Source: an uncultured Phascolarctobacterium sp. (GTDB taxonomy: Bacteria > Bacillota > Negativicutes > Acidaminococcales > Acidaminococcaceae). Taken from it: a DNA stretch of 64,000 bases. A program made the translations under genes and the position numbers. The stretch is from positions 1 through 64,000 of the forward strand of contig CANRJC010000006.1 of assembly GCA_947630795.1 (NCBI GenBank), given 5' to 3'. Positions 1-64,000 of the stretch are shown one piece after another (the stretch's first letter is position 1; the number at the start of each line of letters is the position of its first letter). Below the pieces are notes generated by a model. The model did not search any database. It was not told the DNA's origin and was given only the letters and a program-made list of their open reading frames with translations.

Positions 1-90
1 GGCAGGTCTTCGGGGCGCGAGAGCGTTGCCGGTTTTGTGCCCTTACAGGGTTGAGTCAAACCACCGGCTAAGCCGGTGGTTATGATTTAT
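1..90 (+). mobile_element. Probable right end of an IS200/IS605-family element, with tail of tnpB
   Basis: An 18-codon open frame runs in from the window edge and stops at the TGA at 52-54. It is followed by TTGAGTCAAA and a perfect hairpin (CCACCGGCT/AGCCGGTGG, 61-79). A short reading-frame tail, then a GAGTCAA stretch and a subterminal palindrome, is the layout I associate with the right end of TnpB-encoding IS200/IS605 elements. The rest of the element would lie left of the window. The protein tail is too short to identify by itself, so this rests on the hairpin context. An ordinary terminator hairpin is the alternative. Confidence 0.4.
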
Positions 91-128
91 ACAGAAAAAA
101 GGCCGCCGACAGGCGGCCTTTTTTCTGT
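91..128. terminator. Bidirectional intrinsic terminator downstream of the HIT gene
   Basis: This is a perfect palindrome: ACAGAAAAAAGGCCGCC, a short loop, then GGCGGCCTTTTTTCTGT. The GC stem has a run of six A on one side and six T on the other. It can therefore end transcription of the minus-strand prmA-HIT operon and anything arriving from the left. Confidence 0.85.
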
Positions 129-235
129 ACAAGTTGTTTACCTTATTAGTTTTATCTGTCTGAAGTTTCTCAATCTGCGTTCTACCCAACCAGTTTCGCG
201 CCGCTCTCTTCGCCTTCATATGAAGGACTGCTCCC

Positions 236-574
236 TCAGCAGGGAGGCCAGCCCAACTCTTTGCCGCCGATGAGATGGATGTGGAGATGGGGCACCGTTT
301 GCCCTCCGTCGGCGCCGGTGTTGATCACCAGGCGAAAGCCTTTTTCGGCGACGCCCGTCTCTTTGGCGATGAGCTCCACTTTGCCGAGGATGTGGCTCAA
401 GAGGGGCGCGGGACAGGCAACTATATTTTCCACGTGCTCTTTGGGCAGCAGCAGCACATGAACAGGCGCAGCAGGAGCTACGTCCTTAAAGGCTACCATT
501 TTTTCGTCTTCGTAAACTTTTACAGAGGGTATCTCCCCCTTGATGATCTTGCAAAAGATGCAGTTCTCGGCCAT
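236..574 (-). CDS. HIT family (HINT-like) nucleotide hydrolase
   Basis: This 112-residue protein is a histidine-triad nucleotide-binding hydrolase of the HINT/PKCI branch, which acts on nucleoside phosphoramidates and similar nucleotides in the cytoplasm. The triad is visible as PHLHIHLIGG (His96, 98, 100). The N-terminus carries CIFC (Cys5 and Cys8), the usual HINT zinc-type pair. The ATG at 574 is chosen because AAGGAGG sits just upstream and the family start ENCIFCKI follows; the frame is open further upstream but without a ribosome site. It is the last gene after prmA, rsmE and mtaB, 262 bases beyond mtaB. Its exact substrate is unknown. Confidence 0.93.
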   Translation of the reverse strand: MAENCIFCKIIKGEIPSVKVYEDEKMVAFKDVAPAAPVHVLLLPKEHVENIVACPAPLLSHILGKVELIAKETGVAEKGFRLVINTGADGGQTVPHLHIHLIGGKELGWPPC

Positions 575-836
575 GATCGAGCCTCCTTCGGCTGAATTTT
601 TATGATTATATGATTCTGAACGGGTCCTCTCTTTTCCTTCTTTTTTAGCGAAGATGAAAAGGGAAGCCGAAAAGAAAAAAGAGGATGGGCCTTTGTCCGT
701 CACTCTTTTAAAAAATCATCTTTGCAAAAATCCAAAGAGCGATATTCGTCTTTATCTTTCGCCAAATGATCTTCTTAAAAAATTTCGCAGGCAGCTCATT
801 CGTCTTTCTCTTTTGAAAAAGAGCGCGAGCCGAAGC
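575..836. other. Intergenic region between mtaB and the HIT gene
   Basis: 262 bases, AT-rich and purine-biased, with runs of A and several imperfect AAAAA/TCTTT stretches. It contains a short open frame with no ribosome site. I see no convincing gene. It resembles the other low-complexity spacers in this genome (59.2-59.8 kb, 61.7-61.9 kb). Confidence 0.5.
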
Positions 837-2138
837 TCACTTTATGATCTCTCCCAGCAAAAGCTCTTGGGAAGCGGCAGTGATACGAACTTTGCTCAAT
901 TTATTGGCCAGCTCTCTTCCTCCCTCGGCCTGCACTCTGAAATAACTGCCGCTTAGCCCTTCCATACGGCCCGGCCCCGCCTCTTCTTCCCACAATACCT
1001 CCACGCAACTGCCCACAGCTTTTTCCAAAGCAGTTCGCTGCAATTCTTTGTCGATGAGGCCCAACTTGCGAGCCCGCTCCGCCTTCACCGCCGCCGTGAG
1101 CTGATTTGGCAGAGCTGCAGCCGGTGTGCCTTTTCGCCTTGAATAGGGAAAGATGTGGAGCTTACCGAAGGCGCAGGCCCGGGCAAAGTCGCAACTTTCG
1201 GCAAAATTTTCTTCGGTCTCGCCTGGAAAACCCACGATGATATCGGTGGTGATGTTGATGCCGGGGATGCGGTCGCGTATCTTGGCCAATAAAGCGGCGA
1301 ACTCCTCCCGCCGATAGGGGCGGCCCATGGCTTTGAGCACCGCATCGCTGCCCGCCTGTAAGGGCAGATGCAAATGCCGGCAGAAGCGGCTGTCTTTTTT
1401 CATCAGCTGCAGCAAGTCGTCTTCAACTTCGATAGATTCGAGAGAGCCGAGGCGCAGCCGCACCAAGTTCGGCACAGAAAGAGCCGCGGCCGCCGCTGCG
1501 GCCAAGGTGCTACCGCTTTCTCGACCGTAGGCTCCTAAATGGATGCCGATCAGCACCACTTCTTTAAAGCCCGCAGCCACGAGCCGCTCCACTTCTTCTT
1601 TGATGCCGCTCAAAGGTCTGCTGCGCAGAGGACCTCTGGCGTAAGGGATGAGGCAGTAGGTACAGAATTGATCGCAGCCTTCTTGTATCTTCAAAAAGGC
1701 GCGGGTGTGACGGTCGTCTGCTCCCGCCGCCAATTCGTCAAAAACAGTGGTGCTGTCAAAAGGCCTCACCCCGTCTAATACTGCCTCTTTTTTAGCGGCC
1801 AGCGCTTCTTCCACCAAGGCCACAGCTTTGGCCCGCTCCTGAGTGCCGATGATGACGTCCACTCCCGGCAGGGCCCGCACTTCATCGGGAGCTACCTGCG
1901 GGTAACAGCCGCACACCACGATGAGGGCCGCAGGGGCCTGCCGCACGGCCCTTTGGATGAACTGCCGCGATTTGCGCTGTCCCATATTGGTGACTACACA
2001 GGTATTGATGACATAGACGTCCGCCGGTTGCGCGAAGGGCACGACAAAAAAGCCGGCCCGACGAAAAAGCTCCATGAGACTGGCGGTGTCTGCTTGATTC
2101 ACTTTGCAGCCTAAAGTGGCAAAGGCTATGCTCGGCAT
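837..2138 (-). CDS. mtaB: tRNA t6A37 methylthiotransferase MtaB
   Basis: MtaB is a radical-SAM enzyme that converts t6A to ms2t6A at position 37 of tRNAs reading ANN codons. The 433-residue product has the N-terminal UPF0004 domain with Cys11, Cys47 and Cys78 for the auxiliary 4Fe-4S cluster. The radical-SAM motif CDQFCTYC is at 155-162, and a C-terminal TRAM-like RNA-binding segment ends the protein. Length matches the MtaB/YqeV family. The start at 2138 overlaps the rsmE stop by one base (TGATG), indicating coupled translation; a longer upstream frame is only the shadow of rsmE. prmA-rsmE-mtaB is a common Firmicute order. Confidence 0.95.
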   Translation of the reverse strand: MPSIAFATLGCKVNQADTASLMELFRRAGFFVVPFAQPADVYVINTCVVTNMGQRKSRQFIQRAVRQAPAALIVVCGCYPQVAPDEVRALPGVDVIIGTQERAKAVALVEEALAAKKEAVLDGVRPFDSTTVFDELAAGADDRHTRAFLKIQEGCDQFCTYCLIPYARGPLRSRPLSGIKEEVERLVAAGFKEVVLIGIHLGAYGRESGSTLAAAAAAALSVPNLVRLRLGSLESIEVEDDLLQLMKKDSRFCRHLHLPLQAGSDAVLKAMGRPYRREEFAALLAKIRDRIPGINITTDIIVGFPGETEENFAESCDFARACAFGKLHIFPYSRRKGTPAAALPNQLTAAVKAERARKLGLIDKELQRTALEKAVGSCVEVLWEEEAGPGRMEGLSGSYFRVQAEGGRELANKLSKVRITAASQELLLGEIIK

Positions 2139-2890
2139 CAATATTCCCCCAGTTCGCCGGCGGCGAAAAAAACGGCGGTCAAAGCAGCCAAGGCTGCCGT
2201 CTCTACCCGCAGGATGCGATGGCCCAGGCTCACCGTTTTTACCCCGGCTTTTTCTGCGATCGCAAGCTCTGCGGGGCTGATCCCCCCCTCCGGTCCGATT
2301 ATCAGCAAAACTTTTTGCAATATATTGAGCCTGACTGCTTCTTCTAAGGCGCTTTTTAGGCCCAAATGATCTTCGCATTCATAGCACAATAATTTCAGAG
2401 AACTGTCGTCTTTCGCCAAAAGTTCTTCCAAACTTTTTGGAAGAGCCACTCGGGGCACCCTTTGTCTTTGAGCTTGAGCCGCAGCCGCTTGGGCGATCTT
2501 TTGCCAACGTTTGACTTTTTCCTCGGCTCTTTTTCCTTTTAACTGCACCACAGAGTGCTCCATGGTGAGGGGGACGATGGCCGCCGCTCCCAACTCTACC
2601 GCTTTTTGGATGATGGTCTCCATCTTTTCGCCTTTGGCCAGGCCTTGGGCTAAAGTCACTTCTATCCGCGGTTCCTGCATCTGAGCCAAAATTTCAAGAG
2701 GGCGAAGCTTCACCTCTTCTTTTTCGATAGCTGTGATCTCGGCCAAAGCGGTGATGCCGTCGTCGGTGACCACCTGCACCTTGTCTTTCGGCTGCAGCCG
2801 CAGCACTTTGCTCATGTGCCTGGCGTCCCCGCCTTTGACGGCGAGCAAGGGACCGTATTTTTCTTCGATGAAGAATCTATGATAGGTCAT
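2138..2890 (-). CDS. rsmE: 16S rRNA (uracil-1498-N3)-methyltransferase RsmE
   Basis: RsmE methylates U1498 in helix 44 of 16S rRNA using SAM. The 250-residue protein opens with a PUA-like segment (YHRFFIEEKYG, then HMSKVLRL). It ends with the SPOUT knot signatures LIIGPEGG and LGHRILRVETAALAAL, which form the SAM site. Length is normal. The ATG at 2890 overlaps the prmA stop as ATGA, and the gene in turn overlaps mtaB by one base, so the three form a tightly coupled operon. Confidence 0.95.
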   Translation of the reverse strand: MTYHRFFIEEKYGPLLAVKGGDARHMSKVLRLQPKDKVQVVTDDGITALAEITAIEKEEVKLRPLEILAQMQEPRIEVTLAQGLAKGEKMETIIQKAVELGAAAIVPLTMEHSVVQLKGKRAEEKVKRWQKIAQAAAAQAQRQRVPRVALPKSLEELLAKDDSSLKLLCYECEDHLGLKSALEEAVRLNILQKVLLIIGPEGGISPAELAIAEKAGVKTVSLGHRILRVETAALAALTAVFFAAGELGEY

Positions 2891-3831
2891 GCTCTCCTCG
2901 CCAGCGCCAGCGCCAGCCAACCCCCTTCTTCTCTCACTTCGCGGCAAACGAGGCCCGCTTCTTCGGCAGCCTTCATCACTTCTTCTTTTTGTTCGATGAT
3001 GATGCCGCTGGCCAAAAAGAGACCGCCCTCGGCCAGATGAGCCGGCACCTCCGGCAGCAAACGAATGATGATGGGCGCCAAAATATTGGCGATGATCAAG
3101 TCGGCTCGGCCTTCGATGCCCTTAAAAAGATCGCCTGCTTGCACGCAGATCGTTTTTTCCAAATCGTTTTCCGCAACATTTTCTTTGGCTACCCGCACTG
3201 CCACGGGATCGATGTCCACCGCCAAGACCTCTTTGGCCCCGCAAAGAGCCGCCGTCAAAGAGAGGATGCCGCTGCCGGTGCCCAGGTCTAACACCTTGGT
3301 TCCCTCTTTTTCGGTCAAAAATTCTTCGATGAGCTCCATGCAGAGCTTGGTGGTGTGGTGGCTGCCGGTGCCGAAGGCCAGGCCGGGGTCGATGGTGAGC
3401 ACTTTTTCTTGAGGCAGCGGCCTGTATTCTTCCCAGCTGGGGCGGATCACCAAATTTTTTCCGATCTTGGTGACGTGAAAATATTTCTTCCAACATTCAG
3501 CCCAGTCTTCGTCGTGCACCCTGCGGCAAAAAAGTTCGGGCGCAGAAAAAGACGGTCCCATCCTCGCGGTCAAAGTCGCGAGAGCTGCTCTTATGTGCTC
3601 TGCCTTGAGCCCTTCCGTGCCGTCTGCGGGATAATAGGCCTTGATGCTCACCGTCCCCAATTCTTTTTGCACGGGGATGTCGCACAGCTCCCAAGTTCCC
3701 CGAGCCCGCAGCGTTTCGATGAGCCGAGGGTCCTCGATGACCACCCCTTGGCAACCTTCTTCCGTCAAAATTTCCGCTATCGCTTCCTGAACGGCCTCCG
3801 GGGCCCGCACTTCCGCTTCCAACCAATCCAT
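2887..3831 (-). CDS. prmA: Ribosomal protein L11 methyltransferase PrmA
   Basis: PrmA trimethylates ribosomal protein L11. The 314-residue protein has an N-terminal substrate-recognition domain and a class I SAM-methyltransferase domain. The latter shows DPGLAFGTGSHHTT at 148-161, LDLGTGSG at 181-188 and a NILAP motif near 247. The start at 3831 has AAGGAG eight bases upstream and gives the expected MDWLE-type beginning. It is first in the operon prmA-rsmE-mtaB-HIT and is preceded by a consensus-like promoter. In many Firmicutes it follows dnaJ; here the neighbour is the divergent ilvA. Confidence 0.96.
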   Translation of the reverse strand: MDWLEAEVRAPEAVQEAIAEILTEEGCQGVVIEDPRLIETLRARGTWELCDIPVQKELGTVSIKAYYPADGTEGLKAEHIRAALATLTARMGPSFSAPELFCRRVHDEDWAECWKKYFHVTKIGKNLVIRPSWEEYRPLPQEKVLTIDPGLAFGTGSHHTTKLCMELIEEFLTEKEGTKVLDLGTGSGILSLTAALCGAKEVLAVDIDPVAVRVAKENVAENDLEKTICVQAGDLFKGIEGRADLIIANILAPIIIRLLPEVPAHLAEGGLFLASGIIIEQKEEVMKAAEEAGLVCREVREEGGWLALALARRA

Positions 3832-3858
3832 ATTGAAATTCTCCTTTTCGATAAATCT

Positions 3859-3887
3859 ATTATAGCCAAAAGCTCCTCGAGGCGCAA
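3859..3887 (-). promoter_or_regulatory. Predicted sigma-A promoter of the prmA operon
   Basis: Read on the minus strand there is TTGCGC, a 17-base spacer, then TATAAT, about 30 bases ahead of the prmA start. Hexamers and spacing fit the housekeeping consensus. Confidence 0.7.
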
Positions 3888-4035
3888 GTTGAGAGCAGGA
3901 CGCTTCTTCTTTTTGGGGCCTTTCTCTTTTTCGGACATTCAAAAAGTTTTTACGCTCATGCCGAATGATCTTCAGCAAAACTTTACGGCGCTCCCGCTTT
4001 TGCTCTTTGCTCTTTTCACGCTCCCCTTTTTTTCC

Positions 4036-4064
4036 TTGACCTCCTCATTTATCTCTTATATAAT
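4036..4064 (+). promoter_or_regulatory. Predicted sigma-A promoter of ilvA
   Basis: TTGACC at 4036-4041, 17 bases, TATAAT at 4059-4064. Transcription would start near 4071, leaving a leader of about 45 bases before ilvA. No attenuator or T-box is visible in that short leader. Confidence 0.8.
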
Positions 4065-4116
4065 TTTTTTAGACGAAGGCGGCAGCGGCCGCCCAAGAGA
4101 AAGGCAGGTAGGCGCC

Positions 4117-5322
4117 ATGCTTACGTTAGATAAGATCTATCATTCTTCCTATGTGCTGAAAAACGTGGCCCGCAAAACGGACCTTATCGCCGCCCCCAAT
4201 CTTTCCGGCGACAGCCGACTTTATTTGAAAACGGAAAATTTGCAAGTGAGCGGCAGTTTCAAACTGCGGGGCGCTTATTATAAGATCAGTCAATTGCCTG
4301 CCCCGGCCAAAGCCAAAGGGGTAGTGGCCGGCAGCGCCGGCAATCATGCGCAGGCCGTAGCCTACAGCGCCGCCAAATTAGGTTTGAAGTGCGTCATCTG
4401 TCTGCCCGACACCACCAACTTGGCCAAGGTCGAAAATGTAAAAGCTCTGGGAGCCGAGGTGCTGCTGGTGCCCGGCAGCGTGGCCGATGCGGAGACCAAG
4501 GCCGCCAGTCTCGCCTTAGAGAAAGGGCTGGCCCTCATCCCCGCCTGCGACGATGAGGCCATCATCGCCGGTCACGGAGCTTTGGGCTTGGAAATTTTGG
4601 AACAGTTGCCCTCCGTAGAGGCCGTGGTGCTGCCCGTGGGCGGCGGCGGTCTGGCTGCGGCCTTGGGCTTCACCATGAAGAGCCTGCGGCCCGAGCTGAA
4701 AGTTTACGGCGTGCAGGCCGCCGGGGCCGATGCCATGGCCCGCTCTTTCAAAGCAAAAAAATATTTGACTTCTGCCAAAGTGGACACCTTCGCCGACGCC
4801 ATCGCCTGCCCTGCCGCTGGCAAACTGCCTTTCGAACTGATACAAAAATATGTGGACGACATCGTCACCGTCAGTGAAGACGAGATCGCCACCGCCATTT
4901 TGGCCCTCATCGAAAAACAAAAACTCATCGCCGAAGGAGCCGGGGCCGCACCGGTGGCCGCCGCCCTTTTCGGCAAACTGCCTTTGGCCGGCAAGAAGAC
5001 CGTCTGCCTCATCTCCGGCGGCAACATCGAAGTGGACATCCTTTCCCGGGTCATCACCCGCGGGCAGGTGACCAGCGGCCGCAGGACTAATTTGATGATC
5101 GCTCTGGAAGACAAGCCCGGCCAGCTCACCCGGGTCAGCGAGATCGTCAGTCAGTGCGGGGCCAATGTCATCAGCGTTTACCACGACCGCGGCGATGTGA
5201 ACATGGCCATCACCAGCTGCTTCCTGAAACTGGGCCTGGAGACCAGAAACGAGGCCCAGATCAAAGAGATAAGAGCCAAGCTGCTGGAAGAAGGCTTCCA
5301 ACTGGTCAGCGAAAGAGCTTAA
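4117..5322 (+). CDS. ilvA: Threonine ammonia-lyase (serine/threonine dehydratase with ACT domain)
   Basis: This PLP enzyme deaminates threonine to 2-oxobutanoate, entering isoleucine synthesis or threonine catabolism. The 401-residue product carries the PLP lysine in SGSFKLRGAYYK (Lys49), the phosphate-binding GGGGL at 175-179, and a single C-terminal ACT regulatory domain from about 325. That is the layout of the short ilvA/tdcB-type Firmicute enzymes rather than the two-ACT E. coli IlvA. The start has a modest AAGGCAGG ribosome site; the open frame upstream is antisense to prmA. It stands alone on the plus strand with its own promoter and terminator. Confidence 0.93.
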   Translation: MLTLDKIYHSSYVLKNVARKTDLIAAPNLSGDSRLYLKTENLQVSGSFKLRGAYYKISQLPAPAKAKGVVAGSAGNHAQAVAYSAAKLGLKCVICLPDTTNLAKVENVKALGAEVLLVPGSVADAETKAASLALEKGLALIPACDDEAIIAGHGALGLEILEQLPSVEAVVLPVGGGGLAAALGFTMKSLRPELKVYGVQAAGADAMARSFKAKKYLTSAKVDTFADAIACPAAGKLPFELIQKYVDDIVTVSEDEIATAILALIEKQKLIAEGAGAAPVAAALFGKLPLAGKKTVCLISGGNIEVDILSRVITRGQVTSGRRTNLMIALEDKPGQLTRVSEIVSQCGANVISVYHDRGDVNMAITSCFLKLGLETRNEAQIKEIRAKLLEEGFQLVSERA

Positions 5323-5360
5323 GGCGAGTCCTTGCGCAAAAGTTATTCTTAAAATTTTTA

Positions 5361-5408
5361 TCCGCCGCTCTCTCTTCAAGATTGAGAAGCGGCGGACATT
5401 TATTTTAT
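5361..5408 (+). terminator. Intrinsic terminator of ilvA (copy 1 of a repeated hairpin)
   Basis: TCCGCCGCT and AGCGGCGGA form a nine-bp stem around an 18-base loop, followed by a T-rich tract. A closely related hairpin recurs at 5605-5648. Confidence 0.8.
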
Positions 5409-5490
5409 TGCCCTTCTTTTTTATTTTTGCTTTCAGAGCAGAGATTGGCGATGAGCTCAGTCCCTCTTTTTTCGGCGGCGAGCACTTTTC

Positions 5491-5519
5491 TTGGCTTCGC
5501 CGTCCCTTCGGCCTATAAT
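5491..5519 (+). promoter_or_regulatory. Orphan sigma-A promoter for a candidate small RNA
   Basis: TTGGCT at 5491-5496, a 17-base spacer, and a perfect TATAAT at 5514-5519. No coding gene follows before the terminator at 5605. Confidence 0.6.
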
Positions 5520-5525
5520 TATTAC

Positions 5526-5650
5526 GAGAAGTGGTGGCGATACACCTAATTCGGAAATAGAACTGCGTAGACAACTAATACCCGCTCGGCTCACAAAAAT
5601 TTTATCCGCCGCTCTCGCTCTAAGCGTGAGAAACGGCGGATATTTTTTAG
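5526..5650 (+). ncRNA. Candidate small RNA of about 120 nt
   Basis: Transcription from the promoter at 5491-5519 would begin near 5526 and end at the strong hairpin plus T-tract at 5605-5648. The span has no ribosome site and no ORF of useful length. The first 40 bases (GTGGTGGCGATACACC and beyond) faintly recall the 5' half of 5S rRNA, but about ten bases expected between the two blocks are absent and the rest does not fit, so a functional 5S gene is ruled out. A trans-acting sRNA, a decayed 5S fragment and a chance promoter are all possible. Confidence 0.4.
5605..5648. terminator. Intrinsic terminator (copy 2), serving trpA and the candidate sRNA
   Basis: TCCGCC(GCTCTCGCTCTAAGCGTGAGAAA)CGGCGGA hairpin with a T-run on the plus side and AT-rich sequence on the minus side. 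It shares both outer stem arms and flanking bases with the ilvA terminator 240 bases away. Confidence 0.75.
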
Positions 5651-5681
5651 TTTGGAGTTTTTAATACTCCACACTCCTAAC

Positions 5682-6467
5682 TCATTTTGCTGCTTCTTTT
5701 ACTGCGTCCGCCATTTCTTTCACGTAATCGTAAACATAGCGGGGCGAGTCTTCACCGTGAGCCTCTACTATCTTCACGATGGCGCTGCCCACGATGGCCC
5801 CGTCGCTGACGGCCGCCATCTTTTTGGCCTGCTCGGGAGTGGAGATGCCGAAGCCTACGGCGCAGGGCACCTTGGCGGTCTTGCGCACTTCCTTCACGAT
5901 GGCTTCCATATCGGTGGTGATGTTCTCTCTCACGCCGGTGACGCCCAAAGAACTTACCAAATAAACGTAACCTTCGGCAACGGCGGAGATCTTTTGGATC
6001 CTGTCTCGAGAAGTGGGGGCCACCAGCGGCACCACGGCCACGTGATGAGGCCGGCTGTAAGGCAGCATCTCTTCTCTTTCTTCATAAGGGATGTCGGGGA
6101 TGATGACACCGTCTACGCCGGTCTCTTCGCATTTGGCGAAGAAACGATCGGCCCCGTAAGTGTAGATGGGATTGGCGTAAGTGAGGAAGACCAGAGGCAC
6201 CTGAGTCTCCTTGCGCAGTTCGGCCACCAAGTCGAAGATCTTATCGGTGGTGGTGCCTGCCGCCAAAGCCCGAGTGTCTGCCCGCTGCACCACGATGCCC
6301 TCGGCCACCGGGTCGGAGAAGGGAATGCCCAGCTCCACTATGCCGCAGCCTGCTTTTTCCATAGTCAGCACCAGTTCTTTCGTCACCGCAAGCGAGGGAT
6401 CGCCGGCGGTGATAAAGCCGATGAACACTTTCTTTTGTTTGGCGAAAGCTGCTTCTATCCTATTCAT
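5682..6467 (-). CDS. trpA: Tryptophan synthase alpha chain
   Basis: TrpA cleaves indole-3-glycerol phosphate to indole and glyceraldehyde 3-phosphate in the alpha2beta2 complex with TrpB. The 261-residue TIM barrel shows the signature [13 protein letters not shown], containing the catalytic Glu45 (Glu49 in Salmonella) and Asp52 (Asp60). Length is normal. Its start overlaps the trpB 3' end by eight bases, which favours coupled, stoichiometric synthesis. It is the last gene of the operon and runs into the hairpin at 5605-5648. Confidence 0.97.
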
Positions 6468-7644
6468 GTAAGTCCACCCCCATATAGCGGGCGATCGCCG
6501 CCACGTCTTTGTCTCCCCGTCCCGAAAGATTGATGACCATGATCTTGTCTTTGGGCAAAGTGGGCGCCAGCTTCATGGCGTGAGCCACGGCGTGAGCGCT
6601 CTCCACCGCCGGGATGATGCCTTCTGTCTTCGACAAATAATTGAAAGCTTCCACTGCCTCCGCATCGGTGGCCGGCACATATTGTACCCGGCCGATGTCG
6701 TGAAGATAAGCGTGCTCCGGCCCTATGCCCGGGTAATCCAAGCCGGCGGAGATAGAATAGACCGGGGCTATCTGGCCGTATTCATCTTGTAAGAAGTAGG
6801 ACTTCATGCCGTGGAAGATGCCCAAGCTGCCGTTGCTGATGGTGGCCGCATTCTTGGGATCGTCGACGCCGAGGCCCGCAGCCTCTACGCCGATGAGCTT
6901 CACTTCAGGCTCTTTGATGAAATCGTAGAAGGCGCCGATGGCGTTGGAGCCTCCGCCTACGCAGGCCAGCACATAATCGGGCAGGCGCCCTTCTTTTTCT
7001 TGCAATTGAGCGCGTATCTCTTCGCCGATGATCTTTTGAAAATCTCTCACCATGGCCGGATAGGGATGAGGCCCCATGCAAGAGCCCAGCACATAGAAGG
7101 TGTCCTCGCAACGGGCGGTCCACACTCTCAAAGCTTCGTTCACCGCATCCTTCAAAGTGCCGGTGCCCGATTCCACAGGCACCACCGTTGCTCCCAAAAG
7201 CTGCATGCGAAAGACGTTCAATTTCTGCCGCTCGCAGTCTTCGCTGCCCATATAGACCACGCACTCCATGTTCATCAAAGCGGCGCCGGTGGCGGTGGCC
7301 ACACCGTGCTGACCTGCTCCCGTTTCGGCGATGACCCTTTTTTTGCCCATTTTTTTGGCCAACAGGATCTGCCCCAGCACATTGTTGATCTTATGAGCAC
7401 CGGTGTGGTTCAGGTCTTCTCTCTTCAAATAGATCTTGCAGCCGCCCAAGTCTTCGGTCATCTTCTTGGCGTAATATAGAAGAGAAGGACGGTTGGCATA
7501 CTCCCGATAGAGGCGGTGCAGTTCCGCCAAAAAGTCCGGGTCGTTGCGGTAGTGCTCGTAAGCTTCTTCCAGCTCCAGCACCGCATTCATCAAAGTTTCC
7601 GGTAAATATTGGCCTCCGTGGATGCCATATCTGCCCTTAGTCAT
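6460..7644 (-). CDS. trpB: Tryptophan synthase beta chain
   Basis: TrpB condenses indole with serine to make tryptophan, using PLP. The 394-residue protein has the lysine-bearing motif [15 protein letters not shown] (Lys85 forms the Schiff base), the phosphate loop GGGSNAIG and the C-terminal LSGRGDKD. It starts [15 protein letters not shown], as expected for TrpB1, the alpha-associating form. It overlaps trpA and follows trpF by 57 bases. Confidence 0.98.
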
Positions 7645-7701
7645 GTTTTATCGAACTCCTTATCCTTGCTGTTATGAAAAAACTTTTACGATCTCGGCCG
7701 T

Positions 7702-8328
7702 CTATTTTACGGAACGCACCGCCCGACAAAAGGCCAGCACTTTTTCTCTGTCCTTGGCCCCGTTCGTCTCCACTCCCCCGGCCACGTCCAAAGCGTAGGC
7801 CCCACCGTCTGCGGCGATGGCTGCAGCATTTTCGGCGGTCAGGCCGCCGGCGATGAAATAAGGCTTGGGGATATGAGCTTTTTGCAAAAGGCTCAGGTCG
7901 AAGCGGCGGCCGCTGCCTCCGTAGCCCGGTGTGTAAGTGTCGAAGAGGTAAAGATCGCAGGGGTAGGCGGCTATATTTTCAAGGCTGCTCTCGTCTTTCA
8001 CTGCCACCGCTCTCACGATGGGCACCGTCACTTTTTTGCGAAGAGCAAGAGCAAAAGCTTCGTCCTCGTCGCCGTGCAGTTGCACCTGTCTTATCGTCCC
8101 TTTTTGCACTAAGTCGACGATCAGTTCAAGGGGGTCATTGACGAAAACCCCCACCGGTATGATGCGAGGGTCCAAAAGTTTCGACAACTCTGCCGCTTCT
8201 TGGGGACTCACATAGCGTTTGCTTTTTTCGTAGAAGATGAAGCCGCCGTAATCCGGCAGAGCCTCGTTGACGCAAGCGATGTCTTCTTTGCTTTTTAAAC
8301 CGCAGATCTTTACTTTTACTTTGCTCAT
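7702..8328 (-). CDS. trpF: Phosphoribosylanthranilate isomerase
   Basis: TrpF performs the Amadori rearrangement of phosphoribosylanthranilate. The 208-residue TIM barrel shows VKICGLKSKED (catalytic Cys in KICG), VQLHGDE, DTYTPGYGGSG and YFIAGGLTAEN with the phosphate-binding GG. It is a stand-alone gene, not fused to trpC. Its start overlaps the trpC stop as ATGA. Confidence 0.96.
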   Translation of the reverse strand: MSKVKVKICGLKSKEDIACVNEALPDYGGFIFYEKSKRYVSPQEAAELSKLLDPRIIPVGVFVNDPLELIVDLVQKGTIRQVQLHGDEDEAFALALRKKVTVPIVRAVAVKDESSLENIAAYPCDLYLFDTYTPGYGGSGRRFDLSLLQKAHIPKPYFIAGGLTAENAAAIAADGGAYALDVAGGVETNGAKDREKVLAFCRAVRSVK

Positions 8329-9125
8329 GCCCTAGACCCGCCTTTTTGCACTGCGGCGATGAAGGCAGCCGGGTCGGGGCTCTTCATCAACGCTTCGCCG
8401 ATGAGCACCGCCGCTGCTCCCGCTTCTTTTAAAGGCAACACATCTTCCGGTTTCTCTATGCCGCTTTCGGCTACGAAGAGGACAGCGGAGGGAATGAGGG
8501 AGCGAAGGCGCAGGCTGTGGGTGGGGCTGACGGAAAAATCCCGCAAGTTCCTGTTGTTGACGCCGATGATCTTTGCTTTCGCCGAAAGAGCCGCTTCGAC
8601 TTCTTCTTCGCTGTGGGCTTCCACCAAGGCGGCTAGGCCCAATTCATGAGCAAGAGCCGAAAAATCTTTTAAGCGGCTGTCTTTTAAAAGACTGCAGATC
8701 AAAAGCACCGCCGAAGCTCCCAAAGTTTTGGCTTCATATATTTGGTATTCGTCGATAGTGAAGTCTTTGCGCAAAAGAGGCAGGGCCACCGTCTCGTGCA
8801 CCTTTTTCAAATAAAGAGAGCTGCCCAAGAAAAAGTCCGGTTCCGTGAGGACAGAGATGGCCGCCGCTCCTCCTTTGGCATAAGCTTTCGCCTGCTCGAG
8901 ATAGAGCTGAGGAAAATTCGGACAGATGAGCCCTTTAGACGGGGAAGCCTGCTTCAATTCGGCTATCACCGCAAGGCCGGGCCGAGCCAGCGCCTCCCGA
9001 AAGTCGAGAGGGGCCGGCAGCTCTTCTGCCTCCCGTCGCACTGCGCTCAAACTTTTTTCCTTTTTTAAAATTTTTAAGCGTTGAGCTGTGGCGGCGGCGA
9101 TCTTTTGCAAAATATCTTCCGCCAT
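8325..9125 (-). CDS. trpC: Indole-3-glycerol phosphate synthase
   Basis: TrpC closes the indole ring from CdRP with loss of CO2 and water. The 266-residue barrel contains VIAELKQASPSKG (catalytic Glu and Lys), LRKDFTIDEYQI, GVNNRNLRDFSV, ESGI and VLIGEALM, all standard TrpC landmarks. It lies two bases after trpD and overlaps trpF by four bases, so translation of this part of the operon is compact. Confidence 0.97.
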   Translation of the reverse strand: MAEDILQKIAAATAQRLKILKKEKSLSAVRREAEELPAPLDFREALARPGLAVIAELKQASPSKGLICPNFPQLYLEQAKAYAKGGAAAISVLTEPDFFLGSSLYLKKVHETVALPLLRKDFTIDEYQIYEAKTLGASAVLLICSLLKDSRLKDFSALAHELGLAALVEAHSEEEVEAALSAKAKIIGVNNRNLRDFSVSPTHSLRLRSLIPSAVLFVAESGIEKPEDVLPLKEAGAAAVLIGEALMKSPDPAAFIAAVQKGGSRA

Positions 9126-9126
9126 T

Positions 9127-10143
9127 TTATTTGTTGCTCAAAGCCGCAAGTTTTTCCAAAGTAGCCAGAGCCTTGCCGCTATCGATCAATTCGGCGGCCA
9201 GCTTCACACCTTCTGCCATGCTCTCGGCCTTATCGCCTACGTAGAGAGCGGCACCGGCGTTCATCAGCACCGTATCCCTGCGGGGCCCGGGCTTGCCGGC
9301 CAAAACTTCTCTCGTCATGGCTGCGTTCTCGGCGGGAGTGCCTCCTACCAGATCGCTCTTTTGGCAGCGAGTCAGGCCGAAGTCTTCCGGTTTGATCACA
9401 TAATTTTTGTACCAACCGTCTTTGAATTCGCACACGGCGTTGTCGGCACTGCTGGAGAGCTCGTCCATGCGGTCGCGGCTGTAGACCACCATGCCCCTGG
9501 TCACGCCCAAATTCATCAGCACTTGAGCCAAGGGAGCCACAAGATATTCATCGTAGACGCCCAGCACCTGCCTGTTGGCCAAGCCGGGGTTGGTGAGAGG
9601 CCCCAAAATATTGAACACGGTCCTGAAGCCCAATTCTTTGCGGATGGGCCCCACGTAGCGCATAGAGCTGTGATATTTTTGCGCGAAGAAGAAGCACATG
9701 CCTACTTCTTTTAAAAGCTCCACACATTTTTCCGGGCTTTGGTCGATGTTCACTCCCAAAGCTTCCAAACAATCGGCGGCGCCGCACTTGGAAGAAGCTG
9801 CCCGGTTGCCGTGCTTGGCCACTTTCACGCCGCCGGCGGCGGCGATGAGAGCTGCTGTGGTAGAAATGTTGAAGCTGTTGGAGCGGTCGCCCCCGGTGCC
9901 CACTATCTCCAGCACGTCCATCCCCGTCTTCACCAGCAGGGCCTGATCCCGCATGGCGGCGGCGCAACCGGTGATCTCGTCGATGGTCTCCGCCTTGGTG
10001 CTTTTAGTAGCCAGTGCGGCCAAAAAAGCGGCGTTCTGAGTGGGGGTGGTCCGGCCGCTCATGATCTCCGTCATGGCGGTGTAGGCTTCCTGATAGCTCA
10101 GATCCATTTTGTTGCTGATCTTTTCGATGGCTTCTCTTATCAT
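9127..10143 (-). CDS. trpD: Anthranilate phosphoribosyltransferase
   Basis: TrpD transfers phosphoribosyl from PRPP to anthranilate. The 338-residue protein has the glycine-rich PRPP loop [31 protein letters not shown], and LGPLTNPG with the family spacing. It is free-standing rather than fused to TrpG. A 92-base gap separates it from trpG; I see no terminator in that gap. Confidence 0.97.
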
Positions 10144-10235
10144 GGTGTGTTTCCCCTTTCCCTTTGGATGTCATTTATAGTGAATAAAATTTTAAAACTT
10201 GTTCGTCGCCGTATGCGTCAAAACTTCAACTCATC

Positions 10236-10802
10236 TCACAACTTGAGGAAATTTTTCAAAATGACCCGCCCGTCGGGAGTCATGATGGATTCAGGATGAA
10301 ATTGCACGCCGAAAACTTTATATTTTTCGTGCATCAGCCCCATGATCTCTCCCGCTTTCGTCACCGCCGTTATCTTTAAACAGTCGGGCAAACTCGAGCT
10401 GTCCACCAAGAGGCTGTGATAGCGGGCGCAGGGAAAGCCTTCTTTCAGACCGGCGAAGAGAGGACAGGGCTCTTTGAAATAAACTCGGTCCGCTTTGCCG
10501 TGGACCACTTGCGGAGCGTGGACCACTTTTCCTCCGTAGGCTTGGCCGATAGCCTGATGTCCCAAACAAACGCCCAAGATGGGATACTTGCTCCCCAATT
10601 TTTCGATCGTTTCCAGGCAGATGCCCGCCTGATCGGGATCGCCCGGCCCCGGAGAGATGATGATATGAGAGGGAGCCAAACGGTCGATATCTTCTACCGT
10701 GCATTTATCGTTGCGCACGACATAAAGATCGGGGTTTAATTCTCCCACCAATTGATAGAGGTTATAGGTGAAGCTGTCGTAATTGTCGATAAGTACTATC
10801 AT
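10236..10802 (-). CDS. trpG: Anthranilate synthase glutamine amidotransferase component
   Basis: TrpG supplies ammonia from glutamine to TrpE. The 188-residue class I amidotransferase has the nucleophile Cys79 in GVCLGHQAIGQ, the oxyanion motif PGPGDP, and the His/Glu pair in FGVQFHPES. In many Firmicutes one such subunit also serves PabB. No pabB is in the window, so a dual role is possible but not shown. Its start overlaps the trpE stop (ATGA). Confidence 0.95.
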   Translation of the reverse strand: MIVLIDNYDSFTYNLYQLVGELNPDLYVVRNDKCTVEDIDRLAPSHIIISPGPGDPDQAGICLETIEKLGSKYPILGVCLGHQAIGQAYGGKVVHAPQVVHGKADRVYFKEPCPLFAGLKEGFPCARYHSLLVDSSSLPDCLKITAVTKAGEIMGLMHEKYKVFGVQFHPESIMTPDGRVILKNFLKL

Positions 10803-12271
10803 CCCTGCTCCTCCTCTGCTGCGGTCATGGCCAAAGCGTTCAGACAGGCCCGAGCTTTGTTCACCGTCTCTTGGTACTCGTTTTCCACCACGGAATCGTA
10901 GACGATGCCTCCCCCTGCCTGCACCTGCACTCTATCGCCCCGCTTCACCATGGTGCGGATGGTGATGCAGATGTCCATATTGCCGCCGAAATCCAAATAA
11001 CCCATGCCGCCGCCGTATATTCCTCGACGACAGGGCTCCAATTCGTCGATGATCTCGCAGGCTCTGATCTTGGGGGCGCCGCTGAGAGTGCCGGCGGGGA
11101 ACACTGCCTGCAAGGCATCCAACGCATCTTTATCCGACCGCAAAGTGCCTGTCACCTTGCTGGTGACGTGCATCACGTGAGAAAAACGTTTGATGGCTTT
11201 ATAATCGTCCACTTTCACGCTACCGAACTCGCTGACCCTGCCAAGATCGTTGCGGCCGAGGTCCACCAGCATGTTGTGCTCGGCGATCTCTTTGGCGTCG
11301 GCTAAAAGGCCCCGCTCTAATTCCAGATCTTCTTCTTGCGTGCGGCCCCGAGGGCGAGTGCCTGCGATGGGCATGGTCACCACCTGCCGCCCTATCACTT
11401 TCACCAAAGTCTCGGGGCTGGACCCTGCCACTTCCACGTCGTCGTTGTGGATGAACACCATGTATTGAGAAGGATTGGTGGTGCGCAGATAGCGGTAAGC
11501 GTTCAAAAGATTTTGATCGTACGAAGCGCTGAAGCGCTGGCTGTACACGATCTGAAAAGAATCGCCGTTTCTGATGTATTCTTTACATTTTAAAACGTTG
11601 GCCACGTATTCTTCTTTCTTTTGATTGGAAGTGACGGGCCCCAACTTCGCCCGTGCCGGCTTGAAGGGATGGATGGGGGCCAGCAGCATTTCTTCCATGG
11701 CGGCCAATTCTCGCTGAGCTTTGGCGTAATTTATCTCGACGTTATCTGTTTTCACGTTGACGATGAGATATATCTTTTGCTTCAAATGGTCGAAGGCCAC
11801 CAATTTGTCGAAGAGCATCAGATCGATATCGGCGCTCTCTGCCTTTCTGCTTTTGTCCACCTTCATGTCCGGCTCACAGCAGCGCATGAAGTCGAAACCG
11901 AAAGTGCCCACCAGACCGCCGGTGAAAGTGGGCAGGCCCGGCAATTGAGGCGCCTTGTATTCCGCCAAAATATTGCGAATGGAGGCGATGGGGTCCCGCT
12001 CTTTATATTTCACCGTGGCGCCGCTGATCAGCTCGGCGTTGCCGTCGGTGCTCTTGAAGCGCAGCACCGGGTCGTAGCCGATAAAAGAGTAGCGTCCCCA
12101 GTGCTCGCCGCCTTCGATGCTCTCCAGCAGGAAGTAGTTGCGGCTGCTTTTGGAAATGTTGTGCAAAAAGGCCAAAGGTGTCACCATGTCCGCCAAACAA
12201 ACTTTGGCCACAGGCACGGCCTTGTAGTCTTTGGCATAAGCCTTCACCTCTGCCAGCGTAAGATTCAACAT
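10799..12271 (-). CDS. trpE: Anthranilate synthase component I
   Basis: TrpE makes anthranilate from chorismate using ammonia from TrpG and is normally feedback-inhibited by tryptophan. The 490-residue product has LLESIEGGEHWGRYSFIG in the N-terminal domain, where the tryptophan-binding LLES motif sits, and the chorismate-utilising core with PIAGTRPRG, GTLSGAPKIRACEIID and QAGGGIVYDS. The start at 12271 has GAGGGAAGAGGAC upstream; the frame continues upstream only into the T-box leader. It is first in the operon trpEGDCFBA and controlled by that leader. Confidence 0.97.
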   Translation of the reverse strand: MLNLTLAEVKAYAKDYKAVPVAKVCLADMVTPLAFLHNISKSSRNYFLLESIEGGEHWGRYSFIGYDPVLRFKSTDGNAELISGATVKYKERDPIASIRNILAEYKAPQLPGLPTFTGGLVGTFGFDFMRCCEPDMKVDKSRKAESADIDLMLFDKLVAFDHLKQKIYLIVNVKTDNVEINYAKAQRELAAMEEMLLAPIHPFKPARAKLGPVTSNQKKEEYVANVLKCKEYIRNGDSFQIVYSQRFSASYDQNLLNAYRYLRTTNPSQYMVFIHNDDVEVAGSSPETLVKVIGRQVVTMPIAGTRPRGRTQEEDLELERGLLADAKEIAEHNMLVDLGRNDLGRVSEFGSVKVDDYKAIKRFSHVMHVTSKVTGTLRSDKDALDALQAVFPAGTLSGAPKIRACEIIDELEPCRRGIYGGGMGYLDFGGNMDICITIRTMVKRGDRVQVQAGGGIVYDSVVENEYQETVNKARACLNALAMTAAEEEQG

Positions 12272-12290
12272 GTCCTCTTCCCTCTTTTCC

Positions 12291-12570
12291 GAAAATAAAA
12301 GACCCGTCCTTGCCAATAACAAGGACAGGCCATATCACCTGCGGTACCACCTTGATTCGTGCCGAAGCACGCCCCTCTCTAGGGTGCCAACACACCCCTC
12401 GTCCCTAACGCGCACGCTACGTCATACGCTACTCCCTTGCGGTTTCACGCTGCCCTCTGCGGTCCATTTACCGACCTGCATCTCTGCCCGGCTCCCAGCT
12501 GCCCGGACTCTCTGCAAGCGCATCTGTCGGCTTGATCTCCGCATCTTCGGTTTAAGGTGTTTTTGAAATT
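12291..12570 (-). promoter_or_regulatory. T-box riboswitch leader of the trp operon (predicted tRNA-Trp specific)
   Basis: Read on the minus strand, the leader holds the conserved T-box AAGGTGGTACCGC (12353-12341). A terminator follows (CCTGTCCTTG, loop, CAAGGACGGG, then TCTTTTATTTT at 12330-12291), and a GGGAGTAG element lies upstream. In the Stem I region a UGG triplet (12466-12464) is followed by A, matching a Trp specifier. Uncharged tRNA-Trp would stabilise the antiterminator and allow trpEGDCFBA transcription. The T-box is plain; the specifier assignment is inferred without a folded model. Confidence 0.93.
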
Positions 12571-12576
12571 ACGTTC

Positions 12577-12605
12577 ATTCTACTACTTTGCTCTCAAGAA
12601 GTCAA
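12577..12605 (-). promoter_or_regulatory. Predicted sigma-A promoter of the trp operon
   Basis: Minus strand TTGACT, 17-base spacer, TAGAAT, placing the transcript start a few bases ahead of the T-box leader. Confidence 0.8.
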
Positions 12606-12729
12606 GAGCGAAGAAAAAATTTTAACTTTTCACTTTCACTTCGTCGATGCCCGGCAATAGATCGCACGGTCTTTTTCTCTCGGCTCTTTTCGATGCGAGC
12701 AAGAAAGAGAGGAGAGCGGTCATTTTAGG

Positions 12730-12782
12730 AAAAGAAAAAGACAGGGAAGGCGAATCTCTCTCCCTGCCTTTTTTATTTTTTC
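12730..12782 (-). terminator. Intrinsic terminator after the WYL regulator
   Basis: CAGGGA and TCCCTG form the stem core (12742-12766). On the minus strand it is followed by TCTTTTTCTTTT; the plus side also has a T-run. It separates the WYL gene from the trp promoter. Confidence 0.7.
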
Positions 12783-12843
12783 TCTTCTTTTATATTTCAG
12801 CTTTCATGTTTTAGCGATCTTGTGCCGGAGCTTCCTCTCCTTT

Positions 12844-13827
12844 TTACACTAGCGGAACTTCTATGTTCTCCAATAGTTCTACCATCTCTCCTTGGCTGCG
12901 CAGCCACATCTCCACTCCGTCGCCGAAAACTTCGGCGCTGATGATGAGCCCGTCTTTTTCATTTTTCAACACCGTTGCCGTGGGCAATCTGTCCAACACC
13001 GCCTCCGGCGACGGCCCTTTGTAGAGGAATTTTATTTTCCGCAGCCGACCGCCGAACATGAACTGCACCCGTTTGCGAAATTCTCCCTCTTCAAAACGCT
13101 TTTGATAGGGGATGCTGAAATGTCCCTCCTCCGTCTCGAAGTGTCTGATTCGGTCGATGCGGTAAATAGTCGGGTAGGGATCGTGCTTTGCATCCGATGA
13201 CAAGTCTTTCGCAGCCCGCTCGTCGATGAAGGCCAGGAGATAAAAATAAAATTCCGAGAACATCAGGCCCACCGGCTTCACCGTGCGCTCCACCGTGCCT
13301 CGCTCCCCCAGCCGAGCATATTGCAGCCGCACCGGGCGGCGCTCCTTCACCGACTTCGCCAGTTCCCACAAAGTGCCCAGCACCGCCTTGTTGTGCCGAG
13401 GCGGCGTATAGTGCAATCTTTCGTTGCCGATGAGTTCCGTCACCATGCGTTTGTTTTCTTTGGGCACGCAGCATTCGATCAATTTCTCCAAGATGGGGCA
13501 CAGCTCGCTTTTAGTGAGGCCTCGGCTCTCCAACAAAATTTTCAGCACCCCGAACACTTCTTCGTTATCCAGCAGCCGCCTTTGAGGCGGCACCAGCCTA
13601 TAGGCTTTGCTGCTCCTGTCGTACAGCACTTGCTGATCGAGGCCCTGCTCCGCATTGCGGCCGGCGATGAAGGCCCGTATAGTGTCTAGGTCCCGCTGCA
13701 AGGAACGAGGAGAGACACCGTAGCGCTCAGCTTCTCTTTTTTTGCTGATGCCCCTGCCCTCTTCCAAGCGGGCATAAATATCCAGCAGTCTTTCTTTCCC
13801 CGAAGCGTTGTCTTTTGCTTCTGCCAT
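12844..13827 (-). CDS. WYL-domain transcriptional regulator (DeoR-like HTH)
   Basis: This 327-residue protein has an N-terminal helix-turn-helix (about 1-65: ISKKREAERYGVSPRSLQRDLDTIRAFI). A WYL ligand-sensing domain follows from about 140 to 230, and a C-terminal WCX-type extension ends in EVFGDGVEMWLRSQGEMVELLENIEVPLV. Such proteins respond to nucleic-acid or nucleotide ligands and often regulate defence or DNA-damage genes; the target here is unknown. The ATG at 13827 has GGAG ten bases upstream. It lies about 550 bases from the MntA/HepT pair, with no operon link. Whether it represses or activates cannot be told from sequence. Confidence 0.85.
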   Translation of the reverse strand: MAEAKDNASGKERLLDIYARLEEGRGISKKREAERYGVSPRSLQRDLDTIRAFIAGRNAEQGLDQQVLYDRSSKAYRLVPPQRRLLDNEEVFGVLKILLESRGLTKSELCPILEKLIECCVPKENKRMVTELIGNERLHYTPPRHNKAVLGTLWELAKSVKERRPVRLQYARLGERGTVERTVKPVGLMFSEFYFYLLAFIDERAAKDLSSDAKHDPYPTIYRIDRIRHFETEEGHFSIPYQKRFEEGEFRKRVQFMFGGRLRKIKFLYKGPSPEAVLDRLPTATVLKNEKDGLIISAEVFGDGVEMWLRSQGEMVELLENIEVPLV

Positions 13828-14376
13828 CTCATTTCTTCTCCTCAACTTCTCCGCCTCCCGTCGAGAGCTTTGCACTTGCCGCTCTTTGCGGCTCTTTCTT
13901 TTATTTTAACAAAGAAGATGGACGACTTCCGTCTATGCGAAAAACTTTTTTGTAAATTTTCGAGATTTTTTGAATTTTTCACGCTGCTCACCGTGCCGTC
14001 GGTCCTCGCACTATGAAGCCGTATGATTTTTATGAATTTCACCGCACACCGAGCACGCTCCGCTGTGCATGTCGACACAAAACTCGGCGTTCATTTCTAT
14101 CTTCTCTTGAACGCTCGGCTGATCTGATCGACATTTAGATCGCGAGCAAACTCACCTGCTTCTGCAACATCATCCTGCGCTGCGCACCGAGCGAGGCAGA
14201 AGAAAGAGAGTGCTCGGCAAACTCTATGACCGAAAAATTTTTTTCGCATAGAAAAGCGGCAGCCCTTTCGAACTGCCGCCGTTATTTTTTAACATCTTTT
14301 CGTTTTTGCCATCGGCCTCATCATTCAAGTTCTCGGCTTTTGTTCTAACATTTGGGGCCTGAGCCTGTGAGCGGCA
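13828..14376. other. Intergenic region WYL-hepT
   Basis: 549 bases without a credible gene. It contains the hairpin at 14251-14290 and several GAGCG/CGCTC-type inverted stretches around 14050-14220. No ORF has a ribosome site. Confidence 0.5.
14251..14290 (-). terminator. Hairpin repeat copy 1, terminator after hepT
   Basis: GCGGCAG, ten-base loop, CTGCCGC with T-runs on both sides. Nearly the same 40 bases recur at 15429-15468 in the same orientation, so the toxin-antitoxin pair is bracketed by direct copies. Confidence 0.75.
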
Positions 14377-14793
14377 TCATGCCTTCTTCCCGCTTTCCCC
14401 CTCATCGCTCCACCGCTCATCGATCTCCTTCTTCAAGCCGTCAAACAAAAAAATATACTTTTCTTTTATCAGCCTTATGATTTCCAAAGCGCTCTCTTCG
14501 CTGTAAGTGTGAGCGAGGACATTTCTCTTCTCCAACAGCTCCAGCCATCCGTCGATGTCGGAGATCATCCCGCACTGATACGCCAATTTCAACGCCGCCT
14601 TGGGCGCTCCCGTCCGATAGTCGTGCCTGCCGTTGTCCTCCAGCACCTGCTTCATCAACTTCCATGCCTGCTCGAAACAGATCGCAAAAAGAGCCGCCAG
14701 CCCCGTCTGCACTACTGTGCTGTACGGTTCTTTTTCCTTTAATCCCTCGTGAAGATCGATCAATGCCCTGGAAAAATTATCATACTTTTTCAT
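14377..14793 (-). CDS. hepT: HepT-like HEPN-domain toxin (HI0074/nucleotidyltransferase substrate-binding family)
   Basis: This 138-residue all-helical HEPN protein carries RNVLAHTY at 90-97, an exact R-x4-H-x-Y motif. In studied MntA-HepT (type VII) systems, HEPN proteins with this motif are RNases neutralised when the partner nucleotidyltransferase adds AMP to the tyrosine. The N-terminal half (YDNFSRALIDLHEGL, then FEQAWKLMKQVLED) matches the HI0074 branch. The gene overlaps its partner by 14 bases. The RNase activity and its target are inferred from the family. Confidence 0.88.
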   Translation of the reverse strand: MKKYDNFSRALIDLHEGLKEKEPYSTVVQTGLAALFAICFEQAWKLMKQVLEDNGRHDYRTGAPKAALKLAYQCGMISDIDGWLELLEKRNVLAHTYSEESALEIIRLIKEKYIFLFDGLKKEIDERWSDEGESGKKA

Positions 14794-15070
14794 AGATCAC
14801 TACTCCGTCTCTTGCGATCTCCTCTTCCAGTTCGACGGAGACAGTTTTATTCAGATCCACCACATCGAACATGAGCAAGGTCCAAGCTTCTTCTTCCAAG
14901 TCGGTATAAAAAGAGAACACGTTCCCGCCTTTGGCTGCAAGGTCGATATCGCTGCGCTCGCTGTTAGTCCCCCTGGCCCGTGAACCGAAAAGGATCACTT
15001 TTTGGATGCCGTTTTTTGCGGCGAACTTTTCTATATCCGCCATCACTCTGGCGGGTATGTTATGTTTCAT
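14780..15070 (-). CDS. mntA: MntA-like minimal nucleotidyltransferase antitoxin
   Basis: The 96-residue protein has a complete minimal nucleotidyltransferase motif GS-x10-D-x-D (Gly29-Ser30, Asp41, Asp43; LFGSRARGTNSERSDIDL). A third acidic strand FDVVDL supplies the remaining metal ligand. It would modify and silence the HEPN partner encoded immediately downstream. The ATG at 15070 has AAGGAGGTG upstream. An interrupted inverted repeat lies 45 bases upstream and may be the operator. Confidence 0.88.
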   Translation of the reverse strand: MKHNIPARVMADIEKFAAKNGIQKVILFGSRARGTNSERSDIDLAAKGGNVFSFYTDLEEEAWTLLMFDVVDLNKTVSVELEEEIARDGVVIYEKV

Positions 15071-15114
15071 GCCTTCGGCACCTCCTTTGGGATCTCTTGG
15101 AAAACCACCGATTA

Positions 15115-15157
15115 TTTGCGAAGGGCTGAGCTCTCACGCTTCAGCCATTTTCGCAAA
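15115..15157. repeat. Interrupted inverted repeat upstream of the MntA/HepT operon
   Basis: Arms TTTGCGAA and GGCTGA pair with TCAGCC and TTCGCAAA around an 11-base loop. The position, between the start codon and the likely promoter region (AT-rich TATATTAATAAG on the minus strand near 15170), suits an autorepression operator or a 5' UTR hairpin. Confidence 0.55.
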
Positions 15158-15428
15158 GCACACCTCGCACTTATTAATATACCACATGATCAAAAGAAAT
15201 TCCATAATATCCGAGAAGTCGGACACAGCGGCAGTATCATGTGTCATTTGTCAAAGTAAACGCCAAGGGGCCATACAGTCTTTTGCCTTTTTATATTTAC
15301 ATTGATAATTTACCTCAGCAGTGTCCGAGTCTAGGTAGCGTCAAGATTTATGCGCAAATTTTGCGGCGACTTCGCCAAAAAAAGGCAGCGTAAAGATCTA
15401 TGCCCCCTTGAGGCCAAACTTTGTAAGA

Positions 15429-15468
15429 GAAAAGCGGCAGCCCTTTCGGACTGCCGCCGTTTATTTTT
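15429..15468 (-). terminator. Hairpin repeat copy 2, terminator of transketolase
   Basis: Nearly identical to 14251-14290 (GAAAAGCGGCAGCCCTTTCG, then ACTGCCGCCGTT with one or two differences). It lies 30 bases beyond the tkt stop and is followed on the minus strand by a T-run. Confidence 0.8.
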
Positions 15469-15497
15469 ATCTTGCTCTTCGATGCTCTCGATCGCTC

Positions 15498-17480
15498 TCA
15501 AATGATCTTCTTCACCTTGGCCACCACCGCAGCCGTCGTAAAGCCGAATTTTTCCATGAGCACACCGCCGGGGGCCGAGGCGCCGTAGCGGTCGATGCCC
15601 AGCACGTTCTCTCTGCTGCCCACATAACGCTCCCAACCTAAAGTAGCTCCCGCTTCCACCGCCAGCTTCGGCAGCTCAGAAGGCAACACCGCTTCTTTAT
15701 AGGCAGCGTCCTGCTCTTCGAAAACTTCCCAGCAAGGCAGAGACACTACCCGCACGGCGATGCCCTCCGCTTGCAGCTCTTTCTGAGCAGCCAGAGCCAA
15801 ATGCACTTCGCTGCCCGTGGCGATGATGATCGCCCGGGCTTCGCCCTCTGCTTCGCTCAAAACATAGCCGCCTTTGGCTGCCCCTGCCAGCACCGTTGCC
15901 CTGTGTTCGTTCAGCACCGGCAGATCCTGCCGGCTCAGCAACAGACAGCTCGGCCCTTTTCTTTCGGCGCAGGCCATTTTATAGGCTACCGCCGTCTCCA
16001 AAGCATCCGCGGGCCGATATACTTTCACATTGGGCATCAGCCGCAGGCCCATGGCTGTCTCTATAGGCTGATGAGTGGGGCCGTCTTCGCCCAAAGAAAT
16101 AGAGTCGTGAGTGAGAACGAAGATGCTGCCCAAGCCCATCAAAGCAGCCATGCGGATGGCCGGTCGCAAGAAATCGGCAAAGACCAAAAACGTGCCGCCG
16201 TAGGGGATGCAACCGCCGTGAAGGGCCATGCCGTTCAGTGCCGCCCCCATGCCGTGTTCTCGCACGCCGAAGTGGATGTTGCGGCCGGTCCGCTCCTTTT
16301 TGGAGAAATAGGGAATGTTTTTCAGCACCGTTTTGTTAGAAGGGCCGAGGTCGGCGCTGCCTCCCACCAAAGCGGGCAGCTGTTTGGCTGCTGCCTGCAG
16401 GATATCGCCCGAAGCGGCCCGGGTGGCTGCCTTCGTCTTTTCTTTGAAAAGATCGGCCAAAGCTTCTGTGTCTAATTCATAGGGGCCTTCCAGCCTTTGC
16501 CGCAACTCTTCGGCCAAAGCGGGATGCTCTTTTTCGTAAGCTGCCCACAGCCGCTGCCAAGCTGCCTGCTTCTTTGCTCCTTCGGCGGCCTTGGCGGCAA
16601 AATGCTCCCGCACTTTTTCCGGCACATAGAAGGGTTCCAAAGGCCAACCGGCCTTTTCTTTCGTCTCTTTCGTCAAAGCGGGTCCCAAGGGTTCGCCGTG
16701 ACAGGAAGCATCGTCCATCTTGGGGCTGCCATAGCCGATGTGAGTGCGGACGATGATGAGGGAGGGCCTCTCTTTATCAGCCTGCGCTTCTTTGATGGCG
16801 GCAGCCAGCGCTTCCTGATCTTCGCTGTCCCCCACCCGCAGCACCTGCCAGCCGTAGGCGGTGAAGCGCCCGCCCACATCTTCCGCAAAAGCGCCGGCGG
16901 TGCTCCCTTCGATGGTGATCTTGTTGTCGTCGTAAATATAGATGAGTTTGCCCAAGCCCAAAGTGCCGGCCAAAGAGGCGGCCTCGCTGGCTACGCCCTC
17001 CATCAGATCGCCGTCGGACGTAAGACCGAAGGTGTAATGATCGATGATGTCGTAGCCCGGCCTGTTATAAGTTGCTCCCAAAAGAGCTTCGGCGATGGCC
17101 ATGCCCACGCCCATAGCGAAGCCGTGGCCCAAGGGTCCGGTGGAAGCATCAACGCCCGGGGTGAGGCCGTATTCGGGATGCCCGGGGGTGATGCTGCCCC
17201 ACTGCCGAAAATTTTTCAGGTCATCCAAGCTCACAGCATAGCCCGCCACATGAAGCATGGCGTACAAGAGAGCGCTGCCGTGGCCGGGGGAGAGGATGAA
17301 ACGATCGCGGTTCAGCCAAGAAGGAGCGGCTGGATCGTACGTGAGGAAGCGGTCCCACAGGCAGTACAGCAAGGGGGCCGTGCCTAAGGGGAAGCCCGGA
17401 TGCCCGGACTTTGCCTGCTCGACTTGGTCTACGGCTAAAAAGCGCAGGGTCTTCACTCCTGCCTGAGCGATACTATCCAT
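15498..17480 (-). CDS. tkt: Transketolase
   Basis: Transketolase moves two-carbon units between ketoses and aldoses in the non-oxidative pentose phosphate pathway, using thiamine diphosphate and Mg2+. The 660-residue product is full length. Landmarks are KSGHPGFPLG near 24-33, the ThDP segment SDGDLMEGVASEAASLAG, the pyrimidine-domain HDSISLGEDGPTHQPIE, and the C-terminal domain ending in a TAAVVAKVKKII helix. A strong AAGGAGG precedes the ATG. It is transcribed alone from a promoter at the 3' edge of polC. Confidence 0.97.
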   Translation of the reverse strand: MDSIAQAGVKTLRFLAVDQVEQAKSGHPGFPLGTAPLLYCLWDRFLTYDPAAPSWLNRDRFILSPGHGSALLYAMLHVAGYAVSLDDLKNFRQWGSITPGHPEYGLTPGVDASTGPLGHGFAMGVGMAIAEALLGATYNRPGYDIIDHYTFGLTSDGDLMEGVASEAASLAGTLGLGKLIYIYDDNKITIEGSTAGAFAEDVGGRFTAYGWQVLRVGDSEDQEALAAAIKEAQADKERPSLIIVRTHIGYGSPKMDDASCHGEPLGPALTKETKEKAGWPLEPFYVPEKVREHFAAKAAEGAKKQAAWQRLWAAYEKEHPALAEELRQRLEGPYELDTEALADLFKEKTKAATRAASGDILQAAAKQLPALVGGSADLGPSNKTVLKNIPYFSKKERTGRNIHFGVREHGMGAALNGMALHGGCIPYGGTFLVFADFLRPAIRMAALMGLGSIFVLTHDSISLGEDGPTHQPIETAMGLRLMPNVKVYRPADALETAVAYKMACAERKGPSCLLLSRQDLPVLNEHRATVLAGAAKGGYVLSEAEGEARAIIIATGSEVHLALAAQKELQAEGIAVRVVSLPCWEVFEEQDAAYKEAVLPSELPKLAVEAGATLGWERYVGSRENVLGIDRYGASAPGGVLMEKFGFTTAAVVAKVKKII

Positions 17481-17513
17481 CTAACGGGAGCCTCCTTTGT
17501 TTTTTCTGTTTTC

Positions 17514-17542
17514 ATTATAGCATTTTTCCCCGCCCTTGACAC
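17514..17542 (-). promoter_or_regulatory. Predicted sigma-A promoter of tkt
   Basis: Minus strand GTGTCA, 17-base spacer, TATAAT, in the 80-base gap between polC and tkt. Confidence 0.65.
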
Positions 17543-17560
17543 GATGAAAATTTCAGAAGA

Positions 17561-20500
17561 TCACAGGTCGAAGAGGCTGAGCTGATCGTTCTCCGGCAGG
17601 CCCTCCAAGAGGCCGGCCTCCGCCAATTTTTCCACTGTTGCCTTGCCCACCCCCGTGCGGCGGCCGATGTCTTCCCACGAATAAAAAGGTTCGCCGCTGC
17701 GGCCTTTGGCGATGGCCTGGGCCGCCACCGGCCCCAGTCCGTTGATGGCATTAAGAGGGGCCAGCACTCCTTTCTCCGTCACAGAAAAATTCAAAGCGTC
17801 CGACTTGTAGAGATCGGGAGGCTCCAAGTCGAAGCCCCGCTCCAACATTTCGTTCACCAATTCCAGATAGATGACGCTGTTCTTGTCCTTTTCGGAGGCT
17901 TTGTAGCCTCTTTCGTAAACTTCTTTGATGTAGGCTTTGATGTCCGCCTTGTCCCGCAGGGCCAGTTTGATATCGAACTCTTTGGCCCGCTTGCTGAAAA
18001 AGGCGGCATAATATTCCTTGGGATAATGGACCTTCCAATAGGCGATGCGATAACCCATCAGCACGTAGGCCACAGCATGAGCCTTGGGAAAGAGATATTG
18101 AACTTTTTGACAAGAATCGATGTACCATTGAGGTACGTTCGCTTTTCTCATGGCCTCCAGCATCTCCGGCTCCAAACCTTTTTTGGCCGCCTTGCCCTTG
18201 CGCACGTATTCCATGGTCTTGAAGGCCAAGAGAGGCTCCACGCCTTTGGCGATGAGACCGGTCATGATATCGTCGCGGGTGGAGATGGTCTCTTTTACCG
18301 GCCGCCCCGCCAAGATCAGATCCTGAGCATTGTTCAGCCACACGTCGGTGCCGTGGGAATAACCGGACACCCGTACGATCTCGCTGAAAGTTTTTGGTTT
18401 GACGTCGTTGATCATCTGACGAACGAAATTAGTACCGCACTCCGGCACGCCCAGTGTGCCCACCGGGCTCAATATCTGCTCCGGCGTCACTCCCAAAGAA
18501 GCGGTGTTTTGGAAAAGCTGCATGGTGGCCTCGTCCCCCACCGGTATCTCTTTGACTTTGACGCCGGTGAGATCTTCCAGCATTTTGATCATGGTGGGAT
18601 CGTCGTGGCCCAAAAGATCCAGTTTCACCAAGCGGTCGTTGATACTGTGATAATCGTAGTGAGTGGTGATCACCTCGGCGCTCACTTCGTCTGCCGGTCT
18701 GTTCATCGGCGTGATATAGTGGATGTCCATGTTGCGGGGAATGACCATGATGCCCCCCGGGTGCTGCCCGGTGGTGCGCTTCACTCCCTCCAGCCCGGCG
18801 GCGATAGCCGCCGTTTTAGCGGGGTGGAACTTTCGTCCCCGCTTCTCGCAATATTTCAAAACATAACCGATGGCGGTCTTGGCAGCCACGGTAGAGATGG
18901 TGCCGGCCCGGCACACGTTGTCTCTGCCCAGCAGTTCTTCCGTATATTTGTGGGCGGCAGCCTGCTCTTCCCCGGAAAAATTCAGATCGATGTCGGGCAC
19001 CTTGTCCCCGTGAAAGCCCATGAAGACGGCGAAGGGGATATCGTGGCCGTCTCGCACCATATTCGCACCGCAATGAGGGCAGGTCGCAGGTGGCAGGTCG
19101 AAGCCGGAATCGACTTCTCCCTGCAAAAAGAAACGAGTGTAACGGCACTTGGGACAGCGGTAGTGAGGCTTCAAAGCGTTGATCTCGGTGATGTCGATGA
19201 GGAAGGCCACCAAAGATGAGCCCACGCTGCCTCGGGAGCCTACCAGATAGCTCCGCTCCAAACTGCGGGTCACCAATTTATGAGCGATGTAATAGAGCAC
19301 AGCATAACCGTGGCCGATGATGGAATTCAATTCGGTCTGCAGCCTCTCCTCCACCAGTTCGGGCAACGGGTCGCCGTACAGTTCCTTCGCTTTCTTGTAA
19401 GCGAGAGAACGGACCTCTTCTTCCACGCCGGGAATGTGGGGCGAATAGAGTTGATCGCTGTCGGGCACCGGCTTCAAGCGTTCGATCTCGTCGGCGATCT
19501 TGTTGCTGTTGGTGACGCACACTTCGTAAGCGGTCTCTTTCCCCAAATAAGCAAATTCAGCCAGCATCTCCTCGGTAGTGCGAAAGTAGAGCGGAGGCTG
19601 TTGATCGCTGTCGGCGTAATTGTATTGGAGCACGGCCCGCAGGCTGCTGTCTTCGGGGTTTAAAAAATGAGTGTCGCAGGTGGCCACCGTCAGCTTCCCC
19701 AAACGCCGGCCCAGCTCCACGATGCGGCGATTGTTCTCCCGCAGCTGCTCTTCTGTGGCCAAGCCGTCCCGCACCAAAAAGCCGTTGTTGCCGAGGGGCT
19801 GTATCTCCAAATAATCGTAGAAAGACGCCACCTGCTCCAGCACTTCGTCGGGGGCGCCCATCTCAAGAGCCCGATAGAGCTCGCCCATTTCGCAGGCGGA
19901 CCCGAAGAGCAATCCTTCCCGATATTCTTCCAACAATTCACGAGGCAGCTGAGGCCTGTTGCCGAGGTAGTGGCGCAAATGGCTGAAGCTCACCAATTTG
20001 TACAGGTTGCGCAGGCCCACTTGATTTTTGGCCAAAATGATGATGTGAAAATATTTGTTCTTTCTTTCGCGGCCCTTGCCTTTTTTCTCCCGCCATTTTT
20101 GCACGAAGGGAGCGGCGAAAGTCTGTTCTTCGAAATTGCGGTCGTCGATCAAATAACCTTCCATGCCGAAGATCAGCTTTAGGTCGCCCTTGCCCAAGGC
20201 ATTATAGCAGAAGGGAAAGGCCTGCACCACGCCGTGATCGGTGATGGCCAGGGCTTTGTGTCCCCACCTTTGGACCTGCTCCACCAAAGCTTTCATATCG
20301 GTGACCGCATCCAGCTTGCTCATCTTGGTGTGGCAGTGGAGCTCCGTTCTTTTCACCGGGGCTCTGTCCTCCCGCTCTTCCGTTTCCATGCGGCGGATGC
20401 CTGTGGGCGTGAGAGTCAGCTCATCGTTGAGGAAGCGGTCCGGGGCCACGTTGCCTCTGATCAAAAGCTTCATCCCCGGTTTGACGGCGGCGGTGAAAGC

Positions 20501-21202
20501 GGCGCAGGCATCTTTGGCGCTCACTTCTCCCTCCCGATCGAAACGCAGCTTCACGAAAATGCCGTCGCTCTCATCGCAGAGGTTGAAGACGAGAGAGATG
20601 CTGCCGGTGCGCAGCTCCCGCTGGATGAAGGGCACCAGGGCTCCGGTGCGGTCCACGCTTTTGGTGAAGATGCCGGCCACCACCACGCCGTTCTCTTCTT
20701 CTTTGATCTCTGCCAAAGGGCGAGGCTTTCTCTCTTTGAAGGATTTGCCCCACAGCTGCCCCTCTTTTTTCTTTTTGCCGCCGAAGAGCCGCTCCTGCGC
20801 CTCCAAAAATTCCGCTTCTTCCGGGCTCGGCTCTCGCTTTTTTTCTTCTTCCCGATGCTCTGCGGCTTTTTGAAGAGTGGTTTCTTCTTTTTCGCTCACT
20901 GCTGTGTTTTTCTGCTCGGCGGAGGGAACGGGAGAGGCCGCCGGCTCCTCTTCGTTGACGAAAGTCACTTCACTTACGGCGAAATCTTTTTGCAAAACGG
21001 CCGCCAGTTCCCGCAGCAGTCCTTCTGCCGGCGTGAAAGGAGCGGCAAAGTGCACTTCCCACTTTCTGCCTTCTTCGTCCGCAGAGATGTGCCGCAAATG
21101 AAGTAAGCGCAGCTGCCCCAGCTGCGCTTCCGTCATAGCCCGAGCTCCGGCAAACTCGATGAACTTTTCTTCGTCTAAGTGCCAGCAATACTTCGTGATC
21201 AT
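17561..21202 (-). CDS. polC: DNA polymerase III alpha subunit, PolC type, lacking the inserted exonuclease domain
   Basis: PolC is the main Gram-positive replicative polymerase. This product has 1213 residues against about 1430 in Bacillus. Visible domains are an N-terminal tau-binding-like region and low-complexity linker (80-170), an OB fold (about 172-270) and the first half of the PHP domain (RTELHCHTKMSKLDAVTD, 285-355). After only about 28 residues the second PHP half follows (from KYFHIIILAKN, 383). The palm comes next: GSRGSVGSS at 656, zinc cysteines 683, 686, 708 and 711, and catalytic PDIDLNFSG at 736-744. The DEDD exonuclease normally inserted between the PHP halves is absent, with no DxE motif in that place. 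It follows mgtC by 54 bases. Confidence 0.96.
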   Translation of the reverse strand: MITKYCWHLDEEKFIEFAGARAMTEAQLGQLRLLHLRHISADEEGRKWEVHFAAPFTPAEGLLRELAAVLQKDFAVSEVTFVNEEEPAASPVPSAEQKNTAVSEKEETTLQKAAEHREEEKKREPSPEEAEFLEAQERLFGGKKKKEGQLWGKSFKERKPRPLAEIKEEENGVVVAGIFTKSVDRTGALVPFIQRELRTGSISLVFNLCDESDGIFVKLRFDREGEVSAKDACAAFTAAVKPGMKLLIRGNVAPDRFLNDELTLTPTGIRRMETEEREDRAPVKRTELHCHTKMSKLDAVTDMKALVEQVQRWGHKALAITDHGVVQAFPFCYNALGKGDLKLIFGMEGYLIDDRNFEEQTFAAPFVQKWREKKGKGRERKNKYFHIIILAKNQVGLRNLYKLVSFSHLRHYLGNRPQLPRELLEEYREGLLFGSACEMGELYRALEMGAPDEVLEQVASFYDYLEIQPLGNNGFLVRDGLATEEQLRENNRRIVELGRRLGKLTVATCDTHFLNPEDSSLRAVLQYNYADSDQQPPLYFRTTEEMLAEFAYLGKETAYEVCVTNSNKIADEIERLKPVPDSDQLYSPHIPGVEEEVRSLAYKKAKELYGDPLPELVEERLQTELNSIIGHGYAVLYYIAHKLVTRSLERSYLVGSRGSVGSSLVAFLIDITEINALKPHYRCPKCRYTRFFLQGEVDSGFDLPPATCPHCGANMVRDGHDIPFAVFMGFHGDKVPDIDLNFSGEEQAAAHKYTEELLGRDNVCRAGTISTVAAKTAIGYVLKYCEKRGRKFHPAKTAAIAAGLEGVKRTTGQHPGGIMVIPRNMDIHYITPMNRPADEVSAEVITTHYDYHSINDRLVKLDLLGHDDPTMIKMLEDLTGVKVKEIPVGDEATMQLFQNTASLGVTPEQILSPVGTLGVPECGTNFVRQMINDVKPKTFSEIVRVSGYSHGTDVWLNNAQDLILAGRPVKETISTRDDIMTGLIAKGVEPLLAFKTMEYVRKGKAAKKGLEPEMLEAMRKANVPQWYIDSCQKVQYLFPKAHAVAYVLMGYRIAYWKVHYPKEYYAAFFSKRAKEFDIKLALRDKADIKAYIKEVYERGYKASEKDKNSVIYLELVNEMLERGFDLEPPDLYKSDALNFSVTEKGVLAPLNAINGLGPVAAQAIAKGRSGEPFYSWEDIGRRTGVGKATVEKLAEAGLLEGLPENDQLSLFDL

Positions 21203-21256
21203 AAAAACCTCGGAACCTCGCTATGTTGTGTTTTATGTTGCAATGTTCGTTTTTCG

Positions 21257-21976
21257 CTACAGAGTCATCTTGGTGGTGATGATGCCTTCGATCTGGCTCA
21301 GCCCTCGGATCAGGTCCTGTCCCTTCACTCCTTTGGGGAGTTTCAAATAGAGATCGATGAAAAGCTGATCCTTTAATTTATTTTTCTTCACGTTGATACT
21401 GCGGGGCTGGGCGCCGTTGGCCACCAGATGATCGGTGATCTCCGACACGATGGAAGTCCTGTTGTTCGCCACCACCCGCAAAAATTGCATGTCGCGGTTG
21501 GAAAGGCTGGAGATGCGCTTCTCGATGGTGTGGAAAGTGACCAGCGTGATCATGGTGATGAGGGTGGCGACGCCGGCCACCATATACATGCCGCCGCCCA
21601 CCGCCAAGCCGATGGCCGATACGATCCAGAGGCTGGCCGCCGTAGTGAGGCCCTTGATGGTCAGCCCTTCGTGGAGGATGGTGCCTGCGCCTAAAAAGCC
21701 GATGCCGCTGACCACCTGGGCCGCGATACGGGCGCTGTCTCTTCTGGGCTCCAGCAGCAGTCGGTGCTGTCCGTCCAGTTCCACCACGTCGAAGCCGTAC
21801 ATAGACACCAGCATGAAGAGGGCCGAGCCCACGCACACCAAAATGTGGGTGCGAAAACCTGCAGGCCTGTCGCCTCTTCCTCTCTCCAGCCCCACGATGC
21901 CGCCGAAGACAGCGGCGATCAAAAGGCGCAGGGCCATCATAGTATCCATGCTGTGTATCCATTGGGTCTCAAACAT
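21257..21976 (-). CDS. MgtC/SapB family membrane protein
   Basis: This 239-residue inner-membrane protein belongs to the MgtC/SapB family. Signatures are LLIAAVFGGIVGLERGRGDRPAGFRTHILVC's LERG...AGFRTH core, SGIGFLGAGTI, and about four to five hydrophobic helices, then a cytoplasmic ACT-like tail. The family is linked to magnesium limitation, and in some pathogens to ATP synthase control; its role here is unknown. The ATG at 21976 is preferred over the GTG at 21985 because GGGAG lies eight bases before it. It sits between proS and polC, 54 bases from each. Confidence 0.88.
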   Translation of the reverse strand: MFETQWIHSMDTMMALRLLIAAVFGGIVGLERGRGDRPAGFRTHILVCVGSALFMLVSMYGFDVVELDGQHRLLLEPRRDSARIAAQVVSGIGFLGAGTILHEGLTIKGLTTAASLWIVSAIGLAVGGGMYMVAGVATLITMITLVTFHTIEKRISSLSNRDMQFLRVVANNRTSIVSEITDHLVANGAQPRSINVKKNKLKDQLFIDLYLKLPKGVKGQDLIRGLSQIEGIITTKMTL

Positions 21977-22039
21977 CAGGTCCACTCCCGTAATGACGTT
22001 CTCTCTGATTTCTTAAAATTTTTGTTTGCTTTTACAAAG

Positions 22040-23749
22040 TCACAGAGTCTTCAGCAGTTCCTTCACCGCCGCGGCCAAATCTTCCTCTGCCGGCACGAAA
22101 TGCACGGCCCCGCTCTTTCTCTCCCGCACTTCTATCTGCCCCGCAGCCAAAGTTTTGGGGCCCACGGTGATGCGCAGGGGATAGCCGATGAGATCCGCAT
22201 CTTTGAATTTTACGCCCGGCCTTTCGTTGCGGTCGTCGATGACTGTTTCTATCCCCGCCCGGCACAGCTGAGCGTAAATTTCTTCTGCCTTGGCCAAAGA
22301 GGGGGCATCCTTGCTGTTCACCGGCACCACGATGACGTGATAAGGAGCGATGGCCGCCGGCCAGATCATACCGTCTTTATCGTTGTTCTGCTCGATGGCG
22401 GCCGCCATGGTGCGGCTCACCCCGATGCCGTAGCAGCCCATCACCATCAGCTGCTCCTTGCCGGCCTCGTCTAAGTAGGCAGCATGGAGAGCCTTGCTGT
22501 ATTTGGTGTGGAGCTTGAACACCTGCCCCACTTCGATGCCTCTGGCCTTGATGATGGGGGCGCCGCAATGAGGGCAAGGGTCCCCCGCAGCCATGAGGCG
22601 AATGTCGGCCACATAAGCAGGAGTAAAGTCGCGGCCCGGGTTCACGTTGAGGAAGTGATAGCCTGCCTCGTTGGCCCCGCAGCAAAAATTGTGCATTTTC
22701 ATCACCGTGGCATCGCACACCACGATGACTTTATCGCTGTCCAGGCCCTTCGGCCCCATGTAGCCGCCGCAGGTGCCGGCGGCAAGGAGCTGCTCTTCGT
22801 CGGCCATCTCCAGTTCGCTTGCCCCCACGGTGTTGCATATCTTTATCTCGTTCACCTCGTGATCGCCTCTCACGAAGCAGAGGACGAGGCCCTTATCGCA
22901 TTTGAAGGCCACCGCCTTCACAGACTTCTCCACCGGCAGGTGCAGATACTCGCACACCGCTTGGATGGTCTTACAGTCGGGGGTCAGCACTTTTTCCACG
23001 GCCAAAGGTTCTTCGAAGGGAGCTTCGATAGGATGGAGCTCCGCCTTTTCGATATCCGCCGCATAAGCGCAGGCCGAGCAGGAAGCGATCTCCGCCTCGC
23101 CGCTTTCGGCTAAGGCCATGAATTCGTGGCTGCCGCTGCCGCCGATGGCGCCGCTGTCTGCTTCCACCGGTTTGAAACTGAGACCGCAGCGAGTGAAGAT
23201 CTTCTCGTAAGCTTTATACATGGCCTGATAAGATGCTTCCAGACCCTCTTCGTCCCGGTCGAAGCTGTAAGCATCTTTCATGATGAATTCTCTGCCCCGC
23301 ATCAGACCGAAACGAGGCCGCCGCTCGTCTCTGTATTTATTTTGGATCTGATAAACGCTCAAAGGGAGCTGCCTATAAGAACGCACGTCGCCGCGGATGA
23401 GAGTGGTGACCAATTCTTCGTGAGTGGGCCCCAAACAAAATTCTCTGTTGTGTCTGTCTTTCAATCTGAACATCTCGGCCCCGTAAACGGACCAGCGGCC
23501 GCTCTCTTGCCAGATCTCCGCCGGCTGCACGATGGGCATCAAAAGTTCCTGTGAACCTGCTCGATCCATCTCTTCTCTCACGATGTTCTCGATCTTTTTC
23601 AGCACCCGCCAAGCCAAAGGCAGATAGGTGTACATACCGGCGGCCGATTTTCTCATGAAGCCCGCCCTCAGCATCAATTTTTGACTGATGACTTCCGCCT
23701 CAGCCGGCACTTCTCTCAAAGTGGGAGCATATAATTTACTGCATCTCAT
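22040..23749 (-). CDS. proS: Prolyl-tRNA synthetase (bacterial type, with editing insertion)
   Basis: ProRS charges tRNA-Pro and clears mischarged Ala-tRNA-Pro. The 569-residue class II enzyme has motif 2 residues in [12 protein letters not shown], motif 3 in [18 protein letters not shown], the YbaK-like editing insertion (about 225-385) that defines the bacterial-type ProRS, and an anticodon-binding C-terminus ([13 protein letters not shown] onward). The ATG at 23749 overlaps the ispG stop (ATGA) and has AAGGA ten bases upstream. ispG-proS-polC is a classical Firmicute order. Confidence 0.97.
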
Positions 23750-24834
23750 CTGGCATTCTTCCTTTCTCGGCACACCAGTTCTATTTCTTCAAAAAGAGCG
23801 GACAGCAATTCTTCTTCCGGCACTTTTTTCACGATCGTTCCTTTGCGGAAGACCAAGCCTTCGCCTTTTCCCCCCGCTATGCCCACGTCCGCTTCCCGAG
23901 CTTCCCCGGGACCGTTCACCACGCAGCCCATCACCGCCACGCTGATGGGTTCTTTCATCGTCGCCAATTTTTTCTCTGCCGCTGCGGCCAGTTTCTCCAG
24001 ATCGATCTGAGTGCGGCCGCAGGTCGGGCAAGAGATGAGGGTGGGGCCGTGAGTGCGCAGGCCCAAACATTTTAAGATGGCGTAGGCCGCCTCCACCTCT
24101 TGCATCGGATCGCCGGTGAGAGAGACCCGCACCGTGTCTCCTATCCCTTCGGCCAAAAGAGTGCCGATACCGACGGCCGACTTGATGAGGCCGCCGGTCG
24201 CCGTGCCCGCCTCGGTGATGCCCACGTGCAGAGGATAATCGCATTGAGCGGCCATCAAACGATAGGCCGCCAAGGTCATGGGCACGTCGTGGGTCTTCAA
24301 AGAAATTTTGATATTTTTATAGTCCAGTTCTTCCAGCAATTTTATGTGCCGCCAAGCCGCTTCGCATAAAGCCTCGGGGGTGGGATGGCCGTATTTTTCC
24401 AAAATATCTTTGGGCAATGAACCGGCATTGACGCCGATGCGGATGGGCAGCTCTTTGGGGCGAGCTTTTTCTACCACCGCCGCCACTTTTTCCGGTCCGC
24501 CGATGTTGCCGGGGTTGAGGCGCAAACCGTCCACTCCCGCATCGATGGCAGCTAAGGCCAATTTATAGTCAAAATGGATGTCGGCGATCACAGGGAGCGG
24601 CGAAGAAGCACAGATCTCTTTTAAGGCGGCAGCTGCTGCCATATCGGGCACGGCACAGCGGATGATCTCACAGCCTGCCTCTGCCAAAGAATTTATTTGC
24701 GCTAAAGTGGCCGCGCTGGATCTTGTATCCGTATTGGTCATCGATTGCACGCTGATGGGGGCATCGCCCCCGACTGTCACGGAGCCCACTTGCACTTTTC
24801 TGCTCAAGCGCCTCTTATAGCCGAACTCTGTCAT
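23746..24834 (-). CDS. ispG: 4-hydroxy-3-methylbut-2-enyl diphosphate synthase (flavodoxin/ferredoxin)
   Basis: IspG converts MEcPP to HMBPP in the MEP isoprenoid pathway, using a 4Fe-4S cluster. The 362-residue protein has the TIM-barrel start ([17 protein letters not shown]-like [10 protein letters not shown]) and cluster cysteines at 269, 272 ([12 protein letters not shown]) and 304 ([11 protein letters not shown]). It is the short two-domain bacterial form. It follows rseP by 17 bases and overlaps proS by four. Confidence 0.97.
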
Positions 24835-24851
24835 AAAATTTCACCTCGGCC

Positions 24852-25871
24852 CTACCAACGGGCGATATCTTGAAAAGTGGCGAAGAAAAAGATGGAGACC
24901 AAAAGCACCACGCCTATCATTTGGATGCGATACATGGCGTTCGCTCCTAAAGGTTTTCCTCTCAAAGCTTCCAAAATGAGCAGCACACAGTGGCCGCCGT
25001 CTAAAGCAGGTAGAGGCAGAAGATTCAAAATGGCGAGGTTCACGCTCAAAAAGGCAGTGAAATTGAAGAGAGGGATGAGCCCCAACTCCGCCACCTGCCC
25101 TGCCATCTGAGCCACGCCGATGGGACCGGCCACTTCTACGGCACGGGTGCCCTTCACCAATTGCTTCAGCCCCTCCAGCATAGAGAACACCAATTGTTTC
25201 GTATAAAGGCAACTCTTCCCCACCGCTGTAAAAGGATCGTACACTACCCGCTCTGTCTTGGGCAGGATGCCGATGAGGGGCCGCCCCAGTTCCTGATTGT
25301 AGACGGGAGTGACGGTGAAGCTCAAAGTTTTTTCTCCCCGCTGCGCGGTGAGTGTAAGTTCCTTGGTGCCGTTTTTTGCCATGGCGGCGATCACATCATC
25401 CCACAGGTCGATGGCCGTGCCGTTGATGGTGAGGATCTTGTCCCCGCTTTGCAGGCCGGCCCGCTCTGCCGCCTGAAAAGGCACCAGCGCTCCCAACACC
25501 GGTTCTTTCGACACTTGATCGATGCCCCGGGTCATGAAAATGCCGCTGAAGATGATGATGGGCAGCAGGATGTTCATCAGCGCCCCCGCCGCCACCACTA
25601 AGAGCCGGGCGGGGATGGGCTTGCTTTTGAAAGTGCCGGGGCCTCCCGGTTCGTCCGGGTCCATGCCCGCTATCTTGTTGTAGCCGCCTAAAGGCACGGC
25701 CCGCAGGCTGTAAAGGGTCTCCCCTTCTTTTTGCTGATAGACGGAAGGGCCGAAGCCGATGGCGAATTCGTCCACCCTCATCCCCGTCGCTTTGGCGGCG
25801 ATGAAATGGCCGAACTCGTGGACCGTCACCAACAATCCGAAGACGAAGACCGCCGCTAAGATCGTCAGCAT
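24852..25871 (-). CDS. rseP: Site-2 zinc metalloprotease RseP/RasP
   Basis: This intramembrane protease cleaves anti-sigma factors and signal-peptide remnants. The 339-residue protein has HExxH in the first membrane helix (His18, Glu19, His22), a PDZ domain (about 105-190, GLQSGDKILTINGTAI), and the second catalytic motif LNLLPLPALDGGH near 290. A membrane-bound anti-sigma factor is a possible substrate; one candidate is the single-pass protein at 48.0-48.5 kb, but that link is pure inference. It lies between dxr and ispG. Confidence 0.96.
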   Translation of the reverse strand: MLTILAAVFVFGLLVTVHEFGHFIAAKATGMRVDEFAIGFGPSVYQQKEGETLYSLRAVPLGGYNKIAGMDPDEPGGPGTFKSKPIPARLLVVAAGALMNILLPIIIFSGIFMTRGIDQVSKEPVLGALVPFQAAERAGLQSGDKILTINGTAIDLWDDVIAAMAKNGTKELTLTAQRGEKTLSFTVTPVYNQELGRPLIGILPKTERVVYDPFTAVGKSCLYTKQLVFSMLEGLKQLVKGTRAVEVAGPIGVAQMAGQVAELGLIPLFNFTAFLSVNLAILNLLPLPALDGGHCVLLILEALRGKPLGANAMYRIQMIGVVLLVSIFFFATFQDIARW

Positions 25872-25884
25872 ATTTTCTCCTTGC

Positions 25885-27042
25885 TCAAAGGCTCAAACTG
25901 TTCACATGAGCTCGAGCTGCTCTTCTGGCTTCTCGATCCGTGGCTTCGATAGCTTCAAGATCGGGATGAGAGAGCTGCTCTGTTTGCAAGCACACTTTTT
26001 CGGTCACGATGGGTATATCTAAATAGCGGATACGGCCGGCCAAAAAGGCGGCCACCGCTTCTTCGTTGGCTGCGTTGAAAGCGCAGGGCAAATTGCCTCC
26101 CGCTTCGGCACAATCGAGGGCGATGCGCAAAGAGGAAAAAGTTTCGAGATCCGGTTCTTCGAAAGTGAGAGGACTGCGCCCCACCAAGTCCAAAAGATCG
26201 TAGCTGGCGGGAAAACGCCTTGGATAACTGAGGGCATACTGGATGGGCAGCCGCATATCCGGGGCGCCCAGCTGAGCGATGACGCTGCCATCGACGTATT
26301 CCACCAAAGAGTGAACGATGCTTTGAGGATGGATGACCACGGCGATCTTTTCGTAAGGCATGGCAAAGAGCCAGTGAGCTTCCATCACTTCCAGCCCTTT
26401 GTTGGCCAGGGTGGAAGAATCTACGGTCACCTTCGGCCCCATCTGCCAAGTGGGATGCTTTAAACATTGTTCTAAAGTTACCTCGGCCAGTTGCTCGCGG
26501 GTGTAGCCTCTGAAGGGGCCGCCGCTGGCGGTGATGATGAGCCGTTTTACCTCCGACTTTTTCCCTGCCTGCAGAGCCTGAAAGATGGCGCTGTGTTCGC
26601 TGTCCACCGGGGTGACGCTCACTCCCTCTTCGGCCGCCGCTGCCATCACCAAATGCCCTGCCGCCACCAAAGTTTCTTTGTTGGCCAAAGCGATGTTCTT
26701 GCCCTTGCGGATGGCGGCCAGAGTGGGGCGAAGCCCGGCGTAACCTACCACCGCTGCCAGCACCGTATCGATACCGCCGTAAGTGGCGGCGGCCAGCAGT
26801 CCTTCTTCTCCGGCCAGCACTTCCGTGTGGCCGGCGAGCCGCTGTTTTAGTTCTAAGGCCGCAGCCTCGTCCGTCAGCACGACGAAGTCGGGCCGCAGCA
26901 GACGAGCCTGCTGCTCCAGCACTTCTGCGTTTTTATGAGCGGCCAGCACCTTTATGCTCAATTCTTCGGGATTGGCCAAGGCCACTTCCGCCGTTTGCCG
27001 GCCGATGGAGCCGGTGCTGCCCAAAAGGGCGATGTTTTTCAT
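25885..27042 (-). CDS. dxr: 1-deoxy-D-xylulose 5-phosphate reductoisomerase
   Basis: Dxr makes MEP from DXP, the committed isoprenoid step, using NADPH and a divalent metal. The 385-residue product has the Rossmann loop LLGSTGSIGRQT, NKETLVAAG, PVDSEHSAIFQ with the metal-binding Asp/Glu, ASGGPFRG, and the WQMGPKVTVDSSTLANKGLE core. It heads the run dxr-rseP-ispG-proS-mgtC-polC and has its own promoter. In most Firmicutes cdsA is directly upstream; here an AbiE cassette lies between. Confidence 0.97.
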   Translation of the reverse strand: MKNIALLGSTGSIGRQTAEVALANPEELSIKVLAAHKNAEVLEQQARLLRPDFVVLTDEAAALELKQRLAGHTEVLAGEEGLLAAATYGGIDTVLAAVVGYAGLRPTLAAIRKGKNIALANKETLVAAGHLVMAAAAEEGVSVTPVDSEHSAIFQALQAGKKSEVKRLIITASGGPFRGYTREQLAEVTLEQCLKHPTWQMGPKVTVDSSTLANKGLEVMEAHWLFAMPYEKIAVVIHPQSIVHSLVEYVDGSVIAQLGAPDMRLPIQYALSYPRRFPASYDLLDLVGRSPLTFEEPDLETFSSLRIALDCAEAGGNLPCAFNAANEEAVAAFLAGRIRYLDIPIVTEKVCLQTEQLSHPDLEAIEATDREARRAARAHVNSLSL

Positions 27043-27108
27043 AAGTTACGGGTTCTTTCTCGTCTCTCTTTTTTGCTTTAGCAAGCATGTCGCACAGAAA
27101 TCGCTATC

Positions 27109-27137
27109 ATTATATCATATGCACCGCCCCTTGGCAA
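27109..27137 (-). promoter_or_regulatory. Predicted sigma-A promoter of dxr
   Basis: Minus strand TTGCCA, 17-base spacer, TATAAT, 67 bases upstream of the dxr start. Confidence 0.75.
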
Positions 27138-27299
27138 AAAGAAAAAAGGCCCCGCGGCCCAGCCCGCAAAAGGACTTTTCTTTTTCGAACGCTCGGGCTG
27201 CGTGGGACTTCGCCTAAAAATTTCGCAGGGTCTTTTTTTATCTTTCGGCCTTTGCTCCTCGCTTTTTTCTTTTTGAACAAAAGCCGCGAGCTGCGACCT

Positions 27300-27558
27300 T
27301 TTTCTGTTCGACCTATGATTTTACGCTTCGACTATTTTCAGTTTGACCGGCTATTTTACGCTTTGCCTATTTTCAGTTCGATCTAAGACTTTGCACTTCG
27401 ACTTTTTTCGGTTCGAGCGACGATCTTAAGTTCGGACTATTTTCGGTTCGAGTTATGATCATAAACTCAAACTATTTTCGGCTCGACCGGCTATTTTAAG
27501 TTTAAACTTTTTCAGTTTGAGCTGAGAATTTTAGGCTCAGAATTTTTCGGAGCGTCAA
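27300..27558. repeat. Degenerate 35-bp tandem repeat array, left of the AbiE cassette
   Basis: About seven consecutive units of 34-35 bases each begin TTTTCRGTTYGA and end with a CTTCGACTA-like block. Divergence between units is high, but the period is regular. The same unit recurs right of the cassette. There are no unique spacers, so this is not a CRISPR array. Confidence 0.75.
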
Positions 27559-27631
27559 CTGAGTTATATGTCATTATATTCACTCCTCTGTCTTTTTGGA
27601 AAAATATCGTTTTTAAATTTACTCACAATCG

Positions 27632-27660
27632 TTGTTTTTTCGCCGGTTTTGCGTTATTAT
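27632..27660 (+). promoter_or_regulatory. Predicted promoter of the abiE operon
   Basis: TTGTTT at 27632-27637, 17-base spacer, TATTAT at 27655-27660, 24 bases before the abiEi start. Confidence 0.55.
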
Positions 27661-27683
27661 AGAAACAGAAAGGATGTTTTTCC

Positions 27684-28448
27684 ATGGATCGTTACCAAAA
27701 ACTTGCAGCCTTGCGCTGTTTCACCACCGAAGATCTGCTCCGCCTCACAGGCTCACAATGTGCGACCGAGTGGCAGTTAAAGTCCTATCTGCAAAAAGGC
27801 TATATCGAGCGGATCCGCCGCGGCCTCTATGCCGTGATCAGTTTGGAGACCGGTCGTCCCATCCCCGATCGTTATCAGATCGCATCCCGTGTGGCCGACG
27901 ATGCTTATGTCTCCCATCACAGCGCCTTTGAATATTACGGTTATGCCAATCAAGTTTTTTATGAAGTTTATTTCGCCAGCGCTAAACGTGTTCGTCCCTT
28001 TTCCTACGACGGTGTAAATTATCGCCCGCTGCTCTATCGGGGAGATGTAGGTATAACGACCACGCCCACCGGAGTTCGTGTGACCTCCTTAGAGCGGACC
28101 GTGATAGACAGCATAGCCGATCTTGAAAAGATAGCCGGTCTGGAAGAATTGCTGCGCTGCCTTCTTCTCATACCTTTTCTTTCTCCTGACAAACTGCTGG
28201 AAGCTTTGGCACTGCACGGCAAGGCTCAACTCTATCAAAAGGCGGGCTTCATCCTGGAAGCGGTGAACGACAGTCTCTCTTTGCCGGAGAGTTTTTTCGC
28301 CGAGTGTGCGAGTCGTTCCTCTGCCGGAAAGTTCTATCTCTTTGCCAAACGGCCTGACTTCGTGCTTCACAGCAAATGGAAATTATTTGCCCCGAAATAC
28401 TTGAGCTCTTTCACAAATAAGGGCGTGAACTATCATGATGCTTTTTGA
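27684..28448 (+). CDS. abiEi: AbiEi-type antitoxin (type IV toxin-antitoxin transcriptional regulator)
   Basis: This 254-residue protein has an N-terminal winged helix (about 1-50, FTTEDLLRLTGSQCATEWQLKSYLQKGYIERIRRGLYAV's DLLRLTG and RGLYAV core). A COG5340/AbiEi C-terminal domain follows (SHHSAFEYYG, VRVTSLERTVID). In studied AbiE systems the antitoxin represses its own promoter and counteracts AbiEii without stable contact. AAAGGATG precedes the ATG. It overlaps abiEii by 14 bases and stands opposite to every neighbour within 5 kb. Confidence 0.88.
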   Translation: MDRYQKLAALRCFTTEDLLRLTGSQCATEWQLKSYLQKGYIERIRRGLYAVISLETGRPIPDRYQIASRVADDAYVSHHSAFEYYGYANQVFYEVYFASAKRVRPFSYDGVNYRPLLYRGDVGITTTPTGVRVTSLERTVIDSIADLEKIAGLEELLRCLLLIPFLSPDKLLEALALHGKAQLYQKAGFILEAVNDSLSLPESFFAECASRSSAGKFYLFAKRPDFVLHSKWKLFAPKYLSSFTNKGVNYHDAF

Positions 28449-29379
28449 CCGTATCGCTCTGGGCAGACAGGCCCGAGTACTTGGCTTCGTCCGCGATAGC
28501 TTTGAAAAAGTTTGTCGGCTCACTGAGGTCCTTGACTTTATGGGAAGCGATCCTTTACTCAAGACTGTCCTTGCTTTAAAAGGAGGAACGGCCATCAATC
28601 TGGCGGTCTTAAAGCTTCCCCGTCTTTCGGTGGATATAGATCTGGATTATACAAGAGATACAACAAAAGAGCAGATGCACTCAGAGCGGCAGCAGATCAA
28701 TGACCACCTTCAAAAATATATGACAGCCTCAGGCTACACTCTCAGCCCGAGATCAAAACATTATCATGCGCTTGATTCCTTCGTCTACGAATATGTGAAT
28801 GCCGGCAACACGAAAGATAATCTGAAGATAGAGATCAATTATATGCTCCGTTGCCATGTACTGCCTGTATCTCTTAAAGAAGTCCGTTTGCCGTGGAGTG
28901 AAAATGAGCTTACTGTGTCGATGGTCGCTACGCCGGAGCTCTTCGCCGCTAAAACTGCAGCCCTCTTGAACCGAGCAGCTGCACGAGACCTCTATGATGT
29001 TTTCAACATGCAAGATCATCTGTCTTTTGATGAGGAGCAAGAGAAACTGTTCAGAAAATGCACGGTCTTCTACTCTGCTATCTCTTCCGGGGAAGCGCCG
29101 AAAGGATTTGACTTCACAGAGATCGACAACATCACGGCCCGCAAGGTCAAGACTGAGCTCACCCCTGTTCTGCGCAACAAGGATCGATTCGATCTGTCTG
29201 CTGTACAAAATCGGGTAAAAGATCATTTAAGCCGACTTCTCCTGCTTGATGAAGGCGAACTGTCTTTTCTGCGCTGTTTCTCCGAGGGAAGGTATTTGCC
29301 TGAACTTTTATTCGACGATAACGATATTATCTCTCGCATAGCTCATCACCCCATGGCGCTGTGGAAATGCAAAAACTAA
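28435..29379 (+). CDS. abiEii: AbiEii/AbiGii family nucleotidyltransferase toxin
   Basis: This 314-residue DUF1814-type nucleotidyltransferase has LKGGTAINLA (Lys49-Ala53) and the catalytic LSVDIDLDY (Asp67, Asp69), then KIEINYM and a helical C-terminus with AAKTAALLNRAAARDLYDVFNM, the family's KxxALxxRxxxRDxYD motif. Family members transfer nucleotides to tRNA acceptor ends or related targets and cause abortive infection. All key residues are present, so it looks active. The start is the first of two adjacent ATGs. Confidence 0.9.
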   Translation: MMLFDRIALGRQARVLGFVRDSFEKVCRLTEVLDFMGSDPLLKTVLALKGGTAINLAVLKLPRLSVDIDLDYTRDTTKEQMHSERQQINDHLQKYMTASGYTLSPRSKHYHALDSFVYEYVNAGNTKDNLKIEINYMLRCHVLPVSLKEVRLPWSENELTVSMVATPELFAAKTAALLNRAAARDLYDVFNMQDHLSFDEEQEKLFRKCTVFYSAISSGEAPKGFDFTEIDNITARKVKTELTPVLRNKDRFDLSAVQNRVKDHLSRLLLLDEGELSFLRCFSEGRYLPELLFDDNDIISRIAHHPMALWKCKN

Positions 29380-29419
29380 AGAGAGACGTAGCAGTCTTTA
29401 CTTCTCTATAAAATACTCA

Positions 29420-29452
29420 GGCCCACTGCCGCAAGCAGAGGGCCATTTTTTC
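29420..29452 (+). terminator. Intrinsic terminator of the abiE operon
   Basis: GGCCCACTGC, loop CGCAA, GCAGAGGGCC, then ATTTTTTCT. With the promoter at 27632 it makes the cassette transcriptionally self-contained. Confidence 0.8.
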
Positions 29453-29535
29453 TAAGGGAGCGGAGCTCTAAAGCTCCTCTCTTTTCTTTATTTCCTGAAG
29501 TATTTCATGCCGCTTTTTATAAAATGTTCTGCGTA

Positions 29536-29690
29536 TTTTTCAGCTAAAAGCGCTATTTTGCTTCACGCTTTTTGAGATCACCCGAAATCATTTTACTTCG
29601 GACCATTTTCAGTTTAACTGACGATCTTAAACTCAGCCTATTTTCCGTTCGCACTTAAATTTTTCGGCTCAAGCTTTTTCATATGTTCGT
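29536..29690. repeat. Degenerate 35-bp tandem repeat array, right of the AbiE cassette
   Basis: Four consecutive 35-base units at 29536, 29571, 29606 and 29641 plus a partial fifth. Typical beginnings are TTTTCAGTTTAA and TTTTCCGTTCGC. They match the unit of the array at 27300-27558. Confidence 0.7.
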
Positions 29691-29716
29691 GATGAGCGGT
29701 CTCGGCCTTTTACCTT

Positions 29717-30595
29717 TCACTCTGTGACGAAGTAGCCTACGATGCTCAGCACCATGAAGATGTAATAGGCCAGAGGCGCCGTGAAGAGCAGGCTGTCGAA
29801 CCTGTCCAGCACGCCCCCGTGTCCCGGCAGCAGCATGCCGCTGTCTTTCACTTCGAAACTGCGCTTCAACACCGATTCGATAAGATCGCCCACCGGGGCC
29901 GCCACCGCTACCGCGAAGGCCAAGATCAGGCATTGATAAAGAGGCAACCCCAGGCCGATGACGGCGCAGGCCGCTGTCACCGCCACGGAGCCGATGAAGC
30001 CTCCCACCGCTCCCTCCATGGATTTATGAGGACTGACAGAGCAAAAAGGCGTTCTTCCCAAAAAACGCCCCACGAAATAGGCGAAGGTGTCGCTGGCCCA
30101 AGTGCCCAAAAGCACCGCCCACAGGCAGGCCTCGCCGTACTCGAAAATGTGAAAGCCCAAGTCCAGCCGTGGCCCGTCCATAGAGCGCAGCAAAATGACG
30201 TGGGCGAAAAGAAAACCGGTGTAAAGAAAAGCCCAGGCATTTTCTCCCGCCTGTCTGTCCCACTCTCCTTCTTTATTATGGCAGTGACGATATAAAGCCT
30301 CTGTTGCGCCGAGCAAAAGAAAGAGGGCCGTGAACATGGTGAGAAAAGCCATGGTATAGAGGCTCTCGATGCCGAAATAATAGGCCGCCCCTGCCAGCGC
30401 CGGCAAAACAAAAGCCGCCAGCCCGGACGTGAGATAATTGATGTGCACGCCCTTTTGGGCCGCCATATTTTTGTATTCATGCCAGCCCAGCATAGCCAGG
30501 GCCGTCACCGCCAGAGAAAAGGCCACGCCTCCTTTGGTGATGATCAAGGCCGCCGCCAGCACGCCGACGACGCCGGTAATGATCCTGATCAACAT
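29717..30595 (-). CDS. cdsA: Phosphatidate cytidylyltransferase
   Basis: CdsA makes CDP-diacylglycerol, the branch point of phospholipid synthesis. The 292-residue protein has about eight membrane helices and the C-terminal signature KDSGMLLPGHGGVLDRFDSL. The ATG at 30595 is chosen over the one six bases upstream because it leaves GGGG six bases away. It follows uppS by 16 bases, as in most Firmicutes. Its usual downstream partner dxr is displaced by the AbiE cassette. Confidence 0.95.
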   Translation of the reverse strand: MLIRIITGVVGVLAAALIITKGGVAFSLAVTALAMLGWHEYKNMAAQKGVHINYLTSGLAAFVLPALAGAAYYFGIESLYTMAFLTMFTALFLLLGATEALYRHCHNKEGEWDRQAGENAWAFLYTGFLFAHVILLRSMDGPRLDLGFHIFEYGEACLWAVLLGTWASDTFAYFVGRFLGRTPFCSVSPHKSMEGAVGGFIGSVAVTAACAVIGLGLPLYQCLILAFAVAVAAPVGDLIESVLKRSFEVKDSGMLLPGHGGVLDRFDSLLFTAPLAYYIFMVLSIVGYFVTE

Positions 30596-30611
30596 AGTCA
30601 TCCCCGCCTTG

Positions 30612-31400
30612 CTATGGTTTGGTGTCGAGGCCCCCGTAGCGGCGGTCTCTCTTTTGATATGCGAGCAGCGCTTCTTCCAACAGTTGCGGCGTGAAGTCGG
30701 GCCAGTAGACCGGGGTGGTCCACAGCTCTGCATAGGCGATCTGCCACAGCAGGAAGTTGCTCACTCTCAGGTCGCCGCCGGTGCGGATCAAAAGATCCGG
30801 TGCAGGCAGCCCCGCTGTGTAGAGCTCGGCTTCGAAGCGGGCCTCATCGATCTCTTCCGGTCTCAACTCGCCGGCTTTGACTTGCGCAGCCAATTTTTGC
30901 GCCGCCCGAATTATCTCCGCCCGACCGCCGTAATTCACCGCCAGATTCAGCACGATACCCGTGTTGTGAGCCAAGGCAGCTTCCGCCGCAGCCATTTTCT
31001 TTTGCAGAGAAGGTGCGAGGCGGCTGCGGTCGCCGCTGAAACGCAGCTGCACGTTGTTGGCGTTCAGCTCCGCCACTTCGCTGTCCAAATAGGAAGCGAA
31101 AAGTTCCATGATGAAGTCGACCTCTGTGAGAGGCCGCTTCCAATTTTCCGTAGAAAAAGCGTAGGCCGTGAGGGCCTCCACTCCCAGCCGGGCACAACAG
31201 CGAAGGATAGTTTTCAAATTTTGTCCCCCGGCCCGATGGCCGAAGGTGCGGGGCTTGCCCCGTTCTTTCGCCCAGCGGCCGTTGCCGTCCATGATGACGG
31301 CGATGTGCCGGGGCACTGCTTTCAGCTGCGGCTGTGTGCTCTCTTCTTTTTGGACGGAAGTTTCGGCAGCAGCTGCAGAAGCGAAAATTTTTTTAAACAA
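30612..31400 (-). CDS. uppS: Isoprenyl (undecaprenyl) diphosphate synthase
   Basis: UppS elongates FPP with IPP to the C55 carrier lipid for peptidoglycan and O-antigen. The 262-residue protein has the catalytic VIMDGNGRWA (Asp38), FGHRAGG, YAFSTENWKRP and the C-terminal DLLIRTGGDLRVSNFLLW. It begins with TTG at 31400, with GGAAAGG upstream and no usable ATG before the catalytic Asp. The first 28 residues form an Ala/Glu-rich extension before the conserved PRHIAVIMDG. It is preceded by the ferredoxin terminator. Confidence 0.95.
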   Translation of the reverse strand: MFKKIFASAAAAETSVQKEESTQPQLKAVPRHIAVIMDGNGRWAKERGKPRTFGHRAGGQNLKTILRCCARLGVEALTAYAFSTENWKRPLTEVDFIMELFASYLDSEVAELNANNVQLRFSGDRSRLAPSLQKKMAAAEAALAHNTGIVLNLAVNYGGRAEIIRAAQKLAAQVKAGELRPEEIDEARFEAELYTAGLPAPDLLIRTGGDLRVSNFLLWQIAYAELWTTPVYWPDFTPQLLEEALLAYQKRDRRYGGLDTKP

Positions 31401-31428
31401 TGCCGGCCAGCCTTTCCCAAGCTATCGG

Positions 31429-31474
31429 TAATACAAAGGCAGTCCTCAAAGCTCAGGGAGCCTGAGGGCTGCCT
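31429..31474 (-). terminator. Intrinsic terminator after the ferredoxin gene
   Basis: AGGCAGCCCTCA, a loop, TGAGGACTGCCT-like arms (31437-31474), then TTTGTATT on the minus strand. It may attenuate read-through into uppS. Confidence 0.7.
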
Positions 31475-31500
31475 CATCGATCCTAAGCCTTAGTACAGCG

Positions 31501-31665
31501 TTATTGAATAGCGCTTACAGGGCAGTTGGCAGCGCAAGCGCCGCACTCTACGCAATCCTCACCGATCTCGTACTTACCGTCAGCCTCGGAGATAGCGCCT
31601 ACCGGACAGGTAGCAGCGCAGGTGCCGCAGCCGAGACAGGTGTCCTTATCGATCTTCAGAGCCAT
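31501..31665 (-). CDS. 2[4Fe-4S] ferredoxin, clostridial type
   Basis: This 54-residue protein has two CxxCxxCxxxCP motifs ([12 protein letters not shown] and [12 protein letters not shown]) binding two 4Fe-4S clusters. It is a low-potential electron carrier typical of strict anaerobes. A perfect AAGGAGGTG lies six bases before the ATG. Its start region overlaps the end of the PASTA-like gene by 20 bases, and a terminator follows directly. IspG in the same region needs a ferredoxin or flavodoxin donor, so a link is possible but not shown. Confidence 0.96.
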
Positions 31666-31888
31666 TATTCGCACCTCCTTTCGGTAATTTACAGATGACG
31701 GCTAATGCCACTTTATTTTCAGACAGCCGTTGCTGTCTTACTACGTATTTTCTGCAGCCGGGGATATTCACAGCTTCTTCCCGCTGCCGGGGCGTCAAAA
31801 GATACTTTGCCGACCACTCCCAGCCACGTGCTTCTAAAAGAGGAACGGCTTCTTCCAAAGGCAGGCCTAAAACTTCGGGCAGCTCCAT
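31646..31888 (-). CDS. Small PASTA-like protein of unknown function
   Basis: This 80-residue protein opens [23 protein letters not shown] and continues with KYVVRQQ. That resembles a single PASTA repeat (Pxv-G-xxxxAxxxLxxxG, then VxxQ). It has no signal peptide or membrane helix, so it is probably cytoplasmic, unlike PASTA modules of kinases and penicillin-binding proteins. The ATG at 31888 overlaps the frr stop (TGATG) and its end overlaps the ferredoxin ribosome site, so it is likely translated. A chance resemblance to PASTA is possible. Confidence 0.7.
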
Positions 31889-32451
31889 CAAAGAGTCATT
31901 ACCTCTTCTTCTTTGGCGGCGGCCACGGCATCAACAGCCTTGATCTGTTTGTCCGTCAATTTTTGGATCTTCTCGATGCCCTTCTTAGAATCGTCCTCGG
32001 TGATCTCCTTGGCTTTTTCCAATTTCTTCACCGCATCGTTGGCGTCACGGCGCAGGTTGCGGACGATGACCCTGTACTCTTCGGCCTTCTTGCCCACCTT
32101 CTTCACCAGTTCTTTGCGACGCTCCTCCGTCAGCTGCGGCAGGATCAAACGGATGACGCTGCCGTCACTGTTGGGGTTGATGCCCAAGTCGCTGGTCATG
32201 ATGGCCTTGCCGATAGCGTTCAGCATTTTTTTCTCCCAAGGCTGAATGACGATGGTGCGGGGCTCGGGGATGGAAACGGTGGCCACCTGATTGATGGGAG
32301 TGGGCACGCCATAGTAATCCACCGTGATCTTGTCCAAAAGAGCGGGGGTGGCCCGTCCGGCCCGCAGGCTCGCCAAGTCTGAGCGCAAAGCGTCCACGGT
32401 CTTGCTCATCTTACCTTCCATACCGCTGATGATCTCTTCTATGCCGGCCAT
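31888..32451 (-). CDS. frr: Ribosome recycling factor
   Basis: RRF, with EF-G, splits post-termination ribosomes. The 187-residue protein has the long-helix landmarks [49 protein letters not shown] and LRRDAND, and is of standard length. Its ATG overlaps the pyrH stop as TAATG. It is followed by the PASTA-like gene and ferredoxin before uppS, an insertion in the usual frr-uppS order. Confidence 0.98.
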
Positions 32452-33167
32452 TATTTTTTCCCTCCCACGATAGTGCCGATCTTTTCGCCGGAAGCTGCTC
32501 GCATGATGTTCCCCGACACATCGATGTTGAAGACGATGATGGGGATGTGATTGTCCATGCAGAGGCTGATGGCGGTGGAGTCCATAACGCTCAGTCGCCG
32601 CTCCATCACTTCCATATAATCGAGTTCCTCAAACATCACCGCATCCTTATTGGTGCGGGGATCTTTATCATAAACGCCGTCGGTGCCTTTCTTGGCCATC
32701 AAAATGGCATCCGCTTCGATCTCCGCCGCCCGCAAAGCTGCGGTGGTATCGGTGGAGAAGTAGGGATTGCCGGTGCCGGCCGCAAAGATCACCACTCTGG
32801 CCTTTTCCATGTGGCGAATGGCCCGCCGCCGAATGTAAGGCTCTGCGATCTGCCGCATCTCGATGGCGGTCTGCACTCGGGTAGGCACGCCTCTGTTCTC
32901 CAACGCATCCTGCAGTGCCAGCGAATTGATGACCGTAGCCAGCATGCCCATGTAATCGGCGGTAGCTCTGTCCATGCCTTTATTGCTGCCCTGCAGCCCC
33001 CGCCAGATGTTGCCGCCGCCGTTGACGATGGCCACCTCTATGCCGGAAGCCACGACCACTTTGATCTGGGCGGCCAAACTGTCCACCACTTCCGGGTCGA
33101 TGCCGAAGCCTTTAGCCCCGGCCAGAGCCTCGCCGCTCAATTTCAAAACTATGCGATGATACTTCAC
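32451..33167 (-). CDS. pyrH: UMP kinase
   Basis: PyrH phosphorylates UMP to UDP and is a hexameric amino-acid-kinase-fold enzyme. The 238 residues from the GTG at 33167 ([16 protein letters not shown]) show [35 protein letters not shown] and DGVYDKDPR, the full PyrH set. GTG has GGGGGTG five bases upstream. The frame is also open upstream through folK without a stop (see the 32451-33833 entry), so PyrH may be made alone, as a fusion, or both. It overlaps frr by one base. The usual neighbour tsf is not here. Confidence 0.95.
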
Positions 33168-33833
33168 GGTTTCACCCCCACAGCTGTTCACCTTGTCTAT
33201 TCCACGCTTTTTGTTTTTTTCCTCTTTTTGTCCGGGCAAAAAAGCGCCGCCTGAGCCCCTCTTTGCGGCCGTCACTTCCCCCAATAGCTCCGCAACGGTT
33301 TTTTTAAGTTGAGGATGCACCAGCTCGGGAGCCAATTCGCACAAAGGAGCCAGCACGAAGTAACGTTTGTGCGCTTCGGGATGGGGCAGCGTCAGCTCTT
33401 TCGTCTTCAGCACCCATTGACCTTCGGGGCTGACAGCAGCCCCGTGAGCTTCGGGAGAAAGAGACTCGTTTTCTTCATTATCATAAGTATCATCCTTTTC
33501 GGGATCGACTTTTTCATCCGGCTCGCTGCCGTAAAAGAGCAGGTCCAGATCGATGTTCCTCTCGCCCCAGCGGCGCAGCCTCACCCGCCCCAACTTTTTT
33601 TCTATAGCCAAAAGCAACTCTAAAAGTTCCGTGGGCCCGAGCTTTGTCTCTATTTTTGCGACAGTGTTCAAAAAAAGCGGCTGATCTTTTACCCCGTAGG
33701 GTTCTGTCTCGATAAGGGGAGCGGTCTTCAGCACTTTCACCGTTTCGCCTAAAAGTGCGAGGGCCTGCTCGATATTTTTTCTTCTCTCCCCCAAATTGCT
33801 GCCCAAGCCGATGTAGGCCACAGCCTTTTTCAT
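32451..33833 (-). CDS. folK: FolK (HPPK) in one continuous open frame with PyrH
   Basis: FolK transfers pyrophosphate from ATP to 6-hydroxymethyl-dihydropterin. Residues 1-185 are [54 protein letters not shown] and [19 protein letters not shown]. An acidic insertion of about 35 residues ([17 protein letters not shown] region) precedes the LPHP motif. No stop codon follows; a Lys/Glu-rich linker (186-222) leads straight into PyrH, giving a 460-residue frame. Either a true bifunctional fusion exists or PyrH reinitiates at the internal GTG. A sequencing indel that removed a stop is a third option. Confidence 0.85.
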
Positions 33834-33938
33834 GCGTCTTCCCGTTCTTTCGTCCTTGCTTTTTGCATCGTCATTTCGCTTCGATACAGGCGTAAAAAGT
33901 TTTCGTGCCTGAGCTTCTTAGCTATAAATGATATGAGC

Positions 33939-35144
33939 CTATCCTATCACCGTCTCCGGCTCTTTCACAGCCTGCCACAGCTGCAAAGCTTCCGCGTGAG
34001 CCTTCACGTCGTGGACCCGCAGCAATCTCGCTCCCGCCGCCACTGCCGCCAAATGCAAGGCGAGGGTGCCGTTCAATCTTTCTTCCACCGACGCACCGCC
34101 CAGAGCAGCCCCCACACAACTTTTGCGGGAAGCACCCACCAACACCGGCTGACCGAGGCCCGCGATGTTCGCAAGATCGCGGACTAAACGCAAACTTTGA
34201 GATGCTGTCTTGGCGAAGCCCAGGCCCGGGTCCAAAATTATTTTCTCTCGGCCGAGACCTTGAGCCGCTGCGGCTTCTGCTCTTTCTTTTAAATAAGCGG
34301 CCACTTCCTCCGCCACATCTTCATATCGCGCATACCGCTGCATATCTGCCGGCGTGCCCCGCCGATGCATCAAGATGAGAGGAGCCTGAGCTTTAGCTGC
34401 TGCTTTGAAAAGAGCGGGGTCGCCTTCTCCGGCCGTGATGTCGTTGATGATGTCGGCCCCGGCCTCCAAAGCGGCGGCGGCCACTGCCCCGTCGTAAGTG
34501 TCGACGGAGATGACGGCGGCAGGAAAAGTTTTGCGTAAAGCTTTAAGAGCGGGCAATAAACGTTCTGCTTCTTCTTGAGGCGAGAGCCCTGCGCTCCCCG
34601 GCCGAGTGCTGACGGCGCCGATATCTAAGATATCCGCCCCTTCCTTCAGCATTTTTTCTCCCTGCCGCAGCACTTCGTCGATGGAGCTCAGACGAGAGGG
34701 AGCGTAAAAACTGTCGGGAGTCACGTTCAAGATGCCCAGCAGACGGACCTTATCGTAGGTGATGGTGCGTCCGTCGGCCAAACGAGTGAAGGGTTCGGTC
34801 GAGCTTGCTTGCAAATAAGCGGCGAGCTCTTTCCCCCATTCGGCCAGACCGAAGTAGGGCATCAGCCGCAATTTTTCCGTTAAACGCCGATAATGACGGC
34901 GAGTGCCCAACAAGATGACGTCCACATAGGGTGCTTTGCAGGTGACCGCGTCCAAGGGGGTGGCCGCATCGCCCCCCACGGCCAGCAATTCCTGTTTGAT
35001 GATGTTGGCGGCGGGTGAGCGCATTTTGGGGCACTTGAGAGGCTCGATGGTCAACTTCTCCCGAAAAATGGGCAGACTGTCTCCGTGCACTCCCAATTTC
35101 GACAGCGACTCTTCCAACTGCCGCCCCTTCATGGCCAAGATCAT
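33939..35144 (-). CDS. folP: Dihydropteroate synthase with N-terminal extension
   Basis: FolP joins hydroxymethyl-dihydropterin diphosphate to p-aminobenzoate and is the sulfonamide target. The C-terminal 270 residues are a DHPS barrel: LLGILNVTPDSFY, DIGAVSTRPGS, DIINDITAG, ILMHRRGTP, ILDPGLGFAKT, LVGASRKS. About 110 residues precede it (LRCPKMRSPAANIIKQE-like region and DVILLGTRRHYRRL), a domain not present in E. coli FolP that I cannot assign. The ATG at 35144 overlaps the folE2 stop (ATGA). The gap to folK is 105 bases. Confidence 0.94.
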   Translation of the reverse strand: MILAMKGRQLEESLSKLGVHGDSLPIFREKLTIEPLKCPKMRSPAANIIKQELLAVGGDAATPLDAVTCKAPYVDVILLGTRRHYRRLTEKLRLMPYFGLAEWGKELAAYLQASSTEPFTRLADGRTITYDKVRLLGILNVTPDSFYAPSRLSSIDEVLRQGEKMLKEGADILDIGAVSTRPGSAGLSPQEEAERLLPALKALRKTFPAAVISVDTYDGAVAAAALEAGADIINDITAGEGDPALFKAAAKAQAPLILMHRRGTPADMQRYARYEDVAEEVAAYLKERAEAAAAQGLGREKIILDPGLGFAKTASQSLRLVRDLANIAGLGQPVLVGASRKSCVGAALGGASVEERLNGTLALHLAAVAAGARLLRVHDVKAHAEALQLWQAVKEPETVIG

Positions 35145-35911
35145 CGCCCTTCCTCCTTCTCCACTACCGCAAAGGCGTTGTGGTTGTGGATGCTCTCGAT
35201 GCTCTCCACTTCCACTCTGAACCAGTTGATACGGGGATCTTTTTCCAAACGCAGGGCGATCTCCCGCACCGCATCTTCTACGAAACGGGGATGATCGTAG
35301 GCCAGCTCCGTCACGAATTTTTCGTCGGCCCGTTTCAAAAGCCCGTAGAGAGGAGCGCTGGCCGCCTCGTCTGCCAACTGAGCCAATTCTTCCAGCCACA
35401 CCAGCTCTTTCGCCCGGATGCTGAGCTTAGCGTAAGCCCGCTGGTTGTGAGCTCCGTAAGCGCTGATCTCTTTGGAGCAGGGGCAGAGGGTGGTGATGGG
35501 CACAACGGCGGTCACTTCCAACGAAAAGTGCTCGCCCTTGCGGGCCTTATAGACGCAGTTCAGATCCATGGGGGCTTCCTTGCCGCTGACAGGGGCCGCC
35601 TTGGGGATGAAATAGGGGAACTCCAACCGCAGATAAGCCCGGTCTGCTCCCAAATGTTCTTTCAAACGATCCAGTATCTCTTCCAATTCCGTAAGACCGA
35701 TGGGCCCCAGCCCCGTCAAACATTCCACGAAACGGCTCATGTGGGTGCCCCTCAGGTCGTGAGGCAGGTCCACCGCCGCTGTCAGCGTGGCCACGGTGTG
35801 CTGACTGCCCTTGGTCCTGTCCTTCAATTCGATGGGCCAGCGCAGGCCTTTGATGCCCACTTGCTTCAAAGGGATGCGCCGGTGATCTTTTTCTCCTTGG
35901 ATATCTTTCAC
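35141..35911 (-). CDS. folE2: GTP cyclohydrolase FolE2 (type IB)
   Basis: FolE2 makes 7,8-dihydroneopterin triphosphate from GTP, the first step of folate and queuosine pterin synthesis. It is used in place of zinc-dependent FolE, often under zinc limitation. The 256 residues show VGIKGLRWPIEL, DLRGTHMSRF, the metal-site CPCSKEISAYGAHNQR, and ESIESIHNHNAFA. The GTG start at 35911 has GGGAGG six bases upstream and overlaps the preceding stop as GTGA. No metal-responsive operator was evident. Confidence 0.94.
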   Translation of the reverse strand: MKDIQGEKDHRRIPLKQVGIKGLRWPIELKDRTKGSQHTVATLTAAVDLPHDLRGTHMSRFVECLTGLGPIGLTELEEILDRLKEHLGADRAYLRLEFPYFIPKAAPVSGKEAPMDLNCVYKARKGEHFSLEVTAVVPITTLCPCSKEISAYGAHNQRAYAKLSIRAKELVWLEELAQLADEAASAPLYGLLKRADEKFVTELAYDHPRFVEDAVREIALRLEKDPRINWFRVEVESIESIHNHNAFAVVEKEEGR

Positions 35912-36270
35912 AGCTGGCCTCCCTCGTAGATACAGCCGGATGTAGCAGTCTCCCACACTTCGATGCGGCAGAGGCGATGATCGGGGCCCTGCAGGGCCGG
36001 GGCCAAGCGTTCCCACGACCAGACGGCGATATTTTCGGCGGAGGGCACTGGGAGGACATCGTTCAAAAGGCTGTGGTCCAATTCATCCAAGACGACTTTT
36101 TTCACGATGGCTTTCAAAAGGGCGAAGTCGATGACCATGCCCTCGGCATCGGGGCTGCCTTCCACCGCCACAGACAGCCTGTAAGTGTGGCCGTGGAGCT
36201 TTTCGCACTTGCCCCGGTAGCTGGGCAGATAGTGGGCGGCGTCAAAGGTGAATTTTTTTACGACGATCAT
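35908..36270 (-). CDS. 6-pyruvoyltetrahydropterin synthase paralogue, probable PTPS-III (FolB bypass)
   Basis: This 120-residue T-fold protein has zinc ligands His13, His26 and His28 (CEKLHGHTY), the LDHSLLND loop and IEVWET. Catalytic Cys22 is directly followed by Glu23, three residues before the HGH. A glutamate replacing or accompanying the cysteine marks the PTPS-III group, shown by Pribat and colleagues to replace dihydroneopterin aldolase in folB-less bacteria. Its place between trmL and folE2-folP-folK, with no folB, supports that role. QueD (queuosine) is the alternative. Starts overlap on both sides (ATGA, GTGA). Confidence 0.85.
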   Translation of the reverse strand: MIVVKKFTFDAAHYLPSYRGKCEKLHGHTYRLSVAVEGSPDAEGMVIDFALLKAIVKKVVLDELDHSLLNDVLPVPSAENIAVWSWERLAPALQGPDHRLCRIEVWETATSGCIYEGGQL

Positions 36271-36725
36271 GCTCTTAACTCCATGTGCAGCTGGCGGGCC
36301 GCCTCGTAGGCCACCACTGCCACCGCATTCGATAGATTGAGAGAGCGGGCCTCGGCTCGCATAGGGATGCGCACGCAGCAGTCCGCATATTTTTCTCGCA
36401 GCCACAGGGGCAGACCGGCGGTCTCTTTGCCGAAGAGCAAAAGGCTGCCCTCGTCGTAAGCCACGTCGGTGTAGCACTTGTCCGCCTTGGTGGTGAGCAA
36501 GAACAGGCTGTGCCCCGCAAATTTTTGCAAAACTTCTTCCACACTGTCGTAGAGATAGACTTCCAACAGGTGCCAATAATCCAGCCCCGCCCGCTTTAGA
36601 TATTTGTCTTCCAACGAAAAGCCCAAGGGCCGCACCAAATGGAGAGGGCAGCCCAAAGCGGCGCAGAGCCGTGCTATGTTGCCTGTGTTGCCGGGTATCT
36701 CCGGCTCGACTAAAACAATGTGCAT
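36267..36725 (-). CDS. trmL: tRNA (cytidine(34)-2'-O)-methyltransferase TrmL
   Basis: TrmL 2'-O-methylates the wobble base of tRNA-Leu isoacceptors. The 152-residue SPOUT protein has the family start MHIVLVEPEIPGNTGNIARLCAALGC. It continues with LHLVRPLGF, LFGKETAGLP and the knot motif RIPMRAEARSLNLSNAVAVVAYEA. It lies 36 bases after the glucosaminidase gene and overlaps the PTPS gene by four bases, apparently opening the folate operon. Confidence 0.95.
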   Translation of the reverse strand: MHIVLVEPEIPGNTGNIARLCAALGCPLHLVRPLGFSLEDKYLKRAGLDYWHLLEVYLYDSVEEVLQKFAGHSLFLLTTKADKCYTDVAYDEGSLLLFGKETAGLPLWLREKYADCCVRIPMRAEARSLNLSNAVAVVAYEAARQLHMELRA

Positions 36726-36761
36726 TCTTTCTACCTTATCTTTTGCCGCAAGAGACAGGGC

Positions 36762-37922
36762 TCAGTGCCTTTCCTTCAGCAATTCTTCCACCCGCTCCCG
36801 CATGCTCTCTTTTTTCTTTTTGTTCTTGCTTTGCCGAGCGGACTTTTGAACTTCGTCTTTTTTATCGGCGCCGGGGGAATTCATTAGGCCCACGTAGCGG
36901 ACCATGATCTTTTGGCAATAGTAGCCTCCCATGGCCCAAGTGCCGTTGAGGCCGTACCATTTGTCGATGAGCCCCCGCTGCAGCCGCAGCTTGTGGGCCA
37001 TATCGTAGCGGGGATCGATGATCTTGGTCTTGGGCTTGGCCTTGGAAGCGTATGCCAAAAGGTGCTGGATGTGGGCCCGCACCCCTAGTTGCGGCGTTTT
37101 GAAGGAAGCTCCCCGCACACCGCCGCCGGTGGTGCCCAAGCCGCAGAAATTGTTCTGCTTGTGTTTCACGTCGCCGCCGTAGGCGAAGACCCCCGTCTCC
37201 ACCAACGCCTGACAGAGAGCCAGATCGGGACGGATGCCTTCGAGTCCCGCTTCTTCCCAATAATATTTCACGATATCTTCCACCGAACAGGCCAAGTCCG
37301 GCTTTTTATTGCAGGCTTTGATGTAGGCCACAGCCTGAGCCTTGGTGGCCGCAGGACTGCCGAAGATGCTGATGTTTTCAAAATCGGCAGGCAGGGCGAC
37401 ACCGTTATAAATCACCCGCTTGCTCTCCTCTTGCTTTTGGTGCTTGGCTTTTTCTTTGGCCGCTTTCTCCGCCTCTTTGCGGGCTTCTTCTGCTGCCTTC
37501 TCCGCTTTTTTGCGGGCCTTGGCCGCTTCCTTTTGCATTTTGCGCAAAACTTTTTCGTCTGCAGGTGCTGCCGTTTGTGCCTTTGCCGCATTCTGAGCAG
37601 TTGCTGCTGCTTGCTCGGCTACCTCGCTCTTTAAAGTTTTGGCTGCCTGCTCGCTCTTCACCTTGCCGGCCACCCGTTTGCCGCTGGTGATGTCCACCCC
37701 CGGGTTGCGCAGCACCGGGCTCTGACGTCGCGGCAGCATCACCTTCGCGGGAGAAGGCTGCACTTTGGGAGCGGCTGCGGTGCTCTCCCTCTTGGGTGCG
37801 GCGGCAACAGCGGGAGCCGCGTCGATATCTTCTTTCGCCGTAGCCCCTGCGGGAGGGGCCCACAGGCCGAGGCTGAAGCCGACAGCCAAAAAAGCTGCGG
37901 CAAATTTTGTCTTGGTCGTCAT
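36762..37922 (-). CDS. Secreted glucosaminidase-domain peptidoglycan hydrolase
   Basis: This 386-residue protein has a Sec signal peptide (about 1-29, hydrophobic core AAAFLAVGFSLGL, cleavage near AGATA). A Pro/Ala-rich region follows, then a Lys/Ala/Glu coiled-coil-like stretch (about 145-200). The glucosaminidase domain (about 215-355) has LALCQALVETGVFAYGG with the catalytic Glu, NNFCGLGTTGG, GVRAHIQHLLAYA and a YGLNGTWA repeat, as in autolysins. A basic tail ends it. It probably cleaves N-acetylglucosamine bonds of peptidoglycan in the periplasm. The upstream TATAAT at 37962-37967 lacks a good -35. Confidence 0.85.
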   Translation of the reverse strand: MTTKTKFAAAFLAVGFSLGLWAPPAGATAKEDIDAAPAVAAAPKRESTAAAPKVQPSPAKVMLPRRQSPVLRNPGVDITSGKRVAGKVKSEQAAKTLKSEVAEQAAATAQNAAKAQTAAPADEKVLRKMQKEAAKARKKAEKAAEEARKEAEKAAKEKAKHQKQEESKRVIYNGVALPADFENISIFGSPAATKAQAVAYIKACNKKPDLACSVEDIVKYYWEEAGLEGIRPDLALCQALVETGVFAYGGDVKHKQNNFCGLGTTGGGVRGASFKTPQLGVRAHIQHLLAYASKAKPKTKIIDPRYDMAHKLRLQRGLIDKWYGLNGTWAMGGYYCQKIMVRYVGLMNSPGADKKDEVQKSARQSKNKKKKESMRERVEELLKERH

Positions 37923-38320
37923 GTTGAGCTCCTTATAAATTTGATCGCATCGATTATCTTGATTATAGCAAATTTTTTCCGCAAAGTACACGGCGAAGGA
38001 AAAAAGCGCAAAGCGGCGATGCCCGTTTCTTTGCGCACATAGAGCAAACAAAATTTTTTTAACTGCACGGCGCTGCTCATCTCTGCGCGAATTTTTTTCG
38101 TCGGCCGTTGAACAAGCAGCGCACAATGCAGAACGTCGCAGGATCTCGCGTCTCGATCAGATAAGGTACAATACTATGCGCAAAATAATATAGGACACAG
38201 TTCCCGAGCTCTGGTAGAATGAGATTAGCACAGAACACATTCGAAAGGAGCTGAGAACTATGTCCGAAATTTTTTCGAGACCAGACAAAGAAACAAAATT
38301 TACGCATTACCCCCCCAACA
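37923..38320. other. Intergenic region rfbB-glucosaminidase with a truncated plus-strand gene start
   Basis: 398 bases. The right half (38160-38320) contains TAGAAT, GAAAGGAG and an ATG at 38260 on the plus strand. The left half has AT-rich spacer with TTTTTTC tracts. Confidence 0.5.
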
Positions 38321-38373
38321 CTACCATCTTTCCCCATATATCTTCTCGTAGTACTTTCGATATTCGCCGCTGA
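38260..38373 (+). pseudogene. Possible 5' remnant of a lost gene
   Basis: A textbook AAAGGAG lies nine bases before an ATG that opens MSEIFSRPDKETKFTHY and stops after 37 codons, running into the rfbB 3' end. The strong ribosome site with a very short, antisense-overlapping frame suggests the beginning of a gene (perhaps a transposase) cut off by a rearrangement at about 38.32 kb. The protein is not recognised, so a chance ribosome site remains possible. Confidence 0.3.
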
Positions 38374-39343
38374 TGACCGTCTCCCACCAATTTTTATTGT
38401 CCAAGTACCATTGGATGGTCTTTTCGATGCCGTCGGCGAAGTTCGTTTTGGGCAGCCAGCCCAGCTCGCGATGGATCTTTGCGGGGTCGATGGCATAGCG
38501 CAGGTCATGGCCTTTGCGGTCGGCCACAAAGGTGATGAGGCTTTCCGGTCTGCCCAGTTTACGGCAGATCAATTTCACGATGTCGATATTTTTCATCTCG
38601 TTGTGTCCGCCGATATTGTAGACTTCGCCTATGCGGCCTTTTTGGATGATGAGATCCGCTGCCTCACAGTGATCTTCCACATAGAGCCAATCCCGCACGT
38701 TCTCGCCTTTGCCGTAAACAGGCAGAGGTTTGTTCTGCAGACAATTGACGATCATCAACGGGATCAATTTTTCGGGAAAATGATAGGGCCCGTAATTATT
38801 GGAGCAACGAGAGATGGTGACTGGCAGACCGTAAGTGCGATGATAGGCCAGCACCAAAAGGTCTGCGGCCGCCTTGGATGCGCTGTAGGGAGAACTGGTG
38901 TGAAGAGGCGTTGCTTCCGTAAAGAAAAGGTCGGGCCTGTCCAAGGGAAGATCGCCGTACACTTCATCGGTGGAGATCTGATGATAGCGGATCTTCCCGA
39001 AATGCAAACAGGTATCCAGGAGCACCTGCGTCCCCAGCACATTGGTGTGTAAAAAGACGGCGGGGTCTTCGATAGAGCGGTCCACGTGGCTTTCGGCGGC
39101 AAAATTCACCACCACGTCGGGCTGCTCTTCTTGAAAGAGGCGGCACACCGCCTCTCTGTCGCAGATGTCGGCCTGCACGAAGCGAAAATTTTCGTCTTGC
39201 GCCAAGCCTTTTAAATTGGCCAAGTTGCCGGCATAGGTGAGCTTATCCAGACAGATGAGCCGCCAAGCGGGGTGCTTTTTGCGCAGGTGATACAAAAAAT
39301 TGCTGCCGATGAAGCCTGCGCCCCCGGTGACGATAACTTTCAT
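38321..39343 (-). CDS. rfbB: dTDP-glucose 4,6-dehydratase
   Basis: RfbB/RmlB makes dTDP-4-keto-6-deoxyglucose. The 340-residue SDR enzyme has the NAD loop GGAGFIGSNFL (7-17), STDEVYGD at 124-131 with the catalytic Asp-Glu, YSASKAAADLL (Tyr153, Lys157), and the sugar-binding RCSNNYGPYHFPEKLIPL. It is separated from rfbA by the aminotransferase genes. No rfbC or rfbD is nearby, so the product probably feeds 3-amino sugars rather than rhamnose. Confidence 0.96.
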   Translation of the reverse strand: MKVIVTGGAGFIGSNFLYHLRKKHPAWRLICLDKLTYAGNLANLKGLAQDENFRFVQADICDREAVCRLFQEEQPDVVVNFAAESHVDRSIEDPAVFLHTNVLGTQVLLDTCLHFGKIRYHQISTDEVYGDLPLDRPDLFFTEATPLHTSSPYSASKAAADLLVLAYHRTYGLPVTISRCSNNYGPYHFPEKLIPLMIVNCLQNKPLPVYGKGENVRDWLYVEDHCEAADLIIQKGRIGEVYNIGGHNEMKNIDIVKLICRKLGRPESLITFVADRKGHDLRYAIDPAKIHRELGWLPKTNFADGIEKTIQWYLDNKNWWETVISGEYRKYYEKIYGERW

Positions 39344-39486
39344 AATAGTCCTCCGACCAACAGTTGTTTTAAATCAAACACTAATCTATCGATCTGCTTT
39401 TAACGAACTTTACTCAAAAATATTATCACTGATATCTGTTTTTCATTGCTATCACTTTCACTCCCCATTTTGTGCCTTTCTCGCCT

Positions 39487-40059
39487 TTAGGAATGATTAA
39501 AATCTCTCGCCTTCCATGCGAGCCTTTTTTCGTGTAAATGCTTTTCAAATTCTTTGCATGTAACTATGTAGAGGTAACCTGAACTGCTTTTACCGCCACA
39601 TATGTTGTTATCGTAACCCCCCCCTAATATTTTCGAGGTCTTCATATTTGCCCAACCGTTTTTATCATAAAACCGAATTGCTCTATGATTATTTTCATAT
39701 ACTGTCCACCAGATCTTTTTCAGGCGCAATTCCAGAAACCCGTACTCTAAAACAGTTCTCATGCCATATGACGCATATCCTTTACCGAAAGCTTGCCTCC
39801 GCATGGCAATGGCGAACTCCGCCTCCCCATCATGAATATTCTTTAAGCTTACCGTCCCCATGTATTGGTCGCCTTCATCGGCCACGGCAAAATGATTGTC
39901 GGTCGTCTCAGCAGTTGTCCTGCTTTTTTCGATAAAATTTAAACAGTCTGCCAATGTTTTCTTTCGAAAGTCGCAAAGAAAATTTTCGGCAATCTCTTCG
40001 TCATGCATCCATTCCAGCATCAACGGCGCATCATCAACATTCAAACTTCTCAGGTGCAT
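39487..40059 (-). CDS. GNAT family N-acetyltransferase, candidate amino-sugar acetylase
   Basis: This 190-residue GNAT protein has the acetyl-CoA loop RRQAFGKGYASYG and a conserved NHRAIRFYDKNGW near the C-terminal third, with LEWMHDEEIAENF at the start, as in sugar-nucleotide acetylases of the PseH/WecD type. It sits between rfbB and the fdtB-like aminotransferase. It is therefore the likely acetylase of the dTDP-3-amino-3,6-dideoxyhexose, where the known FdtC/QdtC enzymes are left-handed beta-helix proteins instead. The ATG at 40059 has AGGAG nine bases upstream; a TTG nine bases earlier is less likely. Confidence 0.75.
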   Translation of the reverse strand: MHLRSLNVDDAPLMLEWMHDEEIAENFLCDFRKKTLADCLNFIEKSRTTAETTDNHFAVADEGDQYMGTVSLKNIHDGEAEFAIAMRRQAFGKGYASYGMRTVLEYGFLELRLKKIWWTVYENNHRAIRFYDKNGWANMKTSKILGGGYDNNICGGKSSSGYLYIVTCKEFEKHLHEKRLAWKARDFNHS

Positions 40060-40318
40060 TACCGACAACTCCTAAATAAGCATAATTAAGATGACTATCG
40101 CTTTGTTTGGTGAAGACTTTCGGCGATCTCATCTATGATACCCGCCTTTTTATAGTTTCAATCATTCTTTTATGCCCTATAAGTACGTCTATTTGCTTCT
40201 AAGACAGAACTCATAGGGAATCTCATGCTCTCCAATTCAGTTTACTGCTTCTATATTGCTTTCAACTGCTTGGGGCAGACACTTTTTTTATTGTACGAAA
40301 TTATTATCATACTTACGT

Positions 40319-41437
40319 CTATAAGTTGCTTGCTCCTCTAAAATCATTCAATGCTTTTACCACATATTCTGCTTCTTCATCCTTCATTCCATAATACATT
40401 GGAAGGCTTAAGACCGTTGCGCTGATCTCCTCGGCTATCGGCAAACTGCCTTGGTGGATATGCAGATCATCATAGGCCTTTTGCAGATGGATGGGGATAG
40501 GATAATGTTTCAAAGTGCCTATACCTCTGGCACTTAAAAATTTTTCCAGCTCGTCTCTTTGGTCACAGCGAATGACAAAGACATGATAAATATGTTCAAA
40601 TTCTTCGCTCGAGTCGACCGGCAACTTTATCAACGGGTTCGTGATCTCTGTCAAATATTTTTTCGCTATTCTTCTTCTGAAATCGTTCCACTTATCCAAA
40701 TGCGGTAACTTCACCCGCAGGAAAGCTGCCTGCATCTCATCCAGACGGCTGTTCACACCTTGATAGATGTGGTGATATTTATAGTCGGACCCATAATTCC
40801 CCAAGGCCCGTACCTTATCGGCCAAAACCTCATCATTAGTTGTTATGCAACCGCCATCCCCCAAAGCCCCCAAATTTTTTCCCGGGTAAAAGCTGAACCC
40901 GGCCGCATGCCCCAGAGCCCCGGCTTTTTTACCTTTATACTTTGCTCCGTGGGCCTGTGCAGCATCTTCTATTACCGTCAAGTTGTATTTTTGCGCAATT
41001 CTGTTTATTGCATCCATATCTGCGGTCCGTCCTTGCAGATGCACTGCGATTATCGCTCTGGTATGTGCGGTTATTTTTTCTTCTATATGACTAGGATCGA
41101 TATTATATGTCCCAATCTCCGGCTCTGCAAAAATAGGCAAGGCCCCGGTGTAAGACACTGCCAGCGCCGTAGCAATATAAGTATTGGACGGCACCAGCAC
41201 TTCGTCGCCCGTCTTAATCTCAAGCGCTTTAAGCACCAAATACAAAGCATCCAATCCGGAGGCGACACCGACACAATATTTGACTCCGCAATAGTTAGCA
41301 AATTCCTCTTCGAATCTATGGCACTCCTCCCCTTGAATAAAGCGGCCTGCTTCCAAAACCTTTTTGTAGGAAGCGTCCATCTCAGCTCTTATTTCATTGT
41401 GCATCGGCGAAAAAGTGGCAAACGGTACTTTCATCAT
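40319..41437 (-). CDS. DegT/DnrJ/EryC1 aminotransferase (FdtB/QdtB-like)
   Basis: This PLP sugar aminotransferase of 372 residues has the lysine in [14 protein letters not shown] (Lys187), [13 protein letters not shown], and [20 protein letters not shown]. Together with the FdtA-like isomerase it fits the 3-aminotransferases that make dTDP-Fuc3N or dTDP-Qui3N. The first of two tandem ATGs overlaps the isomerase stop (ATGATGA). Codon use is AT-rich like its island. Which epimer is formed cannot be told by eye. Confidence 0.88.
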
Positions 41438-41853
41438 TTCTTTTCTCCCATGGGTGCATTGTTTATATAAGCCAAAAATTCGTCATAATTTCTTATATAA
41501 TCCCTCTCGTCATATAGCTCGGACGCCAATACCAGCAACACAGCATCTGGAGAAAAATCAAACATCTCCCTCCACATGTTGCTTGCCACATACAAGCCCT
41601 CGTAAGGCCTTTCCAAAGGGATGATCTTGCTTTCCTGCCCATTATCCAGCCTTATTTTGCAACTGCCGTGGATACATATTATGATTTGCTCTAAACTTTT
41701 ATGAGCATGATAGCCTCGCACCACTCCCTTGAGAGTGGCGTACAAATAGTAGACCCTCTTGATCTTGAAGGGGATATCTTTAAGTTCTTCCAAAGCCACC
41801 AACTGGCCGCGTTCATCCCCATGCGGTTGGAAAACATATTTTACTACTTGCAT
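41434..41853 (-). CDS. dTDP-4-keto-6-deoxyglucose 3,4-ketoisomerase (FdtA/QdtA-like cupin)
   Basis: The 139-residue cupin has the family core [43 protein letters not shown] with the active-site His pair, and [12 protein letters not shown]. FdtA and QdtA shift the keto group from C4 to C3 of dTDP-4-keto-6-deoxyglucose before amination. It lies nine bases after rfbA and overlaps the aminotransferase, so the three steps are translationally linked. Confidence 0.9.
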
Positions 41854-41862
41854 AAGTTCACC

Positions 41863-42771
41863 TCATATAGTTCGATCGGAAATTTTTGTAAAGTACAATT
41901 CGTTATCGGCGACACGTTTAAGATGCTCCCCATATGGTGATTTCCCATATTTTAGAGCAGACTCGAGAAGCTGTTCTTTAGTAATCCATTTGGCATAATA
42001 GGCTACCTCTTCAGGTGCGGCGATGACCATGCCCTGCCTATTTTGAATGATCTGCACAAAAGATGCAGCTTCCATCAAACTGTCCATGGTCCCCGTATCG
42101 AGCCAGGCAAAGCCCCTACCTAATATCTGTACTCGCAATTTCTTCTTTTCCAAATAGAGCCTGTTCAGATCTGTGATTTCTAACTCTCCTCTGGTAGAAG
42201 GTTTAACTTGCTTAGCCAGATCTACCACGCTTTCGTCATAAAAGTAAAGGCCGGTGATACAATAATTGGATTTAGGGCTTGCAGGTTTTTCTTCCACCGA
42301 TAAAACATTCATATTTTTATCGAATTCGACGATACCGAACCGTTCCGGATCTTTTACGTAATAGCCGAATATAGTTGCATACCCGTCATCAGCATTGTGA
42401 ACAGCCTCAGCCAAGTTTTTTCTGAACCAGCCACCGTAAAATATGTTGTCGCCTAAGATTAAGGCGCATTTATCCCCATTAATGAATTCTTCACCTAGCA
42501 AAAATGCCTGCGCCAATCCATCCGGATGATGCTGCACTGTATAGGATAAATTCAGCCCGAAGTCAGCACCGCTTCCCAATAAACGTTCGAATCTGGGTGT
42601 ATCTTCCGGCGTCGAAATGATCAGAATATCCCTTATTCCTGCTAACATCAAAGTTGTCAGAGGATAATAGATCATCGGTTTATCATATACAGGCAAAAGC
42701 TGCTTTGAAGTGACCTTTGTCAAAGGATACAGCCGTGTGCCGGCTCCTCCGGCCAAAATGATACCCTTCAT
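41863..42771 (-). CDS. rfbA: Glucose-1-phosphate thymidylyltransferase
   Basis: RfbA/RmlA makes dTDP-glucose. The 302-residue enzyme shows the nucleotide loop [29 protein letters not shown]'s [11 protein letters not shown] and PVYDKPM parts, [29 protein letters not shown] and [10 protein letters not shown]. Length is standard. It is four bases after the glycosyltransferase gene and starts the dTDP-sugar run. Confidence 0.96.
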
Positions 42772-42775
42772 TTCT

Positions 42776-43729
42776 TCACTTATCCTGCGCTTTCACATAT
42801 GCTTCAACTCTGCTGTTCAAGAAATCTAAATATGCCTTGGCTTCCGTTTTTGCCAAACTCATATTGGCGTTATACTCTTTTATCCTAGCATTGGCGAAAA
42901 AATCTATACGATCGAGCTTTTTTACTATAGATCTTTTCCACTTATATAGCCAGTACTCTGGATATTTGCCCTTCAAAATGAAAATCTCTTTTTGAACTTT
43001 GGCATCATCCTGCAAAAAAGCTTCCCGCTTAGGATGTTTCTTATTTGTAGATATTCCGCTACCCAATCTATACAAAATATAGGGTTTCGTGCTCATACCT
43101 ACTCGTGTACCTCCTTTGTTGATAAAATAGTTCCACATAGCCTGATCTTCTATCCAAGAATATGGAGCTAATTCCGTGAAAAGCCCCTCGTCGACGAGTT
43201 CGGCAGCATAAAACACTCCCGGGGCATCAATGCTGTTACCGTTCTTGATTCTCCAACGTAAAAATTCCTTCAGCTCATTTCCGTCTGTTTTTTTCAGCAA
43301 CCATCTGTAGTCGAATTCTCTAAATGCAGAAAAGTTACCGTAACGGTCGAATGATAAAACTGGTGTGATCATAAAATTGTAGTGCGAACCCATAACATCA
43401 AAAATATTATTTTTGTAGTAAATATCATCCCCCTCCAATACTTTGTACCACTTAGTCTTTGCATTGCGCAGGGCAGTGATGTGGTTTCTTACAATCCCTT
43501 CGTTTTTTCCCTTCGTCAAAATATTTATGGAGCTAAACAGTTCACGATTATATCGGGTCCAGTCTCTGACAACAGCGACCGTGTTGTCGGTGCTGCAATC
43601 ATCGGATAAAATGAAATGACAGTCACGAGAACATCCGTAATGTTCGATTTGATATTTGATGCTTTCAAGATGCTGTAAAACATAATCCTGTTGATTATAA
43701 GAACACATTATAAAGGTAACATTTTCCAT
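42776..43729 (-). CDS. Family 2 glycosyltransferase
   Basis: This 317-residue GT-A enzyme has the N-terminal core [30 protein letters not shown], and the metal-binding EGDDIYY near 115. No membrane helix is evident, so it is a peripheral cytoplasmic enzyme. It probably transfers a sugar, perhaps the 3-acetamido-3,6-dideoxyhexose made by the adjacent genes, onto a carrier-linked glycan. It is at the upstream end of the AT-rich island. Donor and acceptor are unknown. Confidence 0.85.
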
Positions 43730-44105
43730 ATATAACTCTCCTCAAATGCTCATAGTAAAATCATAATTAACTTTTTATTTCTTTTCTTTAAAGATTTCAA
43801 AACTCTCAACATTTTTAGTATTTTCTGCATATTCCTGTCCAAGGCGAGTAATTTTTTTATCAATCAAACAAACTTCTAGCTATCCCACCACTTGCTTCAC
43901 TTTTCATTGTATCATGCCAAGAATTCCCCGGCAATAGGCACACCTTCTATAACATCCGCTCTTTACCTATACAGACGAGAGATGTTAAATCGCACATAAT
44001 GCTGCTAAAAAGTCTCACTTATAATGAAAATGTTGATACCAATATTACTTACAAGATTTTATAAATTGATATAACCATGAAAAGAAATCACAATTTGCCA
44101 ATGCC
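43730..44105. other. AT-rich intergenic boundary of the sugar island
   Basis: 376 bases, very AT-rich, no ORF with a ribosome site and no clear terminator. It separates the glycosyltransferase from the outer-membrane block. The promoter of the sugar genes probably lies here, but I could not pick one confidently. Confidence 0.5.
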
Positions 44106-45389
44106 CTACAAATTCCCTATCAGCCGCAAATAAAATTCGTCGCCGCCGTAAACGCCCTCCAAACTGAGGAACTCGTGCACCCGATAGCGCACTCCGTATT
44201 CGTTGCGGTCGTTGCGGGAGAAATGCTGAGCTCTCAGTATCCACTTCGGCCCCAGACCGTATTCCAATTTATAAACATTATCCCCGGTGGGCGTGCGCCG
44301 CATGTAGCTCCAGCTGCTCTTCCCCCACAGCCGGGCATAGCCCAAGCCGTAGCGCCAGTGCACCTCATCCAACGTGACCTCCGCTTCCCCGAAGATCTCG
44401 TCCTCCGGTCCTATCATTTTGCCCAAATGAGCCTTGCCGGAAAGATTTTCATTTTCTCTTCCTATATCGCCGTAACCTTCGAAGTAAAGCCTGTACTCTT
44501 TGGAATTCATCAACAGCTCCACGTCTAAAGTGCTGCCCGGAGTCAATTTCACAGTGGGAGTGAGGCCGTAATCTTTTACCTCTCTTTCTTTGAGCAACGC
44601 TCCCAACAGTTGCTCTTCCAACTCTTCTTTATGCTGTTTTATGTAGTCTACCGGCAAGCCTCTGAACCTGTCGCAGTACTGCCGATATTTATACTTCAAC
44701 TCCATCAGCATGATGTTGGGGATGGACTGACTGCGCATTTCGTACCTGATATCGCTCACCAGCGGTCCCAGCGGATAGATGATCACCTGTACCGCAGTCT
44801 TCTCTCCGTCCTGTGTGAGGTCCACAGCCGCCTTGAATTCCGGCAACTGTGCTTCCACCTCTTCCCGCACCAAACGGCGCAAGATGCCGCCGGCCCAATC
44901 TCCCACATCGCGGGAAGCTCCGTTGATCGTGGCAGCCAACCGTTGCCGCAGGCCGGGCAGTTTTTGCTCTAAAAGAGCAGCTACTTCTCCGTCCAAACCG
45001 GAGAAGCGTATGTCGATATCTGCGTCGGCGATGACACCGCTCCACGGGCGCAAATAAAAAACCAGCTGCGCCCCGGGCTCGACATTCAATTCTACCGCTG
45101 CGGTCTCGTAACCGCTGAATACTCTGTCGGCTATCTCCCTGAAGAGAGCCTGATAAGCTTCTCTCTCACCGGCCACGGCGTCCGTCTCTTTATCCAACAG
45201 CAACTGCTGCGCCACTATCTCCATGCTGCCGGCCATCTTCGCCAAAAGAGGAGCGCTGGTGCCGCCGTTGGCATCGTACACCTCTACGTCTACTCTTTCT
45301 ATAGATCGTGAAAAAAGAGGCTGCAATGGCAGCACTAAATTGATGATGCCTACCATTGCAGCCGCACGGACTAAGCTGAAAGTTCCCAT
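44106..45389 (-). CDS. Unrecognised envelope protein downstream of BamA, predicted barrel-like C-terminus
   Basis: I do not recognise this 427-residue protein. It has an N-terminal hydrophobic export segment (about 5-28). Next come a mixed alpha/beta region with small-domain periodicity (60-240), a helical bridge (KYKYRQYCDRFRGLPVDYIKQHKEELEEQLL, about 242-272), and from about 285 alternating aromatic strands (YRLYFEGYGDI, HWRYGLGYARLWG, YKLEYGLGPKWILRAQHFS) ending FYLRLIGNL. That end looks like an outer-membrane strand signal, though Leu replaces the usual Phe. It lies 43 bases after bamA and is probably co-transcribed. A patatin-like or TamA-like role cannot be shown. Confidence 0.65.
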   Translation of the reverse strand: MGTFSLVRAAAMVGIINLVLPLQPLFSRSIERVDVEVYDANGGTSAPLLAKMAGSMEIVAQQLLLDKETDAVAGEREAYQALFREIADRVFSGYETAAVELNVEPGAQLVFYLRPWSGVIADADIDIRFSGLDGEVAALLEQKLPGLRQRLAATINGASRDVGDWAGGILRRLVREEVEAQLPEFKAAVDLTQDGEKTAVQVIIYPLGPLVSDIRYEMRSQSIPNIMLMELKYKYRQYCDRFRGLPVDYIKQHKEELEEQLLGALLKEREVKDYGLTPTVKLTPGSTLDVELLMNSKEYRLYFEGYGDIGRENENLSGKAHLGKMIGPEDEIFGEAEVTLDEVHWRYGLGYARLWGKSSWSYMRRTPTGDNVYKLEYGLGPKWILRAQHFSRNDRNEYGVRYRVHEFLSLEGVYGGDEFYLRLIGNL

Positions 45390-45432
45390 TCCATAGCTCT
45401 CCTTCGTTCGGCAAAGTCAAACCTCTACCGCT

Positions 45433-47991
45433 TTAGAACTGGCCGCCGAAGCTGAAATGGAACTTGCCTCCCTCATCGCCGACGCCGTAATCCAATTTGA
45501 TGGGACCCAAGGGGGAATTTACTCTGACGCCCACGCCCACGCTGCTCTTGACGAGCCCCATGTCGAAGTCGTCCTGGAAGCGTTTATCCCAGGCATAACC
45601 GTTGTCGTTGAACAACACGCCCTGCACCCGCTTCACGATGGGGAAGCGGTACTCCAAGGTGGCCTTCACCATGCTGTTGCCTCTGAACTGATCGTCTTCG
45701 TAGCCTCTCAGGGTGTCGCTGCCACCCATACGGAAGCGCTGGGACAAAGGCATATCGCCCTTGGCAAAGCCGGCCGCCAAATTGAGCGCCCACACTGTCT
45801 GACCGCCGCCGCGATAATAATAGCGCCAGTCGGCGGAAAGTTTGGTGAAATCGAAGTCGCCGCCCATGAAACCGGCATGCTCGATGCTGTAGCTGGTGCG
45901 CTTGCCTTCATGAGGATCGTAGATATTGTCGCGAGAATCGTACACTCTGCCCACAGTGATGGAGCGGGTAGTGCCGAAATTTTCCTTGCGGCGGGCTTCG
46001 GCGGTGGCAGGCTCGTAGGGACGTCGCTTGCTGTCGTAACTGCTCTCGTAGTACTGAGTGATGCCTTCGTAGCCGTCGGCCACGCCTTTGTAGATGTCCT
46101 GCCTATTTTTCAAAACAATGTAGTTGGAGATGAAATCGTTGTTCGTCTTCCGGCTCAAGGTCAATTCTTGGCCGCGGCGCTTTTTGTCGTAACGGGCGAT
46201 GCGGTCGTCGTCTATGTTGTAATCTTCATACTCGTTGGTGATATCGTAAAGATTGATGGTACCGGTGGTCTCTTTACTGTCCAGCCAAGGCCGGGTGTAG
46301 CTGAAGTCGTAGTTGCGGTTGTCTTCGCCGCCGAACTCCCAGCGTATGTTGACCCTGTCGCCGATACCTCTGAAGTTTTTATCGCCCACGGAGATCATGC
46401 CGATGAAGCCGTCCGCATGGCTATAGCCGGCACCGATGCCGAAGGTACCGGTATTCATCTCGACTACGGAGATCTCCACCTCGACCGCATTGGGCTCACG
46501 CCCGGGGTTGAGCCTTACATTCACGTCTTCAAAATAACCCAAATTGTAGATACGCTGCATGCTGCGGCGGGCGTCTTTGGCGTTGAAAGGCCGACCCACT
46601 TTCAGGCGCATCTCCCGGGTGATGACGTAGTCTTTGCACTTTACGTTGCCTTTGGTTTTGAACCCTTCCACCAAACCTTCGTTAACGGTGATGCTCAGGA
46701 TGCCGTCCGGGTTCATGTGCACATCGGTCACCCTAGCCAAAATATAACCTTGGGACCTGTAGGCTTCCTGCAGATCCTGCACGCACTGATTGATCTCCCG
46801 CAGATTGGCGATACGACCTTCGTCCAGATCGAAATAAGCCGCCGCAGGTTTATCCAACTTGACCGAGCTGCCTTCTACGTCGACCCCTTTATAGACGGGA
46901 TTCTCCAGCACATGGTAAACTACTTGAACGCCTTCCGGAACTTTGACGAATTCAGGTCTCAGGTCGTAGAAATAACCGAGGCCGTAAATAGCGCTCAGAT
47001 CTTCGCTCAGCCCCTGCTCCGTGAGAGGGGTGCCCGCTTTCGTCTTTAAAACGGCCAGCACTTCTTCCGCAGGGACCAGTTTATTTCCTTCAACTATTTG
47101 CTTGGCGATCAAAAGGCCTTGGTAAGGAGCTATGGGATCCTCTGCTCCTTCAGCCCGCGCAGGGGCATGATATTGCAATTCATCATGCTGTGCGGCTGCG
47201 GGCCCCAATCCGCTGCCTAAAGGCGGCTGCATGGAACCGTCGTCAGGCTGGTTGGAATTTTCTTTTTTGCCGGTAGAACCTATCACATAGACCTGACTGT
47301 AACTTTCGTTGTCCTGCTGCCGAGGCGCCTCTGCCTCGCTCCTTTCTCCGGCGCCCTTGCGGGTCATGATCTGATGAGTTCCGGCCCCCTGCCCTGCTTC
47401 AGTCGCTCCTTCGTAGGCTGCGGCCTGCTCTCTTGCTTCTTCCTGTCGGGGACTTTGCTCTTCACCCTCGTGTTTGGTCATGATCTGAGTGGCTTCGCCT
47501 GTTCCTCTGTTGGTCTGGCCGATGACGTACACTTGATCGTATTTCTGCCCCTTCTTCCGCTTGGGCAGCTGTTGTTTTCCTTTTCCCTTCTTAACTTTGA
47601 CCTGAGACTTATCTTTGCCCTGGCCGATGACGTACACCTGATCGTATTGCTTCTTGCCCTTCTTGTTGGTCATGATCTGGTGCGATCTTACTTCTTCCCT
47701 CTCATCGGCGGGATTTTTGGGATCGGCGCTGTTCTCTTTCTTATCCGCATTGGTCTCGCCGATGACGTAAACATACTTGCCGTTTTTTCCTCTGGCTTTT
47801 TTGTCGGCCTTCTCTGCCGCCTTGCGCAATTTGACGGGAATGAATTCTCCGTTGCGCACATAAGTGTTGCTGGTACGGCTGTCCTTAGCCGATGCCGCCG
47901 CTGCATATGCATTGGGAACAAACAGCGACGCGGTCAAGACCGCTGCGCTCAATCCTATGGTTATGGAACCGGCCAAACCCCGCTTTTTCAA
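45433..47991 (-). CDS. bamA: BamA-family outer membrane assembly protein with repeat-bearing N-terminal extension
   Basis: BamA inserts beta-barrel proteins into the outer membrane. This 852-residue protein has a signal peptide (cleavage near NAYA-AAA, 30) and an extension (70-245) with four VYVIG motifs (74, 119, 154, 234) and three QIMT motifs (105, 169, 207). About three POTRA domains follow (290-535), then a 16-strand-type barrel with RFRMGGSDTLRGYEDDQFRG's GGSDTLRGY (the VRGF/Y loop motif) and the C-terminal KFHFSFGGQF. It starts with TTG, with AGGAGG eight bases upstream. It is preceded by the TM protein (26 bases). Confidence 0.95.
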   Translation of the reverse strand: MKKRGLAGSITIGLSAAVLTASLFVPNAYAAAASAKDSRTSNTYVRNGEFIPVKLRKAAEKADKKARGKNGKYVYVIGETNADKKENSADPKNPADEREEVRSHQIMTNKKGKKQYDQVYVIGQGKDKSQVKVKKGKGKQQLPKRKKGQKYDQVYVIGQTNRGTGEATQIMTKHEGEEQSPRQEEAREQAAAYEGATEAGQGAGTHQIMTRKGAGERSEAEAPRQQDNESYSQVYVIGSTGKKENSNQPDDGSMQPPLGSGLGPAAAQHDELQYHAPARAEGAEDPIAPYQGLLIAKQIVEGNKLVPAEEVLAVLKTKAGTPLTEQGLSEDLSAIYGLGYFYDLRPEFVKVPEGVQVVYHVLENPVYKGVDVEGSSVKLDKPAAAYFDLDEGRIANLREINQCVQDLQEAYRSQGYILARVTDVHMNPDGILSITVNEGLVEGFKTKGNVKCKDYVITREMRLKVGRPFNAKDARRSMQRIYNLGYFEDVNVRLNPGREPNAVEVEISVVEMNTGTFGIGAGYSHADGFIGMISVGDKNFRGIGDRVNIRWEFGGEDNRNYDFSYTRPWLDSKETTGTINLYDITNEYEDYNIDDDRIARYDKKRRGQELTLSRKTNNDFISNYIVLKNRQDIYKGVADGYEGITQYYESSYDSKRRPYEPATAEARRKENFGTTRSITVGRVYDSRDNIYDPHEGKRTSYSIEHAGFMGGDFDFTKLSADWRYYYRGGGQTVWALNLAAGFAKGDMPLSQRFRMGGSDTLRGYEDDQFRGNSMVKATLEYRFPIVKRVQGVLFNDNGYAWDKRFQDDFDMGLVKSSVGVGVRVNSPLGPIKLDYGVGDEGGKFHFSFGGQF

Positions 47992-48017
47992 GATACTTTC
48001 CTCCTGTCAAACATCTC

Positions 48018-48512
48018 TTATCTGCTGCCTTTAAGCAGCCAAGCTCTGGCATCCCGCACCAGCAGCCTCATCTCCTGTTGAGAAAGCTTGCTTCCTGTCT
48101 GCCGAGAAAGGCCTGCGGACGCATCTTTTTCCTCGGCAACAGCAGTTTCGTTATCCGGCACAACTGCCTGCCCGGATTTTTTCGCAGCCGAAACGGCAGT
48201 TACCGACCTTTCGCTTTGCGAAGCGGCAGCAGGAACGCCTGCGGTCACCTTCGCCCCTCCCCGGGCCCAGCACCAGCCCCCGAAGCCCGCCAATACCAAA
48301 AGACAGGCGGCGCTGAGAGCCAAGATTTGCCGATTCCAATTCCAAGGCAGGGAACTTTTTTTCCGCAAGGTCTTCAGCTCGGCTTCCGCCAGCATCAGAT
48401 CCAACTCGCCCCGCATGGACTGATTGTCTTTAAAACTTTGCTCGGCATTTTCCAAACTGCTTTTGGCACTGCGAATGCGCCTCAGCAGGGAAAGGGAGCT
48501 TTTTGCCTCCAT
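48018..48512 (-). CDS. Single-pass membrane protein, candidate sigma regulator
   Basis: I do not recognise this 164-residue protein. Residues 1-55 are charged and helical (SLLRRIRSAKSSLENAEQSF), one hydrophobic helix follows (about 63-82, QILALSAACLLVLAGFGGW), then an Ala/Ser-rich, probably extracytoplasmic tail (85-150) and a short C-terminal helix (QQEMRLLVRDARAWLLKG). Gene order sigma factor, then membrane protein with a cytoplasmic helical head, is the pattern of an anti-sigma pair. No anti-sigma zinc motif is visible, so this is inference. AGAGG precedes the ATG; it is 26 bases before bamA. Confidence 0.7.
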   Translation of the reverse strand: MEAKSSLSLLRRIRSAKSSLENAEQSFKDNQSMRGELDLMLAEAELKTLRKKSSLPWNWNRQILALSAACLLVLAGFGGWCWARGGAKVTAGVPAAASQSERSVTAVSAAKKSGQAVVPDNETAVAEEKDASAGLSRQTGSKLSQQEMRLLVRDARAWLLKGSR

Positions 48513-48730
48513 CGTTGAGCCTCTTTCTTTCTGTTTCTCCGGCTTTGTAACGTCTGCGACAGACCGGGCCTTCAAACAGCGTTTCGTCTGTTTCGCCCTT
48601 TCCTTTTAAAGTCGCTCCCTTTCAAAATTTTTCGCATTGAACAAAAGCTTATTTGCAGCCGTTACCTCTCTTTTGCTCTAACTTGCTCTCATTTGCTCCC
48701 GCTTTTGACTATATAAAGCATGAAGGGCTG
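48513..48730. other. Leader between sigma gene and membrane protein
   Basis: 218 bases. Next to the sigma gene stop there is a hairpin with GAAGGGCT/AGCCCTTC arms (48722-48740). A run of three 10-bp direct repeats lies at 48671-48700. The rest is unremarkable. Confidence 0.55.
48669..48700. repeat. Three helically phased 10-bp direct repeats
   Basis: TTTTGCTCTA, ACTTGCTCTC and ATTTGCTCCC follow each other with exactly ten-base spacing, sharing TTGCTC. They lie upstream of the membrane protein-bamA genes and could be a regulator site. Confidence 0.5.
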
Positions 48731-49363
48731 TCAGCCCTTCAGTTCATGCATAAAACGACTCAGCATGCCCCGCACGCGGCGCACGCCCCTTTTTTGCAAC
48801 CGATAAACATGCCCTAGACTGACATTGAGCCCGTCAGCCACGGCCTGTGCCGATCTGTCTTCCACGAAGATCCCCCGCAATACCGCCTGCTCCTTAAAGG
48901 GCAGCCTGGCCATAGCGGAAGCTACCTGATGCTCCAGCATGTGCCGTTCTGCCACCTCGGTAGGCGTAGCGGCCTCCGCCGCCAACATTTGGCTCAAAGT
49001 GAGACCGTTGTCCAATTCTTTTTCCAAAGAAAGGTGACCGGCGGCGCTGTTTTTTTTCAAAAAATCTATCATAGAGCCTTTGATGCGGTGAGCGGCGAAA
49101 AGACTGAAGGCCACGCCTCGACTGTGATTGAAATTTTCCGCAGCTTCCAAAAGGCCCACCGTGCCTTCTTGGATCAGTTCCATCGTTTGAGGCTCGTCGA
49201 GATGAAAACCCATGGCCAGTTTGAAGACCAAAGGCTGGTAAGAGATCATCAGCAGGTGATGAGCTTCCATGTCGCCGGCGGCGGCACGCTGCCACAGCGC
49301 CGCTTCTTTTTCCGGCTCCAGCACTTTCGTCTTGCGAAGCTCCGCAAGAAATTCCTGCAGCAC
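48731..49363 (-). CDS. Sigma-70 family RNA polymerase sigma factor
   Basis: This 210-residue factor has region 2 (YQPLVFKLAMGF, then LIQEGTVGLLEAAENFNHSRGVAFSLFAAHRIKGSMIDFL's LIQEGTVGLLEAAENF core, about 45-115) and region 4 (LPFKEQAVLRGIFVEDRSAQAVADGL with a VSLGHVYRLQKRG helix-turn-helix, about 150-205). It lacks region 1.1 and is a group 3 type near FliA/SigF-class factors. The GTG at 49363 has AAGGGGTG upstream. It lies 87 bases after tamB. Its regulon is unknown; the position suggests envelope genes. Confidence 0.9.
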   Translation of the reverse strand: MLQEFLAELRKTKVLEPEKEAALWQRAAAGDMEAHHLLMISYQPLVFKLAMGFHLDEPQTMELIQEGTVGLLEAAENFNHSRGVAFSLFAAHRIKGSMIDFLKKNSAAGHLSLEKELDNGLTLSQMLAAEAATPTEVAERHMLEHQVASAMARLPFKEQAVLRGIFVEDRSAQAVADGLNVSLGHVYRLQKRGVRRVRGMLSRFMHELKG

Positions 49364-49450
49364 GGAACACTCACCCCTTTCGAAAATTTTACCGATTTTT
49401 TTCATTATATCATAAACGAGCGGCATTGACACCGATAATTTTCTTCTTCG

Positions 49451-52400
49451 TCAGAAGGAAACTTTATACTCGAGGCCGTACCAATCTTCGTTATCGGTGC
49501 TGTCCAGCCCTTTTCGCCGGGAATAAGTGATGTTGAAACGGCGAGAGAGATCGATCTGCCCGAAGATCGCAGATTCTTCTGCATCGAAGCTGGTGGTGTA
49601 ACCGAAAAGGAGAGCCGGTGTGAGGTACTTGCTCACCAAAATATTGTAATTCTCTCTCTCTTCTTCCGTCAGTTCCTGAGTCCTGTCCTTGTAACTCTCG
49701 AAGCCCACGCCGCTGCGGGCCTTGCCGGTGTAGACCCGGAATTGGTCTAAGCCCAGAGACTGCTTCATAAACATCTCCACGTCTCCCAACACCGTCATCT
49801 GCAGACCGACGGTCATCAAATTATTTACGTCCTCGCCGGTGACCTCATCGCTGCTGGCGCTCTCTCTCTGCAACGTGAGCATGCGAACGATAGTATCCTT
49901 GCTGAGAGGAGGATTGCTGGTCATGGACAGGGTCATATTATCCACCGGTCCGTTCACTTTCATATCGATGAAGTACCGGCTGAAGCGAGTGGAGCTTTCA
50001 ATGTTCACATTGGGAAGGAAAGTTCCCGGGGTCACCCAAGTGAGCATGGCCCTGCTAAGTTTGAAAGGAGTTCGCAGATAAGTGATGCTGCCTTTATCTG
50101 CTTTGATGTTGCCGCTGATGACGGGGCGAGCGGTGCTGCCTTTGATCGTAAGGCCGCCGTTCAGCCAAATGTCATAGAGGTGAGCATTCAGCATGTGGAT
50201 CTTCGGCCCCAACTCCAAAGTCAGGTCCAGACCCAGATCGGTATCTCCTTCTCCCGTTTCGGGCACGGAAGAAATATTCAAGAGGACATCGTCCAGCCGC
50301 ACTTTCCCCTGCACATGAGGCCGATAGTCCGTCACGCTCTGCTTGCTCTCGCTGTTTGTTCTGCGGCGGTAACGGCGGGGCTCTATCACCAGATCGCTGT
50401 TGATCGTGCCGGTGAAAACAGGGCCGGTGACTTTGGCATCTTTCGCATTTATGTGGAGACGATAAGCATCTTCTGCCTGAGCCAAAGGAGCGTAGCTGCC
50501 TTGTGCCGTGACTCTGCCCTGCCCCAAAGCGGCCGACAGGTCCTTGAGCACCACTTTATCTCCCTCAAAGGCCATATCCGTATTGATATGATCCAAGATG
50601 CTGGTCACTTGTCTGAATTTTATGCTGCCGTCTTCGATGCGCAGCCCTCCCCGCAGCAACGGGCTTTCCAAAGTGCCGCCGATGTGCAGCCGCCCTTTCG
50701 TATCTCCCGTTGCCCATTCCACCAGATCGCTGAACATAGGCAAGAGACCCAGCCGAGCTTCGTCCAGATCGATATCTATATCCAATTCGGCGCCGGGCTG
50801 TTTTTTCTCTCCTCGGTCGTAGAGCAGATCCAAAGGTATCCTGCCTCTGCTTCTCACCCGATAGATATCCTTGGCCAGCACTGCCTCTATCAAACGGATG
50901 GCGCCGTTTTCGACATCCAGAGCCGCATCGATGTTGTCTAATTTTACTCCGGCCACGCCGGCCTGCTGGATGTTGAGATAGGCGGTACCCACAGGATCGT
51001 CGAAGCTACCGGCCACATGGGCGAAAAGATCCATCTTGCCGGTGATCTCCGGCGGCTCGTCCATGACGCCGGTGATGATGGCAGGATTGGCCCCGACGGT
51101 ACGCAAATTGAGGTCCAAACTCTTCCCGAGGGTATCGATGAGGCCGCCGGCTACGATGATACCGGTGTGTTCATTTTCCTTTTTTTCCTGAAGCTTGACA
51201 TTTTCCAGATACAGCACGCCTTTTTGCATGTGCCCTTTAAAACGCATGCCGTAATATTCAAGGTCGTGGATGGTCACATCTTCCACGTGGGCGTCGATAT
51301 CGATCCGCCGATCGCCTTTGGCGTTGATCACGATGTCGCCGATCAAAGTGCCGTCGATCTTGTAGTCCAAATTGCAGAGCCTCAGCAGGCCCCCTACTTT
51401 GCCCCACAATACTCCCACGTTGCCCCGCAGATCATGGGCCGGTATATTCAGGCTGAGTTGGGCCCGATAGAGGCCGTACTCGCCATCACTATCAGAGTGA
51501 GGCTGCTTGAATTCCGCTTCCAGTTTATTTACATCGCGGCCGTTGCTCTTTAAGGTGCCGGAAAGTTCTGTAAGTGTCTCGCCGTTGACGGTTATGGCTT
51601 CGCTGTTCACTTTTCCTTCGAAATAAGGAGCGCTCACCGTGCCGCCGACGTGGCCTTTGGCGTTGAACAGACCTTCCATCTGCCACTCGCTGCTCATGAT
51701 GGGCAGTCTTTTTAAGTTGAAATCATCCGCTTCGACATCGAAATCCAACCGCTGTCTTTTATCCATGTGGCCTTTCAGCCGCAACTTCGCTCCCAAAGTG
51801 GAGATGAAGGCACTGCGCAAATAGACCGCTCCGTCGTCCAGCATGTAGCGGCTGCGGACGCTGTCCAGCAAATAGCCCTGCACGCTGCCGTCGTAAAGAT
51901 GGGCTTCTCCTTCTATATGCAAATTGCTCAAAGGCCCCGTCACCTGCATAACGTTGTCGAAGTTGCCGGTCAAATGAGTGGTCTCCGTCAGTCCTGCGAC
52001 GGCCACCAGAGGCTCCACCCTCACTCCCTTCGTCTCCAACGCCAAATCCAGAACAGGTTCCGCTCCCCGCAGGTCCACACTGCCCGCAACGTTGTGAGTG
52101 CCCTGTTCCATTTTCGCTTCCGCTTCTTTGACGGTAACTATATTATCCGCCAAAGCAAGATAGCCGTGAGCCTCTTTGATCTTCTGACCCATGATCGCAG
52201 CTTTGTCCAGAACGACTTTTCCTTTAAAGGAAGGGGCGGTAAGACTGCCGTTCACGACAAAATCTGCCGATAAATAACCGGAGCCTTGATAGTCGACCAC
52301 GTCTAAAAAGGGATGGATGGGAAAGTGGGCCATACGGCCGGCCAAAGCCAACTGCCCTTTCGTATCGATGCTGCCCACGGCGGCCAAACTTCCTTCGCCG

Positions 52401-53758
52401 CCCCGCACGCCCAAATGGCGAAGGGTCAATTTTTTCCCGTCCCAATAACCGTCCATGGTCAAATTGGCAAGCTCCAGACTGCGCCAGCCCACCTGCAAAG
52501 TTTCTGCGGCCCCTTCTATTTGCGCACTGCCTTCTTCGTTGAAAGCGGCCCTGAAGGCTGCCGCGCCGTCCAGCCGCACTTCTTCCCGCGGCCTATCGGG
52601 CAGCGGCAACGTCACTTTATCGAAATCGAGATCGCAGGCAAGAGCCCTCTCTTTCAGAGCATAGCTGAGCCCGGCCTCGATCAGGCCGCCGCCGACTGCT
52701 GCTCTGGCAGCGGCCACATGGAGAAGATCTTTATTGACGGCGATGGGTATGCGAAGATCTCGGACCGTGTAGCCTTTATAAGCCAGCTCCTCGGCTCGCA
52801 CTTCCAGCCTGCCTTCGGGGCTTGCCGCATCTTCCAGATCCAGCTCGCCTTCCAGTTCGATCGGCTTATCCAGCAGAAAGGCCCGCAAACCGTCGAAGCT
52901 CACTATGCTCTCTCTGGCTTTGACGGTGCCGTCGAGAGCTACTTTGTATTTTTCGCCGCCGAAAGCATAAACGGCAGCGACGGAGTCTAAGTCGACGCTG
53001 CCGCTGTAGCGCATCTTGCCGTTTTTGTTACTGTAATGGACGTGGACGTCTTTCACTGCCCCTGCCAATTCTTCCGCTTGCGCCAAATGCAGAGCCAAGG
53101 GAGCATAGGGCGACAGGGAGAAAACTGCGGTATCGAGAGTAAGGCTACCCTCTCCTTTCATATTCAGCTGCCCCTTCAAGGCCAAAGTTTCATTTCTGTC
53201 TAGGGGCTTGATCTCGGCGGCCAGAGCAAAGTCGGGGTTAGCCCCGCCGTTGGCCTTGGCCTCTACGCCGTAGCCCCACCTGCCGTAAGGAGTGGCTACT
53301 TCCAAATAGCCGTTTTCGATCTCCAAAAGACCGTAGAAAGGTGTCTCGTCGGAATCGGACTCCTTCATCAGTTTTGCCAAGTTCCAATTATTTTTATCGT
53401 CTAAGACCAGATAAGCCCGAGGCTCTTTCAAAGTTACGCGGCTCACCGCTTTCAAAGGCTCGCTCAGACCCAGCCACGGCCTCACTTCCACTTGCGTGCC
53501 GCCAACGGCGGCCAACACCTTTCCCTCTTCATCTTTCAGCAGCACATCTTCCAAAGTGAGGCTGAGGCCGCCGCTCCAGCGTACGCCGCCGATCTTTATG
53601 CTGCCGTTGATGAAGTCGCCGGCCAAAGCTTCTGCCCGTGGCAGAGCTGCCTGCAATAGAGCGGGGGCGACTTTTTGCACAAAATAGGCATAGGCCGCCC
53701 CCAGCACCACCAGGATGCAGCCTATGCCTATCATCAGCTTGCTTTTCAAAAAAGCCAT
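49451..53758 (-). CDS. tamB: TamB-like translocation and assembly module protein (AsmA/DUF490)
   Basis: This 1435-residue protein has one N-terminal membrane anchor (about 7-28, MIGIGCILVVLGAAYAYF) and a very long beta-rich periplasmic body with repeating AsmA-type strands (INGSIKIGGVRWSGGLSLTLEDVLL). It ends in a DUF490/TamB C-terminus of about 300 residues (GSITYLRTPFKLSRAMLTWV, FIDMKVNGPVDNMTL, ITYSRRKGLDSTDNEDWYGLEYKVSF). Such proteins bridge inner and outer membranes for phospholipid transport and barrel assembly. The ATG at 53758 is used. It heads tamB-sigma-TM protein-bamA. Confidence 0.93.
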   Translation of the reverse strand: MAFLKSKLMIGIGCILVVLGAAYAYFVQKVAPALLQAALPRAEALAGDFINGSIKIGGVRWSGGLSLTLEDVLLKDEEGKVLAAVGGTQVEVRPWLGLSEPLKAVSRVTLKEPRAYLVLDDKNNWNLAKLMKESDSDETPFYGLLEIENGYLEVATPYGRWGYGVEAKANGGANPDFALAAEIKPLDRNETLALKGQLNMKGEGSLTLDTAVFSLSPYAPLALHLAQAEELAGAVKDVHVHYSNKNGKMRYSGSVDLDSVAAVYAFGGEKYKVALDGTVKARESIVSFDGLRAFLLDKPIELEGELDLEDAASPEGRLEVRAEELAYKGYTVRDLRIPIAVNKDLLHVAAARAAVGGGLIEAGLSYALKERALACDLDFDKVTLPLPDRPREEVRLDGAAAFRAAFNEEGSAQIEGAAETLQVGWRSLELANLTMDGYWDGKKLTLRHLGVRGGEGSLAAVGSIDTKGQLALAGRMAHFPIHPFLDVVDYQGSGYLSADFVVNGSLTAPSFKGKVVLDKAAIMGQKIKEAHGYLALADNIVTVKEAEAKMEQGTHNVAGSVDLRGAEPVLDLALETKGVRVEPLVAVAGLTETTHLTGNFDNVMQVTGPLSNLHIEGEAHLYDGSVQGYLLDSVRSRYMLDDGAVYLRSAFISTLGAKLRLKGHMDKRQRLDFDVEADDFNLKRLPIMSSEWQMEGLFNAKGHVGGTVSAPYFEGKVNSEAITVNGETLTELSGTLKSNGRDVNKLEAEFKQPHSDSDGEYGLYRAQLSLNIPAHDLRGNVGVLWGKVGGLLRLCNLDYKIDGTLIGDIVINAKGDRRIDIDAHVEDVTIHDLEYYGMRFKGHMQKGVLYLENVKLQEKKENEHTGIIVAGGLIDTLGKSLDLNLRTVGANPAIITGVMDEPPEITGKMDLFAHVAGSFDDPVGTAYLNIQQAGVAGVKLDNIDAALDVENGAIRLIEAVLAKDIYRVRSRGRIPLDLLYDRGEKKQPGAELDIDIDLDEARLGLLPMFSDLVEWATGDTKGRLHIGGTLESPLLRGGLRIEDGSIKFRQVTSILDHINTDMAFEGDKVVLKDLSAALGQGRVTAQGSYAPLAQAEDAYRLHINAKDAKVTGPVFTGTINSDLVIEPRRYRRRTNSESKQSVTDYRPHVQGKVRLDDVLLNISSVPETGEGDTDLGLDLTLELGPKIHMLNAHLYDIWLNGGLTIKGSTARPVISGNIKADKGSITYLRTPFKLSRAMLTWVTPGTFLPNVNIESSTRFSRYFIDMKVNGPVDNMTLSMTSNPPLSKDTIVRMLTLQRESASSDEVTGEDVNNLMTVGLQMTVLGDVEMFMKQSLGLDQFRVYTGKARSGVGFESYKDRTQELTEEERENYNILVSKYLTPALLFGYTTSFDAEESAIFGQIDLSRRFNITYSRRKGLDSTDNEDWYGLEYKVSF

Positions 53759-53977
53759 GTGCCCTGCCTCGTCACGCCAAAAATATACACAGCATACTCT
53801 GTAGAGTTTCGACACAAAGAGATTACTTCCTCTAAAAAAGCGAAACTTTGCAAATTAAATCTTGTGGTGGCTCCCGTCAAAGCTTTTCTTCGGCCACTAC
53901 ATATTGGGGCGCAGAGCTTTGCTCCTCGGCTCGCGAAAGACGGCTGCCCCGCTCTGCCTCCTTTGCTTTTTTCGGCA

Positions 53978-54006
53978 ACAAAAAAAGACGGCGGCCCCTG
54001 CCGTCG
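53978..54006 (-). terminator. Intrinsic terminator after tRNA-Leu
   Basis: Minus strand GACGGC, loop AGGGGCC, GCCGTC, then TTTTTTTG, 18 bases beyond the CCA end. Confidence 0.8.
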
Positions 54007-54023
54007 TCCCGCAGACATAAAAA

Positions 54024-54110
54024 TGGTGCGGTAGAAAGGATTTGAACCTTCACGGGGTTAACCCCCACTAGCTCCTGAGGCTAGCGCGTCTGCCGTTCCG
54101 CCACTACCGC
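54024..54110 (-). tRNA. tRNA-Leu (CAG)
   Basis: An 87-base class II tRNA with acceptor GCGGTAG/CTACCGC, discriminator A and encoded CCA. The anticodon stem CTAGC/GCTAG holds loop CTCAGGA, giving anticodon CAG, which reads CUG. The long variable arm is GGGGGTTAACCCC-like, and GGTTCAAATCC forms the T loop. Confidence 0.96.
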
Positions 54111-54137
54111 ACGTGCCGCTTTTTCAGCAACAAGAAG

Positions 54138-54167
54138 ATTCTAACACACACATGCGCAGACTGTCAA
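54138..54167 (-). promoter_or_regulatory. Predicted promoter of tRNA-Leu
   Basis: Minus strand TTGACA, 18-base spacer, TAGAAT, 28 bases upstream of the tRNA. Confidence 0.7.
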
Positions 54168-54217
54168 GGATTTTAAAAAATTTTTTAGAGCCATCCGGGC
54201 CTCTTTCGCCGCTGTTG

Positions 54218-54880
54218 CTAGGGCTCTTTCACTTTATCTTTATAGTAAAGATAGTAGCGATCTCTGTCCTGCAGGACTTTCTCCACATATTCTCTCGTAT
54301 CGCCGTAAGGTATGGCTGCAGGCCGATTGAATTCGTAATCCCAGCCGTTTTCTTGCATCCAAGCTTTTGTCTGGCCTCGGCCTGCGTTGTAGGCCATCAT
54401 GATGAGGGCCATGTTCCCGCGAAATTCCTCTTCCAGTTCCGCCAAATACCAACAGCCCAAACGAATGTTGGTCTCGCTGTCGAAGAGCTCTTCTTCCTTA
54501 AAATTTTGCAGCCCCATCTGCCGCGCCGCCCAGGTCGCCGTGTCCGGCATCAGCTGCATCAGCCCCACCGCTCCCGCTTCGGAGACGGCTGTGGGTTTGA
54601 AGCCGCTTTCGTTTTTGATGATGGCCGCCACCAAAAAGGGATCTACTTTGTTTCGTTTGCTGTAGCGCAGGATCTCATCCTGATAATCCCACATATAAAC
54701 ATAGCGCAGCTGCACGAGATCGCTGCGCCACACCTGATAGAGAGCAAAAGACAGAGCGGCGATACAAAAGAGGCAAAACAGAGGGAGCAGATACCGCGGC
54801 CGCCGCGGCCTTCGCCGGCGGCGACGGCACTCCCTGTAGCGCTCCCTTCTCTTGCTCCTGTCTTCTTTCTCGGCCTTCAC
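54218..54880 (-). CDS. Membrane-anchored lytic murein transglycosylase (SLT domain)
   Basis: This 220-residue protein starts with a highly basic cytoplasmic segment (residues 8-29, mostly Arg/Lys), a membrane helix (31-50), then an SLT domain. The catalytic Glu91 is in IIKNESGFKPTAVS. GAVGLMQLMP and MAYNAGRG follow, the standard Slt70-type motifs. It would cleave peptidoglycan glycan strands from the periplasmic face. It starts with GTG after GAGGGGGAAGGCA. It follows coaE by 28 bases and is the last gene of the polA-mutM-coaE run. Confidence 0.93.
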   Translation of the reverse strand: MKAEKEDRSKRRERYRECRRRRRRPRRPRYLLPLFCLFCIAALSFALYQVWRSDLVQLRYVYMWDYQDEILRYSKRNKVDPFLVAAIIKNESGFKPTAVSEAGAVGLMQLMPDTATWAARQMGLQNFKEEELFDSETNIRLGCWYLAELEEEFRGNMALIMMAYNAGRGQTKAWMQENGWDYEFNRPAAIPYGDTREYVEKVLQDRDRYYLYYKDKVKEP

Positions 54881-54908
54881 TGCCTTCCCCCTCGCGCTGC
54901 TCTTTGTT

Positions 54909-55499
54909 TTATTGCAATTCTTTCAGCAGCTTCTCCACCTGCGCCAAAGTTTTCTCTAAACTGCCGCTGTTGTCGATGAGCACGTCTGCAACTGCGGCCT
55001 TCTCTTGCAAACCGAGCTGGGCCTCAAGACGGGCCTCCGCCTGCTCCCTGGTCATGCCGTCTCTCGTCATGGCCCGCTGCAGCTGCTGCTCTCTCTTTAC
55101 GGCCACCAGCCACACGCGGGTGCAATATTTTTGCCAGCCGCACTCGATCAAAAGAGGCACGTCCAGCACGGCGGCCACAGCCCCCGCCTGCCGCTGCTCA
55201 GCCAAAAAACTTTGGGCCTGCCGCCACACTTCTTGATGGATGATGCCTTCCAATTTTTCTCTGACGGTCTTATCGTTAAAGATCAAAGCAGCGACTTTTG
55301 GTCTGTTCAATTCCCCTGCGGCGGTGAGATAAGCTTCTCCCAAAACTGCGGCCGCTTTTTTTAAGCCGAGGCTGCCTTTTGCTACCGCTTTTCTGGCGGC
55401 CTCATCGGCATCGAAGACCGGCAGCCCCGCCTTGACCAAGAACTTCGCCACCGTGCTTTTTCCCGAAGCCATGCCTCCCGTAAGGCCTATGATCTCCAC
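54909..55499 (-). CDS. coaE: Dephospho-CoA kinase
   Basis: CoaE performs the last step of coenzyme A synthesis. The 196-residue kinase has the P-loop GLTGGMASGKST (5-16), FDADEAARKAV, and VLDVPLLIECG. The GTG at 55499 has AGGAGG eight bases upstream and replaces ATG. polA-mutM-coaE-SLT is a familiar Firmicute order. Confidence 0.96.
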   Translation of the reverse strand: MEIIGLTGGMASGKSTVAKFLVKAGLPVFDADEAARKAVAKGSLGLKKAAAVLGEAYLTAAGELNRPKVAALIFNDKTVREKLEGIIHQEVWRQAQSFLAEQRQAGAVAAVLDVPLLIECGWQKYCTRVWLVAVKREQQLQRAMTRDGMTREQAEARLEAQLGLQEKAAVADVLIDNSGSLEKTLAQVEKLLKELQ

Positions 55500-55511
55500 T
55501 CCCTCTTCCTC

Positions 55512-56333
55512 CTATTTTTGACAGCGGGGGCAGTAGACCGTGCCTCTTCCCGCCACTTTTGTCTTCAGCAAAAGAGAGCCGCACTTTTTGCAGGGCTGCC
55601 CGCCCCGGCCGTATACGGACAGCTGCTCCTGATTGGAGCCTTTCTTCCCTTCTCCGTCTTTATAATCGCGAAAGGTGGTGCCCCTGTTGGCTATGCCCTG
55701 AGCGATGACTTTGTCGACGGCCGCCGTCAACGCTTCGATCTCTTTCCTCGTTAAAGAGGCGGCCGGCCTGGCGGGGGCGATGCCGGCGGCAAAGAGAGCC
55801 TCGTCGGCATAGATGTTGCCCAAGCCGGCGATGTGCCGCTGATCCAAGATGAAAGCTTTGCTGCTCTGTTTGGCTTTTGCGGCCAAAGCAGCCAAATAGT
55901 CTGCGTTGAAGGCCGGGGTCAAAGGCTCCGGCCCCAAACTGTCGTAGCCCCCTATGGCGATCTCCCCCGGCCGCAGCAGATACAAAGTGCCGAAGGTGCG
56001 GATATCGGTGAAATAGAGGTCTGTATCGCCGCTGAGAGTGAATTTTATTTTGGTATAGCTCGGCGGCTCTTCCCCTTTTTGGCGGGCGATGAGGGCTCCT
56101 GTCATCCGCAGATGCAGCAATAAAAATTGTCCGCTCGCCAGCTCCAGCCGCAAATATTTGCCCCGACGAGCCACTGCTTCTATCTTTTCTCCTTCCAAGC
56201 GGCGGCAAAACACCTCGGCATCGGGATATTTGATGAGGCGCGGCAGATAGACTTCCGTTTTGACGATGCTTTTTCCCAAAATGTGAGGGGCCAGGCTTTT
56301 TTTCACCTGCTCCACCTCCGGCAGTTCCGGCAT
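55512..56333 (-). CDS. mutM: Formamidopyrimidine-DNA glycosylase
   Basis: MutM removes 8-oxoguanine and FaPy from DNA and nicks the abasic site. The 273-residue protein begins MPELPEVE (Pro2 nucleophile, Glu3), has LRMTGALI with the catalytic Lys/Arg region, AGLGNIYADEALF, and the C-terminal zinc finger CKKCGSLL...YCPRC (CKKC and CPRC pairs). The ATG at 56333 fits the mature N-terminus needed for catalysis. It lies between polA (97 bases) and coaE. Confidence 0.97.
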   Translation of the reverse strand: MPELPEVEQVKKSLAPHILGKSIVKTEVYLPRLIKYPDAEVFCRRLEGEKIEAVARRGKYLRLELASGQFLLLHLRMTGALIARQKGEEPPSYTKIKFTLSGDTDLYFTDIRTFGTLYLLRPGEIAIGGYDSLGPEPLTPAFNADYLAALAAKAKQSSKAFILDQRHIAGLGNIYADEALFAAGIAPARPAASLTRKEIEALTAAVDKVIAQGIANRGTTFRDYKDGEGKKGSNQEQLSVYGRGGQPCKKCGSLLLKTKVAGRGTVYCPRCQK

Positions 56334-56430
56334 GATGACCTCCTCGTTGCGGTTCGAAACTGTAACTCGCACCTTTTGACTTCAGACTTATGATGTCTGG
56401 TCTTTACTCCCCACTCCACGCTCCACACTC

Positions 56431-59031
56431 TTATTTAGCGTCTGCCCAGTTCGTCCCCCAGCTTACTTCCGCAGGCAAAGGCAGGCCCAGGTCGAAAGCT
56501 TCTTCCATAGCCTTCTGCACCAGCTCGGCCGTCTCTTCTCTTTCTGCTTCCGTCACTTCCAACACCAATTCGTCGTGGACCTGAAGGAGGATACGGCTCC
56601 TCAGCTTCGCCTCGGTCAAAGCTCTGTCCACTTTGATCATGGCTAGCTTCATGATGTCGGCAGCGGTGCCTTGGATGGGAGTGTTGATGGCTGTTCTTTC
56701 GGCTGCTGTTCTAAGATTGAAATTACTGCTGTTGATGTCTCTCAGATAGCGGCGCCGGCCCAAGAGAGTGGCGACGTAGCCTTTGGCCCTGGCCTGAGCC
56801 ACGATCTTTTCCATATATTCTTTGACGCCGCTGTAGCGATGCAGATAATTTTTGATGTAGCCCGCCGCTTCGGCCCTGCCCACTCCCAACTGAGCAGCCA
56901 AGCCGAAGTCGCTGATGCCGTACACGATGCCGAAATTCACCGCTTTGGCCCGGCCCCTCATTTCGTGACCGACCTGCTCTAAAGGCAGCCCGAACACTTC
57001 CGCCGCCGTGCGGGCGTGGACGTCCTGCCCTTTGCGAAAACTGTCCAGCAATAATTTATCTTGGGCGATAACAGCCAAGATGCGCAGCTCTACCTGAGAA
57101 TAATCGCAGCTGAGCAGATAGTCGTAGCCGGCTCCCGGCACGAAGAGACGACGGATGGCTCTGCCCTCTTCAGTGCGAGTAGGGATGTTCTGCAAATTGG
57201 GGTCGGTGCTGGAAAGGCGGCCTGTAACTGTCACCGTCTGCTGAAAATGAGTGTGGATGCGACCGGTGCGGGGATTGATCAAAGGCCGCAAGCCATCAAG
57301 ATAGGTAGACTGCAATTTGCTGTACTTTCTGTGTTCTAAGATAGTCTCGACGAGAGGGTGCTCTCCCCGCAGGGCTTCCAGCACTTTCACGTCGGTGGAA
57401 TAACCGCTCTTGGTCTTTTTCTGCACCGGCAGCTTTAAATGCTCGAAGAGGACGATGCCCAATTGTTTGGGGCTCTTCAAATTGAAATTTTCTCCCGCTT
57501 CTTCATAAGCCCTTTGTTCTAAGCGGGCTATCTTTTCGCTCATGACTCGGGACTGTTCTTCTAAGCCTTGCAGGTCGGGCTCGATCCCCGCTGCTTCCAT
57601 ACGGGCCAAAACGGGGGCCAAAGGCAGCTCCGCTTCTCTGTAAACGGCAGTGAGCTCCTGCTCTTGCAATTTTTCCGACAAAACGGGCAGCAAAGCGGCG
57701 ACTTGGGCGGCGGCAGAAGCGGGGACAGGACTAAGATATCGCTCGGCCAAACTCATAGAGTCGTAGCCTCCCGCCCCCGGTCGATCCAAATAGGCGGCAA
57801 GGCTCACATCTTCTGCCACGCCCCGCAAAATTTTCCCGCCGCAAAGGCAGGCTTTATATAAGTCTTTGCTGCCGCAGACCGCCTTCAAAGCGTGGGGGTC
57901 TGCAAGGTAAGCGTCGAAAATTTTTTCGGTGCTTTTATCTGAAAGCAGACGATAAATTTTCCCGTCGAAGCAAAACTCCGCCTTTTCGATGAAGAGGTCG
58001 GGCAGCTCTCCCCTCAGAGCGTAAGACATGGGCACCGGCTCTTTGGAAGCGGCAAAATCAGAAAATAATTTTTGCGCATTCTTTTGATCGATCTCGACGA
58101 CGATCTTAGGGCTTTCTTCTCTTTCTTCACTGATAAATAAAGATTGCTCCGCTTCTTCCGTGCCCAAAAGTTTGGCGAAACGCTGATAAAGAGTGCGAAA
58201 CTCCAATTCGGCAAAAAGAGCCTGAGCCTCTTTCTTCATGCCTTTCAGCACATAAAGGCTGCTTTCTGCAGCCACCGGCGCTTCCCTGTTGATGGTGGCC
58301 AACTGCTTGGAGAGGAGAGCGCTCTCTCTGCCTGCTTGCAATTTTTCGCGCAAGCCCTTGGCCTTCACTTCTTCTAAGGAAGCCAGCACGCTCTCCACGC
58401 TGCCTCCTCTTTCCTGCAATAATTTGAGAGCCGTCTTGGGTCCTATCCCGGGCACCCCGGGGATATTGTCGGAAGCATCGCCCATCAGCCCTTTCAGATC
58501 GATGAGCTGCGCAGGCTTCAAGCCTTCGTAAACTTCGGCGAATTTTTCTTCGTCGAAGATCTCAAGATCGCTGATGCCTTTTCTGGTGTAATAAACTTTG
58601 GTGCGGCCGTCCAACAGCTGCAGCTCGTCCCTGTCGCCGGTGACGATGATAACTTCTGCCTCTTGCGGCGCCGTGCGGGCCAAAGTGCCGATGATATCGT
58701 CGGCCTCGTAATCGTCAAGCTCGGGCGCTTCGATGTTCAATGCCTCCAGCACCTTGATCGCCAGAGGGAACTGGCTCTTCAATTCTTCCGGCGTCTCTTT
58801 GCGCTGACCTTTGTAAGCGGCGTAGAGGCGGGTGCGGAAAGTCTGTCTGGCTTTGTCGAAGGCCACTGCCATATAGCGGGGCTGCACCTCCCCGATGAGT
58901 TTAGCCAGCATGTTGCAAAGGCCGTACACTGCGCCGGTGGGAGTGCCGTCTTTCGCGGCCAGAGGAGGCAGAGCGTAAAAGGCCCGAAAGAGAAGGCTGC
59001 TGCCATCTATCAACAAAAATTTATCGGCCAT
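56431..59031 (-). CDS. polA: DNA polymerase I, with degenerate proofreading domain
   Basis: Pol I removes primers and fills gaps. The 866-residue product has a 5'-3' nuclease domain (1-290; LLIDGSSLLFRAFYALP, DYEADDIIGTLA, GDASDNIPGVPGIGPKTA). A 3'-5' exonuclease-like domain (about 300-480) follows in which the DxE motif is missing (MSYALRGELPD stands where FDTET would be). The polymerase domain has motifs A (LLSCDYSQVELRILA), B (RGRAKAVNFGIVYG) and C (LLQVHDELVLEV). It is therefore like the Bacillus and Thermus enzymes, without proofreading. GGAGG precedes the ATG at 59031. Confidence 0.97.
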   Translation of the reverse strand: MADKFLLIDGSSLLFRAFYALPPLAAKDGTPTGAVYGLCNMLAKLIGEVQPRYMAVAFDKARQTFRTRLYAAYKGQRKETPEELKSQFPLAIKVLEALNIEAPELDDYEADDIIGTLARTAPQEAEVIIVTGDRDELQLLDGRTKVYYTRKGISDLEIFDEEKFAEVYEGLKPAQLIDLKGLMGDASDNIPGVPGIGPKTALKLLQERGGSVESVLASLEEVKAKGLREKLQAGRESALLSKQLATINREAPVAAESSLYVLKGMKKEAQALFAELEFRTLYQRFAKLLGTEEAEQSLFISEEREESPKIVVEIDQKNAQKLFSDFAASKEPVPMSYALRGELPDLFIEKAEFCFDGKIYRLLSDKSTEKIFDAYLADPHALKAVCGSKDLYKACLCGGKILRGVAEDVSLAAYLDRPGAGGYDSMSLAERYLSPVPASAAAQVAALLPVLSEKLQEQELTAVYREAELPLAPVLARMEAAGIEPDLQGLEEQSRVMSEKIARLEQRAYEEAGENFNLKSPKQLGIVLFEHLKLPVQKKTKSGYSTDVKVLEALRGEHPLVETILEHRKYSKLQSTYLDGLRPLINPRTGRIHTHFQQTVTVTGRLSSTDPNLQNIPTRTEEGRAIRRLFVPGAGYDYLLSCDYSQVELRILAVIAQDKLLLDSFRKGQDVHARTAAEVFGLPLEQVGHEMRGRAKAVNFGIVYGISDFGLAAQLGVGRAEAAGYIKNYLHRYSGVKEYMEKIVAQARAKGYVATLLGRRRYLRDINSSNFNLRTAAERTAINTPIQGTAADIMKLAMIKVDRALTEAKLRSRILLQVHDELVLEVTEAEREETAELVQKAMEEAFDLGLPLPAEVSWGTNWADAK

Positions 59032-59121
59032 ATCATCGTCCTCCTTGCGCTCGACCTTTTTTGCAAAAGCTTCGGACCGAATTTCTTGTGTGTCCGCTTT
59101 TTTCGAGATCATCTGAAAATT

Positions 59122-59150
59122 ATTATAGGTGACGAAAGAAAAAAAGGCAA
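59122..59150 (-). promoter_or_regulatory. Predicted sigma-A promoter of polA
   Basis: Minus strand TTGCCT, 17-base spacer, TATAAT, about 90 bases upstream of the polA start. Confidence 0.75.
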
Positions 59151-59580
59151 GAGCGCAACGCCCGAGGGCGAGAGCAGGCGGCGCAGCGAGAACGCTCTGC
59201 TTTTTCAAAAGCTCGGCGGGATCTTTGCTTTTGAAGATCTCCGTCAGACACAGAGCAAGGCGCCCTGTCTTACGGCAGAGCGCCCTGTTCTTGTCCCCTT
59301 TTGCCTTACTTTTTATATCTGCGAATTTTTCGGATATCTCGACGCAAGTCTTCTGTATTTTTTCTTGAACGATCTTGTTGCCGCAGGCTTTCTTTCATAA
59401 GAAGGTACGAGCTGCCGCAGCTGTTGTCATCCACGGGTGCTATTATAGCACACTGATACCCCCCCACAATACTTTTTTAAAGATTTTTCTGACTTTCTTC
59501 GTTTTTTACGCACAGTGCGCTCTCCCTGCTCTTTTTTTAGAGCTCGGCGACGTTTTGATGCAGACAGCGAGCGTTCTTTC

Positions 59581-59830
59581 TTTTTGCAAAGAGCCTGCAA
59601 AATTTTGACGCAAGCTCTGAAGGCTCCTTGCTTTTCAAAATATCGACGCCGCTTAAAGCTGGGTTATGAGCAGCCTGCATTTTTTCAAAATATCGGGGCT
59701 CTCGGAACGTAGGGTGCGAGGGGCTTTGCTTTTTTCAAAAGATCGACGCTGCTTCGACAAGGGGTGCAGGCGCCGTCCGCTTTTTCAAAAAACCGACGCA
59801 GCTTGGACCTGAGGTGCGGCGAAAATTTTT
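59581..59830. repeat. Five-unit 50-bp tandem repeat
   Basis: Units begin at 59581, 59631, 59681, 59731 and 59781 with TTTTTCAAAA or a close variant. They continue with ATCGACGCnGCTT, then GGGTGCGAGG-like sequence. The period is exactly 50 bases; the first unit is the most diverged. Similar single copies occur at 59210, 61725 and 61895. Confidence 0.8.
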
Positions 59831-59850
59831 AAAAATAAAAGAAAGAGCCC

Positions 59851-59879
59851 TTGACAGAGCCCCTTTTATGGTTTATCAT
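59851..59879 (+). promoter_or_regulatory. Predicted sigma-A promoter of the tRNA operon
   Basis: Perfect TTGACA at 59851-59856, 17-base spacer, TATCAT at 59874-59879. It lies just after the 50-bp repeat array and 43 bases before tRNA-Lys. Confidence 0.85.
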
Positions 59880-59921
59880 TATTCAAGTAACGGAGGTGTG
59901 CCGGCTACACCGCACAAACAC

Positions 59922-59997
59922 GGTCCATTAGCTCAGTTGGTAGAGCACCTGACTCTTAATCAGGGTGTCGTAGGTTCGAGGCCTACATGGATCACCA
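59922..59997 (+). tRNA. tRNA-Lys (CTT)
   Basis: 76 bases with encoded CCA. Acceptor GGTCCAT/ATGGATC, anticodon stem CCTGA/TCAGG with loop CTCTTAA, giving anticodon CTT for AAG codons. First gene of a five-tRNA operon. Confidence 0.97.
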
Positions 59998-60002
59998 TTT
60001 GC

Positions 60003-60077
60003 GGCCGGTTGGTCAAGCGGTTAAGACACCGCCCTTTCACGGCGGTATCAGGGGTTCGAGTCCCCTACCGGTCACCA
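60003..60077 (+). tRNA. tRNA-Glu (TTC)
   Basis: 75 bases with encoded CCA. Acceptor GGCCGGT/ACCGGTC, anticodon stem CCGCC/GGCGG with loop CTTTCAC, giving anticodon TTC. Confidence 0.97.
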
Positions 60078-60084
60078 CCACCGT

Positions 60085-60160
60085 GGGCGCTTAGCTCAGC
60101 TGGGAGAGCGTCTGCCCTACAAGCAGAATGTCGGCGGTTCGATCCCGTCAGCGCCCACCA
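60085..60160 (+). tRNA. tRNA-Val (TAC)
   Basis: 76 bases with encoded CCA. Acceptor GGGCGCT/AGCGCCC, anticodon stem TCTGC/GCAGA with loop CCTACAA, giving anticodon TAC. Confidence 0.97.
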
Positions 60161-60186
60161 TTTTTTATGTCCTGAATGTCCTATGC

Positions 60187-60263
60187 GGCCCGGTGGTTCA
60201 GTTGGTTAGAATGCCGCCCTGTCACGGCGGAGGTCGTGGGTTCGAGTCCCATCCGGGTCGCCA
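60187..60263 (+). tRNA. tRNA-Asp (GTC)
   Basis: 77 bases with encoded CCA. Acceptor GGCCCGG/CCGGGTC with discriminator G, anticodon stem CCGCC/GGCGG with loop CTGTCAC, giving anticodon GTC. Confidence 0.97.
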
Positions 60264-60268
60264 ACTAT

Positions 60269-60344
60269 GCCTCGGTAGCTCAGTTGGTAGAGCAAAGGAC
60301 TGAAAATCCTTGTGTCCGCAGTTCGATTCTGCGCTGAGGCACCA
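60269..60344 (+). tRNA. tRNA-Phe (GAA)
   Basis: 76 bases with encoded CCA. Acceptor GCCTCGG/CTGAGGC, anticodon stem AAGGA/TCCTT with loop CTGAAAA, giving anticodon GAA. Last tRNA of the operon; no terminator follows before the small membrane protein gene. Confidence 0.97.
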
Positions 60345-60453
60345 CAAAGGTCATCCGCCTCCGGATAAAAGCTGCCCCGGTGCGCAGCGGACGTTCGGAG
60401 GTTTTTGATTTTATACGTGACCGCTTTTTGCGGCAAAGAAAGGAAGACGGCTT

Positions 60454-60660
60454 ATGGGCAGCACCTCTTGGATCGACAAAATGAGCCATGACACCACCGG
60501 CTCCATGATCTGGTTCATCCTGCTGGCGGTGGCGGCCAGAGGTCTCTACATCATGATCGAGCGCAAGGATTACAGCATCGCTTTCTGTTTCACTGCCGTT
60601 TTATGCTTCTCTATCTACATGGTGCTGGTATCCTTAGGTTTCCTCCCCGCCCCCGAGTGA
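60454..60660 (+). CDS. Small membrane protein of unknown function
   Basis: This 68-residue protein is unrecognised. It has two hydrophobic helices (about 17-34, SMIWFILLAVAARGLYIM, and 43-62, FCFTAVLCFSIYMVLVSLGF) joined by a short basic loop (IERKDY). AAAGGAAG precedes the ATG. No promoter is evident between tRNA-Phe and this gene, so it is probably read through from the tRNA operon and ended by the terminator at 60706. The clean ribosome site and terminator support a real gene. Confidence 0.75.
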   Translation: MGSTSWIDKMSHDTTGSMIWFILLAVAARGLYIMIERKDYSIAFCFTAVLCFSIYMVLVSLGFLPAPE

Positions 60661-60705
60661 AGCAAAGTCCCTTCGTTTTCAAAAAGATCTCACGCAAAAA
60701 AATTC

Positions 60706-60747
60706 GACAGCCCGAACTGTTCGACAGTCAGGCTGTCTTTTTCTTTT
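60706..60747. terminator. Bidirectional intrinsic terminator
   Basis: GACAGCC, an 18-base loop with its own small stem, GGCTGTC, then TTTTTCTTTTT on the plus strand. The minus strand has GAATTTTTTT. It ends both the tRNA operon and the minus-strand gene at 60748. Confidence 0.85.
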
Positions 60748-61044
60748 TCAACCGAGGCCGTTGAGGCGGCAAAGATCATCATAGATCAGCTCGGCCAATT
60801 TTTTTGCGGTAGCAGAGCCCACCGGGCAGAGGCCGCTCTCTCCCAGCAACTGCTCTAAGATCTTTTTATTGCAAAGAGCGCAGCAACAGGGCCGCACCGT
60901 TTCTGTTATCAAAAAAGCACAGGCGGTCAGTTCTGCCTCTTTCCCCTCCCTCATAAGGCCGTCGTTTTCAGCCAAAGTCTTAAAAGGCGCCAACCGCGGG
61001 GCCAAAGCTTTGGCCAAAAGAGCGATGAGGTCTGTATTTTCCAT
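60748..61044 (-). CDS. Cysteine-rich hypothetical protein
   Basis: This 98-residue protein is unrecognised. It is mostly helical, with a compact cysteine cluster RPCCCALCNKK near 53-62 plus Cys43 and two later cysteines (Cys73, Cys91). This could bind zinc or an iron-sulfur cluster, though no standard motif fits. It starts three bases after the stop of the 148-residue gene and shares its promoter. The ribosome site is weak, which lowers confidence in the start. Confidence 0.65.
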   Translation of the reverse strand: MENTDLIALLAKALAPRLAPFKTLAENDGLMREGKEAELTACAFLITETVRPCCCALCNKKILEQLLGESGLCPVGSATAKKLAELIYDDLCRLNGLG

Positions 61045-61047
61045 ATT

Positions 61048-61494
61048 TTAGCGCATGTTCTCGATGAAATCTTCGAAAGCGTTGATCAGGACCGGGTGCC
61101 CCGTCACTTTAAGATCTAAGAGATAAGTGCCGTAAGATTCGTAAGGCTGCTCGGCCATCTCCATCTTCAGCCCTTCCAGCACGTATTGATCCATCATCTT
61201 TAAGATGAAGCGGTTCACCTCGGCGGTGCCCGGCTTCACATTGAGAGGGATGATGCGGGTCTCGGCTTCGTATTTTTCCACCGTCACCTTCCAACCTCCC
61301 GGCACCGGCGGCAGACGAGTGGCCTTGATGAGATAATTATCGGGAGAAAAGCCCACGTAAGCGTCCATTTTGTTGTAGAGCTTGGCCTTTTTCAAAGGAT
61401 AGCCGTTTTCGTTCCCCCATTTTACGATGTAGTCGCTGACTTCATTATTGTGGATGACGCTGGGAAAGGTGGTCTCCGCTAAGATCTCGCTCAT
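61048..61494 (-). CDS. Hypothetical protein of 148 residues
   Basis: This is an unrecognised soluble alpha/beta protein with no signal peptide or membrane helix. It shows strand-rich stretches (YLIKATRLPPVPGGWKVTVEKYEAETRIIPLN's GGWKVTVEKYE and RIIPLNV) and a C-terminal helical half ending LINAFEDFIENM. A perfect AAGGAGG lies eight bases upstream of the ATG and a near-consensus promoter lies 100 bases upstream, so it is surely expressed. It is the first gene of a two-gene operon with the cysteine-rich protein. Confidence 0.8.
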   Translation of the reverse strand: MSEILAETTFPSVIHNNEVSDYIVKWGNENGYPLKKAKLYNKMDAYVGFSPDNYLIKATRLPPVPGGWKVTVEKYEAETRIIPLNVKPGTAEVNRFILKMMDQYVLEGLKMEMAEQPYESYGTYLLDLKVTGHPVLINAFEDFIENMR

Positions 61495-61594
61495 ATTCCT
61501 TCCTCCTTATACTTAGTCTTTTGTGCTTTTTATAGATCGAACTTTCTTTTTTCTGTGAGAGTTTTGCGATGGTCTCTCGGCTCTTGCTGCTTTT

Positions 61595-61623
61595 ATTTTA
61601 CTCCAAGCGGGGAACTATTTCAA
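61595..61623 (-). promoter_or_regulatory. Predicted sigma-A promoter of the 148-residue gene
   Basis: Minus strand TTGAAA, 17-base spacer, TAAAAT. Confidence 0.7.
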
Positions 61624-61836
61624 TAAAAAAGGCGCTCTTCGCGCGCGAGAGACAGACAGAGCAAAGTGAGCTTAAAAAATTGAGCTTCGTCGATATGTAT
61701 GAGAGCTTGCGTCGCTGTGTTTTTTGAAAAGCGGGTGACGCCGGCGTCATTTTATCTTATCAAAATGACTTGTCGAATTTTTTTGAGCGATCGTCAGATC
61801 CGGTCGAGCCGATAGGTTTCCCTTCAAGAAGCTTTC

Positions 61837-61865
61837 TTGCGCCGCTTCCCGCGTAGTGCTATAAT
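61837..61865 (+). promoter_or_regulatory. Predicted sigma-A promoter of nadE
   Basis: TTGCGC at 61837-61842, 17-base spacer, TATAAT at 61860-61865. Confidence 0.75.
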
Positions 61866-61978
61866 CGTTTTATAAAGTTTTAAGGGCGCAGCGCTCTGCT
61901 TTTTTAAAAAGAGCGACATTGCGAGCGCCTGTATGCAAAAGAAAGACTTCGCCGTTTTTTCAGGGAGATGTGAGCTCC

Positions 61979-63880
61979 GTGTCCGTCAAAATTTTTTGCG
62001 GCCAAATGGACGTAGTGCCCGGCCGCCCCGATCTCAATTTTAATATGATGCGTCTTCTTGCGGCTGCCGCTCGGGAGGAAGGGGCGGATATTTTAGTTCT
62101 GCCGGAGCTGTGCCTGCCCGGTTATCTCATCGGCGACGTGTGGGAGCAGCAGAGCTTCATCGACGACTGTCTCTATTACACTCGACAACTGGCCGCCGAG
62201 GCCCGAGGCTTGGTGCTCATCTTCGGCAGCGTGGCTCAGGAAAAAAACAAACGTCACGAGGACGGCCGCCCCCGCAAATACAACGCCGCCTTCGTCTGTC
62301 AAGACGGCCGGCTGCTGCAGGGGCATTTGGGCCGCAACTTTTTCATCAAGACCTGCCTGCCCAACTATCGGGAATTCGACGATGCCCGGCACTTTTACAG
62401 CTTGCAGAAATTGTGTGCGGAAGAAGAAAGCAGCGTTGAAGATACTCTGCAGCCCCTCAGACTGAAGATCAAAGGAGAAGAAGTGCGCATCGGCCTGCTT
62501 CTGTGCGAAGACGGCTGGACGGAGAACTATCACCTGAACGTGCCCCGCCTTTTGGCGCAGCACGGGGCTCAGCTCCTCATCAATCTTTCCGCTTCTCCCT
62601 ATTCTTTGGGCAAGAACCGCAAGCGGCACCGCCTCTTCGGCGCTCAGGCCGAAGAGTGCGGCGTGCCTCTCGTTTACGTGAACAACGTGGGCAGCCAAAA
62701 TAACGGCAAAGACATCTTCACCTACGACGGCTGCACCTCCGCTTATGCCGCCGACGGCACTTTGAAGGCCAGCGCCCCCATGTATGCCGCCACCGTGCTG
62801 CGCCTCGACTGGGAGCCGGCCGCTCGTTTTATCGACAGCCCCCAGGGCATCACGCCCCCGCCCCGCGAGACGGAAGCGATCTTTCAAGCTCTGCAATACG
62901 GCAGCAGCCTCTTTTTAAAACAATGCGGCATCAAAAAGATGACCGTGGGCCTCTCCGGCGGCATCGATTCGGCCGTGGCCGCCGCTCTCTATTGTCACAT
63001 TTTGGGGTCGGAGAATGTTCTGCTGCTGAATCTTCCTTCTATGTACAATTCTGAGCTCACTCGCTCTCTTGCCGCCGAGGTCGCCGAAAATTTGGGAGCG
63101 AATTACGCTGTGCTGCCTATCGGTGAAAGTTTCAGCCACACCGTCAAGCAGCTCAAAGAGACGGAGATCTGCGATCTATCCTGCGGTAAAACTTTTCATC
63201 TTGAGCCCGCTCCCTTGGTCTTGGAAAATATCCAAGCTCGCGACCGAGGCGCCCGCCTCATCGCCGGGGCTGCCGCCGCCTTCGGCGGCGCTTTCAGCTG
63301 CAACTCCAACAAGGCAGAGATCAGCGTAGGCTACGCCACTTTTTACGGCGACATCTGCGGAGCGCTGGCTGTCTTAGGCGACATCTGGAAGCATCAAGTC
63401 TACGCCTTGGGCCGCTGCCTGAACGAAAAAGTGTACGGCAAAGAAGTGATACCCGAACAAATTTTTACCATCCGACCCAGCGCCGAATTGAGCAGCGCTC
63501 AGACCGTGGGCACCGGCGGCGACCCCCTCATCTATCCCTATCACGATCATTTATTGCAAGCTTTCGTGGAAAATTGGCACAAAAGCACGCCTTTGGAGAT
63601 TGCCCGCCTCTATGCAAAGGGGGCGGAAGCGCTGGCAGAGGAATTGAAGTGCGACCCTCAGGTCATCAAAGAAATTTTCGACGGACCCGCTGCCTTCTTC
63701 GCCGACTTGGAACGCTGGTGGAAACTTTTTTCCGGTTTCGCCGTAGCCAAACGCATCCAAGCCCCGCCCATCGTGGCCATCAGCAAGCGAGCCTTCGGCT
63801 ACGACCACCGAGAAGCTCAACTTACGCCCTATTTTTCGCGAGAATATTTGGCCTTGAAAGAAAAATTGCTGGGGCGATGA
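61979..63880 (+). CDS. nadE: NAD+ synthetase, glutamine-hydrolysing
   Basis: This two-domain enzyme amidates nicotinate adenine dinucleotide with ammonia from glutamine. The 633-residue protein has an N-terminal nitrilase-fold glutaminase with Glu43 (LVLPELCLPGYL), Lys124 (FIKTCLPNYREFDDARHF) and Cys176 (LLCEDGW). The synthetase domain has the ATP loop VGLSGGIDSAVAAAL (326-331) and AELSSAQTVG. The GTG at 61979 is preferred, with GGGAG eleven bases upstream; a TTG 60 bases earlier is the alternative. It has its own promoter and terminator. Confidence 0.95.
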   Translation: MSVKIFCGQMDVVPGRPDLNFNMMRLLAAAAREEGADILVLPELCLPGYLIGDVWEQQSFIDDCLYYTRQLAAEARGLVLIFGSVAQEKNKRHEDGRPRKYNAAFVCQDGRLLQGHLGRNFFIKTCLPNYREFDDARHFYSLQKLCAEEESSVEDTLQPLRLKIKGEEVRIGLLLCEDGWTENYHLNVPRLLAQHGAQLLINLSASPYSLGKNRKRHRLFGAQAEECGVPLVYVNNVGSQNNGKDIFTYDGCTSAYAADGTLKASAPMYAATVLRLDWEPAARFIDSPQGITPPPRETEAIFQALQYGSSLFLKQCGIKKMTVGLSGGIDSAVAAALYCHILGSENVLLLNLPSMYNSELTRSLAAEVAENLGANYAVLPIGESFSHTVKQLKETEICDLSCGKTFHLEPAPLVLENIQARDRGARLIAGAAAAFGGAFSCNSNKAEISVGYATFYGDICGALAVLGDIWKHQVYALGRCLNEKVYGKEVIPEQIFTIRPSAELSSAQTVGTGGDPLIYPYHDHLLQAFVENWHKSTPLEIARLYAKGAEALAEELKCDPQVIKEIFDGPAAFFADLERWWKLFSGFAVAKRIQAPPIVAISKRAFGYDHREAQLTPYFSREYLALKEKLLGR

Positions 63881-63898
63881 CCTTTTCGAAAATGAACT

Positions 63899-63964
63899 CA
63901 CCTCCGTCGACAGCCGGACTTTTCAGCGAGTCCTCGCCGTCGCGGAGGTGTTTTGTTTTTTCTT
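63899..63964 (+). terminator. Intrinsic terminator of nadE
   Basis: CACCTCCG and CGGAGGTG close an extended hairpin around GTCGACAGCC and GTCCTCGCCG segments, followed by TTTTGTTTTTTC. Confidence 0.85.
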
Positions 63965-64000
63965 TCATACCTTATATTGTATTGCGAAGTCGAGCGGAGA

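Follow-up and report, generated by a model that had tools for sequence, protein, structure and literature searches.

The window analysed here is a stretch of 64,000 nucleotides from an uncultured Phascolarctobacterium sp. (contig CANRJC010000006.1, assembly GCA_947630795.1), and the gene studied is bamA, which encodes the outer-membrane assembly protein of this gut bacterium (Table 1). Its TTG start is preceded by a good Shine–Dalgarno sequence (GGAGG). The C-terminal part of the protein covers the complete Omp85 barrel family (PF01103, E = 4.3e-47, positions 1–325 of 325), while POTRA repeats precede it (three stretches matching PF07244 and one matching PF08479). A Pfam search of the genome gives a single match to the barrel family, which makes BamA the only Omp85-barrel protein of this organism. 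Between the signal peptide and the first POTRA domain lies an arm of 254 residues. The nearest public record to the gene, with the orthologue of the sister species, is CANQBR010000031 (uncultured Phascolarctobacterium sp. MAG, isolate Lapin-001 bin52), and further matches include Acidaminococcaceae MAGs and Succiniclasticum ruminis, which points to the family Acidaminococcaceae in the class Negativicutes.

Table 1. Positions of bamA, its domains and arm motifs, and tamB in the window.
Feature	Position	Strand	Remarks
bamA	45433..47991	minus	852 aa, TTG start; open reading frame, Omp85 and POTRA Pfam matches, 98% identical orthologue in sister species
Signal peptide MKKRGLAGSITIGLSAAVLTASLFVPNAYA, residues 1–30	47902..47991	minus	Type I-like, without lipobox; read from sequence, cleavage site inferred
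N-terminal periplasmic arm, residues 31–284	47140..47901	minus	Predicted disordered
POTRA region, residues 285–538	46378..47139	minus	Pfam POTRA (three stretches) and POTRA_2; well folded in AlphaFold2 model
Omp85 beta-barrel, residues 539–852	45436..46377	minus	Pfam PF01103
Strand motif copy 1, KYVYVIGET, residues 72–80	47752..47778	minus	Weakly matches GKDGKYTYYMH of other genera
Strand motif copy 2, YDQVYVIGQ, residues 116–124	47620..47646	minus	
Strand motif copy 3, YDQVYVIGQ, residues 151–159	47515..47541	minus	76% identical to copy 2 over 58 nt of DNA; spacing between the two, 105 nt
Strand motif copy 4, YSQVYVIGS, residues 231–239	47275..47301	minus	Synonymous differences from copies 2 and 3 in each of the five VYVIG codons
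QIMT motif copy 1, HQIMTN, residues 104–109	47665..47682	minus	
QIMT motif copy 2, TQIMTK, residues 168–173	47473..47490	minus	
QIMT motif copy 3, HQIMTR, residues 206–211	47359..47376	minus	
tamB, candidate partner gene	49451..53815	minus	Upstream, same orientation as bamA; Pfam PF04357, E = 2.2e-34

Two genes, one sigma-70-like and one small and without a Pfam match, separate bamA from tamB. The two lie near each other as in other Negativicutes, where this synteny has been described (PMC5007114). Homologues of OmpH/Skp are encoded on other contigs of the genome, and genome searches returned no domain match for BamD (YfiO), SurA_N or rotamase. The combination of one Omp85 protein, tamB and Skp homologues with no BamD match fits the published view of the Negativicutes as having one BamA, TamB and Skp and lacking BamBCDE (PMC5007114, PMC5491611). 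The rotamase (parvulin) PPIase was not found in a genome that is listed as 100% complete, and the control search was positive in 8 of 14 known genomes. Directly downstream of bamA, an open reading frame of 427 residues (44106–45389, minus strand) has no Pfam match at E 0.01 and a C-terminal part that looks beta-rich; its product is a candidate envelope protein. Further along the same strand, 36762–38126 encodes a protein that has a glucosaminidase domain and, at the N-terminus, a long segment rich in Ala and Lys; its listed TTG start is probably placed too far upstream.

The arm contains two kinds of short repeated motif. A preliminary description had placed VYVIG at residues 74, 119, 154 and 234 and QIMT at residues 105, 169 and 207, and these positions are correct. 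The repeat region that it delimited as residues 70–245 does contain all of the motifs, but the arm itself is wider, and the longer consensus YxQVYVIG holds in three of the four copies because copy 1 reads GKYVYVIGE. When the arm was shuffled 5000 times, the count of any 5-mer never exceeded two, compared with the four occurrences of VYVIG. The VYVIG segments are also the most hydrophobic five-residue windows of the arm, in agreement with their description as hydrophobic. The arm is charged but not basic throughout, residues 31–180 carrying a net charge of +16 and the remainder one of about −8.

The similarity of copies 2 and 3 at the DNA level implies that duplication produced part of the array. 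This similarity, the nearly identical codons of the QIMT copies, an indel of nine residues that separates the arms of the two Phascolarctobacterium species and the existence of sister genera without the motifs would all be expected if the array were a recent expansion of duplicated DNA with little function, given that low-complexity, fast-changing N-termini are common in secreted proteins. We nevertheless regard such an origin as improbable. Copy 4 is fully diverged at third codon positions (GTC TAT GTG ATA GGT, as against GTG TAC GTC ATC GGC in copies 2 and 3, with no codon in common) and still encodes the same five residues. The substitution pattern in the sister species, taken up below, by itself makes a functionless expansion unlikely. 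Together, this codon turnover and the substitution pattern indicate that selection acts on the protein sequence of the arm, which is more than a product of slippage.

Selection on the arm was estimated from two closely related species only, and in this comparison 38 synonymous and nine nonsynonymous changes correspond to an uncorrected pN/pS of 0.064, compared with 0.022 for the POTRA region and 0.032 for the barrel. The arm is thus genuine coding sequence under purifying selection. The nonsynonymous changes fall at residues 31 and 34, which adjoin the signal peptide, within residues 176–216 and at residue 269, with none in residues 35–175. The motifs of both kinds together show four synonymous changes and no nonsynonymous change. 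Between these two species the motifs are only slightly better conserved than the linkers, so that they do not stand out by conservation.

AlphaFold2 was run on mature BamA with 19 sequences. The POTRA domains and the barrel fold in the resulting model, while the arm is predicted to be disordered, as had been proposed: residues 1–250 of the model have a pLDDT of about 20–30, and residues 1–254, the entire segment between the signal peptide and POTRA1, remain below 50. When the arm was modelled alone, the mean pLDDT was 39. The single-chain models contain no confident strand or strand pairing in the arm, with or without an alignment, and a confident fold for the arm was consequently rejected. 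No Pfam family scores over its cut-off within the arm, and no relative was found in the PDB. These predictions bear on the possibility that the arm folds back onto its own protein, with its strands sitting at the edge of a POTRA domain or in the lateral gate, where they would act as a plug or imitate a substrate. The edge strands of POTRA1 do accept short strands, as seen for SurA (PMC11970506), and the present genome lacks a SurA_N or rotamase match, which would suit such an internal clamp; however, no fold-back is predicted, as the low pLDDT of the arm leaves it without confident structure, and we consider the clamp a doubtful explanation.

The distribution of the motifs is narrow. Motif and profile searches of the genome found neither motif in any other protein; one weak match (E = 0.26), in a 331-residue ABC transporter ATPase frame, was dismissed as chance. 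With the genera labelled g1, g2 and so on, g1 being the genus of this BamA, a profile built from the four strand-motif copies and searched against 300 genomes from the class gave strong matches only in the two species of g1, and outside the genus the same search returned only weak matches (E 0.01–0.04) in other proteins. In a tree built on the POTRA domains plus the barrel, g1 groups with five genera that lack the motifs (g14, g18, g8, g9 and g15). The stretch preceding the POTRA domains in these genera, partly including the signal peptide, is mostly 52–140 residues long and reaches 185 in g9. The motifs are thus shared with the sister species but not with the nearest other genera, whose arms are mostly short. 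Absence from all close relatives, which had been named beforehand as counting against the idea, is nearly what is found at genus level, with the sister species as the sole exception. A variable number of repeats had likewise been anticipated, but each of the two species has four strand motifs and three QIMT motifs. BamA in general can function without the arm, given that the closest sister genera manage with arms that lack the motifs and are mostly short; the motif-bearing arm is a real, selected and lineage-specific feature.

Long low-complexity arms of other composition are present in many Negativicutes BamA proteins. One alternative is that the arm, flexible and in part basic, serves as a spacer or as a tether to peptidoglycan or to anionic envelope polymers, in which the Lys/Gly-rich segments act and the motifs are secondary. 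The positive charge of residues 31–180 and the lack of nonsynonymous changes over almost all of that segment agree with such a role. On the other hand, exact retention of four VYVIG copies despite synonymous turnover is unexpected for a plain spacer, and a general role of charge is unlikely because the other arms in the class are rich in Ala, Pro, Gln and Glu. We judge this alternative unlikely, while giving it more weight than either the functionless expansion or the clamp.

Among the longer arms, those of g5 and g13, which belong to different halves of the tree, contain the conserved islands NQTMTIGGKEQIV and GKDGKYTYYMHNKPSEDISDP, and those of g2 and g11 contain the island YREVRRNGVTYIEKVGK. 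Column identity is higher in these strand-like islands than in the rest of the arm (0.92 versus 0.45, and 0.96–0.98 versus 0.68). In the g2 and g11 arms (L046–L055), the island of 0.92 identity is hairpin-like, YREVRRNG(V/I)TYIEKVGK, and the remainder of the arm is variable. In g5 and g13 (L013–L017, L021), NQTMTIGGKEQIV and YYMHNKPSEDISDP hardly differ between the two deepest halves of the BamA tree and the intervening genera are without them, so that the pattern is either ancestral with many losses or the result of transfer. The arms of these four genera resemble the one described here in being variable, in lying between signal peptide and POTRA domains and in carrying short, strongly conserved, strand-like segments. 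They differ in that their islands are single copies of other sequence, with only that of g5 and g13 weakly similar to copy 1: in a profile of this segment, GKDGKYTYYMH aligns to GKNGKYVYVIG of copy 1, behind a similar Lys/Ala/Glu stretch, with a score of 7.1 bits. Of the global shuffles, 24 of 3998 matched this score, as did 8 of 4000 of the local ones (about 0.2–0.6%); in a repeat run, 10 and 11 of 2000 did so. A common origin of the g5/g13 island and copy 1 is suggested, weakly, by this alignment. A resemblance between QTMT and QIMT in these arms was noticed by eye. The g2 island YREVRRNGVTYIEKVGK scored no better against the arm than shuffles did, and homology between the two was rejected; whole-arm pairwise alignments to other genera were discarded as well (at best, 6–7 of 200 shuffles score equally).

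Two further BamA arms are themselves built on repeats. One (L075, G193; minus strand), from a different family of the class (f17), consists of about three imperfect repeats of TPVTDAIAAQQAAGQ. Another (L077, G122; minus strand) is made up of PAETQQPADTQQ in many copies, a repeat type unrelated to the other two. BamA arms built from repeats seem to have evolved on more than one occasion in the Negativicutes.

Our preferred reading, to which we assign a probability of roughly 0.45, is that the arm is a tether bearing a multivalent array of docking peptides, which would form strands and were amplified within the genus. Strict conservation of the motifs against a background of synonymous divergence, the hydrophobicity of VYVIG and the predicted disorder fit selected short docking peptides, and to this extent the docking role put forward in the preliminary description is partly supported. 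Beta-augmentation, for which that description suggested TamB, a chaperone or the cell wall as partner, is a plausible mechanism. Each VYVIG, and perhaps each QIMT, would form a short beta strand upon binding and add to an exposed sheet edge of the partner, and several weak sites on one flexible tether would provide avidity and reach. A single ancestral strand element within the arm was probably duplicated to give the array. The most attractive candidate partners are the POTRA edges or the arms of neighbouring BamA molecules, in which case the arm would cluster BamA. TamB would come second, its gene being near bamA and the organism having a single Omp85 protein and no match for BamD, and a substrate or Skp third. 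Multimerization is placed before TamB because it is the only function with a direct precedent for a BamA extension. That the docking array goes further and, by linking BamA to BamA or to TamB, stands in as coordinator for the missing Bam lipoproteins and SurA appears rather unlikely.

An arm with conserved repeated motifs offers a concrete and testable handle on the minimal BAM/TAM machines of diderm Firmicutes that lack BamB–E and SurA, and synthetic VYVIG and QIMT peptides could be used as bait. It also marks the N-terminus of BamA as a site of rapid innovation in the Negativicutes, whereas the POTRA domains and the barrel stay conserved.

In the literature searched, nothing on BamA or Omp85 in Phascolarctobacterium was found, nor any BamA repeats of the VYVIG or QIMT kind, in line with the earlier impression that none were known. 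Docking through the arm is made plausible by three precedents. In Borreliella, TamB binds the POTRA domains of BamA (PMC11361582), and the BAM/TAM hybrid of Borreliella and the Negativicutes (PMC11361582, PMC5007114) resembles the present system in linking a single Omp85 protein to TamB with few or no Bam lipoproteins; the contact in Borreliella is, however, made by DUF490 of TamB with POTRA2/3 and not by an N-terminal arm. An N-terminal strand of SurA complements the sheet edge of POTRA1 (PMC11970506), and thus, as in the proposed mode of binding, a short strand completes a BAM sheet edge, although SurA is a separate chaperone of which no SurA_N or rotamase match is found in this genome. The closest parallel is the N-terminal extension of Helicobacter pylori BamA, which is natively disordered and promotes BamA multimerization (PMC5727368). 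It likewise precedes the POTRA domains, but it belongs to an unrelated lineage, comprises only about 67 residues (the full-removal construct being HpBamA-delta67) and has no repeated strand motifs described, compared with 254 residues and seven motif copies here. A disordered N-terminal extension of BamA is therefore already known from H. pylori, and the arm of the Phascolarctobacterium protein is a variant of it with repeated motifs.
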